In this document: positions 1 to 64,000 of the stretch, piece by piece
Layout of the letters: every line of letters starts with the position of its first letter
Numbering within the stretch: the first letter of the stretch is position 1
Assembly (NCBI GenBank): GCA_016874005.1
Contig: VGVQ01000001.1
Span: 124,001 to 188,000, forward strand
From: Gemmatimonadota bacterium
Lineage (GTDB): Bacteria > Gemmatimonadota > Gemmatimonadetes > Gemmatimonadales > GWC2-71-9
Reading direction: 5' to 3'
DNA length: 64,000 bases
The notes under the pieces: model-generated
Database searches by the model: none
What the model saw: the letters and a program-made list of their open reading frames with translations, nothing else
What the model was told of the DNA's origin: nothing
Program-made: the position numbers and the translations under genes

Positions 1-2
1 AC

Positions 3-425
3 CCCACTAACCCGCTGATGGTGCTCTCGAACGGCCGGCCGATCCTGGCCTCGAGTAGCATCGGCACCGGGCTCCACGAGCAGACCCTCCAGAGCATCGT
101 CAACGTGCTCGAGTACGGAATGGATCCCAAACGGGCGGTGGATACCGCGCAGTTCCTCCGACCACTGGGCCCGATGCCTCGGCCCGGCTCCACCGCCGGT
201 GACACCACCCGTGCCGATCCGGCAAGCCAGGTGATCGCGGAAGGCGAGTTCGCGCCGGCGCTCCTCGATGCCCTCCGAGCCCGCGGGCGGACTTTCACCG
301 TCGTGCCCTCGCGGCTGGGCAGCGGCTTTCGCGGAGGCTGGGTCGGAATCGTACTCGATCCGGTCAGCGGTGAATGGCTGGGGGCAGGACCCCGTTTCTT
401 CAACGGATGGGCGCTGGCGTATTGA
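3..425 (+). CDS. gamma-glutamyltransferase, C-terminal part (5' end outside window)
   Basis: The reading frame is open from base 3 and ends at a TGA, so only about the last 140 residues are present. The segment resembles the C-terminal half of the small subunit of secreted gamma-glutamyltransferases, which cleave glutathione and other gamma-glutamyl compounds in the periplasm. The support is the stretch reading TNPL, then LSNGRPIL, then NVLEYGMDPKRAVDTAQF, which matches the family pattern of a displayed strand followed by the helix with 'AVDAPRF'. The catalytic Thr lies upstream, outside the window. The identification rests on a partial protein and a related Ntn hydrolase is not excluded. Confidence 0.75.
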   Translation, partial: PTNPLMVLSNGRPILASSSIGTGLHEQTLQSIVNVLEYGMDPKRAVDTAQFLRPLGPMPRPGSTAGDTTRADPASQVIAEGEFAPALLDALRARGRTFTVVPSRLGSGFRGGWVGIVLDPVSGEWLGAGPRFFNGWALAY

Positions 426-496
426 AGCGGGGATGGGCGGGGATGGGCGGCGCACGGCCATCCCCACGGCGAAACGGACGGCGCGCTGGATCGCCG

Positions 497-2872
497 TCAC
501 AGCCGAAAGAGGTAGCTCCACTTGAGGAAGAAGTTGTCCTCCACCCGGCTCAAGCCCTGGAACCGGAAGGCGTCGGGCTCGTTGAGGCTGCTCCCGTACC
601 CCGCGAACAGCACGGTACCCGGCGTGGGTTGATAGGAGAACAAGAAGTCCATCCGGAAGTCGTTCCGTTCCATCGCCAGCGCCCGATCGCGACGATACCC
701 GCCGACCCCGTCACCGATGAGAATCGGGGCGTTGGTGCGGGTATCGTCCCGCAAGCTGTCCTGGCGGAACGCCCGGTACTCGCCCACCGCCCGGAGAAAA
801 ACCGCCCGCGACATCTGGTACTCGACCTTGAGCCTCGGCAGGATACGGCGCGACACGAACGAGCCGTCCGACGCCCGGTAGTATGCCTGGAAAGGCATCG
901 ATGACTCGACCCGAAGTTTGGGCGTGGGCCGGTAACCCAGCGACACCTTGCCGAGCCGGATATTCCCCGGCGACCACTCGGCATAGTTCAGGTCTCGCCC
1001 GAACGCGAGGTAGCTCTGAAGTTGGAACCCGGCAATCTCGGGTGAACGGATCGAGGCGGCTCCCGCGAGCGAAGGGATCCGCTGCCCTCTGGGATACGGA
1101 ATGGTGTCGCTGCCCGTGGCGGTCGGCACTTCGATCGCGTAGCCGCGATAGAGCCGCTCGTCATACCCGTACGAGAACCGATAGCCGGTGAGGCCCACCT
1201 CCCACCCGCCCCGCAGCGTCCAGTTGAGCCGCGGAGTGGCCCGACGGTCGCGGGCGTTGTGCTTGGCGCGAAAATCGGGATAGGCCCACACCAAGTCCGC
1301 GTAGACCAACGCCGTGAACCGCTCGACGAACCCGCCCCGCCGGCCATACCAGGTGAGCGACGGGGTGATGCCGAACTGGACGATGTCGGGCTCCATGATG
1401 AACCCGCTCGCCGCCCTGAACTGGTCGGAGACCGCGTTGACGGTGGCCTGGAGGCCGAAGGTGTGCCCGGTGTGGCGAAGCTCGAGATAGCCCATCGGGG
1501 CGGTTTGGGTCGCGCCATTGGCGCGGGTGCGGCTCATCGCGCCGAAGAACGACAGGTTGGTGAGGGGGCCGAGCGCGAGCCGGCCGTCGACCTCGCCAAC
1601 TCGGTTGTAGTCGCCCCCGTCGATCCGATCGGTGTAGGCCGCGCCGAGCCGCGATTGCGCCCCGATGGCACCTTGGATTCGGAAGAGATTGACCAACGGG
1701 CGATGGCGGCCGCTGGCCGAGACGCTCTGGTCGTCCACCGCCGAAAGGAGCCCGAAGCTGGCGCCGGCAAGGCGGCCCGTCACCTTGGCGGCCCCGATCG
1801 GGGAAGCGATCCGCCGGGTGTAGATCACCTGGCTCGGGGTGGTGAAGTACTCGAGGCCATCCAGGAAGAATGGCCGCTTCTCGGCGAAATAGAGGGCGCG
1901 CCGCGGGTCGGAGGCGATCTGCCCCGCGTCGGACTCGATCTGGGAGAAATCCGGGTTCGCGGTCCCGTTGAACGCCAGGTTGCTGCTCGGGGCCCATTTG
2001 ACGTTGCCGCCGATTTCCGGAGTCCCGCCCCGATAGTCCCAGCCACCGGCCAGCGGGGCCCCGCTCACGGTCGATGTCATGATCGGGGTCACCTCGAGCA
2101 CCCGACCACGACGGAGTCCCTCGAGCCCCACCAGGGTGCCGCTCTGGCGCACGAACGACGTGGCCGCCCGTTGCGCCGGCGCCCAGGTGTCTTCCCGACC
2201 GCTGGCCGCGCTTCGCCGAACGATCTGCAGCGACCAGTCCTGCCGGTCCGCCGCCTGGTATCGCAGACTCTTGAAGGGAATCCGAACCTCGACCTCGTAG
2301 CCGCCCTCGACCAGCCGGCCTTTCGACTCGAAGGTGAAGTCGGGGTTGAGGTCGGTCGCCTCGCGGCTGCTTTGACTGGCGTTCTGCCCGTAGGCATACC
2401 GGCGGGTGGCTCCCTCCACCAACGCCCCGTCGGCCTGCACTCCCAGCGGGTTCACCTCGAACACCAGCGCCTGACGCCCGTCGTTGAACGTGCCCAGGTG
2501 CAGCTCGACGTTATCGTCGCTCTGGATCCCCTTGTCGCGGTCGGCGAGGTGGGCCCGGACGCTGCCCGGCTCGGCCGAGGCCCGCACCCCGAAGTGGATC
2601 GCGGTTGGCGAGTACCACACCAGAACCTCGGTTCCCTCCTCCGATGGGCGGCCGTCCGCCGGGCTGTACTGGGAAAACCCGGTGAGGCGGGCGGCGCTGG
2701 TCCAGACCGGCTCGTCGAGCACCCCATCGACCTGGATACTCGCTTCGACCCGAGGGGGAACCACTCGGAGCGCCCGGTCGGTTCCGCGGTACTCCGGCGG
2801 GGTGGTCAGGCCGCCCTGAAAGGCGCCAAGGAGAATGAGGTGAGCGATCACTCGGTGGAAGATCGTCCACAA
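497..2872 (-). CDS. DUF5916 protein with N-terminal CBM9-like domain
   Basis: This is a 791-residue exported protein of the DUF5916 type, common in Gemmatimonadota and Bacteroidota. After a hydrophobic leader (about residues 1-24) comes a carbohydrate-binding-9-like domain, recognisable by VDGVLDEPVW and SPTAIHFGVRA (about residues 45-230). The remaining 550 residues are rich in alternating aromatic strands and finish in KWSYLFRL, as expected for an outer-membrane beta-barrel. The start is TTG at 2872; a GTG seven codons later is an alternative. The substrate is unknown for the family. It stands alone, convergent with the gamma-glutamyltransferase and divergent from the polyphosphate kinase gene. 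Confidence 0.85.
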   Translation of the reverse strand: MWTIFHRVIAHLILLGAFQGGLTTPPEYRGTDRALRVVPPRVEASIQVDGVLDEPVWTSAARLTGFSQYSPADGRPSEEGTEVLVWYSPTAIHFGVRASAEPGSVRAHLADRDKGIQSDDNVELHLGTFNDGRQALVFEVNPLGVQADGALVEGATRRYAYGQNASQSSREATDLNPDFTFESKGRLVEGGYEVEVRIPFKSLRYQAADRQDWSLQIVRRSAASGREDTWAPAQRAATSFVRQSGTLVGLEGLRRGRVLEVTPIMTSTVSGAPLAGGWDYRGGTPEIGGNVKWAPSSNLAFNGTANPDFSQIESDAGQIASDPRRALYFAEKRPFFLDGLEYFTTPSQVIYTRRIASPIGAAKVTGRLAGASFGLLSAVDDQSVSASGRHRPLVNLFRIQGAIGAQSRLGAAYTDRIDGGDYNRVGEVDGRLALGPLTNLSFFGAMSRTRANGATQTAPMGYLELRHTGHTFGLQATVNAVSDQFRAASGFIMEPDIVQFGITPSLTWYGRRGGFVERFTALVYADLVWAYPDFRAKHNARDRRATPRLNWTLRGGWEVGLTGYRFSYGYDERLYRGYAIEVPTATGSDTIPYPRGQRIPSLAGAASIRSPEIAGFQLQSYLAFGRDLNYAEWSPGNIRLGKVSLGYRPTPKLRVESSMPFQAYYRASDGSFVSRRILPRLKVEYQMSRAVFLRAVGEYRAFRQDSLRDDTRTNAPILIGDGVGGYRRDRALAMERNDFRMDFLFSYQPTPGTVLFAGYGSSLNEPDAFRFQGLSRVEDNFFLKWSYLFRL

Positions 2873-3011
2873 CGGTTGGGGCCGCCAGTTCGAATCGCCG
2901 CCATGCCTCGAGTCGCCTCGCCCAACCGGACCTGGACAGCCGGTAAGAGTGAAACTCGCTTCATCCTGGTGACGGTGCCACCGCTATCTTGTATCCCAAG
3001 CAGACGGCTGA

Positions 3012-4130
3012 ATGGACGGCACCGAGGGAACCGTGATGGACGACACTCCGACCAATGGCGCCGGCGCGGCCAGGAAGCGCACCAACCCGCGTCCCGCTTC
3101 CGCTGGCGACATCGCTCCGACGCTCACCAAGCGCGGCATCGCCCGTCACGTCGTGAAGGAAGCGACTGCCTCGGCGGTGACATCGAGGGCCGTTGCGCTC
3201 GAGGCCATCGTCGAGGGCGCCTCAGCGGACGACGCCGATGCGCTGCGCCGGGCCCTCCGCGACAAGGCCAGGCTGGCACGGCGGCGGATGCCAGACGCGG
3301 ACCAGGAGCTGGCCCCCGGTTGGCGAGAGGGCGGCTATCCCTATCGCCACCTGATGTCGCGGAACGCGTACGAGCGGCAGAAATACGGACTCCAGGTGAA
3401 GCTTCTCAAGCTGCAGGCCTGGATCAGAAACTCCGGGCAAAAGATCGTGATCCTCTTCGAGGGGCGGGACGCCGCGGGCAAAGGAGGCACGATCAAACGG
3501 TTCATGGAGCACCTCAATCCTCGCGGTGCCCGGGTCGTCGCCCTCCAGAAACCCACCGAGAGCGAGCGGGGCCAGTGGTATTTCCAGCGCTACGTCCAGG
3601 AGCTCCCGACCTTGGGAGAAATCGTGCTGTTCGACCGCTCCTGGTACAATCGGGCCGGCGTCGAGCGAGTCATGGGGTTCTGCACCGCGGACGAGTACAC
3701 CGAGTTCATGCGCCAGGCACCCGAGTTCGAGCGCAACTTGGTGCGGAGCGGGATTCACCTGATCAAGTTTTGGTTCTCGGTGAGCAAGAAAGAGCAGCGC
3801 CGGCGGTTCCGGGAGCGAAAGGCCCATCCCCTCAAGCAGTGGAAGTTGTCGCCGGTGGACTTGGCCTCGCTGAACAAGTGGGACGACTACACCCGAGCCA
3901 AAGAGGCGATCTTCTTTCACACCGACACCGCCGATTCGCCCTGGACGGTCATCAAGTCCGATTGTAAGAAGCGGGCCCGCCTGAACGCGATGCGCTACGT
4001 GTTGCTCAAGCTGCCCTACAAGAACAAGGATCTCGACGCGATCGGGCCGCTCGACGCGATGTTGGTCGGCCGGGCCAACGTGGTCTACGAGCGGGCGGAG
4101 CGGAAGGAGGGGCATGCTCCCCTGATCTGA
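3012..4130 (+). CDS. ppk2: PPK2-family polyphosphate kinase
   Basis: The protein transfers phosphate between polyphosphate and nucleotides. The PPK2 core shows the Walker A loop GRDAAGKGG (about residues 150-158), the Walker B-like FDRSWYNRAGVERV (about 206-220) and the arginine-rich lid RERKAHPLKQW (about 264). Family members usually begin shortly before the core, whereas here some 95 residues of Arg/Ala-rich sequence precede it. ATG at 3012 is taken as start; ATG at 3036 is also possible. Whether it favours ADP, GDP or AMP cannot be told from the sequence by eye. A TATCTT element lies at 2984-2989, upstream of the start. Confidence 0.93.
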   Translation: MDGTEGTVMDDTPTNGAGAARKRTNPRPASAGDIAPTLTKRGIARHVVKEATASAVTSRAVALEAIVEGASADDADALRRALRDKARLARRRMPDADQELAPGWREGGYPYRHLMSRNAYERQKYGLQVKLLKLQAWIRNSGQKIVILFEGRDAAGKGGTIKRFMEHLNPRGARVVALQKPTESERGQWYFQRYVQELPTLGEIVLFDRSWYNRAGVERVMGFCTADEYTEFMRQAPEFERNLVRSGIHLIKFWFSVSKKEQRRRFRERKAHPLKQWKLSPVDLASLNKWDDYTRAKEAIFFHTDTADSPWTVIKSDCKKRARLNAMRYVLLKLPYKNKDLDAIGPLDAMLVGRANVVYERAERKEGHAPLI

Positions 4131-4258
4131 GCCCCGGCCAAACCGGCACGCATTGCCCCCACGATGGCCTGGCGGCCGTCGATGCTGGTGGTGGTCTCCC
4201 TCCGGCACCTCGGTGAAGGCCCCTTCCGCCACCGCCGTCCCGGGCCGAATCTTATCGA

Positions 4259-5830
4259 ATGCCCGACTCCCCTTGGATCGCCCCGGCCGGCCGGTACAAC
4301 GCCGCCGCCGACCTGATCGACCGCAACCTCGCCGATCGCGCCGAGCGGATCGCCGCCATCGACCCGACCCGCCAGCTGAGCTATCGCGACCTCCATCGAT
4401 CCACCAACCGCTGGGCCCGGGCCCTCACCGCGCTCGGCGTCAAGCCGGAACAGCGGGTGGTGATGATCATGCTCGACACGGTCGACTTCCCCACCGTCTT
4501 CTGGGGAACCATCCGAGCCGGCGCCGTGGCCGTCCCGGTCAACACCCTGCTCTCCCCCGACCTCTGGCGATACATCCTCGACGACAGCCGAGCCGCGCTC
4601 CTGGTGATCTCGGCAGAGTGCTACCAGCGGGCCGCGCCGATGCTCGCCGAGCTGCTCCGCGGGCGACCGCTCCCGATCGTGATCTCGGGTCGCGGTCCTG
4701 ACCACCTGCCCTCGCTGGACGACCTCCTCGCCGGCGCGTCGGCCGACCCGATCGAGAGCGCGACCCACGCCGATGAAACCGCGTTCTGGCTCTACACCTC
4801 CGGCTCGACCGGGGTCCCGAAGGCGGCTCGCCACGTCCATGCCAGCCCGGCCCACACCGCCCGCCACTACGGTCAGGGGATCCTTGGCCTCGACGCCGGC
4901 GACGTGGTCTTCTCCGCCGCCAAGCTCTTCTTCGCCTACGGGCTCGGCAACGGGATGTCGTTCCCGTATTCGGTCGGTGCCACCGCGATCCTCTGGCCGG
5001 ACCGCCCGTCCCCGGAGGCGGTGCTCCGACTGATGTCGCAGCATCGGCCCACGGTGTTCTGCGGGGTACCCACCCTGTTCGCGGCCTTGCTCGCCGAGCC
5101 GTCGTTAGGCCGCGGTGCCGGTTCGGCCCGCCTCCGCCTGGCGATTTCCGCCGGCGAGGCGCTCCCCGAGGAAATCGGCCGGCGCTGGCAGGAACGGGTG
5201 GGCGTCGAGGTTCTCGACGGTATCGGCTCGACCGAGCTCCTCCATATCTTCGTGTCCAACCGGCCGGGAAGGGTCCGCTACGGCTCCTCGGGGACCCCGG
5301 TCGATGGCTACCAGGCCCGGATCGCCGACGAGCAAGGCGGCGACGTGGCCACTGGCGAGATCGGCGAACTGGTGATCCGAGGGCCGACGGCGGCGGACGG
5401 CTACTGGAATCAGCGGGAACGAAGCCGCCGGACCTTCGCCGGCGAATGGACTCACACCGGGGACAAGTACCGCCAGGACGAGGAAGGGTTCTACTACTAC
5501 TGCGGCCGATCCGACGATCTCTTCAAGGTCAGCGGGATCTGGGTGGCGCCCTTCGAGGTCGAGTCGGCCCTGATGAGCCACCCGGCCGTGCTCGAGGCCG
5601 CGGTGGTGGGGAAAGAAGACGCCGACGGACTGCTCAAGCCGAAGGCGTTCGTGGTGCTGATGCCGGGTACTGGACCGAGCGAGGAGCTGTTCGACGCGCT
5701 CCGCCAGCACGTCAAGGACGCGATCGGGGCATGGAAGTACCCCCGCTGGATCGAGGCCCTGGCCGAACTGCCCAAGACCGCCACGGGCAAGATCCAGCGC
5801 TACAAGCTCCGCCACGAGAACCGAGCCTAA
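4259..5830 (+). CDS. bclA: benzoate-CoA ligase
   Basis: This ANL-superfamily enzyme activates benzoate to benzoyl-CoA with ATP, the entry step of the box pathway. The 523 residues carry the AMP-binding loop YTSGSTGVPKA (about residue 178), the GIGSTE motif (about 320) and the C-terminal catalytic lysine region KTATGKIQRYKL (about 505). The LFFAYGLGNGMSFPYSVGA stretch is typical of benzoate-CoA ligases. The boxC and boxB genes 3.3 kb downstream support benzoate as substrate; 4-hydroxybenzoate remains possible. The stop codon overlaps that of the convergent feruloyl-CoA synthase by four bases. One CGTTAGGC octamer lies at 5103. Confidence 0.88.
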   Translation: MPDSPWIAPAGRYNAAADLIDRNLADRAERIAAIDPTRQLSYRDLHRSTNRWARALTALGVKPEQRVVMIMLDTVDFPTVFWGTIRAGAVAVPVNTLLSPDLWRYILDDSRAALLVISAECYQRAAPMLAELLRGRPLPIVISGRGPDHLPSLDDLLAGASADPIESATHADETAFWLYTSGSTGVPKAARHVHASPAHTARHYGQGILGLDAGDVVFSAAKLFFAYGLGNGMSFPYSVGATAILWPDRPSPEAVLRLMSQHRPTVFCGVPTLFAALLAEPSLGRGAGSARLRLAISAGEALPEEIGRRWQERVGVEVLDGIGSTELLHIFVSNRPGRVRYGSSGTPVDGYQARIADEQGGDVATGEIGELVIRGPTAADGYWNQRERSRRTFAGEWTHTGDKYRQDEEGFYYYCGRSDDLFKVSGIWVAPFEVESALMSHPAVLEAAVVGKEDADGLLKPKAFVVLMPGTGPSEELFDALRQHVKDAIGAWKYPRWIEALAELPKTATGKIQRYKLRHENRA

Positions 5831-7677
5831 CTGGCGATCTCGATCACCGCCGGGTCGAGCGGCGCCTCTCGGTACAGTTGGGCCACCAAGGCCGGCCGGC
5901 GGCGGAGCACGGCACCCTGATTGACGTAGCCCTTGTCGGTGATCTCGCCGCCGTCGATCGAAAGGGGTTCCTCGAGCAGCAGCGCCCGAGTCGCGAAAGT
6001 CGAGGTACCGCCGCCCTGATCGCGGAGCGCCGCGAGACCGGCCGCGACCCGGCCGCGAACCGCCGGATGGGCCAGCACCGCGGCGAGCGGCGCGTCGCCC
6101 GGAAGCTCCGCGGCGAGTGCCCGGCAGCCCGCCAGGTTGGGGACCACCAGGAAACCGATCCGGCTCCGATCGTGGCCCGCCACCACGATGTCCTGCCCCA
6201 CCGGAGAGAGCGCCTCGATGCCCTTGACCCGCAGCACCCCGACGTTGACCCAGGTACCGGAGTCGAGCTTGAAGTCTTCCGCGACCCGCCCATCGAACAA
6301 CAAGCCGGCCTCTGGCCGATCGGGGTCGACAAACTTCACCGCGTCGCCGATCCGGTAGTAGCCCTCGTCGTCGAACTGCTCGGCGGTCAGGTCGGGTCGC
6401 CGCCAATAGCCCGGGGTGACGTTCGGGCCCTTGACGCGGGCCTCGAGCTTACCTCCCGCCGCCACCAGCTTGAGCTGGCATCCTGGAACCGGGACCCCGA
6501 TCACGCCGCTTTGCGCTGCCAGGAAATGGCAGTCGGTGACCATCGGCGCGGTCTCGGTGGCTCCCCAGGCCGACACCATGGGAACGGCCTGGCCGACTGT
6601 TCTCTCGGCCAACTGTCCGAGGGCGTCCCATAGGTGCTGCGGCAATGCCGCGGCCGCGTAGAGAATGACCTGGAGCCGTTCGAAGAACCGGGACCGGAAA
6701 GCGGAGTCGGCGCCGAGCGCGCCGACCAGCATGTCGTAGCCTCGGGGGACGTTGAAGCACAACGTCGGTCGGACGTCGGCCAGGTTGGCCACCGTCCGAT
6801 CGAAGAGACCCGGCGCCGGACGGCCCCCGTCGAGGTAGAGCGTCCCGCCGTGCCGTAGCACCATGTTGAAGTTGTGATTCGCGCCGAAGGTGTGCGACCA
6901 CGGTAGCCAGTCCACCATGATGGGCGGGTGCTCGGCCAGGAATGGCCAGACTTGGGCCCGAGCTTGCTGATTCGAGGAGAGCATCCGCTGGGTATTGATG
7001 ACCCCCTTCGGTTCCCCGGTCGACCCGGAGGTGAACAGCAACTTGGCCACGGTGTCGGGGCCGACCCGAGCCGCCGCCTGGTCGACCTCCTCGTCGGGAC
7101 CGCCGAGGGAGCCGAGCCGCGCCTCGCCGCCGTCGGCCTCGGACCGGGTGCCGACCACCACCGTGCCGTCATGCAGCGATCGGATCGCCTCGAGAGCCGG
7201 CCGATACTTCTGGTGGTCTTCGACGAAGACCATCCCCGGCCGCACCAAATCGATGACCGCCTTGAGCTTGGCGTGGTCGCGGGAGATCACCGAGTACGAC
7301 GGCGAGATCGGCACCACCGGCACCCCGACGTACATCGCGGCCAGGGTGAGGAGACCCTGCTCGACGCTGTTGTCCGAAAGGATCGCCACCGGCCGGGTCG
7401 GACCGAGCCCCGCCCGGAGCAACCCACCCGCGAGGCGCCGCACCGCCCCGCGCGCTTCGCCGTAACTCGCCCCCGACCACTCGCCCGACGGACCTCGCTC
7501 GAGCAGAAACGGCCGCTCCGGGTCCCGGGCCGCCCACACGTCGAGGTAGTGACAAATCGAGTCCGGGTACGGCTCCAGCGGCACGGTCGAGCGCAGCACC
7601 CCGCCCTCGCCCCGCCGGTCGAACGCGATCGCGGGCCGGGCAAAGAGCCGGTCCGGATCACGGAGAACGGCCGCCAT
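5827..7677 (-). CDS. fcs: feruloyl-CoA synthase
   Basis: The gene encodes a 616-residue acyl-CoA ligase that activates ferulate or other hydroxycinnamates. It has the phosphate loop [13 protein letters not shown] and the family-specific [15 protein letters not shown] and [11 protein letters not shown] stretches. The open frame runs on upstream to 8343, but the start is fixed at ATG 7677 by a strong GGGAGG ribosome site about eight bases before it. It is divergent from the TetR gene, and the 60-base gap holds a perfect palindrome, so shared control is likely. No feruloyl-CoA hydratase/lyase is adjacent, so the next step of side-chain removal must be encoded elsewhere. Confidence 0.87.
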
Positions 7678-7712
7678 GGATTGACCTCCCGGGATGAAGA
7701 CGATAACATACC

Positions 7713-7734
7713 ATTTCGAACAGGTGTTCGAAAT
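7713..7734. promoter_or_regulatory. 22-bp palindrome, likely operator of the adjacent TetR regulator
   Basis: The sequence ATTTCGAACA-GG-TGTTCGAAAT has 10-bp arms that are perfect inverted repeats around a two-base centre. It ends four bases before the TetR start codon and lies 36 bases upstream of the feruloyl-CoA synthase start, so a bound dimer would cover both promoters. TetR proteins commonly autoregulate from such sites. An aromatic acyl-CoA as ligand is an inference from the gene content. Confidence 0.8.
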
Positions 7735-7737
7735 CCC

Positions 7738-8382
7738 ATGACCCAGGCTGCCCTGACCCTCGCTAGCGGGCCCCGACGCCGCGCCCGTCAGACCACCCAG
7801 GCCAAGCTCGACCACATCCTGGCGGGCGCCGCCCTGGTGTTCGCCAAGCGCGGCTTCGAGGGCGCCACCATCCGCGACGTCGGCGACCGGGTCGGGGTGA
7901 GCCTGGCGGGCATGTACTATTACTTCACCAACAAAGAGCATCTCCTCTTCCAGATCCAGCGCCGGACCTTCGACGCCCTGCTCCAATCGCAGATGCCGGC
8001 CGCCGAATCGAACCGCGCCGCCCCGCTGCGGCTCGGCGACCTGATTCGGGGCCACCTCCGGTTCTTCGCGGCCCATCCCAACGAGATGAAGGTGTGCACC
8101 TTCGAGCTCGAGTCGTTGACTGGCGACCTGTATCGCCGAGTCCTGGAACTCCGGCGGCGGTATTACCGCCTTATGGCCGGGGTGGTCGCGCAAGCCATCG
8201 ACGGCGCGACCCGCCGCCCGCGCGAGTCCGCCCGCAGCCGGAAGGCAACCCTGGCCCTGTTCGGCATGCTGAATTGGGTCTTCATGTGGTACGACAAGGG
8301 TCGCGACGGCTCGATCGATCAGCTCAGCGACGAAATGACCCACCTGTTTCTCAACGGGATCACCGGCGAGCGCGGCCGATGA
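7738..8382 (+). CDS. TetR-family transcriptional regulator of the aromatic-acid locus
   Basis: The 214-residue protein has a TetR helix-turn-helix near its N-terminus: ILAGAALVFAKRGFEG followed by TIRDVGDRVGVSLAGMYYYF, with the usual tyrosine-rich recognition-helix end. The C-terminal ligand domain shows a TetR_C-like helical pattern. It is divergent from feruloyl-CoA synthase and overlaps the following alpha/beta hydrolase gene as ATGA, so it probably heads the transcript with the hydrolase, boxC and boxB. Its inducer is not known; benzoyl-CoA or feruloyl-CoA is the natural guess. The start is the ATG that directly follows the palindrome. Confidence 0.88.
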   Translation: MTQAALTLASGPRRRARQTTQAKLDHILAGAALVFAKRGFEGATIRDVGDRVGVSLAGMYYYFTNKEHLLFQIQRRTFDALLQSQMPAAESNRAAPLRLGDLIRGHLRFFAAHPNEMKVCTFELESLTGDLYRRVLELRRRYYRLMAGVVAQAIDGATRRPRESARSRKATLALFGMLNWVFMWYDKGRDGSIDQLSDEMTHLFLNGITGERGR

Positions 8383-9170
8383 CGAGCGAGTTTCTCTCGA
8401 TCGACGGCACCCGGCTCGAAGCCCGGCGGATCGCGCCGGCCGTGTCGGACGCGCCCACCATCGTCATGCTGCACGAGGGTCTCGGTTCGGTCGGCCTGTG
8501 GGGCAACTTCCCGGCCGCCCTCGCCGAGGCAACGGGTTGGGGCGTGTTTCTCTACTCCCGCGCGGGGTACGGCCGGTCCGACCCCGCGCTACTGCCTCGC
8601 CCGACGAGCTACCTGGACCACGAGGCCACCAAGGTGCTCCCCCAGGTACTCGAGGCCATCGGATTCGAGCGGGGGATCCTGCTCGGTCACAGCGACGGCG
8701 CCTCGATCGCGACGATCTACGCGGGGAGTCATCAAGATCACCGGATCCGCGGCTTGGTGCTGATCGCGCCGCATTTCTTCGTGGAGGACGTGAGCGTCGC
8801 CGCGGCGGCCGAGGCTCGTGCCGCCTACGAAACCGGCGATCTCAAGGCGCGCCTCGCCCGCCACCACGATGACGTCGAGAACGCCTTTCGAGGATGGAAC
8901 GACGTCTGGCTCGATCCCCGGTTCCGCACCTGGGATATTCAGGAAGCGATCGGCTACATCCGGGTGCCGATCCTGATCGTCCAAGGCAGCCGCGACCAAT
9001 ACGGAACCGTGGAACAGCTCCGATCGGCCGAGGAGGAGTCGTACTGCCCGGTCGAGGTCCGCTTGCTCGACGACGCCGGCCACGCGCCGCATCTCGATCA
9101 GCCCGAGGCCGTGCTCCGATCGGTGACCGATTTCGTCCGCAACCTGGAGGCCTTCGATGGCCGCCCCTGA
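8379..9170 (+). CDS. alpha/beta hydrolase of the box cluster
   Basis: The 263-residue protein is an alpha/beta-fold hydrolase with the nucleophile elbow GHSDG (residues about 101-105), an oxyanion-region sequence LHEGLGSVGLW and a C-terminal catalytic histidine in GHAPHLDQPE. A similar hydrolase is often found in benzoyl-CoA oxidation clusters. A role in hydrolysing dead-end or misacylated CoA thioesters or lactones is plausible but not shown. The start ATG at 8379 overlaps the TetR stop, and its 3' end overlaps boxC by 14 bases, which places it in the same translationally coupled unit. A longer open frame reaches back to 8094 inside the TetR gene and is a shadow. Confidence 0.8.
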   Translation: MTSEFLSIDGTRLEARRIAPAVSDAPTIVMLHEGLGSVGLWGNFPAALAEATGWGVFLYSRAGYGRSDPALLPRPTSYLDHEATKVLPQVLEAIGFERGILLGHSDGASIATIYAGSHQDHRIRGLVLIAPHFFVEDVSVAAAAEARAAYETGDLKARLARHHDDVENAFRGWNDVWLDPRFRTWDIQEAIGYIRVPILIVQGSRDQYGTVEQLRSAEEESYCPVEVRLLDDAGHAPHLDQPEAVLRSVTDFVRNLEAFDGRP

Positions 9171-10845
9171 CACCGGCGCCGGCGCCGTCACCATGCCGCT
9201 GATCGACTTCCAGACCCACCCCGATCGCTACCGGCACTGGAAGCTCGAGGTGGACGGCCCGATCGGGTACCTGACCATGCGGGTCGAGGAGACCGGCGGT
9301 CTCGTCCCCGGATACGAGCTCAAGCTCAACTCCTACGACCTCGGCGTCGACATCGAGCTCCACGACGCGGTCCAGCGTCTCCGATTCGAGCATCCCGGCG
9401 TCAAGGCGGTGGTGATTCGTTCCGGGCACGACCGGGTCTTCTCCGCCGGCGCGAACATTCGAATGCTCTCGCAGTCGAGCCACGGCCACAAGGTGAACTT
9501 CTGCAAGTTCACCAACGAGACTCGGCTCGCCATCGAGGACGCCACCGGGCACAGCGGCCAGACCTATCTGGCCGCGGTGAGCGGCAGCGCGGCCGGCGGC
9601 GGCTACGAGCTGGCCCTCGCCGCCCAACACCTGATGCTGGTCGACGACCGGACCTCGGCGGTGTCGTTTCCCGAGGCGCCGCTTCTGGCGGTACTGCCGG
9701 CCACCGGCGGCCTGACCCGGATCGTCGACAAGCGCAAAGTCCGTCGCGACCTGGCCGACGTGTTCAGCACGCTCGAGGAAGGCGTCAAGGGCCAGCGGGC
9801 CCTCCAGTGGCGGCTGATCGACGAGTTGGTCCCGAAGTCGACCTGGCAGGCCCGGGTGACGGAACGTGCCAAGGCGTTGGCCGCTCGGTCGGACCGCCCC
9901 GATGACGGACCCGGGGTGCCGTTGGTGCCGCTCGATCGGACCATCGACGGCGACCAGGTTCGGTACCGGTGGGTCGAGATCGACATCGACCGCGGCCGCC
10001 GAGTCGCCACCGTGATGCTCCGGGCCCCGGAGAGCGCCGCGCCGGCCGCCCCGGCCGATGCCCTGGCGTTAGGCAGCCGGTTCTGGCCCCTGGCGTTCGC
10101 GCGGGAGCTCGACGATGCCATCCTCCACCTCCGAGTGAACGAGCCGGATATCGGCCTGGTGGTATTCCGCTCGGCCGGGGACCCCGCGGCGGTGCTGAGC
10201 CACGATGCCCTCCTGGTCGCCCATCCGAATCATTGGTTTCTCCGCGAAGTTCGCTTGCTCCTCAAGCGAACGCTCAAGCGCATCGACCTCACCGCGCGGT
10301 CGCTCATCGCGTTGGTCGAGCCTGGCAGCGCCTTCGCGGGCACCCTGGCGGAGGTGGTCTTCGCGGCCGACCGGTCGGTCATGGTGGAGGGGAGCCTCGA
10401 CGGCTCGCCGGCCAGGGCGTCGTTGGCGCTCTCGGAACTCAACTTCGGCTGGTATCCGATGTCGAACGACCTCTCCCGCCTGGCCACCCGGTTCTTGGGC
10501 GACCCGGGTCACCTCGACGGTCTCCGGGCCAAGGTCGGCCAGCCGCTCGACGCCGGCCAGGCGCTCGAGCTCGGCCTGGTCACCTTCACCTTCGATCGGA
10601 CCGACTGGGCCGACGAAACCCGGATCATGATCGAGGAGCGGGCCAGCTTCTCTCCCGACGCGCTCACCGGTCTCGAGGCCAACTTGCGGTTCGCCGGCCC
10701 CGAGACCATGGAAACCAAGATTTTCGGCCGGCTGACGGCCTGGCAGAACTGGATCTTTCAACGGCCTAACGCGGCCGGCGAGGAAGGCGCCCTCCGGCGA
10801 TACGGAACCGGGGTGCAGCCTCGTTTCGACAGGAATCGGGTGTAA
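9157..10845 (+). CDS. boxC: 2,3-epoxybenzoyl-CoA dihydrolase (benzoyl-CoA-dihydrodiol lyase)
   Basis: BoxC opens the ring of 2,3-epoxybenzoyl-CoA hydrolytically, releasing formate and giving 3,4-dehydroadipyl-CoA semialdehyde. At 562 residues the length fits the family, which is built from two crotonase-like halves. The first half shows SAGANIRMLSQSSHGHKVNF and GSAAGGGYELALA, the CoA-binding and oxyanion elements. ATG 9157 overlaps the hydrolase gene; ATG 9193 (MPLIDF) is an alternative start that would remove a 12-residue Ala/Gly-rich leader. boxB follows after two bases. Two CGTTAGGC octamers, in opposite orientation, lie at 10067 and 10764. Confidence 0.93.
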   Translation: MAAPDTGAGAVTMPLIDFQTHPDRYRHWKLEVDGPIGYLTMRVEETGGLVPGYELKLNSYDLGVDIELHDAVQRLRFEHPGVKAVVIRSGHDRVFSAGANIRMLSQSSHGHKVNFCKFTNETRLAIEDATGHSGQTYLAAVSGSAAGGGYELALAAQHLMLVDDRTSAVSFPEAPLLAVLPATGGLTRIVDKRKVRRDLADVFSTLEEGVKGQRALQWRLIDELVPKSTWQARVTERAKALAARSDRPDDGPGVPLVPLDRTIDGDQVRYRWVEIDIDRGRRVATVMLRAPESAAPAAPADALALGSRFWPLAFARELDDAILHLRVNEPDIGLVVFRSAGDPAAVLSHDALLVAHPNHWFLREVRLLLKRTLKRIDLTARSLIALVEPGSAFAGTLAEVVFAADRSVMVEGSLDGSPARASLALSELNFGWYPMSNDLSRLATRFLGDPGHLDGLRAKVGQPLDAGQALELGLVTFTFDRTDWADETRIMIEERASFSPDALTGLEANLRFAGPETMETKIFGRLTAWQNWIFQRPNAAGEEGALRRYGTGVQPRFDRNRV

Positions 10846-10847
10846 TC

Positions 10848-12296
10848 ATGATCGATGCGATGCAGGTCGACTACGACGGTTTGATCCCCAACAACGTGGG
10901 CCTGGCGGCGGACGAGCGGGTCAAGAAAGCGCTCGAGACCTGGCATCCCGGCTACATCGACTGGTGGATGGACATGGGACCGGTCGGATTCCAGCAGGCG
11001 CTGGTCTATCTCCGGACCGCGGTCGGCGTCGGCGCGAACGGCTGGGCCAAGTTCGACTACGTCAAGATGCCCGAGTACAAGTGGGGGATCCTCTTGGCGC
11101 CGCAGGTGCCGGACCGCAAAGTCCCCTTCGGCGCGAGCAAGGGCGAGCCCGCCTGGCAGGAAGTCCCCGGTGAGCACCGAGCCATGTTGCGGCGGCTGAT
11201 CGTGATCCAGGGCGATACCGAGCCGGCGTCGGTCGAGCAGCAACGCCACTTGGGCGCGACCGCCCCGTCGCTCTACGATCTCCGCAATCTCTTCCAGGTC
11301 AACGTCGAAGAAGGCCGCCACCTCTGGGCGATGGTCTACCTCCTCCAGAAGTACTTCGGGAAGGACGGCCGGGAAGAGGCCGAGGAGCTGCTCCGCCGTC
11401 GCTCCGGCGACGCCGATACTCCGCGGATGCTCGGCGCCTTCAACGAGAAGACGCCCGACTGGCTGTCGTTCTTCATGTTCACCTTCTTCACCGACCGCGA
11501 CGGCAAGATGCAGCTCGAGGCGCTGGCGCAGTCGGGGTTCGATCCGCTGTCGCGGACCTGCCGGTTCATGCTGACCGAGGAAGCGCACCACATGTTCGTC
11601 GGCGACACCGGTGTCAGCCGGATCGTCCAGCGAACCTGTCAAGCGATGAACGAGGCCGGCATCGACGATCCGACCGACATCGAGCGGGTTCGGGCGCTCG
11701 GCGTGATCGACCTGCCCACCATCCAGAAGAAGGCCAATCTCCACTTTTCCCTGACGCTCGATCTCTTCGGCTCGGAGGTGTCGACCAACGCCGCCAACGC
11801 GTTCCACGCCGGCGTCAAGGGTCGCTATCGCGAGGACAAGCTCGACGACGATCATCGGCTGGAATCCGACCTCTATCCGGTGCTCCGGCCGGTCGACGGG
11901 GTGATCACCGCGGTCCAGGTACCCGCGCTCTCGGCGCTCAACATGCGACTCCGCGACGACTACGTCTACGACTGTCAGAAGGGTATCGACCGCTGGAACC
12001 GGGTCATCAGCGCGGCGAACATCGACTTCAAGATCGCGCTGCCCCACGTGGGATTCCATCGTCAGATCGGGGAGTTCCGCGGGCTGCCCGTGGACGTCGC
12101 CGGTAATTTGCTGACCCAGTCGCAGTGGGACACCCGCCGCGACGAGATGCTGCCGAACGGCACCGATCAGGCCTTCATCGAGGGGCTGATGGCCAAGCCC
12201 CAGTTCGAGCCAGGCAAGTTCGCGGGGTACATCGCGCCGCCCAGGGTCGGGATCGACAACAAGCCGGGCGACTTCGAATACGTGAAGATCGCCTGA
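10848..12296 (+). CDS. boxB: benzoyl-CoA 2,3-epoxidase, oxygenase component
   Basis: BoxB is the di-iron monooxygenase that epoxidises benzoyl-CoA, acting with the reductase BoxA. The 482 residues contain the carboxylate/histidine iron ligands in EEGRHLWAMVYL (about 153) and TEEAHHMFVGDTGV (about 242). Flanking sequences such as WWMDMGPVGFQ and NVGLAADERVKKALE are characteristic of the family. It lies two bases after boxC and one base before the fusion gene, so the three are probably one transcript. No boxA reductase and no boxD semialdehyde dehydrogenase is present in the window, so this part of the pathway is completed elsewhere. Confidence 0.95.
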   Translation: MIDAMQVDYDGLIPNNVGLAADERVKKALETWHPGYIDWWMDMGPVGFQQALVYLRTAVGVGANGWAKFDYVKMPEYKWGILLAPQVPDRKVPFGASKGEPAWQEVPGEHRAMLRRLIVIQGDTEPASVEQQRHLGATAPSLYDLRNLFQVNVEEGRHLWAMVYLLQKYFGKDGREEAEELLRRRSGDADTPRMLGAFNEKTPDWLSFFMFTFFTDRDGKMQLEALAQSGFDPLSRTCRFMLTEEAHHMFVGDTGVSRIVQRTCQAMNEAGIDDPTDIERVRALGVIDLPTIQKKANLHFSLTLDLFGSEVSTNAANAFHAGVKGRYREDKLDDDHRLESDLYPVLRPVDGVITAVQVPALSALNMRLRDDYVYDCQKGIDRWNRVISAANIDFKIALPHVGFHRQIGEFRGLPVDVAGNLLTQSQWDTRRDEMLPNGTDQAFIEGLMAKPQFEPGKFAGYIAPPRVGIDNKPGDFEYVKIA

Positions 12297-12297
12297 G

Positions 12298-14088
12298 ATG
12301 GCTCGAGCTACGTTAGGCCGCCTCTGGCGGATCGCCCTGGTCGCAACGGCCGCCGCGAGCGTCACCTCGAAAGCGGTCTCCGCCCAGGCACCGCGGCGGG
12401 TCGCCGAGGGCGTGTACCTCGTCGCCGGCCCGCGAAACGTGGCGTGGGTGGAACTCGGACCGGACATCCTGGCCATCGTGCCAGACCGGTCGGCGGCGTC
12501 GGTGGCAGCGTTGCGCCGTCATGCCGACCGACCGATTCGGGCCCTGTTCGCGACGAGCGGTGGGGTGGGCCCTGATTCGAGCTTTGCCGCGCTCGAGCTC
12601 ATCCCGGAGAGCCGCAGGGCAACCGCCGGGCCGGCGAGCATCCGGTTCACCGGCTCAGTCATGCTCGGGCCCCGGTCGGTCGAGATCCGCGAGATGGAGC
12701 GGGCCGTCTGGCCCGGGAACGGGATCGTGCACGTACCTGATGCCGGGGTGCTCTTCGTCGGCGATCTCGCGGGACCCGGGACCGTGCTGGATTCGGTTCG
12801 GTCGGGGGCCTGGCTCGTCGCCCTGGAGCGGCTGGAACGGCTCGCTCCGCGGGTAGTGGTGACCGGGTCCGGACCGGCCGGCGGGCCGGAGCTGCTCCGG
12901 CAGGCTCGCGAGGCGCTCGTGGCCGGATTGGCGCACGCTAGGGCCGGGATCGATCGGCGGCTGCCGATCGATTCGATCGCCGGCTCGAGTCCGACGCCTC
13001 GCCTGACGAGACACCTCGCCCGCGAGATGGTCGGGCTCGTTCCCCCCGCGATGATCGACGAGCTGGAGCTGCGAGCGGGGCCGTCGTTCACCGCCGCGAC
13101 TCCCGGATGGACTCGGCCCAGGATCGTGGTCATCAACGACCTGTGGCCGGGAAAGGGTAACCGAATCGGGGAGCTGTCGTACGTCGCCCCCGGGGTGGAG
13201 ATCCGGGTCCCGCGGTCGGCCCAGGAGACGACGACCTTGGTGGCCGACGCGGACGGGTTCATGGGGCAGCCCGCCGGGGCGGTCGTACGCGCCGGCCGGA
13301 AGCTCCGCTGGATCCAGAGCGTGTCGGCGGGCGTCGAGGGGGCGATGGCCATCCCGGGCTTCGCCGACAGTGAGATCCTCCTCACCAACGCCCAGAAGAT
13401 CTACGCGCCGCCGCTGGTGGAACACGTCTTCGGGCTCCTCCTCGGGCTGACCCGCAAGCTCCACGTGGCGGTTCCGTTGATGAAGGAACGCACCTGGGCC
13501 GACGACCCCGTGGTGTTCCCTCCTACCCAAATGCCCGAGTTGCGAGGCAAAACCCTGTTGGTTGCGGGGCTCGGCGGAATCGGGACCGAGGTGGCCCATT
13601 GGGGCCACGCGATGGGGATGCGGGTCATCGCCACCCGCAACAACCCGACCCCGCCGACCGCTCGGGTCGAGTATGTCGGAGCCTCCGGCGAGCTGGGCAA
13701 GCTCGCCGCCAGCGCCGACGTGATCGTCAACGCGCTGCCGCTCACGCCCTCGACCCGGAACGTCTTCGACGCCGCGGTCTTCGCCGCGATGAAGCCAACG
13801 GCGTATTTCATCAATATCGGCCGTGGCGGAACGGTGGACACCGAGGCGCTGACACAGGCCCTCGAGTCCAAGCGGCTCGCGGGAGCCGGCCTCGACGTGA
13901 CCAGCCCCGAGCCGCTGCCGGCCACTCACCGCTTGTGGACGCTACCGAACGTCATCATCACGCCCCACGTCGGGTCGAGTTCCGACTGGGAGCGGGAGCG
14001 CACCTGGATCTTGTTCCGGGAGAACCTCCGCCGGTTCGTGGCGGGGGAGCCGCTCCTGTCGGTAGTCGACAAGAAGGCCGCCTACTGA
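12298..14088 (+). CDS. secreted fusion: degenerate metallo-beta-lactamase fold + D-2-hydroxyacid dehydrogenase
   Basis: The 596-residue protein begins with a signal peptide ending near VSAQA (about residue 30). Residues 31-215 follow the SoxH-like metallo-beta-lactamase layout (GVYLVAGPRN, VLFVGDL, VVVTGSGPAGG), but the HxHxDH zinc motif is replaced by ATSGGVGPDSS and the PGHG histidine is lost. Residues about 265-596 form a D-2-hydroxyacid dehydrogenase with a Rossmann loop GLGGIG (about 419), catalytic Arg in INIGRGG (505), Glu in SPEPLP (535) and His in TPHVGSS (554). It starts one base after boxB. An exported NAD-dependent dehydrogenase is unusual. The lactamase assignment is by pattern and weaker than the dehydrogenase one. 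Confidence 0.78.
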   Translation: MARATLGRLWRIALVATAAASVTSKAVSAQAPRRVAEGVYLVAGPRNVAWVELGPDILAIVPDRSAASVAALRRHADRPIRALFATSGGVGPDSSFAALELIPESRRATAGPASIRFTGSVMLGPRSVEIREMERAVWPGNGIVHVPDAGVLFVGDLAGPGTVLDSVRSGAWLVALERLERLAPRVVVTGSGPAGGPELLRQAREALVAGLAHARAGIDRRLPIDSIAGSSPTPRLTRHLAREMVGLVPPAMIDELELRAGPSFTAATPGWTRPRIVVINDLWPGKGNRIGELSYVAPGVEIRVPRSAQETTTLVADADGFMGQPAGAVVRAGRKLRWIQSVSAGVEGAMAIPGFADSEILLTNAQKIYAPPLVEHVFGLLLGLTRKLHVAVPLMKERTWADDPVVFPPTQMPELRGKTLLVAGLGGIGTEVAHWGHAMGMRVIATRNNPTPPTARVEYVGASGELGKLAASADVIVNALPLTPSTRNVFDAAVFAAMKPTAYFINIGRGGTVDTEALTQALESKRLAGAGLDVTSPEPLPATHRLWTLPNVIITPHVGSSSDWERERTWILFRENLRRFVAGEPLLSVVDKKAAY

Positions 14089-14099
14089 CCCGCGCGAGA

Positions 14100-14130
14100 A
14101 AGCCCGGCGCCCGTCAGGGACGCCGGGCTT
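14100..14130. terminator. hairpin between convergent genes
   Basis: AAGCCCGGCG and CGCCGGGCTT form perfect 10-bp arms around an 11-base loop. It sits 12 bases after the fusion gene stop and 17 bases from the stop of the convergent protease gene, so it can serve both directions. No long T-run follows on either side. Confidence 0.75.
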
Positions 14131-14146
14131 CCCCGTTCATCGCCGA

Positions 14147-15372
14147 TTACCGTACCGTCAGATTGCCGAGCTCGGCCTCGACGTTCTTGAGCGGGCTGAA
14201 CACGAAGCTGCCGCCGCCCCCGCCCCAGAGAATGCCGACCAGAGTGGCGTTGGTGCCGCCGCTGATGGCGAACACCGGCGCGCCGCTGTCGCCCGAATTG
14301 ACCTTGGCCCTGACGGCGGTCTGGCAGAAGACCACGATGTTGGTGCCGGAGACGCCGTAGTCCACGCAGGTCTGGCTCACTTTGCCCTGGCTCCAGCCGG
14401 TCGTCCGCCCGACCTTGTTGAGGACCGAGCCGATCGGGAACTGGTCGGTCGTGCCGTCGTCGGCCGCGATGGTCCAGTGCCCGACCACCTCGAGCGAGCC
14501 GTTCTTGCTCGATCCGGTGCGGGCGATCCGTCCCAGTTGGAAGCCGGTCGGATCGTCGTAACGCGCCCGGGCGGCGTCGCTCCGCCGACAGACCCGTCCG
14601 CTCGGGCATCCGGCGGACGCGGTGAACACCGGGTCCTCGACTTCGGTCGCGAGACGGGTCGGGCTGATCGACTGGGTGGGCTGGTAGTACGGCGTGTCGT
14701 CCACGCCGCCCTGGTTGGCGGTGCAATGCGAGTTGGTGATGAAGCTCTCCTGGGTCCCGTCGAGGGCGTTGAAGCCGAGGGTGCAGAGGAACCCGGGGAA
14801 GTTGATCTGCAATCCGCCCATGGTCGGCCGATGGGCGTCTCGCAGCGTGGCCATCGGCACGATCGGCTCGGCCGGCTCGACGATCACCGCGCCGGCCGGG
14901 ACCCGAGTCTCAGCAGCTCGGAGCGGACCCGCGAGACCGAGGCGAGATCGCGGACCCCGACCCGGATCCGGTTGGCGCTTTCGTCGGCGTCGGTCCAGTA
15001 GACGCCATCGATGCCGAGCACGGCGGTGGTCAGGCCGCCTCGCCAGCGAGTCAAATCGCGCCAGGAGTAGTCGGCCACCAGCACCCGCATCCCGTCGATC
15101 CGCTGGCCGGCCGACCGGACCACGTTGGTCAGCGCCTGGGCCGCGAGGCCGCGGTCCGCCATCGCGGCGAGGAACACGGTCGGGGTCCCGGACTCGTCGT
15201 AGAAGAACCCGCCAAACCCGGGAATGGCCCTGTCCATGTCGTCGACCGAGGCCCCGGCCGGGAGCGGTTGCGATGGCCGTTCGGTCGGACCGACTGGCGC
15301 CGTGGGGTCGTCGGCGCAGGCGGCGACGACGACGACAGGGACCACCGCGATGAGCAGCTTCCGTATCCGCAT
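14147..15372 (-). pseudogene. secreted lipoprotein trypsin-like (S1) serine protease, frameshifted
   Basis: The gene starts at ATG 15372 with a lipoprotein signal (VVVVAAC, Cys19) and reads through a roughly 150-residue pro-like domain to about 14905, where it runs into an early stop at 14884. From there the second half continues in another frame to 14147 with the protease core: catalytic His in NSHCT, Ser in SGDSGAP, and a substrate-pocket-like GILWGGG. Restoring one base in the CCC run at 14902-14904 would join LLRLG directly to VPAGAVIVEP in a smooth reading. It is therefore either a one-base pseudogene or an assembly or homopolymer error. The longer upstream open frame of the second half (to 15589) is a shadow. 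Confidence 0.8.
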
Positions 15373-15509
15373 GTTGTCCCTCTGGAGGTGGTGACTCAAT
15401 GTGATGAAGATGGTCCCAACGCGCCAGGGGTCGGGCCGAAATGCAAGGCCTTGCGCTCGGACCGCGACCCGTCCGATGCTTGAGCACCGTCCCTCGACTG
15501 GACCACGAG

Positions 15510-16409
15510 ATGCGACTCGCCGTGCTGACCACTTGCCTAACACTGACCGCGGTGCCTTCCGCCTCTGGCCAGGCTCCTGGGGCCACCACCGTGGCGGACC
15601 TCCTCGCCGCGAGAGCGCCCGCCCCTACCCACCGATTGAGCTATGGCGCCGACTCGCTGCAATTCGGCCACCTCCGGCTCCCCCCGGGGCCGGGACCGTT
15701 TCCGGTGGTGGTCTTCGTCCATGGAGGATGCTGGCTTTCGCAGTTCACCATCGGCCACGCCGGCGCCCTCGAACAAGGGCTGGCCGACGCCGGGTTCGCG
15801 GTCTGGAGTCTCGAGTACCGGCGGGTCGGCGATCCCGGAGGTGGCTGGCCCAACACCTTCGGCGACGTGGCCCGGGGCACCGACTTCGTCCGCGAGTTGG
15901 CCGGGCGGTTCCCGCTCGACCTCGCTCGCGTCATCGCCTCGGGCCACTCGGCCGGAGGGCAGTTGGCCCTCTGGTTGGCTGGGCGCCCGAGGATCCCGCG
16001 GTCGAGCGAGCTATGGACCGAGGACCCCATCCCGATCGCGGGCGTCCTGGCGTTAGCCCCCGCGCCGGACCTCGCCGGTCTCCACGATCGAGCCGTTTGC
16101 GGGAGCGTGATCGACAAGCTGATGGGCGGCTCGCCAACCGACCGCCCGGAGCGGTACCGAGCCGCGTCGCCGATGGACCTGGTGCCGATCGGGGTCCCGC
16201 AGCGCCTCGTCGTCGGCGCGCTCGACCGCGACTGGGGTCCGGTTGGGCGCCGGTACTACGAGCGCGCCCAGGCCGCGGGAGACCACGGCGCCGTCATCGT
16301 CGAAGCGCCGGAGTCCGGTCACTTGGACATGATTCTTCCGAGCACGACCTCCTGGCCGCTGGTGCTGGAGACGCTTCGGTCGCTGGTGCCGCCTCCACCG
16401 AGCCGCTAG
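15510..16409 (+). CDS. secreted alpha/beta hydrolase (esterase/dipeptidyl-peptidase-like)
   Basis: The protein has 299 residues, with a signal peptide ending near ASGQA. The oxyanion motif HGGCW and nucleophile elbow GHSAGG mark it as a carboxylesterase/BD-FAE-type alpha/beta hydrolase, and a C-terminal His in ESGHLDM completes the triad. The start at 15510 is chosen because the signal peptide begins there; the frame is open from 15441 but those 23 residues look non-coding. It is divergent from the S1 protease gene, and its TAG stop overlaps the stop of the convergent S9 peptidase by four bases (CTAG). The natural substrate is unknown. Confidence 0.82.
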   Translation: MRLAVLTTCLTLTAVPSASGQAPGATTVADLLAARAPAPTHRLSYGADSLQFGHLRLPPGPGPFPVVVFVHGGCWLSQFTIGHAGALEQGLADAGFAVWSLEYRRVGDPGGGWPNTFGDVARGTDFVRELAGRFPLDLARVIASGHSAGGQLALWLAGRPRIPRSSELWTEDPIPIAGVLALAPAPDLAGLHDRAVCGSVIDKLMGGSPTDRPERYRAASPMDLVPIGVPQRLVVGALDRDWGPVGRRYYERAQAAGDHGAVIVEAPESGHLDMILPSTTSWPLVLETLRSLVPPPPSR

Positions 16410-19333
16410 CGCGCCGCGAGCGTCTTCCGGTTGGCGAGCCCGGTCTCGGCGCCCGTCCCGATCATCGACACCGTCTTCGGCTTCTTCTGCCGACTCTTGA
16501 GGTGCTCGTCCATCTCGAGCCGCGGCACTCCCTCTTTGATCCACTCCGGCGCCGGCAACCCGCGGACGTAGTGATCGAAGTACTCCTGCATCCGGATGGT
16601 GTAGTCCTTCTGGTTCTGGGGCGCCTGCAATCCGTGGTTCTCCCCAACGTATTGCAGCATGATCACGTCCTTGTCCTGCTCCCGAAGCGAGTTGAAGAAG
16701 GTGATCCCCTGGTTGAAGTCGACTGCCCCGTCCTTCTCGTTGTGGAGAATCATGATCGGGGTTTCGACCTGTTTGACGAAGCGATTCGGCGAGTTCCGGA
16801 CATAGGCTTCCGAATGGTCCAGATAGCTCCCCAGGAACCGACCTTGCGAGCTCTCGAAGATCGCCATGTCCGCCGTGCCGGTATTCCAGTACACCGAGGC
16901 ATACATCGAGATCATGTCGGTGAGCGGCGCGCCGGATACGATGCCCGAGAACAGCTTTCCGGTCTGGGTGGCGAGAAAAGCCGACTGGTATCCGCCCCAC
17001 GAGTGGCCGTGCAGGCCGACCTTGGCCGGGTCGACGATCCCGCTCGCGATCGCCGCCTTGACCGCCGGCACCACGCACCACAGCGCCGACATCCCGGGGT
17101 CGTTGACCCGGTAGACGATGTCCGGCTGCAGCACCGCGTAGCCGCGACTGGTGTAGACGCTCGGATTGAAGGCCCGGGTTTCGTTGGGCACCGCGTAGCT
17201 ATGGAGCCCTTGCGAGAGCTTTTCGTAGATGTACACCACCGTGGGATACTTCCTGCCCGGCTCGTAGTTTGCCGGGAGGTAGAGCGCCCCCTGGAGGCTG
17301 TCCCCCTTCTCGGAGACGTAATCGATCAGCCGCGCTCCGGCGGACCAGGCGTACTCCCGCTGTTGGGGCGCCCCGTCGGTGAGCCGGGTCGGTGAGCCGA
17401 ATCGGCCGTCGCTGGTCCAGTAGTCGGGATAGGCGGTGAAGGTCTGCCGGCTGTAGATCCAGGTATCGGCGTTCTTCGCTCGGGCGACCAAGTACTTCGC
17501 GTCGTCGAAGAAGAGCCGCTCGGCGCCCGGGCGGCCCGGCGCGATCCGGGCGAGGCCCTCCTGCTTGGTCCGCTCGCCGTAGACCTGGAGATAGATCGGC
17601 TTGGTGAGGTCGATTCCTCTCTCCTTGGGGTCGATTACCACCCGCCGGGTATAACGGATCCGGTCGCGCCGGCCATTGCCGGTGAGGTTACTGAAGTCTC
17701 CGCCTCCCGTGCCCACCCGCCAGACGTCCCAATTGTCGAACAACAGCACCGACCGGCTGTCGGCGGCCCAGCCTAACGGGAAAACCGGGGGCCGATCGAC
17801 GTTGTGGTCGTCCTCGGTGTCGACGAACGTCGTGGGCGCGCCCTGGCTGATGACCCGGCTCTGCTTCGCGACGAAGTCGTAGACGTGGTATTCGCCGTCG
17901 TGATAGTAGAGCGCCTTGGTGCCGTCGGGCGATCCGAGAATCGGGTAGCGCCCGGCGGTGAGGAACTGGGTCCGCTCGCCGGTGGCGAGGTCGATGGCGT
18001 AGTAGTCGCGCCGCTGGCCGCCATCGATGTTGTCCCGCCGCTCGTACCCGCGCCGGTCGGCGCCCCAGGCAAATCGCTCCCGCGGGGTCAGCTGAACCTC
18101 CCGGAGATCGTCGGTCGCGAGCCGGAGGAACCGCCGGTCCGCCACCCGATACAGCGCTAGATAGCTGTAGGCCTTGTCGCGGCGCTCCTCGACCTGTTGC
18201 ATCGACTGGAGTCGCGCCTCGCGGCCGTGCCAGATGACCAGGCTGGGAAGATCGTCCTCCGAGCCGCCGACGCCGGCCGGAGTCTGCATGATCCCCGGCG
18301 TGCCCGCCACCGGTTTGACGTCCGGCCGCCCGGTCTTGCCCTCCGGGGCACTCCGCCGCGACGTCAGACCGAAGGCGATCGCCCCGAACCCCGTGGTCCA
18401 CTTCGGCGCCCGATCCGGGCTGATCCGCATCCCGGCGGGGAACGAGGCGTCGGCCGACGGGTCGAACACCACCCTGCTTTGGGCCGCGGTGCCGATCCCC
18501 GCGAAACCGACCACCGCGAACACGGTGTCGCCCCGAGCGCTGTCGGGCTTGCCGCGGAGCACCGTCAGCGCGAATCCGCTGTCCGCCCAGGCGAGCCGCC
18601 GATAGGTCGAGGGCTCGCTCTCGAGGGTCCGGACTTGATCGGAGCCGAGGTTCCGGACCTGGAGGCCATTCCCCACCATGTCCTTGGCATCGGTGGTCCA
18701 GGCGAGCCAGCCCCCAGTTTCATCCAGCGCGAACTCGGCGACCGAGCCCACCGTGCCGACGGTTCCAGTCCGAAGGTCGACCAAGAGCAGGTCCGACCCG
18801 GTCGCCCCTTCGGCTGGGTACCGCTGGGCCACCAGCCAATTTGGTCGCTCGCCGGCGAACGCGAACCGGCTGATCTTCTCGAACTCGCGCTGCTGCCCGC
18901 TGGCGAGGTCCACCAGGCCGAGCCGCTGCTGGGCCGGTTTCTTCTCCTTGGCGAGCCGCTTCGTTTCCACCGCGGTCGGGAAGATTGAGTAGGCGAGCCA
19001 GCGGCCGTCGCCCGAGAACAGCACCCCAGCCGCGGGCGGCGCGAAGCTCGGCGCCGTAAAATCGAAACGGGGCGTGGCCGGCTGACCGATCCCGAACCGC
19101 CGTTCGGTGGCGCCCGCGGCGGTCGGACGGACCGCCAGCTCGCCGTCACCTTCGTTAGGCACGAGCTGATAGGCAAACCACTTGCCGTCAGCCGAGATCG
19201 TGGCGGCTCGGATCGAGCGCCAGGAGGCCAAGTCGCTGGCGTCGAGCGTCTTCTGGGTGGAGCCTGACTGGGCGGCGGCGGAACCCGCCAGGAGCACGAT
19301 CGAGAGGGGGCCGAAACAGCGAACCGGGAGCAT
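16406..19333 (-). CDS. secreted S9-family (prolyl oligopeptidase) peptidase
   Basis: This 975-residue exported serine peptidase starts at ATG 19333 with the signal peptide MLPVRCFGPLSIVLLAGSAA. An N-terminal PD40/beta-propeller region (to about residue 690) is followed by the alpha/beta hydrolase domain with catalytic Ser in HGHSWGGYQ (about 778), Asp in EKDGAVDF (about 868) and His in GENHGLQ (about 901). Such enzymes trim oligopeptides in the periplasm. The open frame extends to 19546, but the signal peptide fixes the start. CGTTAGGC octamers lie at 17771 and 19153, in opposite orientation to each other. Confidence 0.92.
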   Translation of the reverse strand: MLPVRCFGPLSIVLLAGSAAAQSGSTQKTLDASDLASWRSIRAATISADGKWFAYQLVPNEGDGELAVRPTAAGATERRFGIGQPATPRFDFTAPSFAPPAAGVLFSGDGRWLAYSIFPTAVETKRLAKEKKPAQQRLGLVDLASGQQREFEKISRFAFAGERPNWLVAQRYPAEGATGSDLLLVDLRTGTVGTVGSVAEFALDETGGWLAWTTDAKDMVGNGLQVRNLGSDQVRTLESEPSTYRRLAWADSGFALTVLRGKPDSARGDTVFAVVGFAGIGTAAQSRVVFDPSADASFPAGMRISPDRAPKWTTGFGAIAFGLTSRRSAPEGKTGRPDVKPVAGTPGIMQTPAGVGGSEDDLPSLVIWHGREARLQSMQQVEERRDKAYSYLALYRVADRRFLRLATDDLREVQLTPRERFAWGADRRGYERRDNIDGGQRRDYYAIDLATGERTQFLTAGRYPILGSPDGTKALYYHDGEYHVYDFVAKQSRVISQGAPTTFVDTEDDHNVDRPPVFPLGWAADSRSVLLFDNWDVWRVGTGGGDFSNLTGNGRRDRIRYTRRVVIDPKERGIDLTKPIYLQVYGERTKQEGLARIAPGRPGAERLFFDDAKYLVARAKNADTWIYSRQTFTAYPDYWTSDGRFGSPTRLTDGAPQQREYAWSAGARLIDYVSEKGDSLQGALYLPANYEPGRKYPTVVYIYEKLSQGLHSYAVPNETRAFNPSVYTSRGYAVLQPDIVYRVNDPGMSALWCVVPAVKAAIASGIVDPAKVGLHGHSWGGYQSAFLATQTGKLFSGIVSGAPLTDMISMYASVYWNTGTADMAIFESSQGRFLGSYLDHSEAYVRNSPNRFVKQVETPIMILHNEKDGAVDFNQGITFFNSLREQDKDVIMLQYVGENHGLQAPQNQKDYTIRMQEYFDHYVRGLPAPEWIKEGVPRLEMDEHLKSRQKKPKTVSMIGTGAETGLANRKTLAAR

Positions 19334-19386
19334 GACGTTGTCGAGGACGCGGGAGCTGCAATAATAGGTCGCGCCGGCGCCGCCAG

Positions 19387-19794
19387 CTAGCCGCGGGCCC
19401 ACCCGTTGGCGGCGATCATCGCGGCGACCCGATCGCGGACCTCGTCCCGGATCCGGCGCACCTCGTCGAGGAAACGCCCCTTGGGATCGGCCAGGGCCCA
19501 GTCGTCTCGAATCACGCCAGGTACCAGAGGACAGGCCTCGCCGCATCCCATGGTGACCAAGTGGCTGGCCCTCGCCGCCAGGTCATCGGTGAGCAGTCGA
19601 GGCACTCGGCCCTCGAGATCGATTCCCTCTTCCCGCATGGCCGTGGCGACCTCGGGGTGAACCCGGGGCCCCGGCGCGGTGCCGGCCGAGATCGCAGCCG
19701 CCTTGGCCGGGTCCGCGAGCGACTCGAACCACGCGGCGGCCATCTGCGACCGGCCGGCGTTATGCACGCACGCGAAGATGACCGTCGCGCTCAT
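19387..19794 (-). CDS. arsC: arsenate reductase, low-molecular-weight phosphatase type
   Basis: The 135-residue protein reduces arsenate to arsenite using the LMW tyrosine-phosphatase fold. It has the CX5R loop CVHNAGRS (Cys9) at the N-terminus and further cysteines in TMGCGEACPL, consistent with the thioredoxin-coupled mechanism. The start ATG overlaps the stop of the upstream aminotransferase by one base (TGATG), so it is the last gene of that minus-strand run. No arsenite exporter or ArsR regulator is next to it. A protein-tyrosine-phosphatase role is a less likely alternative because of the extra cysteine pair. Confidence 0.85.
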   Translation of the reverse strand: MSATVIFACVHNAGRSQMAAAWFESLADPAKAAAISAGTAPGPRVHPEVATAMREEGIDLEGRVPRLLTDDLAARASHLVTMGCGEACPLVPGVIRDDWALADPKGRFLDEVRRIRDEVRDRVAAMIAANGWARG

Positions 19795-21167
19795 CACCCG
19801 GTGTAGTAGCGATCGGCCACGGCCAACGCCTGATCGAGCACGGCGAGCCCTTGGCGAACCTCCTCGGCCGTGATGATCAGCGGCGGGGCCACCTGGAGCC
19901 GATTGAAGTGGTTGAACGGCCAGACCCCGCCGGCCTTGCAGGCCGCCACCACCTCGTTCATCGGGCCCAGCTCCTGGGCCGATGGATTGAACGGCACCAG
20001 CGGCTCCTTGGTCCGCCGATCGCGCACCAGCTCCAACGCCCAGAAACAACCCAGCCCGCGGACCTCGCCCACCGAGGGGTGTTGCTCCGCCAGAGCCCTG
20101 AGCCCCGGGCCGAGCACCTCCTCGCCGATTCGCCGGACCCGGCCGACGATGTCCTCGTCCTCGAACACCCGGATCGACTCGACCGCAACCGCGCAGGCCA
20201 AGGGATGGCCCGAGTAGGTGAGTCCGCCAGGATAGGGCCGCTCGGAGAAGAAGTCAGCGATCGGGGCGGAGATCAGCACGCCGCCTAACGGGACGTACCC
20301 CGAGTTGACGCCCTTCGCGAAGGCGATCAGATCCGGCGCCACCCCCCAGCGATCCACCGCGAACCACTCGCCCACCCGCCCGAAGCCGGCCATCACCTCG
20401 TCGCAGATCAGCAGGATGCCGTGGCGGTCGCAGAGGGCCCGCACTCCCGCCAGGTAACCGTCCGGCGGCACCAGGATCCCGTTGGTGCCGGTGACCGTCT
20501 CGAGGACGATGGCCGCGATGCTCTTGGCCCCCTCGAACATCACGAGTTCCTCGAGATGCCGGAGGACCCGGTCCCGTTCTTCGTCGGGACTCGTCGCGTG
20601 GAACGACGATCGGTAGGGATAGGGTCCGAAGTACCGGACTACCCCGCTGATACCCGGCTCGCTGCCCCAACGGCGCGGCTCCCCGGTCACCGTGATGGCG
20701 CCGGCGGTGGCGCCGTGATAGCTCCGATAAGCAGATAGAATCTTGTGTCGCCCGGTGAACAGTCGCGCCATCCGGACCGCGTTCTCGATCGCCTCGGCCC
20801 CGCCGTTGGTGAAGAACACCCGATCGAGGTCCCCGGGCGCGTGGGAGACGATCAGCCGAGCCGCCTCGCTCCGGGCGTCGTTGGCGAACTGGGGCGCCAC
20901 GGTGCAGAGTTTCTCGGCCTGGTCCTTGATGGCCTGGACCAGCCGGGGATGCTGATGGCCCAAGTTCAGGTTGACGAGCTGAGAGGAGAAGTCGAGATAC
21001 CGCTTCCCGTCGTGATCCCAGAACCAGCAGCCTTCTCCCCCCGCGATCGGCAGCGGCTTGATCAGCCCCTGGGCCGACCAGGAATGGAAGACGTGGCGGC
21101 GATCGAGGGCGGTACCCTCGGCGTTGCTGGCGGAGACCGGAATGGCGGTCGTCGGGGTGGCTGTCAT
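19794..21167 (-). CDS. class III PLP-dependent aminotransferase
   Basis: The 457-residue enzyme belongs to the omega-amino acid:pyruvate/2-oxoglutarate aminotransferase group. The PLP lysine is in AFAKGVNSG (about residue 283), with SYHGATAGA and the D-E-V-M-A-G-F-G-R-V aspartate segment upstream. A good ribosome site (GGAGCAGGA) precedes ATG 21167. The methylmalonate-semialdehyde dehydrogenase gene ends 45 bases upstream. That pairing is typical of beta-alanine or 3-aminoisobutyrate breakdown, where the aminotransferase makes malonate or methylmalonate semialdehyde. Taurine or another omega-amine cannot be excluded. A CGTTAGGC octamer lies at 20283. Confidence 0.88.
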   Translation of the reverse strand: MTATPTTAIPVSASNAEGTALDRRHVFHSWSAQGLIKPLPIAGGEGCWFWDHDGKRYLDFSSQLVNLNLGHQHPRLVQAIKDQAEKLCTVAPQFANDARSEAARLIVSHAPGDLDRVFFTNGGAEAIENAVRMARLFTGRHKILSAYRSYHGATAGAITVTGEPRRWGSEPGISGVVRYFGPYPYRSSFHATSPDEERDRVLRHLEELVMFEGAKSIAAIVLETVTGTNGILVPPDGYLAGVRALCDRHGILLICDEVMAGFGRVGEWFAVDRWGVAPDLIAFAKGVNSGYVPLGGVLISAPIADFFSERPYPGGLTYSGHPLACAVAVESIRVFEDEDIVGRVRRIGEEVLGPGLRALAEQHPSVGEVRGLGCFWALELVRDRRTKEPLVPFNPSAQELGPMNEVVAACKAGGVWPFNHFNRLQVAPPLIITAEEVRQGLAVLDQALAVADRYYTG

Positions 21168-21212
21168 GAGATCCTGCTCCTGGTACCTGTCCGACCGGTC
21201 GCGAGAGGGCGA

Positions 21213-22700
21213 TTACCGGGTTTGGGGAAAGCCGAGATCGATCGCGCTGGTGGCGGGATCGGGCCACCGGCTGGTGACGACCTTGCCACGGGTGTAGAAG
21301 TGAATCCCGTCGGGGCCGTAGATGTGGGTGTCGCCGAAGAGCGAGTCCTTCCATCCGCCGAACGAGTAGTACGCCACCGGCACCGGAATCGGCACGTTGA
21401 CGCCCACCATCCCGCAGGTCACCTCGCGCTGGAACTGTCGAGCCGCTCCGCCGTCGCGGGTGAAGATCGCGGCGCCGTTGCCGTAGGGGTTGCCGTTGAC
21501 GATCTCGAGCGCTTCGGGGTAGCTCGCCGCGCGGACCACCGCGAGCACCGGGCCGAAGATCTCGTCGCGATAGACCGACATGGTCCGAGTGACCCGATCC
21601 ACCAAGGACACCCCGAGGAAAAACCCGCTGCCCTCGAAGCGCCGGGTCCGTCCGTCCACCACCACGGTCGCTCCCTCGGCCTCGGCGGCCCCGAGGTACC
21701 CGGCGACCTTGTCGCGATGCTCGGCCGTGATCAGCGGCCCCATCTCGGCGGCGGGATCTCTGCCGGGCCCGATCGCCACCTTGGGGAGCCGCGCCGCGAT
21801 GGCGTCGACCAGCCGATCGCCGATCGCCCCGACCGCCACCACCACCGAGATGGCCATGCAGCGCTCACCCGCCGAGCCGTAGGCCGCGCTCACGGCGGCG
21901 TCCGCGGCCGCGTCGAGGTCGGCGTCCGGGAGCACCACCATGTGGTTCTTGGCGCCACCTAACGCCTGGACCCGCTTGCCCACCGCGGTGCCCCGCTGGT
22001 AGATCGACCGGGCCACCGGGGTCGACCCCACGAAGCTCACCGCCGCGATGGAGGGGTGCTCGAGCAGCCGGTCGACCGCCCCGCGGTCGCCGTGCACCAC
22101 GTTGAGCACGCCCGGCGGCAGCCCCGCTTCCTCCAGCCACCGGGCCAATAGCACCGAGGCCGAGGGATCTTTCTCGGAGGGCTTGAGCACCACCGCGTTG
22201 CCGCAGGCGATGGCGTTGGCCACCATCCAGAGCGGGACCATCGCCGGGAAGTTGAACGGGGTGATCGCGGCGACCACGCCTAACGGCTGGCGGATCGAGT
22301 AGACGTCGACCCCGGCCGAGACGCCCTCGCTGTATCCCCCCTTGAGCAACTGCGGCACCCCGGCGGCGAACTCCACGTTCTCGATCCCCCGCGCCACCTC
22401 GCCCGCGGCGTCCGAGGGAACCTTGCCATGCTCGCTGGTGATCGCGGCCGCGAGGTCGGCTCGGCGCGCCACCAGCAGCTGGCGAAACCGAAACAGCACG
22501 TCGGCCCGCTTGCCCAACGCCGAGTCCCGCCACGACGCCGCGGCGCCAACCGCGGCCGCCACCGCTCGGTCGACCTCCGCCGCGCTGGCGAAGGCCACCT
22601 CCGCCTGCTGGACCCCCGTCGCCGGATCGAACACCGGACCGAAGCGGCCCGAGGTACCGGGGAGCTCTTTTCCGGCGACGTAATGGTGGATTCGGCGCAT
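21213..22700 (-). CDS. mmsA: CoA-acylating methylmalonate-semialdehyde dehydrogenase
   Basis: The 495-residue aldehyde dehydrogenase converts methylmalonate or malonate semialdehyde to propionyl-CoA or acetyl-CoA. MmsA signatures are ITPFNFPAMVPLWM, the cofactor stretch FVGSTPVARSIY, GAKNHMVV and the catalytic cysteine in GERCMAIS (about 280). ATG 22700 (MRRIHHYV) is taken as start because homologous sequence begins there; a GTG at 22742 adds 14 unconvincing residues. It lies between the aconitase X pair and the aminotransferase on the same strand. An octamer CGTTAGGC lies at 22278. Confidence 0.92.
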   Translation of the reverse strand: MRRIHHYVAGKELPGTSGRFGPVFDPATGVQQAEVAFASAAEVDRAVAAAVGAAASWRDSALGKRADVLFRFRQLLVARRADLAAAITSEHGKVPSDAAGEVARGIENVEFAAGVPQLLKGGYSEGVSAGVDVYSIRQPLGVVAAITPFNFPAMVPLWMVANAIACGNAVVLKPSEKDPSASVLLARWLEEAGLPPGVLNVVHGDRGAVDRLLEHPSIAAVSFVGSTPVARSIYQRGTAVGKRVQALGGAKNHMVVLPDADLDAAADAAVSAAYGSAGERCMAISVVVAVGAIGDRLVDAIAARLPKVAIGPGRDPAAEMGPLITAEHRDKVAGYLGAAEAEGATVVVDGRTRRFEGSGFFLGVSLVDRVTRTMSVYRDEIFGPVLAVVRAASYPEALEIVNGNPYGNGAAIFTRDGGAARQFQREVTCGMVGVNVPIPVPVAYYSFGGWKDSLFGDTHIYGPDGIHFYTRGKVVTSRWPDPATSAIDLGFPQTR

Positions 22701-22829
22701 CAGACGGACCTTGGACGACGACGAGACCGGAAGATACCTCACCCGCGGCGCGGGGCGACAGGCGGCTGCCGCGTCGCTCCTCGATGGCTACCGCGATCTA
22801 CCGGGCGGCCGGCCTTGGCGTCCCGGCAA

Positions 22830-23249
22830 TCACGAAGCAATCGTGACCCCGCCGTCGCTCTCGACCTCGGCGTGCTGGCCGGTCACCACGTCTGCCAGGT
22901 CGGCCGGGTCGACCTGAACGATCGGGACCGGGCGGCCGTAGAGCTCATCCGCCACGATCGACGCCAGCGCCAGGAAGCTGTCCGCCTGGGTTACGATGAC
23001 CGCGGCCGGGGCGGTGCCGAGCCGAACCGATTCGAGAAAGACCGCCGAGGTCGTGCTCGAGCCGCGCGATCCGGGAATGACCAGGACCCGGCCCGCGGCG
23101 ATCGCCCCCGAGAGCGGATGCCGCCGGTCGATGATCTCGCCGGTGGCCTGGTCGTAGCCGCCCCAGAAGCTGAGCGGCTGATCGGCCACGAGCGTTGGCC
23201 CCGCGCCCCGGCCCCTGACGAGCGGGCGGCCTCGGATCAGGCGTGCCAT
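22830..23249 (-). CDS. aconitase X small (swivel) subunit, DUF126
   Basis: The 139-residue protein is the separate swivel domain of the aconitase X family, with the motif PGSRGSSTTSAVFLE that forms part of the active site and the DUF126 ending around ESDGGVTIAS. It overlaps the large-subunit gene by 13 bases, so the two are translated together. Characterised two-subunit members dehydrate cis-3-hydroxy-L-proline in bacteria or mevalonate 5-phosphate in archaea. The substrate here is undetermined. Confidence 0.9.
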   Translation of the reverse strand: MARLIRGRPLVRGRGAGPTLVADQPLSFWGGYDQATGEIIDRRHPLSGAIAAGRVLVIPGSRGSSTTSAVFLESVRLGTAPAAVIVTQADSFLALASIVADELYGRPVPIVQVDPADLADVVTGQHAEVESDGGVTIAS

Positions 23250-24502
23250 GCCGAGTCGTCCCTGATCGTTCGGCCGGCGACGGCCGACTCGACGCAGTCC
23301 GCCAGACTCCCGAACGCCACCCGGGTCCCGAGGAGCCCTGGCGAGTAGTAGGCGTATTTGGCCGAGTTGGTCATCAGCACCTTGGTCTGCTGGTCCAGCA
23401 TCGGCATGGTGAGGACGCAGCTGTCGACCACCACCTCGGCCCCGAAGTCGCGAAGCGGTTGGAGCAGCCCATCCGCTTCGGCCAGCGCGACCATGATCCG
23501 GCTCGAGGTCACCACGAACGCGGTGTCGGGATGGCGGCGGCGGCCGGCCACCAGCGGCGCCAGCTGGCGGAACTCGGCGATCGAGAAATGGGGGCTGCCG
23601 AGCACCACCATGTCAACCGACTCGCCGGCCGCGGTCGACAGCTCGTTCCTGGCGGCGGCCAGCTCGGGCAGTCCGAGCCGGAAGACCCGAGAGGGCGGCC
23701 GGCCTCCGAAGGCGGCCTCGGCCGTGGGCGCCTCGGGGGTGACGCCCACCAGGTGCATCAGGGCCACCGCCCCCGACGAAGCGGACCCGGCGCAGAGGGC
23801 CTTGAGTTGATCTTCGGTCGGCGTCACCGTGAGACCGGTGACTACGGGAATCCGGTCTTGGACCAGCGCCCCGATGGCATGGCCTAACACGGGGTAGAAG
23901 CTGTCCTCGCGCTGGAGCCGTTCCGGGATCCCGACCAGCGCCACCTGGTCCTGCCCGAACCGGTTCTCGGCGAGGTGGAGCCCGAGGGCCGGCACCCGTC
24001 CGGTGATCGCGGCGCAGATGTCGAGGAGGTCCGGGTACCGCTCGGTTCGGGCCCCGATCACCGAGTTGGCGAAGCAGATCGCGTTCGATTCTCCCCAAGC
24101 GAGCTGTTGGCCGAAGGCGGGGCGGAACCGGGTTTGGTACGGGGCGCAGGTCCAGGTGGGCTCGCACCCCATCGAGCGGTAGGCGGCCATCTGGCGCTGG
24201 GCTTTGGCGGCCCACTCCGGCGCCACCGGCCAGCGGGCCCAGCGGTGCTCGTCGATCCCACTCACGTTGAGCGTGGTCGGGACGGTCACCTTGGCACCGA
24301 GGCCGGCCAGCCGCTCGGCGTACTCCAGGGTCGCGTCGCCCATGAACAGGGCGCTGTCGATGTGGGAGCCGACGATGTCGAGCAACGCGGTCGCTCCGCC
24401 CACCTCGGCCATCCGGGTGAGGATCGACATGGCGAGGCGGGCGGCTGGTCCTTGGCCGCCTGCCAGGGTGTCGCGATCGAGGGCGGAGAGTTGGAGGGTC
24501 AC
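23237..24502 (-). CDS. aconitase X large (catalytic) subunit, DUF521
   Basis: This 421-residue protein is the catalytic part of aconitase X, an iron-sulfur dehydratase. Family markers are GSHIDSALFMGDA, ESNAICFANSVIGARTER (about residue 146) and the C-terminal VDSCVLTMP and NSAKYAYYSPG segments. It is the first gene of the minus-strand run large subunit, small subunit, mmsA, aminotransferase, arsC. Bacterial homologues act on cis-3-hydroxy-L-proline, but the usual partner gene for that route (a pyrroline-2-carboxylate reductase) is not adjacent, whereas semialdehyde-metabolism genes are. Function is therefore left open. Confidence 0.9.
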   Translation of the reverse strand: MTLQLSALDRDTLAGGQGPAARLAMSILTRMAEVGGATALLDIVGSHIDSALFMGDATLEYAERLAGLGAKVTVPTTLNVSGIDEHRWARWPVAPEWAAKAQRQMAAYRSMGCEPTWTCAPYQTRFRPAFGQQLAWGESNAICFANSVIGARTERYPDLLDICAAITGRVPALGLHLAENRFGQDQVALVGIPERLQREDSFYPVLGHAIGALVQDRIPVVTGLTVTPTEDQLKALCAGSASSGAVALMHLVGVTPEAPTAEAAFGGRPPSRVFRLGLPELAAARNELSTAAGESVDMVVLGSPHFSIAEFRQLAPLVAGRRRHPDTAFVVTSSRIMVALAEADGLLQPLRDFGAEVVVDSCVLTMPMLDQQTKVLMTNSAKYAYYSPGLLGTRVAFGSLADCVESAVAGRTIRDDSAWHA

Positions 24503-24899
24503 GGGGTCAGTCTACCGCGGCGAGCGTTCGAGCGCCACCAGCCGCGGCGCTGGCGCGGGGCCGATTGGCTGGAGGTGCCGGTCCGGTTGACAGGTTAGCC
24601 TGGGCGGGTCGACGGGTTCCGGGGTGTTGGGGGTTTTTGCTGTGGGGTTGGGGGGTTGGGGGGCTGGGGGGTTGGGGGGTGGGGGTCTGGCGTCTCGGGT
24701 CTCGACGTCGCAGGACTAATGTTTTATCCGGCTGACTTATCCAGCCGCCAACAACCCCGTTTTCGCCGCCTAAATGCGTTCGTGGGGGGTCTTATGCAGC
24801 GGGGCTGGCTGGAGTATCAGTTTATGGGGGCGGTTTTAGACTGCGAGCGGGCCTCGGAACCGGGCGCCGCCTCGCCGCCCAATTACTAGTGGACTGTAC
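24503..24899. other. gene-free spacer at the left edge of the decayed island
   Basis: I see no supportable gene in these 397 bases. They hold the upstream region of the aconitase X operon, the G-rich tract at 24621-24690, and an AT-richer stretch (24715-24890) with a short imperfect hairpin GGCTG-N7-CAGCC. The only open frame through it (77 codons from 24656) is driven by the G tract and shows no protein-like character. Confidence 0.7.
24621..24690 (+). repeat. G-run tract, quadruplex-capable
   Basis: The plus strand carries at least eight runs of four to six G separated by T, TT, CT or short spacers, in a loose GGTTGGGG repeat. Consecutive runs meet the classical G-quadruplex pattern. The tract lies about 120 bases upstream of the aconitase X operon start and just outside the IS remnant. 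It is unlike anything else in the window. Confidence 0.85.
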
Positions 24900-24986
24900 C
24901 AGATAAGTGTTTAGTGCTATATTGGCTGGTATGGACACCCAGCCGATCGCCTTGACGCCCGCCGAGCGGACCGAATTGGAGCGACG
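24900..24986 (+). mobile_element. IS630-family remnant: 5' end and first codons of the transposase
   Basis: ATG 24931 opens a frame beginning MDTQPIALTPAERTELER, which matches the conserved N-terminus of IS630-type transposases. After about 18 codons the similarity stops and the sequence passes into a beta-lactamase-like gene in another frame. The preceding bases (GTGCTATATTGGCTGG) look like the element's promoter. No complete element or second terminus was found, so this is a stub left by a deletion or aborted transposition. The exact left end could not be fixed by eye. Confidence 0.6.
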
Positions 24987-25817
24987 CCCGCGAGATCCTC
25001 GAGCCCCTCGGCATGACTCGCTCGGGTTACGCCGATTTGTCCACGATGACGAACACGGCTGGATCGTACGATGCCGATGGCCGACCCGCTCCGATCTACC
25101 GGTACGCGTCGAGAGCCGCGACCGGCTTCACGACGTCGGCCGGCGACTTGGTCAAGCTCGTGCTTGCCCACCTGCGATCGGTGCCCGAAAGCCCGCTTGC
25201 CCAGGCGACGCTGGCGTCGATGCGCGTCACCCAGGCAAGAACGCTGGGCGCTGACTTGTGGGGACTCGGCACCGTGCTCTATGCGCCGACCAGGGAAGGC
25301 GACCTCGTCTTCGGCCATGACGGAACCAATGAGCCGGCGATCAGTGCCACGGTCCGGATCAACCCGAGCGCCAAGGACGCGATCATCGTGCTGGCGACCG
25401 GGAGCAAGACCCTGGCCTCGCGGCTCGGCGCGGAGTGGGTGTTCTGGCAAACGGGCCTGCCTGACGTTCTGACGATTCCCGCCGAGATTCGCAGTGCCGG
25501 GCCCATCCTCGGCCTCGGCGTCGGTGGCATTTTGTTGCTGGTGTTTGTCCCCGCCTGGCGCAGGTGGAAGACCCACCGCTGATACCGGTCTCTGGGCCGC
25601 CTCGCTCGTGCTCATCAGCGCGCCAAAGGTGATGCCGTTGCTGGCGCGGGCGTTGGGGGGCATCGCAGCGCTGCTCTTTGCGATCACGGCGCTGCAAGTT
25701 TTCCCAGGGGGCAGCTTGCATCCCTTGTCCAAACCGCTGCCGTTCTTCGCCTACCCAGTGTTTGTTCTCACCTTGTTTGACTGGGCGTGGTGGTGCCGTC
25801 GCCAACCCGTCGACTGA
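24983..25817 (+). pseudogene. serine beta-lactamase-like membrane hydrolase, headless and frameshifted
   Basis: The frame enters at about 24983 as REILEPLGMTRSGY, the mid-protein signature of class C beta-lactamase/penicillin-binding-like hydrolases. It continues with YRYASRAATGFTTSAGDLVK and the FGHDGTNE (HxG-like) region. The first half, including the SxxK and YxN catalytic motifs, is missing and is replaced by the IS630 stub. A first membrane segment ends at a stop at 25582. Three more hydrophobic segments (GLWAASLVLI, IAALLFAITAL, FFAYPVFVLTLF) continue in a second frame to 25817, which indicates a further frameshift near 25560-25580. It cannot encode an active enzyme. Confidence 0.72.
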
Positions 25818-25994
25818 CCCCCAGTTCCCGACTTCCGTCTCCACCGCCCGCTGGTCTCTCCTGCGGACATGGGGCTAACTGTTGGAGGTGGCCACTCGAA
25901 ATGGTACAATTGACTGCAAAGGCACTTCGGCTCGCGGCGTTCCGGCCCTGGTGACCCTCGAGATCACGCGGCGTCAGGCAGCTCAACCTGAGAT

Positions 25995-26798
25995 GTGGAC
26001 GGCCAGGCCTCGACCATGGCGATGCCTCCATGCGGGACGTTTCGCTACCTCGGAACGGTGCCAGCCGCTCCTGCGGATCGCGCCTTTGGCCAGTGGCACC
26101 TGGACGATGAGTCCTCCGGGCGTCCGGGCACACGGTTGGACGTCCATCCCTGGTGGCGTTTCTGGAGCCGACCAGATCCCCTCGACAGTGGGAATGACCG
26201 ACTCCTCAACAACCGTCTCCTTGGCCTTCACCCGACTCTCCGGGTCAACGGCGGCCGGTTCGTGCTCGAGCCTACAGACCGTCATCGGGCTGTGTTGGCC
26301 TCCGCAGAGTTGCGACTCGATCCGCGACTCAGCGATTGCTTCCAGGCCGGTGATTTGCTCACCCTGGTTCGGACGAGGTCCGCAGACATTGCGGTCACGC
26401 TCACCCGCCTTGGCCGGTTGGTATTCGCGGTCGGAGCCGTGGCCGGCGTGCCGCTCGGCAGTGATATGGTGGCGCGCGACCCAACTCGGGAGCGGCCTCC
26501 ACTCCTGGATCTGGTCCTGTGGCGGTTCGGACTGCGAAAGCTGAACCTCGGGCTTGAGGTCAGGAACCCTTGCCTCGAGGTGCTGGTCTCGGGCGAGGTC
26601 CACCGACTTCGGGCCCGCGACGAGGTCGTCATTGGCAACCACCGAGTGTCGGTCGTCTGCTGCCGCACGGACTGGAATGGAGCGGCCGGATGTGCGGCAA
26701 TTTCGGATGAAGCCTTGTGTTCGCATCCGGTAGCGCTGCGCTCCGCCCAACTCCTTGCGGACCCCGGCTCGGGTCTGATCATGGGTCAGTCGTTGTGA
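25995..26798 (+). CDS. hypothetical protein, unknown family
   Basis: I do not recognise this 267-residue protein. It has no signal peptide. A tryptophan-rich N-terminal part contains HPWWRFWSRPD. The middle is strand-rich and includes one short hydrophobic segment (LGRLVFAVGAVAGVPLG, about residues 139-155). The C-terminal part RLRARDEVVIGNHRVSVV resembles a small beta domain. An antisense frame of similar length (25983-26807) has no protein-like features, so the plus strand is preferred. A TACAAT box lies upstream near 25911. The gene sits in a decayed region and may itself be a remnant. Confidence 0.5.
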   Translation: MDGQASTMAMPPCGTFRYLGTVPAAPADRAFGQWHLDDESSGRPGTRLDVHPWWRFWSRPDPLDSGNDRLLNNRLLGLHPTLRVNGGRFVLEPTDRHRAVLASAELRLDPRLSDCFQAGDLLTLVRTRSADIAVTLTRLGRLVFAVGAVAGVPLGSDMVARDPTRERPPLLDLVLWRFGLRKLNLGLEVRNPCLEVLVSGEVHRLRARDEVVIGNHRVSVVCCRTDWNGAAGCAAISDEALCSHPVALRSAQLLADPGSGLIMGQSL

Positions 26799-26885
26799 CA
26801 CCCTCACGTGGGCAGCAATCGCCCCATCGAATCGAGACCGATCTCGCCGTACTTCTGGTCGGCGATGATCTTGACCGCAGGACCG

Positions 26886-28295
26886 CTACCTTCTCGAGAA
26901 ACGGCGATAGACCAGCCACGCCCCGAGCGCCGTACCGAGGGTGCCGACGATGAGCTTGGCCTCGAACACCAACACGTTGCCGATGCCCGGGGGGGGAACG
27001 ACCGCGGCGGCGATGGCCAGACTGGTCACCCCAAACCCGAATGTTGCGCTGAGTCGCCGCCCGGCTTTCCAGGCCGAGGCAAAGAGATACAAGTAGGGGG
27101 CGAAACCGGTGATCACCATGACCGACACGAGGGCGTCGAACGCGGCCTGCACGGTATCCCCGAGCTGAAACGCCAGGAGCAGCAAGGTGGCCACCCCGCC
27201 GAGTGCCGTGATCGCGAGGTAGGGCGTACCCCAGGTCGGGTGAGGTCGACCCACCGCGGCCGGAAGCAACCCGTCGGCGCCGGCGGCCAGGGGCAGTTGG
27301 GAAGTCGCGGTACCGATCCCGCCGAGAAATCCTATTCCGCTGAAGACGACGAGGCCGGCCAGGACCGGAGCGAACCACCCGAAGCCAAGCTCGGCTACCG
27401 TGGCCTTGGCGACTTCGACGAAGCCGGTCAATCCGGTGACGCGGTCGGGGGGAAGAATGACGAGAAAGGCCACCGTGCCCCCGAGGTACAAGGCGGCCGC
27501 CAACGCGGTGGCGATCCAGCCGGCGCGGCGCATCGTCCGCTCCGGATCGCGGGCTGCGCTGGCCATGGCGCCCGGCCCTTCCATCCCCGAGGTCGCGTAA
27601 GCGATCGAGGCGAAGAAGCCGATGGTCTTCCAGTCCCAGGTCGGCCAGAACTCCATCGGCGTCGCCGACCCCCGCCGCTGCCAGATGAGCCAGGCCGCGA
27701 TCATGATCATCAGGCCAACGACGGCCGAGGCGATCGCCCCCAGGCTCTCGGCCCATTTTCCGATGTGGAGGCCCACCAGGTTGGCGCCGAGCGCGACCCA
27801 GATCAGGCCCAGAGTGGCCAACAGGAAGTAGCGGCGATCGGCGCCGAGCTCGCTCAAGCCATCAGGCAGCAGAGCGAAGCCGACCCGCGCGTACAGCATC
27901 GCGGCGGTCGGGAAGAGGGTGGCGATCCCGATCCAGTAGGTCCAGCCGGCAAAGAACCCATGCCAGGATCCGAAATCTTCCCGGGTCCAGCGGTAGATCC
28001 CGCCGGTGCCAGGATACTTCGCGACCAAGGCCGCCACGGCGACTGTCAGCGGGGCGGCGAAAAACAGCACCGCGAGGACCCAAAGGGTGATGGAGCCCGG
28101 GCCCGCGTTGGCGGCGATGGGTAGCCATCGAGCGGAGAAGACGCAGGTGAGCGCGAAGAAGGTCAGGTCCCCGAGGCCGAGTTGGTGGCTCGGCCGATCG
28201 GAGCGATGGGGCTCGGCGGTGGCTGTCAGTGGCGATCTCCGATCGACGACGGTGGGGGAGAACCGCTCCTCACCTCGCGGCGCCCAGAGCGGCAC
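26886..28295 (-). CDS. APC-superfamily amino acid/polyamine permease
   Basis: The 469-residue protein has about twelve hydrophobic segments and the APC-family TM1 region TFFALTCVFSARWLPIAANAG and TM3 YPGTGGIYRWTREDFG. It resembles glutamate/GABA-antiporter-like permeases. The substrate cannot be assigned. The only start with ATG, at 28295, overlaps the PD40 remnant by 26 bases, and the first 30 residues (rich in Arg and Pro) look atypical, so translation may begin a little downstream at a non-ATG codon. It is convergent with the unknown gene at 25995. Confidence 0.85.
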   Translation of the reverse strand: MPLWAPRGEERFSPTVVDRRSPLTATAEPHRSDRPSHQLGLGDLTFFALTCVFSARWLPIAANAGPGSITLWVLAVLFFAAPLTVAVAALVAKYPGTGGIYRWTREDFGSWHGFFAGWTYWIGIATLFPTAAMLYARVGFALLPDGLSELGADRRYFLLATLGLIWVALGANLVGLHIGKWAESLGAIASAVVGLMIMIAAWLIWQRRGSATPMEFWPTWDWKTIGFFASIAYATSGMEGPGAMASAARDPERTMRRAGWIATALAAALYLGGTVAFLVILPPDRVTGLTGFVEVAKATVAELGFGWFAPVLAGLVVFSGIGFLGGIGTATSQLPLAAGADGLLPAAVGRPHPTWGTPYLAITALGGVATLLLLAFQLGDTVQAAFDALVSVMVITGFAPYLYLFASAWKAGRRLSATFGFGVTSLAIAAAVVPPPGIGNVLVFEAKLIVGTLGTALGAWLVYRRFSRR

Positions 28296-29256
28296 GTTTC
28301 CACCGCTCGATCCAGTTGGCGTAGAGCATCACCGCCGGCCCGGCATCGCCCGCCGTGCTCACCATCAGGAACGTCCTCCCGTCGGGGGCGGCGTCCCAGG
28401 TCGGCTCGAATCCCAGCATCTGATACCGCCCGGTGAACAACAGCGTGGGCTCCGCGATTCGAGGGGCATCCGTTGGGCTGGCGCCAAGCGCTACTCGGGC
28501 CACGAAAACCGAGTCTGCCTTGCGAAAGAACACTTCGCCGGACCGGGTCCATCGGGGTTCCGTGCCGCCGTTGCGCGAGATCGGCCAGCGCCGGGAACCC
28601 GGCGCCAGCCGCCGGAGGTAGACCTCGTTTCGCCCCGACTCGTTCGACACGTAAGCGAGCCAATCGCCCACGGGACCGACGGCGATGCCGCGTTCGTCAA
28701 AGCGGGTCTGCAGGACGGGCCGCGCCGCCGATGGGGTGTCCACCGGCATCGCCAAGATGTCCCGCCCGGTACCCGTTCCCGGGGTGTCTTGGCGCCATAC
28801 CAGGGTGCCGCCGTCGGCGGTCAGGCCGGCCTCGAAGACTCCCCCGGGCTGATCCAAGAGCGTGGTGGGTGGCGCCGTGCCGTCGCCGGCGACCCGCGCC
28901 AGGACCTGGCGACCGGCCGCCCGACGCGAGAACAGCAGTGATTCTCCGTCCGGGGTCCAGGCGGGGCGCGAACTCGACCCGTCGCTGGTGACGCGCAGCT
29001 TCACTCCCGTGGCGATGTCGACGGACCAAAGATCGCCCTCACGAGTGTTCGCGTTGCCGCTGCCGATACCGACCGCGGCGCGCGACCCGGACGGAGCGAA
29101 TCTCGGGAAGTGCCAAGCGCGACGATCGGCGACGGCGCGAGCGCTCCCCGACCGGTCTACCAGCATGAGATCGCCGATCGACCCGCTGGCTGGCAAGTAG
29201 ACCAGAAGTCCGGTGCGCGACAAATCGAAGTGGGCGGACGAGGTGCTCGAACTCAC
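28270..29256 (-). pseudogene. PD40/TolB-type beta-propeller fragment, probably the tail of a Ser/Thr kinase-propeller protein
   Basis: The 328 codons encode propeller blades of the PD40 type (FSRTG-like LVYLP; PAWTPDGESLLFS; WLAYVSNESGRNEVYLR; PRWTRSGEVFF) and end in the FLMV region typical of Gemmatimonadota kinase-propeller proteins. The first residues (AHFDLSRTGLLVYLP) match the interior, not the beginning, of such proteins. An in-frame TGA lies a few codons upstream, and no signal peptide or kinase domain precedes it. I therefore read it as a 5'-truncated remnant, although a GTG start at 29256 would allow expression as a cytoplasmic propeller. Confidence 0.65.
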
Positions 29257-29350
29257 CGAGAAGGTCAGGAGGTGTCATTCGATAATGATATACAATGTAG
29301 TAGAAATACGTATGGGCAAGGCAGCGGTTTCAGCCGCCTCCCCGGGGGGC

Positions 29351-30079
29351 TCAGGTTTTGGTTGCGTGAACCGCGAACACCGCACCGAGCGGGTCGGCGG
29401 CCACCGCGATCCGGTCGCCCCCGGGCACTTCCATCGGCCCGACCAGAATGCTCCCACCCAGCGCCTTGATGTCGGCCGCGGCTTGGTCGGCGCTCTTCAC
29501 CTTGGCGTAGGGCAGCCAATTGGACACCGGGACGTGATCGGGCTTCTTCATCATCCCGCCCATCGGAGCGTCGCCAAGCCCGAACATGTGGTAGATCCCT
29601 TCGGGCCCCATGTCGAATTCGCCGGCCTTCTTCCAGCCGAATACCGCCGAGTAGAAGCCGAGGGCGGCGATCGGGTCCGGCACCATCAGCTCGTGCCAGG
29701 AGAACTCGCCGAGGGCCGGGTCGCCGGATCTCGGCGGTGTCGGGGTGGCGGCCGAGTAAAGGCAGAACGCGGCACCCTGCGGGTCCTCGAGGGCCGCGAA
29801 CTTGCCGGCCCCGGGGATTTCCTGGGGCTCGGCGAGCACCTTGGCGCCGAGGCTCACCGCTTTCTTGATCGTCGCGTCGATGTCGGGGGTGCCCAGGTAG
29901 GTCAGCCAGTGGGGCGGGACCTTGGCGGCCAACAGGGGCGCCGGGAGCGCCATGCAGCCGCCGACCGGGGCCTCCCCCGCCATCCACAGGGTGTAGGACC
30001 CGTCGGTACCCCAAGGCGCGGTTCCCCACCCCATCACCCGGGTGTAGAACGCCTGAGCCGCCGCCGGATCGGTGGTCAT
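29351..30079 (-). CDS. VOC-family protein with two glyoxalase-like domains
   Basis: The 242-residue protein has two tandem VOC (glyoxalase/bleomycin-resistance) modules, at about residues 1-115 and 125-242. Each carries DP-AA-FY and a GG-MA or GGMM segment. The second module opens with FSWHELMVPDP. In the first, the equivalent WHETM lies just upstream, so that the only available ATG (30079) cuts before the conserved WHE; no in-frame ATG, GTG or TTG precedes it up to the stop of the previous gene. Function within VOC proteins (isomerase, dioxygenase, resistance) cannot be assigned. Confidence 0.82.
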   Translation of the reverse strand: MTTDPAAAQAFYTRVMGWGTAPWGTDGSYTLWMAGEAPVGGCMALPAPLLAAKVPPHWLTYLGTPDIDATIKKAVSLGAKVLAEPQEIPGAGKFAALEDPQGAAFCLYSAATPTPPRSGDPALGEFSWHELMVPDPIAALGFYSAVFGWKKAGEFDMGPEGIYHMFGLGDAPMGGMMKKPDHVPVSNWLPYAKVKSADQAAADIKALGGSILVGPMEVPGGDRIAVAADPLGAVFAVHATKT

Positions 30080-30108
30080 GGTCTCGTGCCACGGGTGTCT
30101 CCCTCGGG

Positions 30109-30576
30109 TTACCAGGCCGCGCCGCAGCCCGTGGTGGTGTAGGAATCGGCGACGTTGATGATCTTCCAGACGCCGCCCAATCGTGCCAGGTGGAACGCAT
30201 CGTACCCGCAGTGGGTCACCTTGCCGTCGCGACGAACCTGATACTCGGCCCAGACGCTGGCCAGGTCGCCATCGATGTTGACCTTCGGATTGCGGATCGG
30301 CTCGTCGAGCGGCGGTTGGTCGGTACGAACCGCCGATCTCAGAAAATCGGCCGGGCCGAGCACCACGATCCGGCTGCCGTTCGGCCCCGGCCGGATCAGG
30401 GTGAACCGAGTGAGGCTGTCGACCTGAGCCCGGATCAAGGCGGTGTCGCGGGTCCGCATCCCGGTCATGAAGTTGGTGATCGCCGCAACCACTTTGGTTG
30501 CATCGTCTTGGGCTGCCGCGGGCGGGGCCGCACCGGCGCCGGCCGCCGCCAGGGCGCAGAGGATGGAGAACCGCAT
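30109..30576 (-). CDS. secreted NTF2/SnoaL-like small protein
   Basis: The 155-residue protein has a clear signal peptide (MRFSILCALAAAGAGAAPPAAAQ) and a cystatin/NTF2-like domain with the pattern VWAEYQVRRDGKVTHCGYDAFHLARLGGVWKI near its C-terminus, known from lumazine-binding or SnoaL-type periplasmic proteins. No catalytic residues are recognisable. It lies 29 bases upstream of the VOC gene on the same strand and may be co-transcribed with it. Confidence 0.75.
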   Translation of the reverse strand: MRFSILCALAAAGAGAAPPAAAQDDATKVVAAITNFMTGMRTRDTALIRAQVDSLTRFTLIRPGPNGSRIVVLGPADFLRSAVRTDQPPLDEPIRNPKVNIDGDLASVWAEYQVRRDGKVTHCGYDAFHLARLGGVWKIINVADSYTTTGCGAAW

Positions 30577-30725
30577 TGGATCGACACGCTCCAGAGGATG
30601 GATGGTTGTTGCCGAGTCCGGACGAGCCGGGCACTACCCGAATCTACGCCGAAAATGGCCCGGTGTTTCGAGCCCCGATCGAACCTGCGCGAAGGCGGGG
30701 CCCGAGTTAGAATCCCTTCCACATC

Positions 30726-31889
30726 ATGCCGCAAACCATCGATATCCTGCTCCCGGCCGACCAGGCCGAAGGGACCACTAACGTCGTCGGCAAGTGGTTC
30801 AAGGCCGTCGGCGACCGGATCGAAACCAACGACCCCCTGGTCGAGATCACCACCGACAAGGTCACCGTCGAGATCGCCGCCGCCGCGGACGGCGTGCTCC
30901 TGGAGATCCTCAAGGCGGAGGGCGACAACGTCGAGCAAGGGCAGGTCCTCGGCCGGATCGGCCCGGTTGGCGCCGTGACCACGTCCGCGCCGGTCGGGGC
31001 GCCCGGGGCCACCTCCCCCGCCGCCTCGCCCTCGGTCAAGTCCGATTCAGCGCCTACCACCGAGGAACTCGCCCCAGCGGTTCGCCGCCTCATCAAGGAA
31101 TACCACCTCGACCCCACCCGGATCTCGGGCACCGGTCGCGGCGGACGGATCACGGTCGAGGACGTCGAGGCATTCCTCGCCCGGCCTCAGCCCGAGGCGG
31201 CAGCCGGCAGCCGGTTGGTGCCCCATACGCCGATCCGGCGCGCGGTGGCGGCCCACATGGTGGCAAGCGTCTCCACGGCCCCGCACGTCACCTCGGTGTT
31301 CCAGGCCGACATGAGCGCGGTCATCGCCCATCGCGAGGCGTCCAAGGCCGAGTTCGCCGCCCGAGGAGCCAAGCTCACCTTCACGGCCTATTTCGTCCGG
31401 GCCTCGGTTGCCGGGCTCCTCGCCGTGCCGGAGGTCAATAGCCGCTGGCATGACCAGGCCCTCGAACTGTTCGACCACTGTCACATCGGCGTCGGCACCG
31501 CGCTCGAAACCGGCGGGTTGATCGTCCCGGTGATCGAGCATGCCGAGTCGCTCGACCTCTTCGAGACCGCACGTCGGCTCGACGACCTCACCACCAGGGC
31601 CCGGACCGGCTCGCTAGCTCCGAAAGAGGTCCAGGGTGGCACCTTCACCATCTCCAATCACGGCGTCAGCGGCAGCCTGGTGGCGGCGCCGATCGTCATC
31701 AATCAGCCCCAGTCGGCGATCCTCGGCGTTGGCAAGTTGGAGCCTCGAGTGATCGTGGACCCAAACGGCCGGATGATCGCGCGGCCGATGCTCTACGTGA
31801 CCTTGACCATCGACCATCGGGTTCTCGATGGGTTCCAGGCCAACGCGTTCTTGACGAAATGGGTCGAGACGATCGAGCGGTGGAGCTGA
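30726..31889 (+). CDS. dihydrolipoamide acyltransferase (E2) of a 2-oxoacid dehydrogenase complex
   Basis: The 387-residue protein carries one lipoyl domain with the modified lysine in TTDKVTVE (about residue 42). An alanine-rich linker follows, then a peripheral subunit-binding domain (VRRLIKEYHLDPTRISGTGRGGRIT), then the catalytic core ending in DHRVLDG. The E1 and E3 genes that normally neighbour an E2 are absent. Whether it serves pyruvate, 2-oxoglutarate or branched-chain oxoacids is not decided by the sequence; the single lipoyl domain and core favour a branched-chain or 2-oxoglutarate type. A TTAGAAT box just before the gene may be its -10 element. It is convergent with paaD, six bases apart. 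Confidence 0.88.
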   Translation: MPQTIDILLPADQAEGTTNVVGKWFKAVGDRIETNDPLVEITTDKVTVEIAAAADGVLLEILKAEGDNVEQGQVLGRIGPVGAVTTSAPVGAPGATSPAASPSVKSDSAPTTEELAPAVRRLIKEYHLDPTRISGTGRGGRITVEDVEAFLARPQPEAAAGSRLVPHTPIRRAVAAHMVASVSTAPHVTSVFQADMSAVIAHREASKAEFAARGAKLTFTAYFVRASVAGLLAVPEVNSRWHDQALELFDHCHIGVGTALETGGLIVPVIEHAESLDLFETARRLDDLTTRARTGSLAPKEVQGGTFTISNHGVSGSLVAAPIVINQPQSAILGVGKLEPRVIVDPNGRMIARPMLYVTLTIDHRVLDGFQANAFLTKWVETIERWS

Positions 31890-31895
31890 CCGGGG

Positions 31896-32411
31896 CTAGA
31901 GCGGCTTGAAGTGCTCGAACGGCTGGTGGCAGGAGTGGCAGCTGTGGATCGACTTGCACGCCGTCGAGCCGAATTCGCTTTCTCGAGTGGTGTTCGACGA
32001 GCCGCACCAAGGACAGGGCACCGCCTTGGCCGGCCGGCCCAGTTGGACCAACTCCAACTCGGCCGCCGGACCGGGCGGCGCGATCCCATAGACTCGGAGC
32101 TTCTCCCGACCTTCCGGAGCGATCCAGTCGGTGGTCCACGCGGGGAAGAGAACGGTATTCACCACGACTTCCTCGAACCCCCTGGCCACCAAGGCGCGGC
32201 GGATCTCTCGCTCGATGACTTGAGTGGCGGGGCATCCGGAGTAGGTCGGGGTCACCGACACCGTCACTCGGCCCCCCTCGACGGTGGCGCCCCGAACGAT
32301 CCCCAGCTCGACGACATCGATGACCGGCACCTCGGGGTCTTTCACCGACCTGAGCGCGTCGATCACTTCGGCGGCCGTCTGGGGCCGACCACCGACGGCC
32401 GCGTCTACCAT
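31896..32411 (-). CDS. paaD: phenylacetyl-CoA epoxidase subunit PaaD (MIP18-type maturation factor)
   Basis: PaaD helps assemble the iron centre of the PaaABC(E) phenylacetyl-CoA 1,2-epoxidase. The 171 residues show the MIP18/DUF59 fold (DALRSVKDPEVPVIDVVELG, TPTYSGCPATQVIE) and the PaaD-specific C-terminal zinc ribbon CPWCGSSN followed by CHSCHQPFEHFKP. ATG 32411 overlaps the end of paaC by seven bases. It is the last gene of the minus-strand cluster. Confidence 0.93.
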   Translation of the reverse strand: MVDAAVGGRPQTAAEVIDALRSVKDPEVPVIDVVELGIVRGATVEGGRVTVSVTPTYSGCPATQVIEREIRRALVARGFEEVVVNTVLFPAWTTDWIAPEGREKLRVYGIAPPGPAAELELVQLGRPAKAVPCPWCGSSNTTRESEFGSTACKSIHSCHSCHQPFEHFKPL

Positions 32412-33157
32412 GTCGCCCCCGGGTGAGACCGAGCGACGATCTGCATTTCCGCGAGCATCCGCCCGAGATACTCGGTGTGGCGCCCTTTCCGGCCGCCGGT
32501 CATTCGCATCGGCGCGGTCGGAATCGTGAGGCGGGCGCGACCGAGCAGATCGGTCACCGCGGCCCGCCAGCGCGGTTCCAGATCGGCCGCTACCACCACC
32601 GCTCCCTGCTCGGCGACCGCCCGATCGACATCGTCCTGCTGAAACATCTCGCCGGTCCAGGGCCACAGTTCGTCGAGGGCCGCCTGAGCGCGGCGATGGC
32701 TTTCCTCGGTGCCATCGCCCATTCGGATCACCCACTCGCTGGCGTGGCGGAGGTGGTACCGGTTCTCCTTGTGGGCTTTGGCGGCGATGCCTTTGAGGTC
32801 CTCGTGGTTCCCCTGAATCGGCCCCTCGAGCTGGAGGTTGGCCCAGGCCGAGAAGAGAAACTGCCGCATCATGGTGAAGGCGAAATCGCCCTTGGGCAGC
32901 TCCGCCATCTGGAGGTTGCGGAACTGGACGTCGTCGCGCCAGTAGGCCAGGGTATCGGCGTCCCGCCCCTGCCCCTCCAGCTGGCCCGCCAGGTTCAGCA
33001 ACAGCTGGGCTTGCCCAATCAGGTCCAACGAGATGTTAGCCAGCGCGATGTCTTCTTCCAGAATCGGGCCGTGGCCGCACCACTCGGAGTTCCGATGACC
33101 GAGCACCAGCCGGTCGTCGCCGATGCGGAGCAGGTACTCGAACAAAGGAGCCGGCAC
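32405..33157 (-). CDS. paaC: phenylacetyl-CoA epoxidase structural subunit PaaC
   Basis: PaaC is the non-catalytic ferritin-fold partner of PaaA in phenylacetyl-CoA epoxidase. The 250 residues have the family hallmarks LGHRNSEWCGHGPILEEDIA, LDLIGQAQ and YHLRHASEWVIRMGDGTEES. The start is GTG 33157, directly adjoining the paaB stop with no spacing, so it must be translationally coupled to paaB. Confidence 0.94.
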   Translation of the reverse strand: MPAPLFEYLLRIGDDRLVLGHRNSEWCGHGPILEEDIALANISLDLIGQAQLLLNLAGQLEGQGRDADTLAYWRDDVQFRNLQMAELPKGDFAFTMMRQFLFSAWANLQLEGPIQGNHEDLKGIAAKAHKENRYHLRHASEWVIRMGDGTEESHRRAQAALDELWPWTGEMFQQDDVDRAVAEQGAVVVAADLEPRWRAAVTDLLGRARLTIPTAPMRMTGGRKGRHTEYLGRMLAEMQIVARSHPGATW

Positions 33158-33460
33158 TCAGAACACCTTGACCCCGCGCGGGGTCTTGTAGAACTGCGGG
33201 TGGCGATACGGCTTGTCGTTCCCCGGGTCGAACCAGGGACCGGCATCGCCCGGGGCCGAGGCGCTGATCAGGACGCTAGGCACCACCCAGATGCTCACCG
33301 CCTCGCCCCGCCGGGTGTAGACGTCTCTGGCATTCTGGAGGGCGATCTCGGCATCGGGGGCATGGACGCTGCCGGCGTGCTCGTGGGGCTTGCCCCCCGG
33401 GGGCTGGGTGAAGACTTCCCAGAGGGGCCACTCGCTTGCGCTGGTATCGGTCGTCGCCAT
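33158..33460 (-). CDS. paaB: phenylacetyl-CoA epoxidase subunit PaaB
   Basis: The 100-residue protein is the small PaaB subunit that bridges the PaaAC dimers. It shows WPLWEVFTQPPGGKPHEHAGSVHAPD near the start and ARDVYTRRGEAVSIWVVPS in the middle, both conserved in the family. It lies 13 bases after paaA and adjoins paaC. Confidence 0.94.
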   Translation of the reverse strand: MATTDTSASEWPLWEVFTQPPGGKPHEHAGSVHAPDAEIALQNARDVYTRRGEAVSIWVVPSVLISASAPGDAGPWFDPGNDKPYRHPQFYKTPRGVKVF

Positions 33461-33473
33461 GTTCGGTCTCGTC

Positions 33474-34445
33474 TCAGGCAGCTTGGCCGGCCGGCTCGGA
33501 CCGCTTGGCCGCGTAGGCCGCAGCCGCCTCTCGCACCCACCGCCCCTCTTCGTGCGCCGCCCGGCGGGCCGCCAACCGCTCGTGGTTGCAGGGCCCGTTG
33601 CCGGAGATCACCTGCTTGAACTCGGCCCAGTCGATCGGCCCGATCAACCAGTTGCCCGAGGCCTCGTCGTAGCGGAGATCGGGATCCGGCAGGGTGATCT
33701 CGATGGCTTTGGCCTGCGGGACCGTCAAATTGACGAACCGCTGGCGAAGGTCATCGTTGCTCTTGAGCTTGACCTTCCACTTGAGCAGGTCACCGCTGTT
33801 GGGCGAGTCGCCATCGTGGGGCCCGAACATCATCAACGACGGCCACCACCACCGGTTCACCGCATCTTGAACCATCGCCCGCTGAGCCGGCGTCCCCCGG
33901 GCCAGGGTGGCGCAGAGTTCGTAGCCCTGGCGCTTGTGGAAGTTCTCTTCCTTGCAGATCCGAATCATGGCCCGGGCGTAGGGACCGTACGAGGCGCGCG
34001 CCAGCATGGTCTGGTTGACGATGGCCGCGCCGTCCACCAGCCAGCCGATCACCCCGATGTCCGCCCACGCCAAAGTGGGATAGTTGAAAATGCTCGAGTA
34101 TTTCGCGGTCCCGTAGAGGTATTGATCGATCAGCTCGGCTCGATCGATCCCCAAGGTCTCGGCGCCACAGTAGATGTAGAGCCCGTGGCCGCCTTCGTCC
34201 TGCACTTTGGCCAGGAGCACCATCTTCCGCCGGAGGCTCGGCGCCCGGGTGATCCAGTTCCCCTCCGGCAGCATACCCACCACCTCGGAGTGGGCGTGCT
34301 GCGACATCATCCGGGTCAGTTGTTTTCGGTACTTCTCGGGCATCCAGTCTTTGGGCTCGATCGTCTCGTCGCGGGCCAAGCGGGTGTCGAACTCCGCCAT
34401 CTTGGCTGGATCTTCTGGAGCCGGCGTTTTCGGGTCGGTGGTCAT
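33474..34445 (-). CDS. paaA: phenylacetyl-CoA epoxidase catalytic subunit PaaA
   Basis: PaaA is the di-iron oxygenase that epoxidises the ring of phenylacetyl-CoA, the committed step of aerobic phenylacetate degradation. The 323 residues include the iron-ligand helices around [13 protein letters not shown] and [14 protein letters not shown] and the conserved [13 protein letters not shown] strong ribosome site (AAGGAGGA) precedes ATG 34445. paaB, paaC and paaD follow without gaps. The reductase gene paaE, usual in the operon, is not present in the window; a flavin reductase gene ends 81 bases upstream. Confidence 0.95.
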
Positions 34446-34526
34446 CGGTCCTCCTTGGCAGCTGGCAATCTACCACGGCAGGCCGTGATCGTCCAAACCC
34501 GTTCCAGACATGGCTTTATGGGTTCT

Positions 34527-35081
34527 TCACTGTTCCCAGGTTTCGTGGAATAGTCGGGCGATTCCGTCAACCGGATCGAGATCTGGGGCCGACTGGGGCG
34601 TTGACGGATCGAGCTGGTGGTAGTGCCGGTCGAAGAACACCAGCGGTTGGTTGGGCGGCAATCCCTGGGCGAGTTCCGAGACGGCCCCGACGACGATCAA
34701 GTGGTCCCCGCCGTCCAACACCGCGCTCAAGGTTCCGCCAACCGCCCCAGCCGACCCTTCGAGACGAGCCAGGGCCCCGAAGGGGACGAACCGGTGCGGC
34801 GGAGGCGTCGGACCTTTCCAGCCACCGGCGAAGTAGGTCGACAGGGCTTGCTGATCGGCCCGCAGGAAGCTCACGCTGAACGGCCGGCCCACCTCGGCGC
34901 ACTGGGCCAGCCGGCTCTTCCGGCCGATGCAGAAGAGGACCAAGGCAGGTTCGAGGGACAGCGAGGTGAACGACCCGACCGTCATCGCCCGGACTCCGTC
35001 GCCGTGGGCCAGAGCCACCACCGTCACCCCGGTCGGCATCAGGGCCATGGTCCGGCGGAACTCCGCGGAATCGAGGGTCAT
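34527..35081 (-). CDS. flavin reductase (HpaC-like)
   Basis: The 184-residue protein is an NAD(P)H:flavin reductase domain protein of the kind that supplies reduced FAD to two-component monooxygenases. The pattern MALMPTGVTVVA, TVGSFTSLSLEPALVLFCI and PLVFFDRHYHQL is typical. ATG 35081 overlaps the stop of the D-2-hydroxyacid dehydrogenase gene as ATGA. The natural partner is the HpaB-type hydroxylase two genes upstream. Confidence 0.9.
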   Translation of the reverse strand: MTLDSAEFRRTMALMPTGVTVVALAHGDGVRAMTVGSFTSLSLEPALVLFCIGRKSRLAQCAEVGRPFSVSFLRADQQALSTYFAGGWKGPTPPPHRFVPFGALARLEGSAGAVGGTLSAVLDGGDHLIVVGAVSELAQGLPPNQPLVFFDRHYHQLDPSTPQSAPDLDPVDGIARLFHETWEQ

Positions 35082-36058
35082 GGCGCCCGGAACACCACAT
35101 TCTCGAACGGCTCGCCGGTGGTGATTCGATCGAGATTGGCGGCGACGGTGCTCCACCGGCGTTCGATCATCGGGAGAGTCCAGGCGGAGGTGTGCGGGGT
35201 CATGTAGACGTTGTCGAGCTGATGGAAGGGATAGTCGGAGGGAGGGATGGTCAAGTCGTCGCGGGTCGGGTATCGGTACCAGGCATCGATGATCGCGCCG
35301 CCGATCGCCTTCTCGCGCAAGGCGTGGTAGAGCGCCCGCTCCTCGACGATCGGGCCGCGGGAGACGTTGATCAGGACCGCGGTATCCTTGCAGCGAGCCA
35401 GGCGGGCGGCATCGAGGAGATTCTCGGTCTCGGCCGTCAGCGCGGAGCAGATCACCACGAAGTCCGCCACCCTCAGCATGTCGTCGAGCCGATCCATTCC
35501 GAACAGCCGATCCACCCCGGGCACCGTCCGACCGGCCGTTCGGGTCACCGCGACGACGGTGGTCCCCATCGCTTTGGCTCTTGGCGCCAACGCCCGCCCG
35601 ATCTGCCCGAGTCCCAGAATGCCGACCGTCTTCCCGGCCAGCTCATCCTGGAGGGGGCCCGCGGTTCGGCCGCCCAAACGCCAACTACCCTCGACTCGGA
35701 ACGACCGCTCGGCCTCCATGAAGCGGGTACACCACTGCAGCATGGCCAAGATGACATACTCGGCGATCGGAATGTCGTGCCCGAAGGCGTTGCACACTAC
35801 CGCCCCGGACGCCAGGTAGCCGAGGTCGATGGCGTCATACCCCGCCCCGCCGACGTGGAGCAGCTCGAGCCGCGGCGCGGGCGGCATCGACCGGTCGTAC
35901 CGCATCGTGACGATCGCCTTGGCGTCGGCCAGCTCGTTCGCGAGTCGGTCGGTCGGCGTGTCATCCGGTTGCGGCACCAGCCGAGCGGGCCTGGTGAGCT
36001 TGGCGGCCAGCCGATCCCGTTGCTCGCACGCCAGGGTGCCGAGCAGGACACATTTCAC
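35078..36058 (-). CDS. D-2-hydroxyacid dehydrogenase inside an HpaB/HpaC operon
   Basis: The 326-residue NAD-dependent dehydrogenase starts at GTG 36058, overlapping the hydroxylase stop (GTGA). It has the Rossmann loop GLGQIGRA, the catalytic Arg in NVSRGPIVEE and a catalytic-type His in TPHTSAW, while the usual 'DVFEPEPLP' segment reads DAWYRYPT, so the normal Glu is not obvious. Related phosphite- or hydroxyacid-type enzymes reduce 2-oxoacids, which could be side-chain intermediates of aromatic compounds. Being wedged between an oxygenase and its flavin reductase argues for a role in the same pathway. The open frame reaches to 36433 but overlaps the hydroxylase. Confidence 0.85.
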   Translation of the reverse strand: MKCVLLGTLACEQRDRLAAKLTRPARLVPQPDDTPTDRLANELADAKAIVTMRYDRSMPPAPRLELLHVGGAGYDAIDLGYLASGAVVCNAFGHDIPIAEYVILAMLQWCTRFMEAERSFRVEGSWRLGGRTAGPLQDELAGKTVGILGLGQIGRALAPRAKAMGTTVVAVTRTAGRTVPGVDRLFGMDRLDDMLRVADFVVICSALTAETENLLDAARLARCKDTAVLINVSRGPIVEERALYHALREKAIGGAIIDAWYRYPTRDDLTIPPSDYPFHQLDNVYMTPHTSAWTLPMIERRWSTVAANLDRITTGEPFENVVFRAP

Positions 36059-37533
36059 GCCAGCTCGCCGTCGGTCTGCGCCTTGGCGAGGAAGTCGCGA
36101 ACGAGGTCCATGTACGGGGTCCGGTCGTGGCTCGTCACCAAGGCCCCGGCCATTCGGACGGGGTCGCCGAAGAAGTACCGCTCGTAGAGAACCTGGCGCG
36201 AGGCGAACGCCGAGACCGCGGTGTCCCAGGCGAGCCGGAAGAGCGGGATCCGTTCGAGGGCATCCATTCTGGCGGCCTGGTAGTATCGCTTGATCTCCTC
36301 GATCATCGGGCCCTGAACGTCCGCCTCGGTCGGCATCGCCACCAGGCCAGCGGCACCGAGCTGTTGAATGATCTCGATCATTCGAGGATAGAGGCGGGGG
36401 TAGAGGTTCCGAGCCGCGTCGAGCGGAGCCCACGCCGGTCGCATCACCCCGAACTCGTCGAGCGACGCCCCGGCCTCGGCGGCCACCAGAAAGGCCCGCA
36501 TCGTCTCCAGGTTGACCCAGATCTCGGCCACCTTTTCCTGGACGTGCTGGAACGACTCGATGGCGATGGTGTCGACGATCAGGGAGGCCAATCCGAGCAA
36601 GTATTCCGTCTTGGCGATGTTCTTGACCAGGACCTGGTGGGCCATGTTCGCCAGCGCGCCGGTCCGGTGGTAGGCCGCGTTGCAGCGGGCCACGTCGCGA
36701 TAGAGGAAGACCCGTTCCCAGGGTACGGAGACGTCGTCGAAGATCACCACGGCGTCCATTTCCTCGAATCGGGAACCGAGCGGGTGATCGTAGTGGGAGC
36801 GTCCGTAATCGAGGGTTTCGCGGCAGAGGAAGCTCAGGCCGGGCGCGTCGGTGGGAAGGCAGAGGGCATAGGCGTAACGCTGATCCTCTTCGGTGTTCCG
36901 CAAGAAGGTGGAGGGGAAGACCATGATCTCGTCGGCGATCGGCAGGGTCGCCAGCATCCGGCAGCCCCGAATGACGATCCCCGCGTCGTTTTCTTCCTTG
37001 ACCTTGGCCGCCAGGAACGGGTCGGCCTGGAGCGCCGCGTGAACCGACCGGTTTGCCTGGGGAGAGCTCAGGGTGTGCGTTAGGCAGAGGTCGCCGTCAC
37101 GGATCCGGGCGTGATAGGCTCGGGCATTGTCCCCGAAGCGAGGATCGCCTTCCGCCAAGAACGCGGCGCCTCCGGCGTAGCCGGTGATCGACCGGTTGAT
37201 GTAGTCGGGGAGCCGCCCCATCATCCCGAAGGTGGCCTGGGCCCACCGCGCCATCGATCGGCTCACGCTGGTCAGCTCGGCCTCTGTGGTCGGGATCAGG
37301 AACGAGCGGCCCACCTTGGCGCCGATCGCCGGGGAATCGAACAGGGTGACGGCCGGCTCGTTCCACTGGAGATCGTAGAGCCGCGCCAGGGTCCGGACCC
37401 CATTCGCCAGGCCCGGCTCGACGGTCGGATCGACGATCAGCCTGCCGCGATGCCAGAGCCGGGGAGGGCGTTCGCGGAGTCGCGCGATGACATCGCGCCC
37501 GCGACGGGCGCCAGCGAGTGGGCCAGGGCTCAT
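36055..37533 (-). CDS. 4-hydroxyphenylacetate 3-hydroxylase-family FADH2-dependent monooxygenase
   Basis: The 492-residue protein belongs to the HpaB family, whose members hydroxylate phenols using FADH2 delivered by a partner reductase. Hallmarks are YDLQWNEPAVTLF, FDDVSVPWERVFLY and the C-terminal RMDALERIPLFRLAWD with FASRQVLYERYFFGDP. GAGGA precedes ATG 37533. It heads a run of seven minus-strand genes (hydroxylase, dehydrogenase, flavin reductase, paaABCD). The true substrate may be 4-hydroxyphenylacetate or another phenol; 4-hydroxybutyryl-CoA dehydratase, a relative, is less likely given the flavin reductase. An octamer lies at 37078. Confidence 0.88.
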   Translation of the reverse strand: MSPGPLAGARRGRDVIARLRERPPRLWHRGRLIVDPTVEPGLANGVRTLARLYDLQWNEPAVTLFDSPAIGAKVGRSFLIPTTEAELTSVSRSMARWAQATFGMMGRLPDYINRSITGYAGGAAFLAEGDPRFGDNARAYHARIRDGDLCLTHTLSSPQANRSVHAALQADPFLAAKVKEENDAGIVIRGCRMLATLPIADEIMVFPSTFLRNTEEDQRYAYALCLPTDAPGLSFLCRETLDYGRSHYDHPLGSRFEEMDAVVIFDDVSVPWERVFLYRDVARCNAAYHRTGALANMAHQVLVKNIAKTEYLLGLASLIVDTIAIESFQHVQEKVAEIWVNLETMRAFLVAAEAGASLDEFGVMRPAWAPLDAARNLYPRLYPRMIEIIQQLGAAGLVAMPTEADVQGPMIEEIKRYYQAARMDALERIPLFRLAWDTAVSAFASRQVLYERYFFGDPVRMAGALVTSHDRTPYMDLVRDFLAKAQTDGELA

Positions 37534-37602
37534 TCGGATTCCTCGAATTGCTCAACAGTCAAGATACGGCGCCAATCGACCACCGTGCAACGAATACCTG
37601 GC

Positions 37603-37613
37603 GCTATATTGGC
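37603..37613 (+). promoter_or_regulatory. candidate -10 element GCTATATTGGC
   Basis: A TATATT box embedded in GCTATATTGGC lies about 50 bases upstream of the enoyl-CoA hydratase start. The same 11-mer occurs at 24916-24926, just before the IS630 transposase start, and a similar GCTATCTTG precedes the PPK2 gene. The recurrence before starts in GC-rich DNA suggests a promoter element. Confidence 0.4.
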
Positions 37614-37660
37614 CAACGCCAACAGCACCACATTTCTCAGCGTCACGCTCGGAGGCAAGG

Positions 37661-38434
37661 ATGTCCGGCAACCCGGTGACCGGCGGGTCGATCGACCGCG
37701 AGTTCGACTCGGGCGTCGCAACCATTCGATTTGGCCATCCCAAGAGCAACTCCATGCCGAGCGCCCTGCTTGGCCAATTGGCCGAAGCGATCGCCGAGGC
37801 CGGTCGGGATCCGGCGGTGCGGGTGATGGTCCTGGCGAGTGAGGGAACCGGTCCCTTCTGCGCCGGGGCCTCGTTCGACGAACTCAAGGCCCTCGAAGAC
37901 GACGCGGCCGGCCAGCGGTTCTTCACCGGGTTCGCCAAGGTGATCCTGGCGATGATCCGGGCGCCGAAGTTCGTCCTGGCTCGGGTCCAGGGCAAAGCGA
38001 CGGGCGGTGGAGTGGGGCTGATCGCCGCCGCCGATTGGTCGATCGCCACGGCGCAGGCCTCGGTCAAGCTCAGCGAACTCGCCGTCGGGATCGGCCCCTT
38101 CGTGGTCGGGCCGGTCATCGAGAAGAAAATCGGCCTTGGCCCGTTCGCCGCGATGAGCGTCGACGCCGACTGGCGCTCGGCCGGGTGGTGTGCCGCTCAC
38201 GGCCTTTATGCCGAGGTCCGCGATACCGTGGAGCAAGTCGACGAGGCCTTGGCGCTTCGGGCCCGGTGGCTCGCCAGCGCCAGTCCGGCGGCGATGCGGC
38301 AGCTCAAGGCCGTGTTCTGGGAAGGCACCGAAGGCTGGGACTCGTTGTTGCTGACCCGGGCCGGCATGAGCGGCTCGCTGGTCCGAACCGAGGAGGCCCG
38401 AGCGGCGATCGCCAGGGCCTCGGGCGGCCGATAG
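37661..38434 (+). CDS. enoyl-CoA hydratase/isomerase family protein
   Basis: The 257-residue crotonase-fold protein shows the CoA and oxyanion elements GPFCAGASFDEL and GKATGGGVGLIAAADW. GGAGG nine bases before ATG 37661 fixes the start; the frame is open from 37487 but the earlier part is non-coding. It is divergent from the hydroxylase/paa cluster and probably acts in ring-cleavage-product beta-oxidation (PaaF or PaaG-like), though the precise reaction cannot be told. The active-site glutamates of classical hydratases are not clearly both present. Confidence 0.85.
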   Translation: MSGNPVTGGSIDREFDSGVATIRFGHPKSNSMPSALLGQLAEAIAEAGRDPAVRVMVLASEGTGPFCAGASFDELKALEDDAAGQRFFTGFAKVILAMIRAPKFVLARVQGKATGGGVGLIAAADWSIATAQASVKLSELAVGIGPFVVGPVIEKKIGLGPFAAMSVDADWRSAGWCAAHGLYAEVRDTVEQVDEALALRARWLASASPAAMRQLKAVFWEGTEGWDSLLLTRAGMSGSLVRTEEARAAIARASGGR

Positions 38435-38527
38435 TCGGTCATTGCGGTCTTCGGACGAGGCGGTAAGTTACCTTCCGAATTCGCGATCCCCGTAACCAGA
38501 TAATGTCCCACGGCAGCCGGAGGCGAC

Positions 38528-39160
38528 GTGCGCAAACTGCTCACGGAGTTCATTGGAACGTTCTTCCTGGTGTTGACGATCGGTTTGACGGTGACGGCCG
38601 GATCGCAGTTCGCGCCGCTCGCGATCGGCACCGCGCTGATGGTGATGGTATACCTGGGCGGGCACGTCTCCGGGGCTCACTACAACCCGGCGGTATCGCT
38701 GGCCCTGGTCATTCGGGGCGCCCTTCCGAGCTCGGAATATGCCGGGTACGCGATCAGCCAGATCGCGGGGGCCACGGCGGCCGCGTTGGTCGTCAATTTC
38801 GTGACCGGCCAGACCTTCGCGCCGGCGCCGGGGGCCTCGGTGAGTCCCATGGCCGCGTTGCTGGTCGAGATCCTGTTCACCTTCGCGCTGGCCCTCGTGG
38901 TGCTCAACGTCGCCACCTCGAAAAAGACCGTAGGTCATTCCTACTATGGGCTCGCGATCGGGATGACGGTGATGGTCGGGGCCTTCGCCGGCGGTGGGAT
39001 ATCCGGCGGCGCGTTCAATCCGGCCGTGGGCATCGGGCCCACGATCGTCAACGCGCTGATCGGCGGGGGCAGCTGGTCGGCGTTGTGGCTCTACTTGGTC
39101 GGACCGCTGGTCGGTGGGGCGCTCGCCGCGGCGGTGTTCAGGATTCAGGAAACCGAGTAG
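38528..39160 (+). CDS. aquaporin / MIP-family channel
   Basis: The 210-residue membrane protein has six hydrophobic segments and the two NPA half-helix motifs HYNPAVSL and AFNPAVGIG, typical of water or small-solute channels. The start is GTG 38528 behind a GGAGG ribosome site. It lies about 94 bases after the enoyl-CoA hydratase gene and is convergent with a BNR-repeat gene, seven bases apart. The selectivity residues suggest a water-type rather than a glycerol channel, but this is tentative. Confidence 0.9.
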   Translation: MRKLLTEFIGTFFLVLTIGLTVTAGSQFAPLAIGTALMVMVYLGGHVSGAHYNPAVSLALVIRGALPSSEYAGYAISQIAGATAAALVVNFVTGQTFAPAPGASVSPMAALLVEILFTFALALVVLNVATSKKTVGHSYYGLAIGMTVMVGAFAGGGISGGAFNPAVGIGPTIVNALIGGGSWSALWLYLVGPLVGGALAAAVFRIQETE

Positions 39161-39167
39161 CCGGCGT

Positions 39168-40190
39168 TCACCGGGCGAATCGGACCCGTCCGATTCGCCC
39201 GGCGGCCCCGACGATCCATCCCGTGCCGTCCGGGCCGAATCCCACTCCCCAGTAATCCCCTTCCGCCAACCGACGCCACGAATTGCCGCCGTCCGGCGAC
39301 CACACCGCGCCCTTCGGCGACACCGCGACCACGGTCCGGCCCCGCCCGGGGACGAAGGCCACGCCGTAGATCGAACCGGGAATCGGTGGTCGGCCGGCCA
39401 GCCGCCAGCTGGTGCCGCCGTCGGTCGTCACGATCACGTTGTCGGTGAACCCCTCGGGCTGCGCCAGATCGCCACCCACCGCGATCCCGAACCGGTCGTC
39501 GAGAAACGCCAAGCTGGCGATTCCGGCGGTCGGCAGGTTCCGGATGATCGGCGTCTCGGTGGCCCGGGAGCCCGGGGGGCCGAAGCGGATCACCCGGCCC
39601 CCTTTGGCGGTCCCCACCCAGGCGCTCCCGTCGGGTCGCATCGTTAGGCAGGTTCCGCTCGCCGCGAAGGCCCCTTCGCCCTCGATGGCGGCGATCGCCG
39701 GCCCCGGCGGCGACCACGCCGTCCAGGTCGCCCCGTGGTCGGTGCTCCGCAGGAGTGGAAACCGGCCCGCAACCGCGTCGCTCACCGCCACGCCGATCGG
39801 CCCCGCGAAGTCGATGCAGTCGTAGAAGGCCACCGGATCGGCGTTCCGGAATACCTCGCGCCAGCTCAACCCACCATCGGCGGTATGGTAGAGCCGCGAC
39901 TTGTCGCCGGGCCCCGCGGCCAGGAGCACCGCCCGCTTGGCGTCGAAGGCATGGACATCGCGGAATTCCAGGGAATCGGCCCCGGGAACCTGACCGACTC
40001 GCCAGTTCAGCCCTCCGTCGGAGGTGACGAGGTAGCTGCCCCGAGTCCCGCTCGCCCACGCGGTCGTCGAATCAACGACCGAGACCGCCTGGAACCGAGC
40101 CGTGGTACCCGACACCTGGGGCTCCACCGATTGCGCCGCCGCGCCAGCGGGAGCCGCGAGCAGCGCCAGGCCGATCAATCGATGACCCAT
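39168..40190 (-). CDS. secreted BNR/Asp-box beta-propeller protein
   Basis: The 340-residue exported protein (signal peptide ending AAPAGAAAQS) carries five Asp-box repeats of the form S/TxDGGxxW: TSDGGLNW, TADGGLSW, STDHGATW, TTDGGTSW and SPDGGNSW. It resembles Ycf48-like/photosystem-stability propellers, and many such proteins occur in Gemmatimonadota without a known role. ATG 40190 overlaps the stop of the alpha/beta hydrolase by one base. An octamer CGTTAGGC lies at 39642. Confidence 0.85.
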   Translation of the reverse strand: MGHRLIGLALLAAPAGAAAQSVEPQVSGTTARFQAVSVVDSTTAWASGTRGSYLVTSDGGLNWRVGQVPGADSLEFRDVHAFDAKRAVLLAAGPGDKSRLYHTADGGLSWREVFRNADPVAFYDCIDFAGPIGVAVSDAVAGRFPLLRSTDHGATWTAWSPPGPAIAAIEGEGAFAASGTCLTMRPDGSAWVGTAKGGRVIRFGPPGSRATETPIIRNLPTAGIASLAFLDDRFGIAVGGDLAQPEGFTDNVIVTTDGGTSWRLAGRPPIPGSIYGVAFVPGRGRTVVAVSPKGAVWSPDGGNSWRRLAEGDYWGVGFGPDGTGWIVGAAGRIGRVRFAR

Positions 40191-41035
40191 CAGGGAGTCT
40201 CCTCGAAGGTCCGCTCGAGCCATCCGCGGATCGCGGCCGCGGTCCGATCCGGCGCCGAGAGCGGAAAGAGGTGTCCGCCGGGAATGGTGGTGATTTCCGC
40301 CCTCGGCGCCCGTTCGGCGAACATGGCCCGGCACCGGGCGGTAAAGGTGTCGGACTGGGCGCCCCCCAGCACCAAGGTGGGGAGCGCGGCGTCGAGAGTC
40401 GCGACCGCCTCCCAAGTCTCGGTGTCGATCGACTGGTAGTAATGCGCCTCCCACGCCGGCGACCACTTCAGCTTGAAGCCATCGCCATTGGGAACCAACC
40501 CGTCTTCGACCAGCAGCGCGACCGATTGATCCGGCCAGTCGGCGAAGGCGGGGCGGCCCCTGAAGTACCGCAACGCCTCCTCGCGGCTGGCGAACCGGTC
40601 GCGACGAGCCAGCGTCCGGGCCACGAGCGGATGCCAATCGGGTCGGGCGGCCCGTCGTCCGGCCTCCATGGCGGCGAACACCTCCGGCTCGAGCAAGGTT
40701 GGGTCGAGCAAGACCAGCCCCGCGATGGCGCTGCCTGGCAACCCGGCCGCAAGGAGCGAAGCCACCCCGCCAAACGAGTGCCCGATGGCGATCACTCGAT
40801 CGAGGCGGTGCTCGGCGAAACCGGCTGCCAGGTCACGGGCCAGGTCGCCCCACCGCCCGGGCATTTCCGGCGGCGAGGGCGACTTGGGCCAGAGGGCCTT
40901 GGGCGGGAGCGCGACGATCCGGTATCGACTGGCCAGGGCCGTGGCGATCGGCTGGTAGCAACCGAGCGGGAATCCGTTGGCCGGCGCCAGGTGCACCACC
41001 TGACCTGCCCCGCCGAGTTCCAGCAGTGGAATCAT
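40190..41035 (-). CDS. alpha/beta hydrolase
   Basis: The 281-residue cytoplasmic hydrolase shows the HG-like start HLAPANGFPLGCY, the nucleophile elbow GHSFGG (about residue 93) and a C-terminal His in PGGHLFPL. It resembles MhpC/esterase-type enzymes of unknown substrate. Its stop overlaps the start of the following BNR gene (TGATG), an odd pairing of a cytoplasmic with an exported protein. It is divergent from the M20 peptidase gene. Confidence 0.83.
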   Translation of the reverse strand: MIPLLELGGAGQVVHLAPANGFPLGCYQPIATALASRYRIVALPPKALWPKSPSPPEMPGRWGDLARDLAAGFAEHRLDRVIAIGHSFGGVASLLAAGLPGSAIAGLVLLDPTLLEPEVFAAMEAGRRAARPDWHPLVARTLARRDRFASREEALRYFRGRPAFADWPDQSVALLVEDGLVPNGDGFKLKWSPAWEAHYYQSIDTETWEAVATLDAALPTLVLGGAQSDTFTARCRAMFAERAPRAEITTIPGGHLFPLSAPDRTAAAIRGWLERTFEETP

Positions 41036-41094
41036 CCGCGAAGGATCACGCCGCGGCGTGGGCGATGCAAGCGTCCCCGGGGTAGTTTCCGGTC

Positions 41095-42408
41095 ATGCGA
41101 AACCTCCTTGTCTGCGTGGCGGCGCTCTCGGCGCCGCCGGCCCTCGCTCAGCAATTGAGCCCTCAGGAACAAAGAATTCGCGACGCGGTGGTCGCGGGTT
41201 ACGACGAGGCCGTGAACCTCCTGGCCCGGTCGGTGAACGTCGCGAGCGGGACCTTCAACCTCGCCGGCGTCCGAGCCGTGGGGGCGCTCTATCAGAAGGA
41301 GTTCGAGGCCCTCGGCTTTTCCACCCGCTGGATCGATCTTCCGCCGGCTCTGGGGCGGGCCGGCCACTTGATCGCCGAGTGGCGGGGACGACGGGCCACG
41401 GCCGCTACCCAGCGGCTGTTGCTGATCGGCCATCTCGACACCGTGTTCGAGGCCGCTGGCCGCCCGTTCTCCCGTCAGGACACGGTGGGGTACGGCCCGG
41501 GCGCCGCCGACATGAAGGGAGGTAACGCCGCGGTCCTGTTGGCACTCCGGGCGCTGAAAGACGCGGGTGCTCTCGACGACCTCGTCCTCACGGCGGTCTT
41601 CACCGGCGATGAGGAGGCCGCGGGCCGACCGCTCTCGGTGGCCCGGAAAGATCTGATCGAGGCGGCACGCCGAAGCGACGTCGCCCTTGCGTTCGAAGGG
41701 GGAGACGCTCGGACCGCGACCGTTTCCCGCCGAAGCGCCAGCGGCTGGGTCCTCACGGTCACCGGGCGCCAGGCTCACTCGTCGGGGATTTTCCGTGACG
41801 GAGTCGGTTACGGCGCGGTGTTCGAGGCGGCCCGAATCCTGAACGAGTTCCGGGAGCGTCTGGCCAAGCAGCCGTACCTCACCTTCAACCCCGGAACCAT
41901 CGTCGGCGGGACCGAGGTGCGCTACGACAGTGGCGCGGTCCGTGGCGATGCGGCCGGCAAGACCAACATCGTGGCCCGTCGGGTCGTGGCGCAGGGCGAC
42001 CTTCGCACCCTCACCGACGGCCAGCTCGATTCGGCTCGCGCCACGATGCGGCTGATCGTCTCGAGCAGTCTTCCGGGAACCTCGGCCACGATTTCCTTCG
42101 ACCAGGGTTATCCGAGCATGCCTCCGACGGACGGGAATCGCGCCATTCTCGCGGTCTTCGATCGGGTCAGCCAGGATCTGGGTTATCCGGCGATCGAGGC
42201 CCTGCCGCCCGATCGCCGCGGCGCGGGGGACATCTCGTTCGTGGCCGACATCCTGCCCAGTCTGGACGGTCTCGGGGTCGACGGCTTCGGTGCCCACGCG
42301 CCCGAAGAGGGGATCTACCTGCCTTCGCTCAAGATGGCCGCGGAACGGGCGGCCATCTTGATGACGCGGCTGGCGCGTTCCCGCCGTCCGGCGACGAGCG
42401 ACCGTTAG
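41095..42408 (+). CDS. secreted M20-family metallopeptidase (glutamate carboxypeptidase-like)
   Basis: The 437-residue exported peptidase has a signal peptide ending PALAQQ and the M20 zinc sites: HLDTVF (about residue 113), GAADMKGG (136) and GDEEAAG with the general-base Glu (171), followed by a dimerisation domain and a final HAPEEGIY zinc ligand. It resembles carboxypeptidase G2-type enzymes that remove glutamate or other C-terminal residues. Its stop overlaps that of the convergent sortilin-like gene by four bases (TTAG). Confidence 0.92.
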   Translation: MRNLLVCVAALSAPPALAQQLSPQEQRIRDAVVAGYDEAVNLLARSVNVASGTFNLAGVRAVGALYQKEFEALGFSTRWIDLPPALGRAGHLIAEWRGRRATAATQRLLLIGHLDTVFEAAGRPFSRQDTVGYGPGAADMKGGNAAVLLALRALKDAGALDDLVLTAVFTGDEEAAGRPLSVARKDLIEAARRSDVALAFEGGDARTATVSRRSASGWVLTVTGRQAHSSGIFRDGVGYGAVFEAARILNEFRERLAKQPYLTFNPGTIVGGTEVRYDSGAVRGDAAGKTNIVARRVVAQGDLRTLTDGQLDSARATMRLIVSSSLPGTSATISFDQGYPSMPPTDGNRAILAVFDRVSQDLGYPAIEALPPDRRGAGDISFVADILPSLDGLGVDGFGAHAPEEGIYLPSLKMAAERAAILMTRLARSRRPATSDR

Positions 42409-45400
42409 GGTCTGGCCGCCGCGAAGGCGGCCTGCGCCTTGGCCACCAGCCCTTTCAGTTCGGCCAGCCGTTCGGTCACGTCGTCACCGAGCCGCTGGTC
42501 GGCCTGGATGGTCATCCGGTAGAGGAACACCGTCTGCTCGACCAGCTGCGGCATCGGGTAGCGGGTCGAGGCCGCGTTGAGCGTCGCGGCCAGAGCGGTC
42601 AGCGCCGGGGAGTCGGCCTGCTTCCGCCGGGCAGCCAGGTCCCGAGCGAGGGCCCGGACCTCCGACACCAGATCGCGGGCGGCGAGCGCGGTGCGCAGCT
42701 GGTGTTGGAGATCGAGCTGGGTGACGCCGTCGGCCAGGGTGCGGGGGTCCGGTTGGACCACGAGGGGACGGGTCTGACTCCACTCGCCGACCGTTAGGCG
42801 GACCTGGTAGCGTCCCGGCACCACCCACGGCCCGTTCCGGCCCGCCCGATCGGGATCGGCGTCCCAGGGCCCGGGCAAGGCGAAGTCCCAGCGAAACCGG
42901 TGATGCCCCGCTGTCTTCGGAAGCTCCGGCGTGCCGACCCGCTCGAGCTCGAACCGCCTCATTCCGGGCTCGGCCGGCAGCTGGTCGCGTTCGCCAGCCG
43001 CGGCGCTCGAAAAGGTCCGCAGCACCTTCCCGGCGCCATCGAGAATGTCGAGCGTCACGGCACCGGCCGGCTCGGCGGCGAGCCAGTAGTCGATCCAGGC
43101 ACCGGGCGGGGGATACTCCGGGTCGGCCGGATCACGGCCCACCGCGGCCAACCCGAAGGGGCCGGTGGCGTAGCGGAGCCGGAGCGCGGGACGAGGAGCG
43201 AACAGCTGGGCGACCCCTCCGGCCGGCCGGCGATCCGCCTGGTGCAGCGGCGACAGATCATCGAGGATCCAGAACGACCGGCCCATGGTCGAGAGGACCA
43301 GATCCTTGCGATGGACCACGATGTCGGTCACCGGAGTGACCGGGAGATTCTGCTGGAACGATTGCCAGCTGTTGCCATCGTCGAAAGACAGGAACAATCC
43401 GAACTCGGTTCCGGCGTAGAGTAGCCCTTCCCGGCTCGGGTCTTCCCGGACGACTCGGGTCGGGTGATCCGACGGGATCCCGTTGGCCCCGGTCGTCAGG
43501 AGCTGCCAGGATTTTCCATAGTCGGTGGTCCGATAGATATAGGGCCGCCAATCGCCGAGCAGATATCGATAGGCCGCAAGGTACGCCTTGCCGCGTCGAT
43601 GGGGCGACCATTCCACGGCCTGAATCCGTCCGCCCCCGAGGAGCGCCTCCGGGGTCACTTTGTTCCAGGTTACCCCGCCGTTTCGGGTGAAGTGGACCGC
43701 GCCGTCGTTGGCGCCGACCACGATGGCGCCCGGCTCGAGCTTCGATTCCTGGACCGCGTAAATGGTGCTGTAGTACTCCTCGCCGGTAATGTCTCGAGTG
43801 ATCGGAGCACCCGACGGGACGTGGCCGCGGGGGTCGTTCGCGGTCAGATCCGGCGAAATCCGGGCCCAGGTCTTCCCTTCGTTGGTGGTCCGGTAGAGAT
43901 ACTGCGAGGCGTGGTAGATGGTCCGGCTCGAGTGCGGCGACACCTGGATCGGGACCACTCGTTGAAACCGGTCGCGGAGGTCCTTGGGGTTGTGGCCGTA
44001 GAGGTCGCGGGCACCGACCCAATAGATCTGCTCCTGGCCGGTCCGGTCGTTGTAGCGGCTGAACTGCCCTTTGCAGTTGGAGTAGAAGACGTCGGGGTCG
44101 CCCGGCTTCGGAATCGCCGGTCCGGTCTCGCACCCGCCGACCTGCCGCCACCATCCGGCCGGCTGATCGGGGGTCCAGCTGGCCGGCGGCAAGCTGGGCA
44201 CCCCGATGGTCGAGTTGTCCTGTTGGCCGGCGTAGATCCAATAGGGCGTTTGGTCGTCCACCGCCACCTGGTACAGCTCGGCCGTCGGCTGGTTGAGCTG
44301 GGTCGACCAGGAAGCGCCATCGTCTTGGGTGACGTTGGCGCCGCCGTCGTTCGACTGAATCCAGATCCGAGGGTTCTTCGGGTTGATCCACATGTCGTGG
44401 TTGTCGCCGTGCGGCACCGGCCGTCGGCGCCAGGTCTGTCCGCCGTCGGTCGACATGAAGAACGCCGTCGAGTTCACGAAGAGCCGATCCGGGTTGGTCG
44501 GGTCAGCATCAATATTTGTGTAGTAGAACGGTCGGTCCAGCAACGAGGCCTGGGTGCTCACCAGCCGCCAGCTGGCTCCGCGATCGTCGCTCCGGTACAC
44601 CCCGCCCTCGCCAACCGGCGCCTCGAGCAACAGATAGACCCGCCGAGGATCGGCGGCGGACACCGCCAGGTCTCCCTTGCCGATCAGGCCGGACGGGAGC
44701 CCGGCGGTGAGCTTGGTCCAGTTCTCGCCGCCGTCGGTCGACTTGTAGACGCCGCCTTCGCGGGCGCCGCTGATGATGGTCCAAGGCTTCCGCTCCGCCC
44801 GCCACATCGTGGCGTAGATCTCCCGCGGGTTGTCCGGCGCGAGCTCGACGTCCGCCGCGCCGGTCGAGTCCGACACGAACAGGACCTGACGCCAGCTGGC
44901 CCCTCCGTCGGTGGTGCGATAGACCCCTCGGTCCCGGCTCGGGCCGAAGGCATGACCAATCGCGGCGACCGTAACTTCGTCGGGATTGGTGGGGTGCACC
45001 ACCACCGCCCCGATTTGGCCGACCGCGGCCAATCCCACCTGCCGCCAGGTCTTTCCAACGTCGACCGACTTGTAAACGCCCCGGCCGGTGATCACGTTGC
45101 TCCGAATTCCGTCGGACCCGGTGCCGACGTAGATCACGTTGGGATCCGTATCCGCCACGTCGATGGCGCCGATCGAGGCCGTGGCGAAGTAGCCGTCAGA
45201 GACGTTGATCCAGGTGATCCCCGAGTTGACCGTCTTCCAGACTCCGCCGCCGGTGCTACCCATGTAGAAGGTCGAGGGCTGCTCGGCGATACCGGCGACG
45301 GCGGTCACCCGGCCACCGCGGCTCGGGCCGACCATCCGAAACCGAAGCTCGGTCAGGCCACCGGGCGAATTGCCCCGGGGACCGGCGGACTGGGTGAGGG

Positions 45401-45467
45401 CGACTTCGGGGCCGAGCACCGAGGCCAGGACGACCGAGCTCAGGAGTGAGGTTGGGATTCGCATCAT
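42405..45467 (-). CDS. secreted VPS10/sortilin-like BNR-repeat protein
   Basis: The 1020-residue exported protein has a signal peptide (ending VALTQS) and about eleven Asp-box-like repeats in two propellers, for example TVNSGITW, TTDGGASW, STDGGENW, STDGGQTW, TRNGGVTW and SFDDGNSW, followed by a C-terminal Fn3-like and helical region. This architecture (VPS10-domain glycosyl-hydrolase-like) is abundant in Gemmatimonadota and Bacteroidota. No hydrolase activity has been established. Start MMR at 45467; the open frame reaches 45563 but the signal peptide fixes the start. An octamer lies at 42792. Confidence 0.9.
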   Translation of the reverse strand: MMRIPTSLLSSVVLASVLGPEVALTQSAGPRGNSPGGLTELRFRMVGPSRGGRVTAVAGIAEQPSTFYMGSTGGGVWKTVNSGITWINVSDGYFATASIGAIDVADTDPNVIYVGTGSDGIRSNVITGRGVYKSVDVGKTWRQVGLAAVGQIGAVVVHPTNPDEVTVAAIGHAFGPSRDRGVYRTTDGGASWRQVLFVSDSTGAADVELAPDNPREIYATMWRAERKPWTIISGAREGGVYKSTDGGENWTKLTAGLPSGLIGKGDLAVSAADPRRVYLLLEAPVGEGGVYRSDDRGASWRLVSTQASLLDRPFYYTNIDADPTNPDRLFVNSTAFFMSTDGGQTWRRRPVPHGDNHDMWINPKNPRIWIQSNDGGANVTQDDGASWSTQLNQPTAELYQVAVDDQTPYWIYAGQQDNSTIGVPSLPPASWTPDQPAGWWRQVGGCETGPAIPKPGDPDVFYSNCKGQFSRYNDRTGQEQIYWVGARDLYGHNPKDLRDRFQRVVPIQVSPHSSRTIYHASQYLYRTTNEGKTWARISPDLTANDPRGHVPSGAPITRDITGEEYYSTIYAVQESKLEPGAIVVGANDGAVHFTRNGGVTWNKVTPEALLGGGRIQAVEWSPHRRGKAYLAAYRYLLGDWRPYIYRTTDYGKSWQLLTTGANGIPSDHPTRVVREDPSREGLLYAGTEFGLFLSFDDGNSWQSFQQNLPVTPVTDIVVHRKDLVLSTMGRSFWILDDLSPLHQADRRPAGGVAQLFAPRPALRLRYATGPFGLAAVGRDPADPEYPPPGAWIDYWLAAEPAGAVTLDILDGAGKVLRTFSSAAAGERDQLPAEPGMRRFELERVGTPELPKTAGHHRFRWDFALPGPWDADPDRAGRNGPWVVPGRYQVRLTVGEWSQTRPLVVQPDPRTLADGVTQLDLQHQLRTALAARDLVSEVRALARDLAARRKQADSPALTALAATLNAASTRYPMPQLVEQTVFLYRMTIQADQRLGDDVTERLAELKGLVAKAQAAFAAARP

Positions 45468-45562
45468 GTTGCCTGGTAAAGGGTTAGCACCATCTGAACC
45501 GAGGTTGCGCAGAACCGGGGCTCCCGGGACTGAGTCGGCACAGCCCCTGCAAAGGCTGACCA

Positions 45563-46000
45563 ATGAATCTGACCGCCGGAGAACCCATGGCCGCCAATCT
45601 CGTCGTCGCCCGCTACCGTGACGGCCGAACGATCAAGGGTACCAGCCTCAATGTCGACCCAGCCAAGCCGACGTTCCACGTCAAGACGGAGGGCGGCGCG
45701 ATCGAAGTGCGCCTGGTCGACCTCAAGGCGCTGTTCTTCGTGAAAGACCCGGTCGGCAACTCGGCCCACAACGAGGCGAGCGAGCCGACGAGCGGCGATG
45801 CCCGCCTGGTCGGGGCGAAACGGATCGCGGTACGATTCGAGGATGGCGAAACGGTCACCGGCATGTCGAACCGCTACCCGCCGCTCGGCAAATACTTTTT
45901 CATGCTCCCAATCGACCCCAAGAGCAACAACGTTCGGATTCTGGTCAACCGGGCGGCCACCGTCGCGATCACGGAAGCCGCCCAGCCAGCCAATCGGTAA
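45563..46000 (+). CDS. small conserved protein resembling DUF6982
   Basis: The 145-residue protein consists of two similar beta-rich halves: VVARYRDGRTIKGTS with EVRLVDLKALFFVKD, then IAVRFEDGETVTGMS with FFMLPIDPKSNNVRILV. This matches a family of small cytoplasmic proteins of unknown function that I know as DUF6982; the name is from memory. It has no signal peptide. ATG 45563 or ATG 45587 could be the start. It is divergent from the sortilin-like gene and convergent with the M28 peptidase gene, four bases apart. Confidence 0.75.
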   Translation: MNLTAGEPMAANLVVARYRDGRTIKGTSLNVDPAKPTFHVKTEGGAIEVRLVDLKALFFVKDPVGNSAHNEASEPTSGDARLVGAKRIAVRFEDGETVTGMSNRYPPLGKYFFMLPIDPKSNNVRILVNRAATVAITEAAQPANR

Positions 46001-46004
46001 GGCG

Positions 46005-47660
46005 TCAGTTCCGGCCCAGTTGCCGGTCGCGAATCGCTTTGAACTCGTTCCCGGGCCGCCACTCGGGATAGCTGGCCCCGTTGGCGACCCACCACCCCAC
46101 CATGAACATCAGGCGCAGGTCGTCGACCGCGCCGGCGTAGTCCCAATCCGGTTTGACCTCGTCTGATGGCTTGTGGTAATCGTGCGCCACGTAGTGTTCT
46201 CGGGCCTTGATCCCAAAGTCCGCGGGCTTCCCGACGACCTCGATGCCACCCTCGGCGTAGAGAGCCGGCACGCCGTTCTTGGCGAAGTTGAAATGGTCCG
46301 AGCGGTAGTAGTACCCCTTCTCCGGCTCGGGATCGGGGCGAATCGCCCGCTCCTGCAGCTCGGCGGCCCGCCGAATCAGGTCGTCGAGCTCCGAGGCGCC
46401 AAGCCCGATGACGGTGACGTCTTTGGTTCGGCCCGCCAGGTTGAGACCGTCGAGATTGATGCTCGCGAGCGTCTTGGCCAGCGGATACAGCGGCGCCACG
46501 CCATAGTATTGCGAGCCGAGCAGGCCCTGCTCTTCGGCGGTCACGGCGAGGAACAGGATCGATCGCTTGGGCGCCGGATTCGTCGCCTTGAACGCCTTGG
46601 CCAGGGCGAGCAGCCCCGCGGTGCCCGAGGCGTTATCGAGAGCACCGTTGTAGATCGAGTCGCCGTCCACCGGGTCGCCGATCCCGAAATGATCCCAGTG
46701 GGCGGTGTAGACGACGACCTCATCCTTCAAGGCGGGGTCGCTCCCCTGTAGCCGGGCCACGACATTGCGGGAATCGACCGTCCGGAGCCGATTGGCGATC
46801 GACATGCTAGCCGTGACGCCAAGTGGGATCGGCGCGAAATCGCGAGTCGCGGCTTGAGCCTTCGCGGCGTCGAAGTCCTGCCCGGCCATCGCGAACAGAG
46901 CCTTGGCTTCGTCGAGAGTGATCCACCCTTCGATCGGCGACCGGGTGAGGTTCTTGTCGGGGGTGACCAAGTCGAATTGCTCGCCGGTTTTCCCTTGAAC
47001 CACGGCGAACGGATAGCCCGCCGGTTCGGTTTCGTGGACGATGAGCACGGCGGCCGCCTTGTGACGTTGGCCCTGCTCGTACTTGTAGGTCCATCGGCCG
47101 TAGTACGTCATCGCCCGGCCGCCGAACTGGGTCGAGTCGGCGAGGGGCGGATCGTTGACGAGCATGACGAGCGTCTTTCCGGACGCATCGAGCCCCTTGA
47201 AATCGTCCCACTCGAACTCCGGGGCCTCGACCCCGTAGCCGACGAATACCACGTCGGATTTGTCGACGGCGACCCGGTCGGTGACGTGTTTGGTCCAGGC
47301 GACGACATCGTTCTTGAAGGCGAGCCGGCGGCTTTGGCTTCCGCGCCGGAACGTGAGGGCCGAACTCGGGTCCGGCGTGATGCCAACCAGCGGGACCGCC
47401 TGCACGAAGCTGCCGTCCGGGTTCCCAGGTTCGAGCCCGAGGGCCTGGAACTCACGTTCGAGGAACAGGACCGTGCTGTCCTCGCCGGCCGTGCCGGGCG
47501 CGCGACCCAGAAACCGGTCCGAGCCTAACGTGGCGATCCGATCGGCGAGATACCCCGATTCGAGCGCCTCCAACCCGGCGGGCGGCACGACGCCGGGGTC
47601 CTTGGCGGCCGGAGTACATGCGGCAAGGAGAACCGACCAAACAGCGATGCGTCGTGGCAT
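46005..47660 (-). CDS. lipoprotein M28-family metallopeptidase with PA domain
   Basis: The 551-residue aminopeptidase is a probable lipoprotein (lipobox LLAAC, Cys15). A protease-associated insert (about residues 130-240) precedes the M28 catalytic core with zinc ligands in TAHWDHFG (about 323), NGALDNASG, TAEEQG (general base), NLDGLN and AHDYHKPSDE. It would trim peptides at the cell surface. An octamer CGTTAGGC lies at 47523. Confidence 0.93.
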   Translation of the reverse strand: MPRRIAVWSVLLAACTPAAKDPGVVPPAGLEALESGYLADRIATLGSDRFLGRAPGTAGEDSTVLFLEREFQALGLEPGNPDGSFVQAVPLVGITPDPSSALTFRRGSQSRRLAFKNDVVAWTKHVTDRVAVDKSDVVFVGYGVEAPEFEWDDFKGLDASGKTLVMLVNDPPLADSTQFGGRAMTYYGRWTYKYEQGQRHKAAAVLIVHETEPAGYPFAVVQGKTGEQFDLVTPDKNLTRSPIEGWITLDEAKALFAMAGQDFDAAKAQAATRDFAPIPLGVTASMSIANRLRTVDSRNVVARLQGSDPALKDEVVVYTAHWDHFGIGDPVDGDSIYNGALDNASGTAGLLALAKAFKATNPAPKRSILFLAVTAEEQGLLGSQYYGVAPLYPLAKTLASINLDGLNLAGRTKDVTVIGLGASELDDLIRRAAELQERAIRPDPEPEKGYYYRSDHFNFAKNGVPALYAEGGIEVVGKPADFGIKAREHYVAHDYHKPSDEVKPDWDYAGAVDDLRLMFMVGWWVANGASYPEWRPGNEFKAIRDRQLGRN

Positions 47661-47974
47661 AGATGATCCTTCCGCGGTGATGGACCGCCACCCGACTGTC
47701 GTGATCCGGCAACCAACGATGACCGAACTCCAGGTAAGATGATGCCCGTCCGCGAGTCGATATCGAAGTTATCGCAGGATACCGCACCATGGCACCCCGG
47801 CAGGCCACTATGAGACCCGGAAGAACGCTTCGAGGCGCGCGGCGAAGCGGGCCGCCCGCTCAACTGCGCGGCAGAAGGGGTCGAAGGGAATGAAGACGCG
47901 GGGATAGCGGCAACTGCCGCTACCCCCGCGTTCTTCTCGTACCCATTTCTAGTTGGTGTTCGCCCCCGCTCGGA
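47661..47974. other. gene-free spacer
   Basis: These 314 bases separate the M28 gene start from the small NSS companion gene. I see no supportable gene. They contain the probable promoter region of the M28 gene at the left and a long hairpin at 47892-47936. Confidence 0.7.
47892..47936 (-). terminator. long hairpin downstream of the NSS transporter operon
   Basis: GAAGACGCGGGGATAGCGGCA pairs with TGCCGCTACCCCCGCGTTCTTC over about 21 bp, with a single bulge, one G-T type mismatch and a two-base loop. It lies 38 bases beyond the stop of the companion peptide gene in the direction of minus-strand transcription. Only a weak T-rich trailer follows. Confidence 0.7.
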
Positions 47975-48103
47975 TCACGGCCCAAACCCCCCCGGAACCT
48001 TCTCATCCTCGGGACTCTTCAGGACCCGCCAGAAACACCAGCCCGTGAGCCCCCACACGAAGACCAACGAAACGAGCATCGTCACCCAGCCACCGACCGT
48101 CAT
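47975..48103 (-). CDS. 42-residue membrane peptide, MetS-like companion of the NSS transporter
   Basis: This short gene begins at ATG 48103, nine bases after an AAAGGAG ribosome site, and ends at TGA 47975. The peptide has one membrane segment (WVTMLVSLVFVWGLTGWCFW, about residues 6-25) followed by a charged, cytoplasmic-type tail (KSPEDEKVPGG). It starts 18 bases after the stop of the sodium symporter gene. Small single-span proteins in this position are known for bacterial NSS methionine/alanine importers (MetS with MetP). The homology is by position and architecture; no close sequence match is claimed. Confidence 0.78.
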   Translation of the reverse strand: MTVGGWVTMLVSLVFVWGLTGWCFWRVLKSPEDEKVPGGFGP

Positions 48104-48121
48104 GGTGAGAATCTCCTTTCC

Positions 48122-49720
48122 TCAGCTTGCCGGGTTGTTGTCATCGATATCGAGCCCCTGGGCTCGCCACCGCTTCTCGCCGATTCGGACCACCACCAGC
48201 AGGAACGCGGCCGTGGCGAGAATGACCAGGATCCCCACCCGCGACCCGGTGCTCGCCCAGGCGGCCGTGAGCGAAGGACCGAGGTTCTGGAAGCAGAAGG
48301 CGATGAAGATGATGATGAGATACGCCGGCGCCACGTATTTCATGATGATCTTGAACACCGGCGGGACCCGAATCGCCGCGCCGGAGTGGATCTCCTTCCA
48401 GCCGCGCTCGATCCCGAAGACCCAGCCGAAGTAGATGATCTGCACTGCCGCCACCACGTAGATCAAGAGCGTCCCGGCCCAGAAGTCGACCGTGTTCCAG
48501 AAAGCGCCACCCTGGGTGTACCACAGTGTCAGGATCGCGCCGATGGTCCCGAGCCCGGCGATAGCGGAGGTTGCCTTCTTGTGGCTCCAGCCGAGACACT
48601 CCTTGAGCGTCGCGACCGCGGGCTGATACATCGAAAGCGAGCTGGTGATCGCTGCCAGGAACAGCATGAAGAACCACAGCGCGCCGATGATGTTCTCGAA
48701 CGCCCCCATGTGGGCGAACACCACCGGTAACGTCGCGAACCCGAGGCTGAACGACCCGTTCGCAACGGCCGCTGTCGTCCCGGAGAGGCCGAGGAAGACG
48801 AACGCCGCCGTCAGCGTGATCATCCCGCCGAAACCGACTTCGAACAGCTCATTCGTCGCGTTGGCCGTCAACCCGGAGAGCGCGACGTCGTCGGTGGGCT
48901 TCATGTAGGACGAGTAGTTGATGATCACCCCGAACCCGACCGACAGACTGAAGAAGATCTGACCGGCGGCGGCCAACCAGGTCTGGGCGTTGCCGAGCCG
49001 GGAGTAGTCCGGATTCCACATGTACCCCAGACCGTTGATGACGCTTTGCTCCGGATTGCTCGGATCCGGCGTCCCGAGCGTCAGCACCCGGATCAACACG
49101 ATCAAGGCACAGACCGCCATCGCGGGCATCGCGTAGGAACAGAACTTCTCGATCCCCTTCGACAACCCTCGAAACACGAAGTTCAGATTGATGGCGAAGA
49201 CGATGATCCACGAGATGATCGTGAATTTCGAATCGCCGGTGAAGAGCACCCCGTCCTGCGAGGCACCCGTGAAGCTATTGTAGAACGATGCCGCGGCCGC
49301 GGTCTGCTCCGCGACGGGGGCGTTCTGGGGAACCCCGACGCCGCCGGTCAGGTACTTGAGGAAATATCCGAACGTCCAGGTCTCGAGGAAGATGTAGTAG
49401 AACGACACCGCGAGCGGGATCAGCACCCCGACCACGCCCAGGTATCGCCCCAAGCTCCCTCTCGCGAACAGCCCCATGATCGCCGGCGCCGAATGGAACC
49501 CCTTCTTGCCGCCGTATCGACCCATCGCCCACTCCGCCCACCCGATCGGAATGCCGAGCAAGAGGAGCGCGGCGAAATAGGGGATCAGAAACGCGCCGCC
49601 GCCATTGGCGGCTGCCTGACCGGGAAACCGCAGGAAGTTCCCCAGGCCGACCGCCGATCCGGCGACCGCGAGGATCACTCCGAGACGGGTGCCCCACTGC
49701 TCTTTCTGCTCAGAAGCCAT
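48122..49720 (-). CDS. sodium-dependent transporter, NSS/SNF family
   Basis: The 532-residue protein is an LeuT-fold sodium symporter with about twelve membrane segments. TM1 carries GSAVGLGNFLRFPG, with the unwound substrate and sodium site, and TM3-4 and TM6 regions (LTAAFVFLGLSGTTAAV) fit the family. Substrates are likely neutral amino acids. The companion peptide gene immediately downstream favours the MetP-like group. It is divergent from the exported amidohydrolase gene at 49869. Confidence 0.92.
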   Translation of the reverse strand: MASEQKEQWGTRLGVILAVAGSAVGLGNFLRFPGQAAANGGGAFLIPYFAALLLLGIPIGWAEWAMGRYGGKKGFHSAPAIMGLFARGSLGRYLGVVGVLIPLAVSFYYIFLETWTFGYFLKYLTGGVGVPQNAPVAEQTAAAASFYNSFTGASQDGVLFTGDSKFTIISWIIVFAINLNFVFRGLSKGIEKFCSYAMPAMAVCALIVLIRVLTLGTPDPSNPEQSVINGLGYMWNPDYSRLGNAQTWLAAAGQIFFSLSVGFGVIINYSSYMKPTDDVALSGLTANATNELFEVGFGGMITLTAAFVFLGLSGTTAAVANGSFSLGFATLPVVFAHMGAFENIIGALWFFMLFLAAITSSLSMYQPAVATLKECLGWSHKKATSAIAGLGTIGAILTLWYTQGGAFWNTVDFWAGTLLIYVVAAVQIIYFGWVFGIERGWKEIHSGAAIRVPPVFKIIMKYVAPAYLIIIFIAFCFQNLGPSLTAAWASTGSRVGILVILATAAFLLVVVRIGEKRWRAQGLDIDDNNPAS

Positions 49721-49789
49721 AGAGTAGCGTCCGCACGCGAAGAGGTTAAGATGGACTGCCGGAAACGAGGATCAGTGAACTGCCGGTGA

Positions 49790-49812
49790 ATCCCGCCCAG
49801 GCCAGGCGGGAT
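49790..49812. promoter_or_regulatory. hairpin in the divergent NSS/amidohydrolase spacer
   Basis: ATCCCGCC and GGCGGGAT form perfect 8-bp arms around a seven-base loop, 57 bases before the amidohydrolase start. A short direct repeat ACTGCCGG precedes it. It may be an operator or a leader hairpin; no role is established. Confidence 0.4.
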
Positions 49813-49868
49813 GAACGACATCTTACGAACCTACGACCCGGATCGGGTCTCGTCAACGGACGTGTCAC

Positions 49869-51560
49869 ATGCGTCTCCTAGCTCTCATCGCCGGTTTGCT
49901 CGCCATCCCGGCGACCTCGGCCCCAGCGCAGCTCGCCTCGATCGTCGTTCGCGACGCCCGAATCTGGACCGCGGATTCCAGTCGTCCCTGGGCCAGCGCA
50001 GTCGCCATCGCCGGCGACCGCATCCTCGCCGTCGGGAACCCGGTCGACCTGGCCAGGCACATCGGTCCAGGCACCCGAGTCGTTCGGGCCCCCGGACGCC
50101 TGATCACCCCTGGGTTCATCGACAACCACACCCATTTCAACTCGGCCGGCGCGCTGCTCCTCGGCGTCAATCTGCTCGATGTCGCCGATGCCCCATCGCT
50201 GATTCGCCGAGTCCGCGAGGCCGCGGCGCGGCTGACGCCAGGCGCCTGGATGCTGGGCGGCGACTGGGGTGCCTATGAAGCATGGGCCATGAATTCCTCG
50301 GGGGCCGACCGTTCCGGCCGGGACCCGTTCCGGCCGACCCGCGACCTGATCGACTCGCTCACCCCCGACACCCCCGCCCTGCTCGCCCGATGGGATCGAA
50401 CGGCCTACCTGGCCAACGGCAAGGCCCTGGCCGTCGCGGGCATCGGCTGTGGCCCCGAGGGAGTCGAATGCCGGGACGGCGTGCCAACCGGCCGCCTAAC
50501 GCCCGCCGCCGCCGAGCGGGTCCGCGCCGCGATCGGCCCGAAGTCGCTCGATCAGCGGCTGGCCGAGGCCAGGCTCGCCTTGGCCGAACTGCGCCAATTC
50601 GGGGTCACCACCATTCACGACATCACCCCACCCGAGCAGTTCGAGGTCTATCAGGAACTCCGCCGTCGCGGCGAGCTGACCACCCGGGTCTTCGCCCGGC
50701 CCACGCTCGACAAGATCGGCGAGCTTCGCGCCCTCGGGATCAAGCCCGGGTTCGGCGACGAATGGATCAAGATCGGCGGCCTGAAGGGCTTCGTCGACGG
50801 CATCATGGGCAACTCCTCCGCCAGGTTCTACCAGCCCTACCTCACCAGCGGCAAGCTGGGCGAATGGCGCACCATGATGGAACCGCCGGGCAACATGGAG
50901 CGACTGCTCTTCTCGGCCGACTCCGCGGGATACTGGCCGATGGTGCACGCCATCGGCGATCACGGGATCGATACCCTCCTCACCCTGTTCGACCGCGTCA
51001 TCACGACCAACGGAGCGAAGCCCCGCCGATTCCGGATGATCCACGCCCAGGTGCTCCGCGATGGATCGGTGGCGGATCGAATGGCGCGATTGGGGATCGT
51101 CGCCGAAGTGCAGCCCTACCACGCCATCGACGACATGCGCTGGATGGAGGAGCGCATCGGCGGCCGGGCCCGCTGGGCCTATGCCTTCCGGACCCTCGAA
51201 CGAGCCGGCGTCCTCCTCTCCTTCGGGAGTGACTGGCCAGGAACGAACGCCTCGTGGTACCCCACCAATCCGATGATGGGAATCTACGCCGCGGTGAACC
51301 GCCAGACCCTCGACGGGAAGCCGGCGGCCGGCTGGTTCCCGGAAGAACGGGTCAGCATCGAGACCGCGCTCCGGGCCTACACCGTCAACAACGCGTGGGC
51401 CGGAGGGGAAGAAGCCATCAAGGGCCGGATCGCTCCCGGATACCTCGCGGACCTGGTGGTGCTCGATCGCGACATCTTCCGCATTCCCCCCGCCGAGATC
51501 AAAGACGTTCAGGCCAGACTCGTCATCGTCGGGGGGCGGGTCGTTCAGGAGCGACGGTGA
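49869..51560 (+). CDS. secreted amidohydrolase, YtcJ-like
   Basis: The 563-residue exported metal hydrolase has a signal peptide (MRLLALIAGLLAIPATSAPAQ) and the amidohydrolase metal site HTHF (about residue 86), a further ligand region with MVHAIGDHG (about 360) and the terminal Asp in SFGSDWPGTN (about 454). The long inserted region places it in the YtcJ/DUF1446-type group, whose substrates are mostly unknown. Its TGA stop overlaps the GTG start of the alkyltransferase-like gene. An octamer lies at 50494. Confidence 0.9.
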   Translation: MRLLALIAGLLAIPATSAPAQLASIVVRDARIWTADSSRPWASAVAIAGDRILAVGNPVDLARHIGPGTRVVRAPGRLITPGFIDNHTHFNSAGALLLGVNLLDVADAPSLIRRVREAAARLTPGAWMLGGDWGAYEAWAMNSSGADRSGRDPFRPTRDLIDSLTPDTPALLARWDRTAYLANGKALAVAGIGCGPEGVECRDGVPTGRLTPAAAERVRAAIGPKSLDQRLAEARLALAELRQFGVTTIHDITPPEQFEVYQELRRRGELTTRVFARPTLDKIGELRALGIKPGFGDEWIKIGGLKGFVDGIMGNSSARFYQPYLTSGKLGEWRTMMEPPGNMERLLFSADSAGYWPMVHAIGDHGIDTLLTLFDRVITTNGAKPRRFRMIHAQVLRDGSVADRMARLGIVAEVQPYHAIDDMRWMEERIGGRARWAYAFRTLERAGVLLSFGSDWPGTNASWYPTNPMMGIYAAVNRQTLDGKPAAGWFPEERVSIETALRAYTVNNAWAGGEEAIKGRIAPGYLADLVVLDRDIFRIPPAEIKDVQARLVIVGGRVVQERR

Positions 51561-51877
51561 CCGGCGCCGGCAACTATCTCAGGATTTGGGCGGTGGTTCG
51601 CCGGATTCCCCGCGGGCGGGTGTCGACCTACGGTCGGATCGCGACGCTGGCCAGGCTGCCCGGGCACGCTCGGCAAGTGGGCTACGCCATGCACGGGCTG
51701 CCGTCGGACACCTCGGTGCCGTGGCAGCGAGTGGTCAACGCCAAGGGTGAGATCAGCCGCCGCGCGCGGAGCGGGGGCGAAGTGACTCAGCGGCTCTTGC
51801 TCGAACGGGAGGGCGTCCGGTTCAACAGTCGAGGCAGGATCGATCTCGAGGCGTTCGGCTGGCCCAAGGCGAGGTGA
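51557..51877 (+). CDS. alkyltransferase-like protein (MGMT family, no active cysteine)
   Basis: The 106-residue protein is the DNA-binding domain of the O6-alkylguanine transferase family. It has RIPRGRVSTYGRIA (recognition helix region and finger residue) and the motif VPWQRVVNAKGEIS, where the catalytic PCHR cysteine is replaced by Trp. Such alkyltransferase-like proteins bind alkylated guanine and pass it to nucleotide excision repair. The start GTG 51557 overlaps the amidohydrolase stop (GTGA). A longer frame back to 51254 is a shadow. Confidence 0.88.
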   Translation: MTGAGNYLRIWAVVRRIPRGRVSTYGRIATLARLPGHARQVGYAMHGLPSDTSVPWQRVVNAKGEISRRARSGGEVTQRLLLEREGVRFNSRGRIDLEAFGWPKAR

Positions 51878-51881
51878 TCGG

Positions 51882-52540
51882 ATGGTAGCCTTCGGCCGGG
51901 CCACGGTGCTGACGTTCGACTGCTACGGCACGCTGATCGACTGGGAGCGGGGGATCGTCGCCGCGGTCACGTCGGTGGCGGCGCGCCACGCCGTCACGGT
52001 GGCCGATCACGACATCCTGGCCCGTTTCGCCGCTATCGAACCATTCTCGACCTGGCCCTGGGGTCGCTCTGCCGGGATCTCGGATTCGAGCCAGGGTCGG
52101 ACGAGCTTGCCTCGCTGTCGGCGTCGCTCCCCGGCTGGCCACCGTTCCCGGATACGGTGGCCGCCCTGAAGCGGTTGTCCGAGCGGTTCGAGCTGGGGAT
52201 CATCTCGAACGTCGATGACGACCTGTTCGCGGCGACCGCGGAGCATCTCGAGGTCCCGTTTCGCTGGGTCGTCACCGCCGAGCAGGTGGGGAGCTACAAG
52301 CCATCGCCCGCGAATTTCCGGGCGGCTCTGGCTCGGATCGGCCGGCCCGCCTCGGAAATCGTCCACTGCGCCCAGAGCCTCTTTCATGATATTGGCCCTG
52401 CCGGCCAACTCGGCCTCGCCACGGTCTGGGTCGACCGCCGCGGAGGACGGCCCGGCGGCGCCACCCCGCCGTCCGATGCCCAGGCCGATCTGACCGTGCC
52501 CGACCTCGCCACGCTGGCTCGGCTCGCTCTTCAGGGTTAG
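51882..52540 (+). pseudogene. HAD-family hydrolase (haloacid dehalogenase type II-like), broken by an internal deletion
   Basis: The gene begins at ATG 51882 with the HAD nucleophile motif TFDCYGTLID and reads in frame to about 52020. From there the family sequence continues in the next frame (PFRRYRTILDLALG, then WPPFPDTVAALKRL, ISNVDDDLF and the Lys-containing SYKPSPANF) to the stop at 52540. Compared with the usual type II pattern, about 10-15 residues between LARF and PFRRY are missing together with the frame change, consistent with a small deletion at or near 52010-52025. Unless the assembly is wrong, the product is non-functional. Its stop overlaps that of the convergent sensor gene (TTAG). 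Confidence 0.78.
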
Positions 52541-53913
52541 GGCGCCACCCGGAAGCGAGAAATATCGTACCACGAGCGGAGCACGCCCGGTTCCCCATCG
52601 ATATCGACCAACTCCGCCGAGATGAGGCAGCGCCGCGTCTCACCATTGGGAAGGGTGACGGTGGCCTCGACGTCGCGGGCCGCGCCGTCGGAGGCGAGCT
52701 GCCGTTCGACGGCGGCCCGCGCGGCCGGGTCGACCCGGAGGAGCGATTCCAGCTCCCGCTCGCGCGCCATGTCGTCGGATGAGATCCCGGCCAGCTTGAG
52801 CCAGGCCCGGTTGGCGTAGCGGAGCCGGCCGTCCGAACGCCGGGCGATCGTCATCGCCGCCGGGTTCTCGAAGAAGGCTCGGGCAAACCGCCGCTCCGAC
52901 GCTCGCAATGCCTCTTCGTCGCGGCGGTGTTCGGCCGCCTCGATCGCCAAGGTGGCGAAATCGGTCAACGACGCCGCAAACGCCTCTTCGTCGACGGTCC
53001 AGGTCCGGGCCCCCCCGACGTGTTCGACGCAAAGAACCCCGATCACCTGCCCGGAGCGGATGATCGCGGTGTCGAGCATCGAGCCGATCCCGAGCGGCGC
53101 CAGATAGTCCGCCAGCTCGGCGGTCCTCGGGTCGGTCGGGGCGCTGGCGGCGGCGATGTGCCGCCCTTGCCGCAACGCCGCGAAATATGCCGGATACCGA
53201 GTTGCCTCCAGCGACTCGGCCTCGAGGTGGCTCGACATCGCCCGGACATAGAGATCCTCGCACGCGAGCCGGCGACCCTCGTCCGCCATTCGCCAGACGC
53301 TGGCCCGTTCGACGTTGAGGAAACTCGAGGCGGCCTCGGTGATCGCCCGGAATGCCCGGCCCAAGTCGCCAGCGGTGAGCGCCGGGTCGCGGGCGATTGC
53401 GGCCAAGGCCGCGTTGTGCCGGCGCAATCGTTCCTCACGGGCGGCAAGCTCGTCCCTGGTTCGGGCCAGCTCCGAATTGGTCCGGACCAGCTCCTTGCGG
53501 CGGGTAACGATCCGGCCCGCCATGTCATCGAAAGCGGCCGCGAGAACCGCCACCTCGTGGGGCACCTTGAGATTGGAGCGGTCGACCTCGGATTCCGCGG
53601 CCAGGGCCATGGCGTTGTGGCGGAGCCTCTCGAGCGGCTCGGCCAGTGCCTTGGCCAGACGAACCGCCGCCGCCACCGCGAGGAGGGTCCCGACCAGGAA
53701 GATCGCCGCGAACCACGGCGTGAGATCCACGGCCACCGCGTTCACCATCGGGGCCACCTCCGGGGGCACCGCGGCCGCCAGGCGCCGCTCGAACACCAGC
53801 CAGAGGGTCGCAAACGCGATCGCGCCACTCAATACCAAACCGACCAGCGCGCCGAGGAGCAGCGACCGGAAGCTAGGCCGATGAGCGCCTTCACCAGAAT
53901 CGGGACTCGGCAT
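52537..53913 (-). CDS. membrane HAMP-GAF-PAS sensor protein without output domain
   Basis: The 458-residue protein has two membrane segments (about residues 20-40 and 65-90) enclosing a short periplasmic loop. A HAMP-like linker and a coiled coil (ARTRDELAAREERLRRHN) follow, then a GAF domain (about 180-320; ERASVWRM, ALRQGRHIAA, GVLCVEHVGG) and a PAS domain (about 335-455; RFARAFFENPAAM, YANRAWLKLAG). It stops just after the PAC end (SWYDISRF), where a histidine kinase or GGDEF module would normally start. ATG 53913 is taken as start; a TTG at 53937 is possible. Confidence 0.82.
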   Translation of the reverse strand: MPSPDSGEGAHRPSFRSLLLGALVGLVLSGAIAFATLWLVFERRLAAAVPPEVAPMVNAVAVDLTPWFAAIFLVGTLLAVAAAVRLAKALAEPLERLRHNAMALAAESEVDRSNLKVPHEVAVLAAAFDDMAGRIVTRRKELVRTNSELARTRDELAAREERLRRHNAALAAIARDPALTAGDLGRAFRAITEAASSFLNVERASVWRMADEGRRLACEDLYVRAMSSHLEAESLEATRYPAYFAALRQGRHIAAASAPTDPRTAELADYLAPLGIGSMLDTAIIRSGQVIGVLCVEHVGGARTWTVDEEAFAASLTDFATLAIEAAEHRRDEEALRASERRFARAFFENPAAMTIARRSDGRLRYANRAWLKLAGISSDDMARERELESLLRVDPAARAAVERQLASDGAARDVEATVTLPNGETRRCLISAELVDIDGEPGVLRSWYDISRFRVAP

Positions 53914-53972
53914 GGATTCTCGTTGGGTGGCAGCCAATTGTGAGCGATTGGCCGAGATCCGTCAAATCGCTA

Positions 53973-53978
53973 TTGACA
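53973..53978 (+). promoter_or_regulatory. candidate -35 box TTGACA
   Basis: A consensus TTGACA lies 32 bases upstream of the zinc-ribbon gene, in an A-rich stretch that contrasts with the surrounding GC-rich DNA. A weak -10 (AAGATT) follows at 17-base spacing. This would drive the zinc-ribbon and radical SAM genes. Confidence 0.35.
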
Positions 53979-54010
53979 AAACCGAACAAACACCAAAGAT
54001 TGTTGGCGTC

Positions 54011-54151
54011 ATGCCGAACAAAAGCCGAAATACCGATCCCGGATCCGCCCCCCCGGCCGACTTTCGGGTTTGCCCAGAATGCAGCGGACCAGTGGTCCGG
54101 GCGTCCGCCTGCGTCAGCTGCTCTCACTGCGGCTGGTCACGGTGCGGCTAG
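54011..54151 (+). CDS. 46-residue zinc-ribbon microprotein
   Basis: The small protein (ATG 54011) consists of a polar N-terminus and a four-plus-cysteine ribbon: CPECSGP, then CVSCSHCGWSRCG at the very end. The ribbon resembles the C-terminal CPDCG...C-x2-C-G-x-S-C tail of adenosylcobalamin-type ribonucleotide reductases and related zinc ribbons. Its 3' end overlaps the radical SAM start by ten bases, so the two are coupled. No function is known to me; metal binding is inferred from the cysteine pattern. Confidence 0.6.
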   Translation: MPNKSRNTDPGSAPPADFRVCPECSGPVVRASACVSCSHCGWSRCG

Positions 54152-55176
54152 CGAAACCCGCTCCGGCGCAGCTCGGGCTGATGCTCGACGGCACTCGACG
54201 GCTGCCGGTCCTGGACCGTCGGGACCGGGGTACCGAGTTCATTCAGCTCTCGGTATCCCAGATCGCCAATCCGCCGGAGTCGACCGGAATGGCCTTTTGG
54301 TCGATCAACCCCTATATCGGTTGCGAGTTCGGCTGCTCCTATTGTTATGCCCGCGACACCCACCGCTGGACCGTGGAACGGAACGGCCTTGCCGGCGGCT
54401 CGGTCGAGCCGCGTTTCGACTTCGAACGACGGATCTTCGTCAAGCACGACGCGGCCACGGTACTCCGGAAGACGCTCGAGCCATCGCGGGTCGGCAACCG
54501 GCTCGTCTTGATCGGCACCGCGACCGACCCATACCAGCCGGCTGAGCGGCGGTTCGGGGTGACCCGCGCCATCCTCGAGGCCTTACTCGGTTTCCGAGGA
54601 TTATCGATTGGGATCACCACCAAGTCTCCCTTGGTCGCTCGGGATGTCCGGCTGCTTGCCATGCTGGCCCAACTGCACCGGGTCTCGGTCTCGATCTCGA
54701 TCATCTCCTCCGACCCCGCGGTCATTCGCCGATTCGAGCCCAGGACCCCGCTTCCCCACGCCCGGCTCCGAGCGGTTCGAGCGCTCGCCGAGGCCGGGAT
54801 CGACGTGGGGCTTCTGATCGCGCCGATATTGCCAGGTATCACCGATGGCTGGGGGGCGCTCGGCGGTCTGATGGCGGCGGGCAAGGAGGCCGGTGCGCGG
54901 CGGGCGGACGGGTTTGCGCTCAGACTCGCCCCGGTCGCTCGCGCCGGTTTCCTTCCCGTCCTCAGCCACGATCGGGCCCTCGCGGCCCGTTACCAGGCCA
55001 ACTACCGGGGCCCTCAGGTTGGGCCGGCCTATCAGCGGGCGTTGATCGGTCGGCTCCGGACGTTGCAGGCCATCCACGGATTCCCGCTCAACAAGTTCGA
55101 TCCCCCCACGGCTGCTCGGCGGCCAGCCCCGCCTTCGCCTCCAGTCGCTGAGCCCGTTACCCGGCTCGCGCTCTAA
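54142..55176 (+). CDS. radical SAM protein, PA0069/SplB-like
   Basis: The 344-residue protein has the radical SAM cluster motif CEFGCSYCYARDTH (Cys61, Cys65, Cys68), which reduces and cleaves S-adenosylmethionine. The extended CxxxCxxCYAR pattern, VLIGTATDPYQPAE and SVSISIISSDPAV match the PA0069 group related to spore photoproduct lyase, whose substrates are unknown. GTG 54142 is taken as start because it leaves the preceding microprotein intact; the frame is open from 54070. Confidence 0.88.
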   Translation: MRLAKPAPAQLGLMLDGTRRLPVLDRRDRGTEFIQLSVSQIANPPESTGMAFWSINPYIGCEFGCSYCYARDTHRWTVERNGLAGGSVEPRFDFERRIFVKHDAATVLRKTLEPSRVGNRLVLIGTATDPYQPAERRFGVTRAILEALLGFRGLSIGITTKSPLVARDVRLLAMLAQLHRVSVSISIISSDPAVIRRFEPRTPLPHARLRAVRALAEAGIDVGLLIAPILPGITDGWGALGGLMAAGKEAGARRADGFALRLAPVARAGFLPVLSHDRALAARYQANYRGPQVGPAYQRALIGRLRTLQAIHGFPLNKFDPPTAARRPAPPSPPVAEPVTRLAL

Positions 55177-55197
55177 ACTGTTCGCCAGGAGTCCGAG

Positions 55198-55713
55198 ATG
55201 CCGAACGCCATCGCCGCCTCATTGCTGCCGGAGTTCGATCAGGAGATCGCCACCACCCGCCGGGTGCTCGAGCGGGTCACCGACGCCATGGCGACCTGGA
55301 AACCGCATTCGAAGTCCATGGCCGCTGGCGATCTCGCCCTCCATCTCGCCAACCTGGTTGGCTGGGCCGGGGTGACCTTGCAGGGAACCGAGCTCGACAT
55401 GAATCCGCCCGGTGGGCCGGCGTGGACACCGCCGGTCTTTCGCTCGATGGCCGATACCTTGGCCGAGTTCGACGCCAACGTGGGTCAAGCCCGGGCTGCT
55501 CTGGCCGCCGGCAGCGACGCCGACTACGGGGTCGTTTGGTCCCTCAAGAACGGTGGCGCCACGTTGTTCTCGATGCCGAGAGCGGCGGTGGTCCGCACCT
55601 TCGTGCTCAACCACCTGATTCACCATCGAGCCCAGCTCGGGATCTACCTTCGGCTCAACGACATCCCGGTCCCGGCCTCGTACGGGCCTTCCGCCGACGA
55701 GGGGCAGATGTAG
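55198..55713 (+). CDS. DinB-family protein
   Basis: The 171-residue protein is a four-helix DinB/YfiT-type metal-binding protein: LLPEFDQEIATTRRVLERV at the start, a first histidine in LALHLANLVGW and the C-terminal pair in NHLIHHRAQLGIYLR. Members act as thiol-dependent transferases or stress proteins. It follows the radical SAM gene by 21 bases. It is convergent with the broken oxidoreductase, three bases apart. Confidence 0.88.
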   Translation: MPNAIAASLLPEFDQEIATTRRVLERVTDAMATWKPHSKSMAAGDLALHLANLVGWAGVTLQGTELDMNPPGGPAWTPPVFRSMADTLAEFDANVGQARAALAAGSDADYGVVWSLKNGGATLFSMPRAAVVRTFVLNHLIHHRAQLGIYLRLNDIPVPASYGPSADEGQM

Positions 55714-55716
55714 CCC

Positions 55717-56650
55717 TCACCACTCGAGCACGATCTTGCCGAACACGCTGTTCTGTTCCATCGCGGCGTGCGCGGCCCGCACCTCGGTCATCGGGAAGCG
55801 GGCCCCGATGACAGGCGCTAGGCTGCCCGGCGCGATGGCAGGGAGTATTCGCGCCGCGAAGTCCGCGATCAGTGGCACCCGCTCCGGGCAACCCCTCGCC
55901 CGCATCACCGTTCCGATGATCTCCAGCCGAAGTCGCAGAATCGTCCCCACGTTGATCGACGGCGCCTCGGGGCCCTGCAAGGTTCCCAGCAGCACCAAGC
56001 GACCCCGCGGCTTCAGGGCGCTCAGGTTCTCCGCCAGCGCCGGGCCGCCGAGATAGTCGAGAATCACATCGACCGGCGCCGACAGGCCCGGGCGAAACCC
56101 GGCGGGCCCCAGCAACACGGTTTCCGAGAGACCCAGCGGTGCGGCCCGCTCGAGCTTGCTCGCGGTGCGAGAGACCCCGACGACCGTCGCCCCCATCCAC
56201 CGAGCGAGCTGGACCGCGGCCGTGCTGACGCCGCTTCCGACCGCGTGGATCAGGACCCGTTCGCCTCGGGCCACTCGGCCGCGGGTCGTGAGCGCGTCGG
56301 CGGCGGTCAGGAACGCTTCCGGAATCGCGGCCCCTTGGGCCGGGTCGAGGTGAGCGGGGATCGGAAGCAGCTCGTCCTCGTGGCTCACCACCAGCTCGGC
56401 ATGGGCCCCGCCAGCGGCCGGTACCGCTGCCTAACGCCTCGACCACGCCGGCGAATTCGAGACCGGGAATGTCCGCTGGCCACCCCGGCGGAGCCGGATA
56501 GGCCCCCCGCCGCTGGAGGACGTCGGCGCGGTTGAGCCCGGCCGCGCCCACCCGCACCAGAATCTGGCCGGGTCCCGGCACCGGGTCCGGGCGGTCCTCG
56601 ATCCCGATCACGCTTTGGTCGCCAGCACCGCGATAGACGATGGCCCGCAC
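55717..56650 (-). pseudogene. NADPH:quinone oxidoreductase (zinc-free MDR), broken by an internal deletion
   Basis: From GTG 56650 the N-terminal half reads normally (MRAIVYRGAG, GLNRADVLQRRGAYP, IPGLEFAGVVEALGSG). At about 56415-56425 the frame is lost after GTGRWR. The family sequence resumes in another frame as GGAHAELVVSHEDELLPIP and continues (cofactor loop AVGSGVSTAAVQLAR, LDYLGG) to the stop at 55717. About a dozen residues of the GDRVM segment, normally between these parts, are missing. It is a deletion plus frameshift or an assembly error. A CGTTAGGC octamer (56429-56436) encodes the ALG just before the break. Confidence 0.8.
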
Positions 56651-56683
56651 CAGAGTCCGCCTTGGAAAAAGGGATTGTCCGAA

Positions 56684-56700
56684 TATCTTGCCCCAAGATA
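56684..56700. promoter_or_regulatory. inverted repeat TATCTTG-CCC-CAAGATA
   Basis: Perfect 7-bp arms with a three-base spacer lie 34 bases upstream of the oxidoreductase start, in the divergent spacer before the sorbosone-dehydrogenase-like gene. The spacing suits an operator over the oxidoreductase promoter. The binding protein is unknown. Confidence 0.5.
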
Positions 56701-56858
56701 CCGACCGGCTCCGCCCCGAGCGGCGCCGGGGGCCGTTCCGCCCCGGCCGACCTCGGTGATCGCGTGCCAGCCGTTGCGCTCGGCCGAGATGGCTTCAGTG
56801 CGTGTCGGATGGTCGCCATTGCTCGTCACCCTGAGCAACCTCTCCGGAGCCCCCGATC

Positions 56859-58022
56859 GTGTTCTCCGCCTTCCGACTGATCGCTCTCGCCGGCTGCTTT
56901 GCCGGATGCGCCGGTGCCGCCTCCGCGCCGCCGCCCCCGCCACCACCTCCTGCCGCCGGCGGGCTGACCCTCCGCGACGTGGGGACCTTCAGCTTCCCCG
57001 TTCAGGTGGTCGCGGCACCAGGCGACCGGAGCCGGCTGTTCGTCGTCGAGAAGCGCGGCACGGTCCGGATCGTCCGGCAAGGCGCCACGTTAGGCACCCC
57101 GTTCCTCGATTGGTCGGCCAACGTCTCCAACGGAAGCGAACAAGGCCTCCTCGCCCTGGCCTTCCACCCCCAATACGCCAGCTCCGGGCTGGTGGTGATT
57201 CACTACACCAACCGCCAGGGCGACACTCGGGTTTCCACGATGCGGGTCTCCTCCGATCCGGACCGCCTCGACCCCGCCTCGGAGAACCCGATCTTCACCG
57301 CGACCCAACCGTTCAGCAACCACAACGGCGGCACCATCGCCTTCCATCCGGTCGATGGCCATCTGTACATCGGCCTGGGCGACGGCGGCTCTGGCGGGGA
57401 TCCCCAGGGGAACGGTCAGCGGCTCAACACCGTGCTCGGCAAATTGCTCCGACTCGCGGTCTCGAACGCCGGCCAAGTGACTGTCCCCGCCGACAACCCC
57501 TTCGCCGGTCAGGGTCAGGCTCGGGGAGAGATCTGGAGCTACGGGCTGCGCAATCCGTGGCGCTGGAGCTTCGACCGGACCAACGGCGACCTCTACCTCG
57601 CCGACGTCGGCCAGAACGCCCGCGAGGAGGTGAACGTCACCAGCACGGCGGTGAGCCGCGGGGCCAACTTCGGCTGGAACGTGATGGAAGGACGGAGCTG
57701 TTTCCAGGCAACCACCTGCAACCAGACCGGCCTGGTGCTCCCGGTCCTCGACTATGCTCATGGCGATGGCTGCTCGATCACCGGCGGCCACGTCTACCGG
57801 GGCTCGGCAATTCCGAGTTTGGTGGGAACGTACTTCTACGCCGACTACTGCCAGGGGTGGGTCCGGAGCTTTCGTTTCGTGGCGGGATCGGTGACCGATC
57901 CCCGCGAGTGGCCGAGCCTGGCGCCGAACGGCCAGATCACGAGCTTCGGGGAGGACGCCGACGGCGAGTTGTACCTGATGACAGCCGGTGGTCGCGTTGC
58001 CCGCATCGTCGCGAGCCCGTGA
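56859..58022 (+). CDS. lipoprotein PQQ-type sugar (sorbosone) dehydrogenase-like protein
   Basis: The 387-residue exported protein is a six-bladed propeller of the soluble glucose/sorbosone dehydrogenase family (Hhip-like). It shows LFVVEKRGTVRIV, GLLALAFHPQY, NHNGGTIAF, LYIGLGDGGSGGDP, YGLRNPWRWSFD and DVGQNAREEVN, which hold the PQQ and calcium contacts in known members. The N-terminus carries a lipoprotein signal (LAGC/FAGC) and a proline-rich spacer. GTG 56859 is the start, behind a CCGGAG site. An octamer lies at 57088. Confidence 0.88.
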   Translation: MFSAFRLIALAGCFAGCAGAASAPPPPPPPPAAGGLTLRDVGTFSFPVQVVAAPGDRSRLFVVEKRGTVRIVRQGATLGTPFLDWSANVSNGSEQGLLALAFHPQYASSGLVVIHYTNRQGDTRVSTMRVSSDPDRLDPASENPIFTATQPFSNHNGGTIAFHPVDGHLYIGLGDGGSGGDPQGNGQRLNTVLGKLLRLAVSNAGQVTVPADNPFAGQGQARGEIWSYGLRNPWRWSFDRTNGDLYLADVGQNAREEVNVTSTAVSRGANFGWNVMEGRSCFQATTCNQTGLVLPVLDYAHGDGCSITGGHVYRGSAIPSLVGTYFYADYCQGWVRSFRFVAGSVTDPREWPSLAPNGQITSFGEDADGELYLMTAGGRVARIVASP

Positions 58023-58957
58023 GCGACGAACTCGATCCCGGCGAACTGACGCGACTCGCCGCCGCGGTCCCCGATGTGGTGCGCTTCGGCACCTCGACTT
58101 GGACCTACCCCGGCTGGACCGGCCTGGTCTATCACCGAAGCTATCCAGCGAGCGGCGCCGCCGCGGGAATGCTCGCCGAGTACGCCCGGTTCCCGTTGTT
58201 TCGGACGGTAGGAATCGACGCCAGCTTCTACGGACCGCCAAAACCGGAGACACTCCGTCGCTGGGCCGCGGCTCTGCCGGCCGACTTCCGCTGCGTAAGC
58301 AAAGTCTGGGAACGAATCACGGTGCATACCTGGTCGAGCCCTCGGGACCCTGCCCGCCATGGTCACCCGAACCCGGACTTCTTGAACGCCGAGCTGTTTC
58401 GAGCCGAGGTGCTCGAGCCGATGCGGACCCATTTCGGCGAACACATGGGCCCCTTCGTGTTCGAGTTCCAGACCATCGGACCCGAATCGCGGTTGTCGGC
58501 CGACGACTTCGCCCAACGACTGGACCGTTTCTTCGGTGACCTCCCCCGGGACGGCCAGTACGCGGTCGAGCTGCGGAACGAGGACTTCTTGACGGCGAGT
58601 TACTTCGCGGTCCTCCGGGAGCACGACGTCGCCCACGTCTTCAATTCCTGGACTCGGATGCCCCCGATCGGCGCCCAGCTCGACCTCGCCGGTTCGGTCA
58701 CTGCCCCGTTCATCGTCGCCCGAGCCCTGCTCAAACCCGGTCGCCGCTATGCTGAGGCGGTCGATCGGTTCGCGCCCTACGACCGGATTCGAGAGCCCTG
58801 GCCACCACTCCGCCAGGACCTCGCTCGGCTGGCGCGCACCGCGGCCGGGCTCAGGGTTCCGGCGTATTTGCTGGTCAACAACCGGGCCGAAGGGAGTGCT
58901 CCCCTCACGATCGCGGCGGTGGCTCGGCTCCTGGCCGAGCCGAGGGCGGATCGTTAG
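58019..58957 (+). CDS. DUF72 (YecE-like) protein
   Basis: The 312-residue protein is a TIM-barrel DUF72 member of unknown function, recognised by FGTSTWTYPGWTGLVY, EYARFPLFRTVGIDASFYGPP and the C-terminal LLVNNRAEGSAP. GTG 58019 overlaps the stop of the propeller gene (GTGA); the frame is open far upstream (56615) as a shadow of that gene. The stop TAG lies inside a CGTTAGGC octamer and overlaps the TAA of the convergent gene. Confidence 0.9.
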   Translation: MSDELDPGELTRLAAAVPDVVRFGTSTWTYPGWTGLVYHRSYPASGAAAGMLAEYARFPLFRTVGIDASFYGPPKPETLRRWAAALPADFRCVSKVWERITVHTWSSPRDPARHGHPNPDFLNAELFRAEVLEPMRTHFGEHMGPFVFEFQTIGPESRLSADDFAQRLDRFFGDLPRDGQYAVELRNEDFLTASYFAVLREHDVAHVFNSWTRMPPIGAQLDLAGSVTAPFIVARALLKPGRRYAEAVDRFAPYDRIREPWPPLRQDLARLARTAAGLRVPAYLLVNNRAEGSAPLTIAAVARLLAEPRADR

Positions 58958-59286
58958 GCGCCCTGGCGGGCGCGGCGCCGATTACGGGAACGGGGGAGTC
59001 GGCGACTGAAGCGCCGGACGGCGTCGTGGGCCTCGGCCACCAGCCGATCGAGCTCAGGGCCGTCGGTCGACCGGGACAGCGGGACCCAGCTGAACCCGGC
59101 GGCCACCGGCGAGCCGATCAGCGGCTCGCGGTCGGCGTGGCTCATCGCCGGCGTCGGGAGCCGGAGCAGGACGGTGCGATCGGACACCAGGGCGAACATT
59201 CGCCCCGCGGTGAAGAAACCCTCTCGGCTCGACAGCCGGCGGGCGGAGGTTCCAGGCAAGGCAAGCAGGCGTTGACGGAGATCCAT
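58954..59286 (-). CDS. small MmcQ/YjbR- or TfoX-N-like protein
   Basis: The 110-residue protein has a short alpha/beta layout with GRMFALVSDRTVLLRLP in the middle, GFSWVPL and a C-terminal helix ELDRLVAEAHDAVRRFSRR. This resembles the small TfoX-N/YjbR-type domain or the DUF5519 luciferase-like domain; I cannot decide between them. Its stop is shared in overlap with DUF72. The basic tail (RRLPRSRNRRRARQG) could bind nucleic acid. Confidence 0.65.
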   Translation of the reverse strand: MDLRQRLLALPGTSARRLSSREGFFTAGRMFALVSDRTVLLRLPTPAMSHADREPLIGSPVAAGFSWVPLSRSTDGPELDRLVAEAHDAVRRFSRRLPRSRNRRRARQGA

Positions 59287-59336
59287 GACGCCAACCTACG
59301 GCCGGGGTCGGCGTCGCGCCATCCTGGGGCCTCAAC

Positions 59337-60548
59337 TCATTGATCGACAATCGCTTGGACATCGACACCCGCGGTGGCGGCGATCCGGATCACGGTCTCC
59401 CCGACCTTGTTGTTGGGGGTCGATGCCCCCGCGGTCAAGCCAATCTCGGTGGCGCCATCGAGCCATCGCTCGGTGACGACTTCGCTCTTGGCGCCGACCG
59501 GCTGGTGGCGAATCGAGCCCGCCCCGACGTCGATGCAATCGGAATCCTCGATGTGGTAGGTCGTCACCCCGTGCCGTTGGCACAGCGCGGCCAGATGGCA
59601 GGTGTTACTGGAGTTGTAGCCCCCGACGACGACCATCCGATCGACTCGTCCCTGCAACAGGGCGAGCACCGCGTCCTGGCGTTCCTGGGTGGCCGAGCAG
59701 ATCGTGTCGAAGGTGCGAACGTGGGCCGCCTCGTGGGCGGCGCCGTAGCGATGAATCATCGTCTGCCGGAAAGCCTCGGCGATGGCAAGTGACTCGCTCG
59801 ACAGCATCGTGGTCTGGTTCGCGATGCCCACCCGCACCAGATCCCGAACGAAGTCGAAGCCGGGCGAGGTAGCCGGCGCGAATCGCTCGGTCAGCGAAGC
59901 GGGATCGCCCCCGCGTTCGATGAAGTCGCAAACGGCCCGAGCTTCCGCCATGTCGAACACCACGAGGTACTTGCCGCCGGGGTGGCGGTTGACCTGGCTC
60001 GCGGTCGCTTTGGTTTCCTCGTGCCAGTACTTGCCGTGGATGACCGCCGTGTATCCGTCGCGGGCGTAGCTGTCGACTCGCTTCCAGACATTGAGCACCG
60101 ACCCGCAGGTGGTGTCGACGAGGAGGCAGTCGAGGCCGCGGAGCGTGGCAAAGTCCTGGATCGTCACCCCGAACGCGGGAATGATCACGACGTCGTTCTT
60201 GGTGACGGTCGAGAGGTCGAACCCGCGGACTGGGTCCCGCTGCATGAACACCACCCCCATCGACGCCAGTTTCTCGTTGACGTGGGGGTTGTGGATGATC
60301 TCACCCACCAAGAGGATCCGCCGGTCCGGGAACTTGGTGCGGGTTTCGTAGGCATACTCGACCGCGCGATCGACACCATAGCAGAACCCGAACTCCCGGG
60401 CCAATCGGATCACCAGGGGCCCCGCCTCGAGGCGATACCCGTTCCGTTTGAAGGCCTCGATGATGGCGCTGTGATAGTCGGCCGCGAGCAGCCCTTCGAT
60501 CGCGCCCTTGAGACCGAAGCCCTTGCGAAAGTAGGTCCCGTCGCTCAT
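59337..60548 (-). CDS. ispH: 4-hydroxy-3-methylbut-2-enyl diphosphate reductase
   Basis: IspH makes isopentenyl and dimethylallyl diphosphate in the last step of the MEP pathway. The three cluster cysteines are in GFCYGVDRA (about residue 54), DTTCGSV (about 148) and NSSNTCHLA (about 314). At 403 residues with an N-terminal extension it is the long cyanobacterial/plant-like form rather than the 310-residue proteobacterial form. ATG 60548 overlaps the stop of the lipoprotein gene by one base; the frame is open far upstream (60965) as a shadow. Confidence 0.94.
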   Translation of the reverse strand: MSDGTYFRKGFGLKGAIEGLLAADYHSAIIEAFKRNGYRLEAGPLVIRLAREFGFCYGVDRAVEYAYETRTKFPDRRILLVGEIIHNPHVNEKLASMGVVFMQRDPVRGFDLSTVTKNDVVIIPAFGVTIQDFATLRGLDCLLVDTTCGSVLNVWKRVDSYARDGYTAVIHGKYWHEETKATASQVNRHPGGKYLVVFDMAEARAVCDFIERGGDPASLTERFAPATSPGFDFVRDLVRVGIANQTTMLSSESLAIAEAFRQTMIHRYGAAHEAAHVRTFDTICSATQERQDAVLALLQGRVDRMVVVGGYNSSNTCHLAALCQRHGVTTYHIEDSDCIDVGAGSIRHQPVGAKSEVVTERWLDGATEIGLTAGASTPNNKVGETVIRIAATAGVDVQAIVDQ

Positions 60549-61072
60549 CAGCTCTTGATCCGGCCGCACACCGAGTCGGGAGCCGGTTGGACCGCGACCG
60601 CGTCGAACCGGCCCGTCATCCGCACCGTGTCGGGGGTATCGAGATGTTTGAGCCGCACGTCCACCGTGCCCGAGACGCCGGCCGAGGTGACCTCGGTCAA
60701 GATCAACTGCCCTTGGTTCGCCTCTAACCCCTGGACCGCCGTGTCGTTCACCCAGCGGATCGCGGCGAGACCGGCGGGGCGCCAAGTGGCGCCCACGGCA
60801 GATGAGGTCACCGGATACTGACCGGGGCGAAGGGAGTCCTCGAGGACGAATACCAAGCCGACCCCGGTATCGGCCCGCGCCGCGAGCACCTCGAGCAGCG
60901 TGTCCCGCCGGCACAGGTATGCCTGGGCGGACCCCGCGAACCGCCGGCTGCTGACGCCGGCCCACTGCACCTCGAGGCGACCGCCGGAGGTGGGTTGGGT
61001 CGCGGTGTCACCCGGACGGCAGCCAGCCAGGGCGAGGAAGCAGAGGCCGAGAATGTTCGCTTTGACGGTCAC
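60548..61072 (-). CDS. lipoprotein of unknown function
   Basis: The 174-residue protein starts at GTG 61072 and has a lipobox LAGC (Cys18). The mature part is beta-rich (AVRWVND-like and MTGRFDAVAV segments), with two further cysteines (in YLCRRD and SVCGRIK) that could form a disulfide. No family is recognised. It is translationally coupled to ispH (TGATG), without an evident functional link. Confidence 0.75.
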   Translation of the reverse strand: MTVKANILGLCFLALAGCRPGDTATQPTSGGRLEVQWAGVSSRRFAGSAQAYLCRRDTLLEVLAARADTGVGLVFVLEDSLRPGQYPVTSSAVGATWRPAGLAAIRWVNDTAVQGLEANQGQLILTEVTSAGVSGTVDVRLKHLDTPDTVRMTGRFDAVAVQPAPDSVCGRIKS

Positions 61073-61144
61073 CCGCGGAAGCTAATGCCTAGCGGATGAC
61101 GGAGCAGCTAGGTCTGGAGGACGGGGATTCCCGGAATCGAGCGG

Positions 61145-61603
61145 CTATGACGCCTGCGCCCACTTGCTCCGACCGTCCCGATGGAGGCCATAGGCCCGGA
61201 GCCGGCGCCAGAGCGTCGTGCGGGAGATCCCGAGGCTCTTGGCGGTCTCAGCGAGCTTCCAGCTGTTGGCGTCGAGCGAACGCACGATGGCCTCTTTTTC
61301 CCGCTCCGCCAGGGTCTTCGGTCCGGCGCTGCCGGGGAGGAACATCGCCTCGCCAAGCTCCATCGTCCCGATCCGCAGTGGTTTGAGACGGCCCCCCAAA
61401 TCGGCCAGCTGGGGCATCAGCTCGCGCGAGGTCTGGGAATAGTCGAGACCCAGATCCCGCGCCTGGATGTTGGCATAAAGGACCCGACCGTTGGGGTCGA
61501 AGACGACCACACCTTCGGAGAAGGAATCCAGCAACGCCTTGGCCAGGGGCGAGAATATCGAGGGCAGAGGCGCCGGCGTGGGGTTGGGTGAGTTCGGCGT
61601 CAT
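61145..61603 (-). CDS. PAS-Fis mini-regulator (no AAA+ domain)
   Basis: The 152-residue protein begins with a proline-rich leader. A PAS domain follows (LDSFSEGVVVFDPNGRVLYANIQAR at about residues 25-50; the motif is split here for length), then a Fis-type helix-turn-helix at the C-terminus (AEREKEAIVRSLDANSW and LAETAKSLGISRTTLWRRLR). The arrangement is that of sigma-54 activators with the central ATPase removed. ATG 61603 is preferred; a TTG at 61630 is possible. It is divergent from the TetR gene at 61704. Confidence 0.8.
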   Translation of the reverse strand: MTPNSPNPTPAPLPSIFSPLAKALLDSFSEGVVVFDPNGRVLYANIQARDLGLDYSQTSRELMPQLADLGGRLKPLRIGTMELGEAMFLPGSAGPKTLAEREKEAIVRSLDANSWKLAETAKSLGISRTTLWRRLRAYGLHRDGRSKWAQAS

Positions 61604-61685
61604 GGTCCGGGTTACGGTGGGACGTTCCAAACGGTTTCACGGCCGATTCGATATGTCAAGTGCCTGGCTCGGAGCGCAACTACCC

Positions 61686-61699
61686 TGACCGACTGGTCA
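61686..61699. promoter_or_regulatory. TGACC-N4-GGTCA site 1, candidate TetR operator
   Basis: TGACCGACTGGTCA is an inverted repeat with 5-bp arms ending four bases before the ATG of the TetR gene. A second copy with the same arms lies 107 bases downstream. Both the position and the duplication fit autoregulation. Confidence 0.55.
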
Positions 61700-61703
61700 A
61701 GAC

Positions 61704-62309
61704 ATGACCAAGGCGTTATCAATTAAAGGTATAGACGTACGGATCTCAGTTGGAGGCAGACTCAGCCATGGCCCCATCTTGACCCACGAACCTGACCATT
61801 CGGTCAAATACCGAAGCCACGCTTCTGCCATCCTTGACGCCTCGGTATCCGTGCTCTGCAAACACGGACTGATGGGCTGGAGCCTCGATACCGTCGCGAC
61901 CCAGGCCGACTGCACCAAGGGCCTCATCCTCTATCACTACCGGACCAAACACGGCCTGCTCGCGGCAACGGCGAACAGGCTGAACCAGGAGGCAGTCACT
62001 CGGCGGCTCGCGGCGCTCGACCGGTCCGGACCGGGGGTGCTCGACCACCTCTTCGACGCGGTGGTGAGCGAGGTGGAATCCGGCTGGTTCATGGCGAGGA
62101 TGAGCCTGCTGGCGACCGGCCTGTTCCCGTCGCCAACCGCTCCCCTCGTTGCGGCTCGTCTTGCCGTGGCCCTTGGGGTGGACCTCGAAAACCAACAGGC
62201 CATCGAGGCGATGCTCGATGGCCTGTCGATGCAGCTGGTCCGCGGCGCGGATGTCGCTACTGTCCGCGAGGCCTACGACCAGCTCTGGCTCGGCCTCCTC
62301 GCCACCTGA
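61704..62309 (+). CDS. TetR-family transcriptional regulator
   Basis: The 201-residue protein has a TetR DNA-binding domain: AILDASVSVLCKHGLMG, then SLDTVATQADCTKGLILYHY with the usual recognition-helix end. ATG 61704 gives a 40-residue leader before the first helix, longer than usual. A TTG at 61779 would give a more typical length, and the intervening bases include an AT-rich, promoter-like stretch (TTATCAATTAAAGGTATAGA). Target genes are not evident; the PAS-Fis regulator is divergent and the large amidohydrolase convergent, one base apart. Confidence 0.85.
   Translation: MTKALSIKGIDVRISVGGRLSHGPILTHEPDHSVKYRSHASAILDASVSVLCKHGLMGWSLDTVATQADCTKGLILYHYRTKHGLLAATANRLNQEAVTRRLAALDRSGPGVLDHLFDAVVSEVESGWFMARMSLLATGLFPSPTAPLVAARLAVALGVDLENQQAIEAMLDGLSMQLVRGADVATVREAYDQLWLGLLAT
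61793..61806. promoter_or_regulatory. TGACC-N4-GGTCA site 2
   Basis: TGACCATTCGGTCA repeats the arms of the site at 61686. It falls within the first codons of the annotated TetR gene, before its helix-turn-helix, so it could act as a downstream operator if transcription starts in the AT-rich stretch between the two sites. Confidence 0.45.
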
Positions 62310-62310
62310 C

Positions 62311-64000
62311 TCAGCGAAGCCCGGCCGCCGTGACCGGGGTCGGGTCGGCCCACCACGGCTTGGCCATCGGCCGGGCCCGGGGATGGATCTCCGCCAAGGT
62401 CGACCCGTCGTAGAGCCGGCCGTTCTTCATCACCAGCTGAATCGAGTTGGTGTTCCTGATATTCTCGAGCGGGTCGCGCTCCAATACGATCAGATCCGCC
62501 AGCTTCCCGGCCTCGAGGGAGCCCAGGTCCGTTCCCATCCCGATCGCTTCGGCGCCGTAGATGGTGGCGGTTCGGAGGGCGTCGTGATTCGACATGCCGC
62601 CGGACGCCATGGCCCACAGCTCCCAATGGTTACCAATGCCCTGGATTTGCCCGTGGGCTCCCATTGCCGTCCGACCGCCACCTTCGACCAGCTTCTTGAG
62701 GAACTCGGCATGCCGAGCAAAGACGAACTCGTCTTTGTGGAACCAGCCGCCCTGCTGGTAGCCGAACGCCGAACCCCGACGTCGAGCCCTGGCATCGATC
62801 TGTCCCTTGGGCATGAACGTCGCGAGCTTCTTGTCACCGACCACATCCTCGGTCGCGTAGAAGTATTCCTCGCCGAACGGGCCTCCATACGACACCAGCA
62901 GCGTCGGTGCGTTGGTGGTTTGGCTGGCCTTGAAGAGTTCGACGACGTCCTCGTAGATCGGGGTGATCGGCAGGGCGTGCTCGATGCCGGGATAGCCGTC
63001 CATCGCGTGGGTCATGTCGAGCTTGAAGTCGAGACCGCCTTCGGTGGTCGGCATGATCCCCAGTTCCTTCGCCGCCATGATGATGAATTGGCGGGTCTGC
63101 CGATTCCCGGACATGTACATCTTGATGGTCTTGGTGTCCCAGTACTGGCCGTACCGCTTGAGGAACGTCTTGGCCTGCTCCAGGCTGGTGATGTTGTCCG
63201 TGGCAAACACCCCCGGACCGGTCGAGTAGATCCTGGGGCCGATCATTCCGCCGGATTCGACCCGATCCTGATAGCTCAGGATGTCGCTGACGGAGGTTTG
63301 CGGGTCGCGGGTCGTGGTGACGCCGTAGGCGAGCGTGGTGAGATACTGCCACGCCTGGCCCGGGTGGATTTCGGGGACCAACCACTGGGCGTGATAATGG
63401 ACATCGATCATCCCCGGCATCACGGTCCGGCCGGCGACATCGATCACCCGGGCTCCCGCGGGCACCTCGACCTGGCCGCGTGCTCCGATCGCCACGATCC
63501 GATTGTCCCGGACGACGATATCGGCGTTCTCGATGATCTCCTTGCCCTTCATCGTCACCGCGCGGCCGCCCCGGAGCACCACGGTGCCGCGGGGCGTGTC
63601 ACGGGGGATCTCGACCTTGATGGCTTGCTCGGCTGGCTTGTATCCGGGCTTGTCGTCTTTCTTCGGCCCGGCCTTGGCCGTGTCGGCTTTCGCCGTCGCG
63701 CTATCCGGCTTGCCCTTGGCCGAATCCATCTTGGCCGGCGCCGCCTTCGCCGAGTCGGCCCTGGCTTTGGCGGCTCGCACCGAGTCGGCCAGGAGGCGGG
63801 TTTCCAGATCGAAGATCCGGAGCTTGATCGAATCGGGCACCGGTTGGAGCGCCTTGATCAGGCTGTCGGCCCGGCCTTTGAGAGTCTTGACCGAATCCTG
63901 AATCGCGGAGCGGACGTTGGCGCTGTCGGCTTTGGCCCGATTGACCGCCTTGATGCTGTCCTCGACGGCTTTGGCGCGGTCGAGGTCATAGCTGAAGAGC
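62311..64000 (-). CDS. amidohydrolase-family protein, C-terminal part (5' end outside window)
   Basis: The frame is open to the window edge, giving the last 562 residues of a larger protein. The C-terminal 390 residues are an amidohydrolase with the metal motif DVHYHAQW, preceded by the dihydroorotase-like beta segment (GTVVLRGGRAVTM, NADIVVRDNRIVAIG). Before it lies a long Ala/Asp/Lys-rich linker with repeated DSAKA units. In Gemmatimonadota such proteins usually start with a secreted PD40/TolB propeller, and the first visible residues (LFSYDLDRAK) fit the end of one. Substrates are unknown. Confidence 0.85.
   Translation of the reverse strand, partial: LFSYDLDRAKAVEDSIKAVNRAKADSANVRSAIQDSVKTLKGRADSLIKALQPVPDSIKLRIFDLETRLLADSVRAAKARADSAKAAPAKMDSAKGKPDSATAKADTAKAGPKKDDKPGYKPAEQAIKVEIPRDTPRGTVVLRGGRAVTMKGKEIIENADIVVRDNRIVAIGARGQVEVPAGARVIDVAGRTVMPGMIDVHYHAQWLVPEIHPGQAWQYLTTLAYGVTTTRDPQTSVSDILSYQDRVESGGMIGPRIYSTGPGVFATDNITSLEQAKTFLKRYGQYWDTKTIKMYMSGNRQTRQFIIMAAKELGIMPTTEGGLDFKLDMTHAMDGYPGIEHALPITPIYEDVVELFKASQTTNAPTLLVSYGGPFGEEYFYATEDVVGDKKLATFMPKGQIDARARRRGSAFGYQQGGWFHKDEFVFARHAEFLKKLVEGGGRTAMGAHGQIQGIGNHWELWAMASGGMSNHDALRTATIYGAEAIGMGTDLGSLEAGKLADLIVLERDPLENIRNTNSIQLVMKNGRLYDGSTLAEIHPRARPMAKPWWADPTPVTAAGLR

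Follow-up and report, generated by a model that had tools for sequence, protein, structure and literature searches.

Why should the gene for a 46-residue, cysteine-rich protein run into the start of a radical SAM gene, and what might the two products do together? The question arises in a 64,000-nucleotide stretch of Gemmatimonadota DNA (here the window, meaning that whole stretch), where a first-pass annotation had described a small cysteine-finger protein overlapping a radical SAM gene by 10 nt; the coordinates confirm this (54011-54151 vs. 54142-55176). The features on which our argument draws, in window positions and with SPL standing for spore photoproduct lyase, are the following.

53982..53997, no strand: LexA-type box, upstream copy CCGAACAAACACCAAA, a pattern match at 9 of 10 positions
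54011..54151, + strand: six-cysteine finger microprotein, 46 aa, ATG at 54011, stop ending at 54151
54014..54029, no strand: LexA-type box, exact copy CCGAACAAAAGCCGAA, a pattern match overlapping the first codons of the microprotein
54071..54148, + strand: finger proper (C21, C24, C34, C37, C40 and C45), the C-terminal part of the microprotein
54142..55176, + strand: SPL-like radical SAM enzyme, 344 aa, GTG start
54322..54345, + strand: cluster motif C61-x3-C65-x2-C68, the sole cysteines of this enzyme

Judged from the sequences of its relatives, the pair is strongly conserved. We searched its own genome and 100 relatives for radical SAM homologues (E <= 1e-20) and found the enzyme gene in 74 of the 101 genomes: 48 from f1 and 7 from f3, two Gemmatimonadales families, and 19 from f2, a sister family. 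Upstream DNA was read for 61 of these loci (52 from f1 and f3, 9 from f2), and a regular expression requiring all six cysteines placed the finger directly upstream in 50 of them (50/52 in f1+f3; 0/9 in f2), with identical spacing in all 50. Two further f1 loci (L270 and L271) carry the finger with an apparently broken enzyme frame, and ten further f2 loci have no finger upstream; the totals, 52/54 assessable f1+f3 loci vs. 0/19 in f2 (G037, whose locus is cut by a contig end, is left out of the 54), bear out the pairing well beyond the genome in which it was first noticed. The exceptions within f1 and f3 are G023, which has no finger, and G058, in which the fourth cysteine, a predicted zinc ligand, is an arginine; G058 counts as absent in the 50/61 because the pattern demands six cysteines and it has five. 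In the relatives, where start codons were assigned by rule, finger and enzyme lie -41 to +81 nt apart. Across the f1 and f3 members of the 101 genomes, both genes are found in 55, the enzyme only in 2, the finger only in 3 and neither in 8 (Fisher p 9e-7; the first of these classes includes G058 and the contig-end cases G012 and G013, the second the truncated G037), an association inflated because incomplete assemblies drop adjacent genes together. Among the best 80 of 561 related loci, the finger lies upstream in 17, all of them Gemmatimonadota records derived from MAGs, and not in the other 63; this set shares contigs with the 101-genome set, so the two are not independent, and 39 of its loci together with the window protein make up our alignment A3. 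One genome considered as carrying a broken finger (G017, match E 0.01) was ruled out, its locus having no finger, box or enzyme.

In the genome to which the window belongs (3.88 Mb, 49 contigs), the enzyme gene is single-copy and the microprotein has a single strong match, the next being the tail of the class II ribonucleotide reductase NrdJ (E 0.002). The C-terminal half of the predicted microprotein model is confident (pLDDT about 90). All six cysteines, and likewise P22, G41 and W42, are invariant in 18/18 aligned relatives, a set picked by the six-cysteine pattern, and dN was lower than dS in 15/15 pairs (29 codons, six genomes of the genus).

The radical SAM assignment itself is secure: PF04055 scores 54.7 bits vs. 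a gathering score of 29.5, the CxxxCxxC motif is in place, and C61, C65 and C68 are found in 61/61 loci. The family label is less so. The first-pass annotation had called the enzyme PA0069-type, and PA0069 is indeed the nearest sequence family (NF033668, 205 bits); however, this lies below the curated cut-off of 360, and the Rv2578c family (NF038135) is close behind with 188.4 bits, itself below a curated cut-off of 430. By fold, the enzyme resembles spore photoproduct lyase. Its predicted model (pLDDT 89, pTM 0.87) has SPL as its best solved match (Foldseek E 1e-7; Z 19.6-20.1, rmsd 3.2-3.8 over 265-270 residues, with NifB next at Z 16.7), at an identity of 16-18% and with SPL profile scores below their cut-offs (TIGR04070 29.3 vs. 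400; PF20903 21.4 vs. 27); the only solved relative returned by sequence search was SkfB (E 7e-4). The hydrogen donor of SPL is C140, a residue mutated in several solved structures, and here the enzyme of the window departs from SPL, for its only three cysteines all sit in the cluster motif. Of 50 relatives from other lineages, 23 have cysteines at both 130 (within TDCYQP) and 144, vs. TDPYQP in our enzyme.

The strongest clue to function, absent from the first-pass annotation, is the SOS context. A repeat of 11-bp period, TTCGG-N6-TTCGG in either orientation, occurs upstream of the pair in 59/61 loci (in the 260 nt ahead of the finger or, in loci lacking one, ahead of the enzyme); the remaining two, L066 and L069, have the box at 9 of 10 positions, and the other ten f2 loci have it in front of their enzyme gene as well. 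The enrichment is local (72 boxes in 15.8 kb upstream vs. 20 in the other 528 kb of these loci; 1 and 0 for the reversed pattern). The same box stands at the central SOS genes: lexA of the window's own genome is preceded by two copies, in each of six genomes (6/6, from two families) one or more exact copies lie within 100 nt upstream of the sole lexA gene, and recA has it upstream in 3/3 genomes (L157 scored as RecA; L165 and L173 assigned by sequence recognition). CarH/LitR sites are 11-bp repeats, and light control by these regulators was dropped once the identical box turned up at lexA and recA. Scanning three genomes gave 61 matches to the box pattern vs. 23 for the reversed control, so that roughly a third of the matches are perhaps due to chance. 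Among 20 of these sites chosen for closer reading, with AT-rich spacers favoured, one in G004 (L171) precedes an ImuA-like gene (E 9e-7, far below the cut-off) and a polymerase-IV-like gene; at sites of the 20 other than those named in this text no SOS gene was recognised, and some fall within genes. One of the 20, in G002, lies directly ahead of a gene for a TIGR03916-like radical SAM protein (L168:1185-2522, - strand), a member of the UDG-linked family by likeness, with 301 bits vs. a cut-off of 343.5.

TTCGG-N6-TTCGG is thus evidently the LexA box of this lineage, as read from sequence. The pair shares this operator with lexA and recA, which places it in the SOS regulon; the evidence for regulation is strong, and the pair appears to be under DNA-damage control. 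In the alphaproteobacteria, the LexA box GTTC-N7-GTTC is likewise a direct repeat with an 11-bp period (PMC8565304), differing from ours in half-site (TTCGG) and spacer (N6). Neither the finger nor the TTCGG-N6-TTCGG box came to light in the sections consulted of the PubMed Central literature on PA0069, Rv2578c, LexA and SPL-like proteins; the box may already be among the 17 reported LexA motifs mentioned in PMC8565304. A promoter scan returned no sigma-70-type site on the + strand and one on the - strand. The window holds two more exact box matches, at 1741-1756 and 30638-30653, and around the latter (L161) no SOS gene was recognised.

The genes that follow the pair in its relatives point the same way. 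An ImuB-like match lies downstream on the same strand in 21/50 ribbon loci, that is, loci with the six-cysteine finger upstream of the enzyme gene (29-59% identity to the ImuB-like protein of G052; 39/50 had at least 2.5 kb of downstream sequence), within 100 nt in 7 of the 21 and up to 4.7 kb away in the others, and often with a DnaE2-like match after it; the Y-family domain PF00817 was confirmed in two of these ImuB-like proteins. The 11 loci without a six-cysteine finger yielded an ImuB-like match in one (L124). Our own pair is not beside imuB-dnaE2, with no ImuB- or DnaE2-like match in the 64-kb window; elsewhere in the genome, on contig C6 (L158), a DnaE2-like match (E 9e-22) lies near another box, with imuB not confirmed there. 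Taken from regulon and predicted fold, it is likely that the enzyme acts on DNA.

What, then, is the finger? Its best curated match is the C-terminus of a B12-dependent ribonucleotide reductase (NF006417, E 9.3e-6, profile positions 728-759 of 759); for comparison, it scores 18.1 bits against UPF0547 (PF10571), below the gathering score of 29. The reductase of the same genome ends in CPDCGSQLEFAEGCVKCHVCGFSECG, with the spacing C-x2-C-x9-C-x2-C-x2-C-x4-C, identical to that of the microprotein. The resemblance to a reductase tail that the first-pass annotation had noticed therefore extends to all six cysteines, and it favours a redox or metal role. The microprotein carries the six-cysteine array of the class II reductase cysteine-rich domain (of NrdJ, or of split NrdJb), in the same order, but only the last ~26 residues of a domain of 150-220 residues that is attached to or encoded for NrdJ; it is a stand-alone protein of 46 aa, encoded with an SOS-type radical SAM gene. 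That the finger is a missing NrdJ tail was ruled out, since the single NrdJ found in its own genome retains an intact one. Among 200 genomes sampled across the phylum, the listed finger matches outside f1 and f3 fall in frames of 616 to 1,685 codons, with one exception in G110; these have the size of NrdJ, our own being the one confirmed individually. In phages, 42 records match the finger, and the 20 listed are all annotated as ribonucleotide reductase.

The reductase version offers a chemical model. In the NrdJ of Stackebrandtia (S. nassauensis), C920, C923, C936 and C939 are proposed as zinc ligands and C933/C945 as a redox pair, though the measured zinc agreed with no more than three of those four ligands; turnover with TCEP requires all six finger cysteines, and the reductase domain expressed on its own was inactive in trans (PMC5704485). 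By those residue numbers, the last gap of that finger is one residue longer than in the microprotein. A later study predicts four cysteines at the zinc and the pair at the opposite end (PMC9669993). Mapped by analogy onto the microprotein, C21, C24, C37 and C40 are predicted zinc ligands and C34/C45 a predicted redox pair. In G110, a VRR-NUC-like nuclease (L299:4402-4755, - strand; PF08774 E 0.006, below the cut-off) ends in a six-cysteine finger of the reductase type, at a locus whose 10.5 kb of sequence read contain no exact SOS box; there the finger serves as a module in another, probably DNA-acting protein.

We reasoned that these observations may belong together as follows. The pair would form the head of a LexA-controlled SOS transcript; upon DNA damage, LexA would leave the TTCGG-N6-TTCGG boxes, and both proteins would be made together by overlapping translation. 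The enzyme, a vegetative relative of SPL to judge by fold and regulon, would reverse or process a DNA lesion by radical chemistry. Since it has no cysteine outside its cluster motif, an SPL-type hydrogen atom or a reducing thiol must come from elsewhere, and the microprotein, as a stand-alone copy of the redox zinc finger of class II reductases, could supply it: by analogy, zinc on C21, C24, C37 and C40 would hold the C34/C45 pair, which would pass electrons or a hydrogen atom on to the enzyme before being re-reduced. A redox role of the finger is inferred by analogy with the reductase, and to the reading as a whole, a LexA-controlled lesion-repair enzyme with thiols supplied in trans by a stand-alone redox finger, we give a probability of about 0.4. 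Its bolder form, a split lesion-reversal system in which the catalytic thiols of a photoproduct-lyase-type enzyme now reside in a second protein of 46 residues, drawn from the reductase redox tail, we hold to be doubtful.

The distribution of cysteines among the enzymes fits thiols supplied in trans. Core cysteines outside the cluster motif are absent from 24/50 ribbon-linked enzymes vs. 0/19 in f2 and 1/50 in other lineages (the latter set includes two Gemmatimonadota records, L206 and L247), and the other 26/50 ribbon-linked enzymes carry one to three extra cysteines. The f2 enzymes have cysteines at 226, 258 and 309 in 12, 15 and 15 of 19, vs. 2, 1 and 0 of 50 in the ribbon group, and the other lineages favour positions 130 and 144 (27 and 33 of 50). 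One f2 row without cluster cysteines in its best frame was kept in these counts (18/19 have them). G023, without a finger, has five extra cysteines vs. two in its sister. G058, however, contradicts the pattern, since it has lost a predicted zinc-ligand cysteine to arginine and yet its enzyme has no extra cysteine. Nor is the contrast an independent one, because f2 is a single clade and the ribbon label amounts to three changes on the tree (which held 18/50 other-lineage loci; the truncated sequence L106 was left out). Also at odds with the proposal are the f2 enzymes that do without a finger, the failure of the separately expressed reductase domain in trans, and the absence of imuB-dnaE2 beside our own pair.

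The finger also occurs alone. Four genomes (G027, G039, G052 and G197) have finger and box with no radical SAM homologue at E <= 1e-3, which weakens the case for an exclusive partnership; in G052 the finger frame runs into an ImuB-like gene, after which comes a dnaE2-like gene (L257:1662-2700, - strand), and the enzyme may have been lost from this operon. These four orphan fingers, together with the nuclease fusion in G110, are compatible with a broader role in binding DNA or protein. One version of such a role, in which the finger would be a zinc ribbon of structural function, attaching to DNA or a partner and recruiting the enzyme or SOS proteins such as ImuB to damaged DNA, its extra two cysteines having no chemical part, we consider unlikely, though it is the best placed of the alternatives. 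It would account for fingers that persist without the enzyme and, in G052, head imuB-dnaE2, for the related six-cysteine finger at the end of the G110 nuclease, and for a weak structural likeness (Z no higher than 3.6) between the finger and zinc ribbons of the ribosome and of RNA polymerase. A profile search of solved structures with the finger returned designed zinc fingers and ribosomal and other zinc proteins, with no reductase among them. Four cysteines would suffice for a structural ribbon, yet 50 of the 51 fingers upstream of the radical SAM gene in the 61 loci read keep six, the lone exception, G058, lost a predicted zinc ligand and not C34 or C45, and these last two match the NrdJ redox pair.

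The redox finger proposed here must also be weighed against readings that give the microprotein a different chemistry or none. CxxC knuckle pairs are of the rubredoxin type, and with a radical SAM gene adjacent one could picture the finger binding iron like a small rubredoxin and feeding electrons to the [4Fe-4S] cluster of the enzyme. We think this improbable: the conserved cysteines are six, not four, the f2 enzymes have no finger, and the closest sequence relatives are reductase tails, described as zinc-binding in PMC5704485. Slightly less probable still is an action of the finger on the class II reductase itself, by which it would raise or adjust the supply of dNTPs in the SOS response; the finger does copy the NrdJ tail, and its own genome has an NrdJ with that tail intact, but what the finger gene accompanies is the radical SAM gene, or SOS polymerase genes in the case of G052, and f2 has NrdJ-sized frames with the tail and no separate finger. 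The first-pass annotation had also raised the microprotein as a peptide substrate of the enzyme, which a small cysteine-rich frame overlapping a radical SAM gene would readily suggest; this has become very improbable, given an SPL-like fold, a LexA-type operator ahead of the genes, and homologues elsewhere that do without such a finger (19 f2 loci and 63 of the best 80). The overlap with the next gene could finally mean that the small frame is a leader merely coupling translation, a reading we find hardly credible in view of the invariant P, G and W besides the cysteines and of a dN below dS in every pair compared.

A redox-fingered, LexA-controlled enzyme would join a known class of radical SAM proteins under SOS control. 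Several species are reported to place their SplB radical SAM proteins under LexA-type control (PMC8565304), radical SAM proteins belong to Gram-positive and Balneolaeota LexA networks (PMC7739468) and to that of Streptomyces venezuelae (PMC9380542), and SplB-like radical SAM photolyases have been placed in SOS operons and ascribed the spore-photoproduct reaction (PMC3765255). Our enzyme shares LexA-type control with these SplB/COG1533 proteins and differs in having a finger-like companion, of which the consulted parts of PMC8565304, PMC7739468 and PMC3765255 make no mention; the zinc-ribbon-like domains described in PMC3765255 stand in Ku/DUF159 neighbourhoods, unlike our finger. Experiments on the lesion treated by SOS SplB-like proteins in growing cells were not found in the portion of the literature covered. 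The pair suggests, on present sequence evidence, a two-part DNA-repair device in one branch of Gemmatimonadota. PA0069 itself is a member of the LexA regulon in P. aeruginosa.

A conserved, co-encoded redox finger would give a concrete handle on the function of the enzyme, and a stand-alone finger may be easier to study than the reductase version; the TTCGG-N6-TTCGG box, in turn, makes the SOS regulon of these families readable. If the split lesion-reversal form of our proposal is right, the reductase finger would be a portable redox module for radical enzymes and not a peculiarity of reductases, and the SOS response here would include direct lesion reversal by a two-protein radical enzyme.

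Around the pair in the window, a HAMP-GAF-PAS gene (52537-53937, - strand) runs divergently, and the intergenic stretch with the LexA-type boxes is common to both sides. A DinB-superfamily (DinB_2) gene (55198-55713, + strand) follows the radical SAM gene at a distance of 21 nt and may be cotranscribed with it. Beyond it lies a gene recognised by eye as quinone-oxidoreductase-like (55717-56650, - strand). Its coding sequence is divided between two frames near 56430, so that either the gene is broken or the assembly is wrong there; in G039 (L256), the orphan finger is followed by a similar quinone-oxidoreductase-like gene on the opposite strand.
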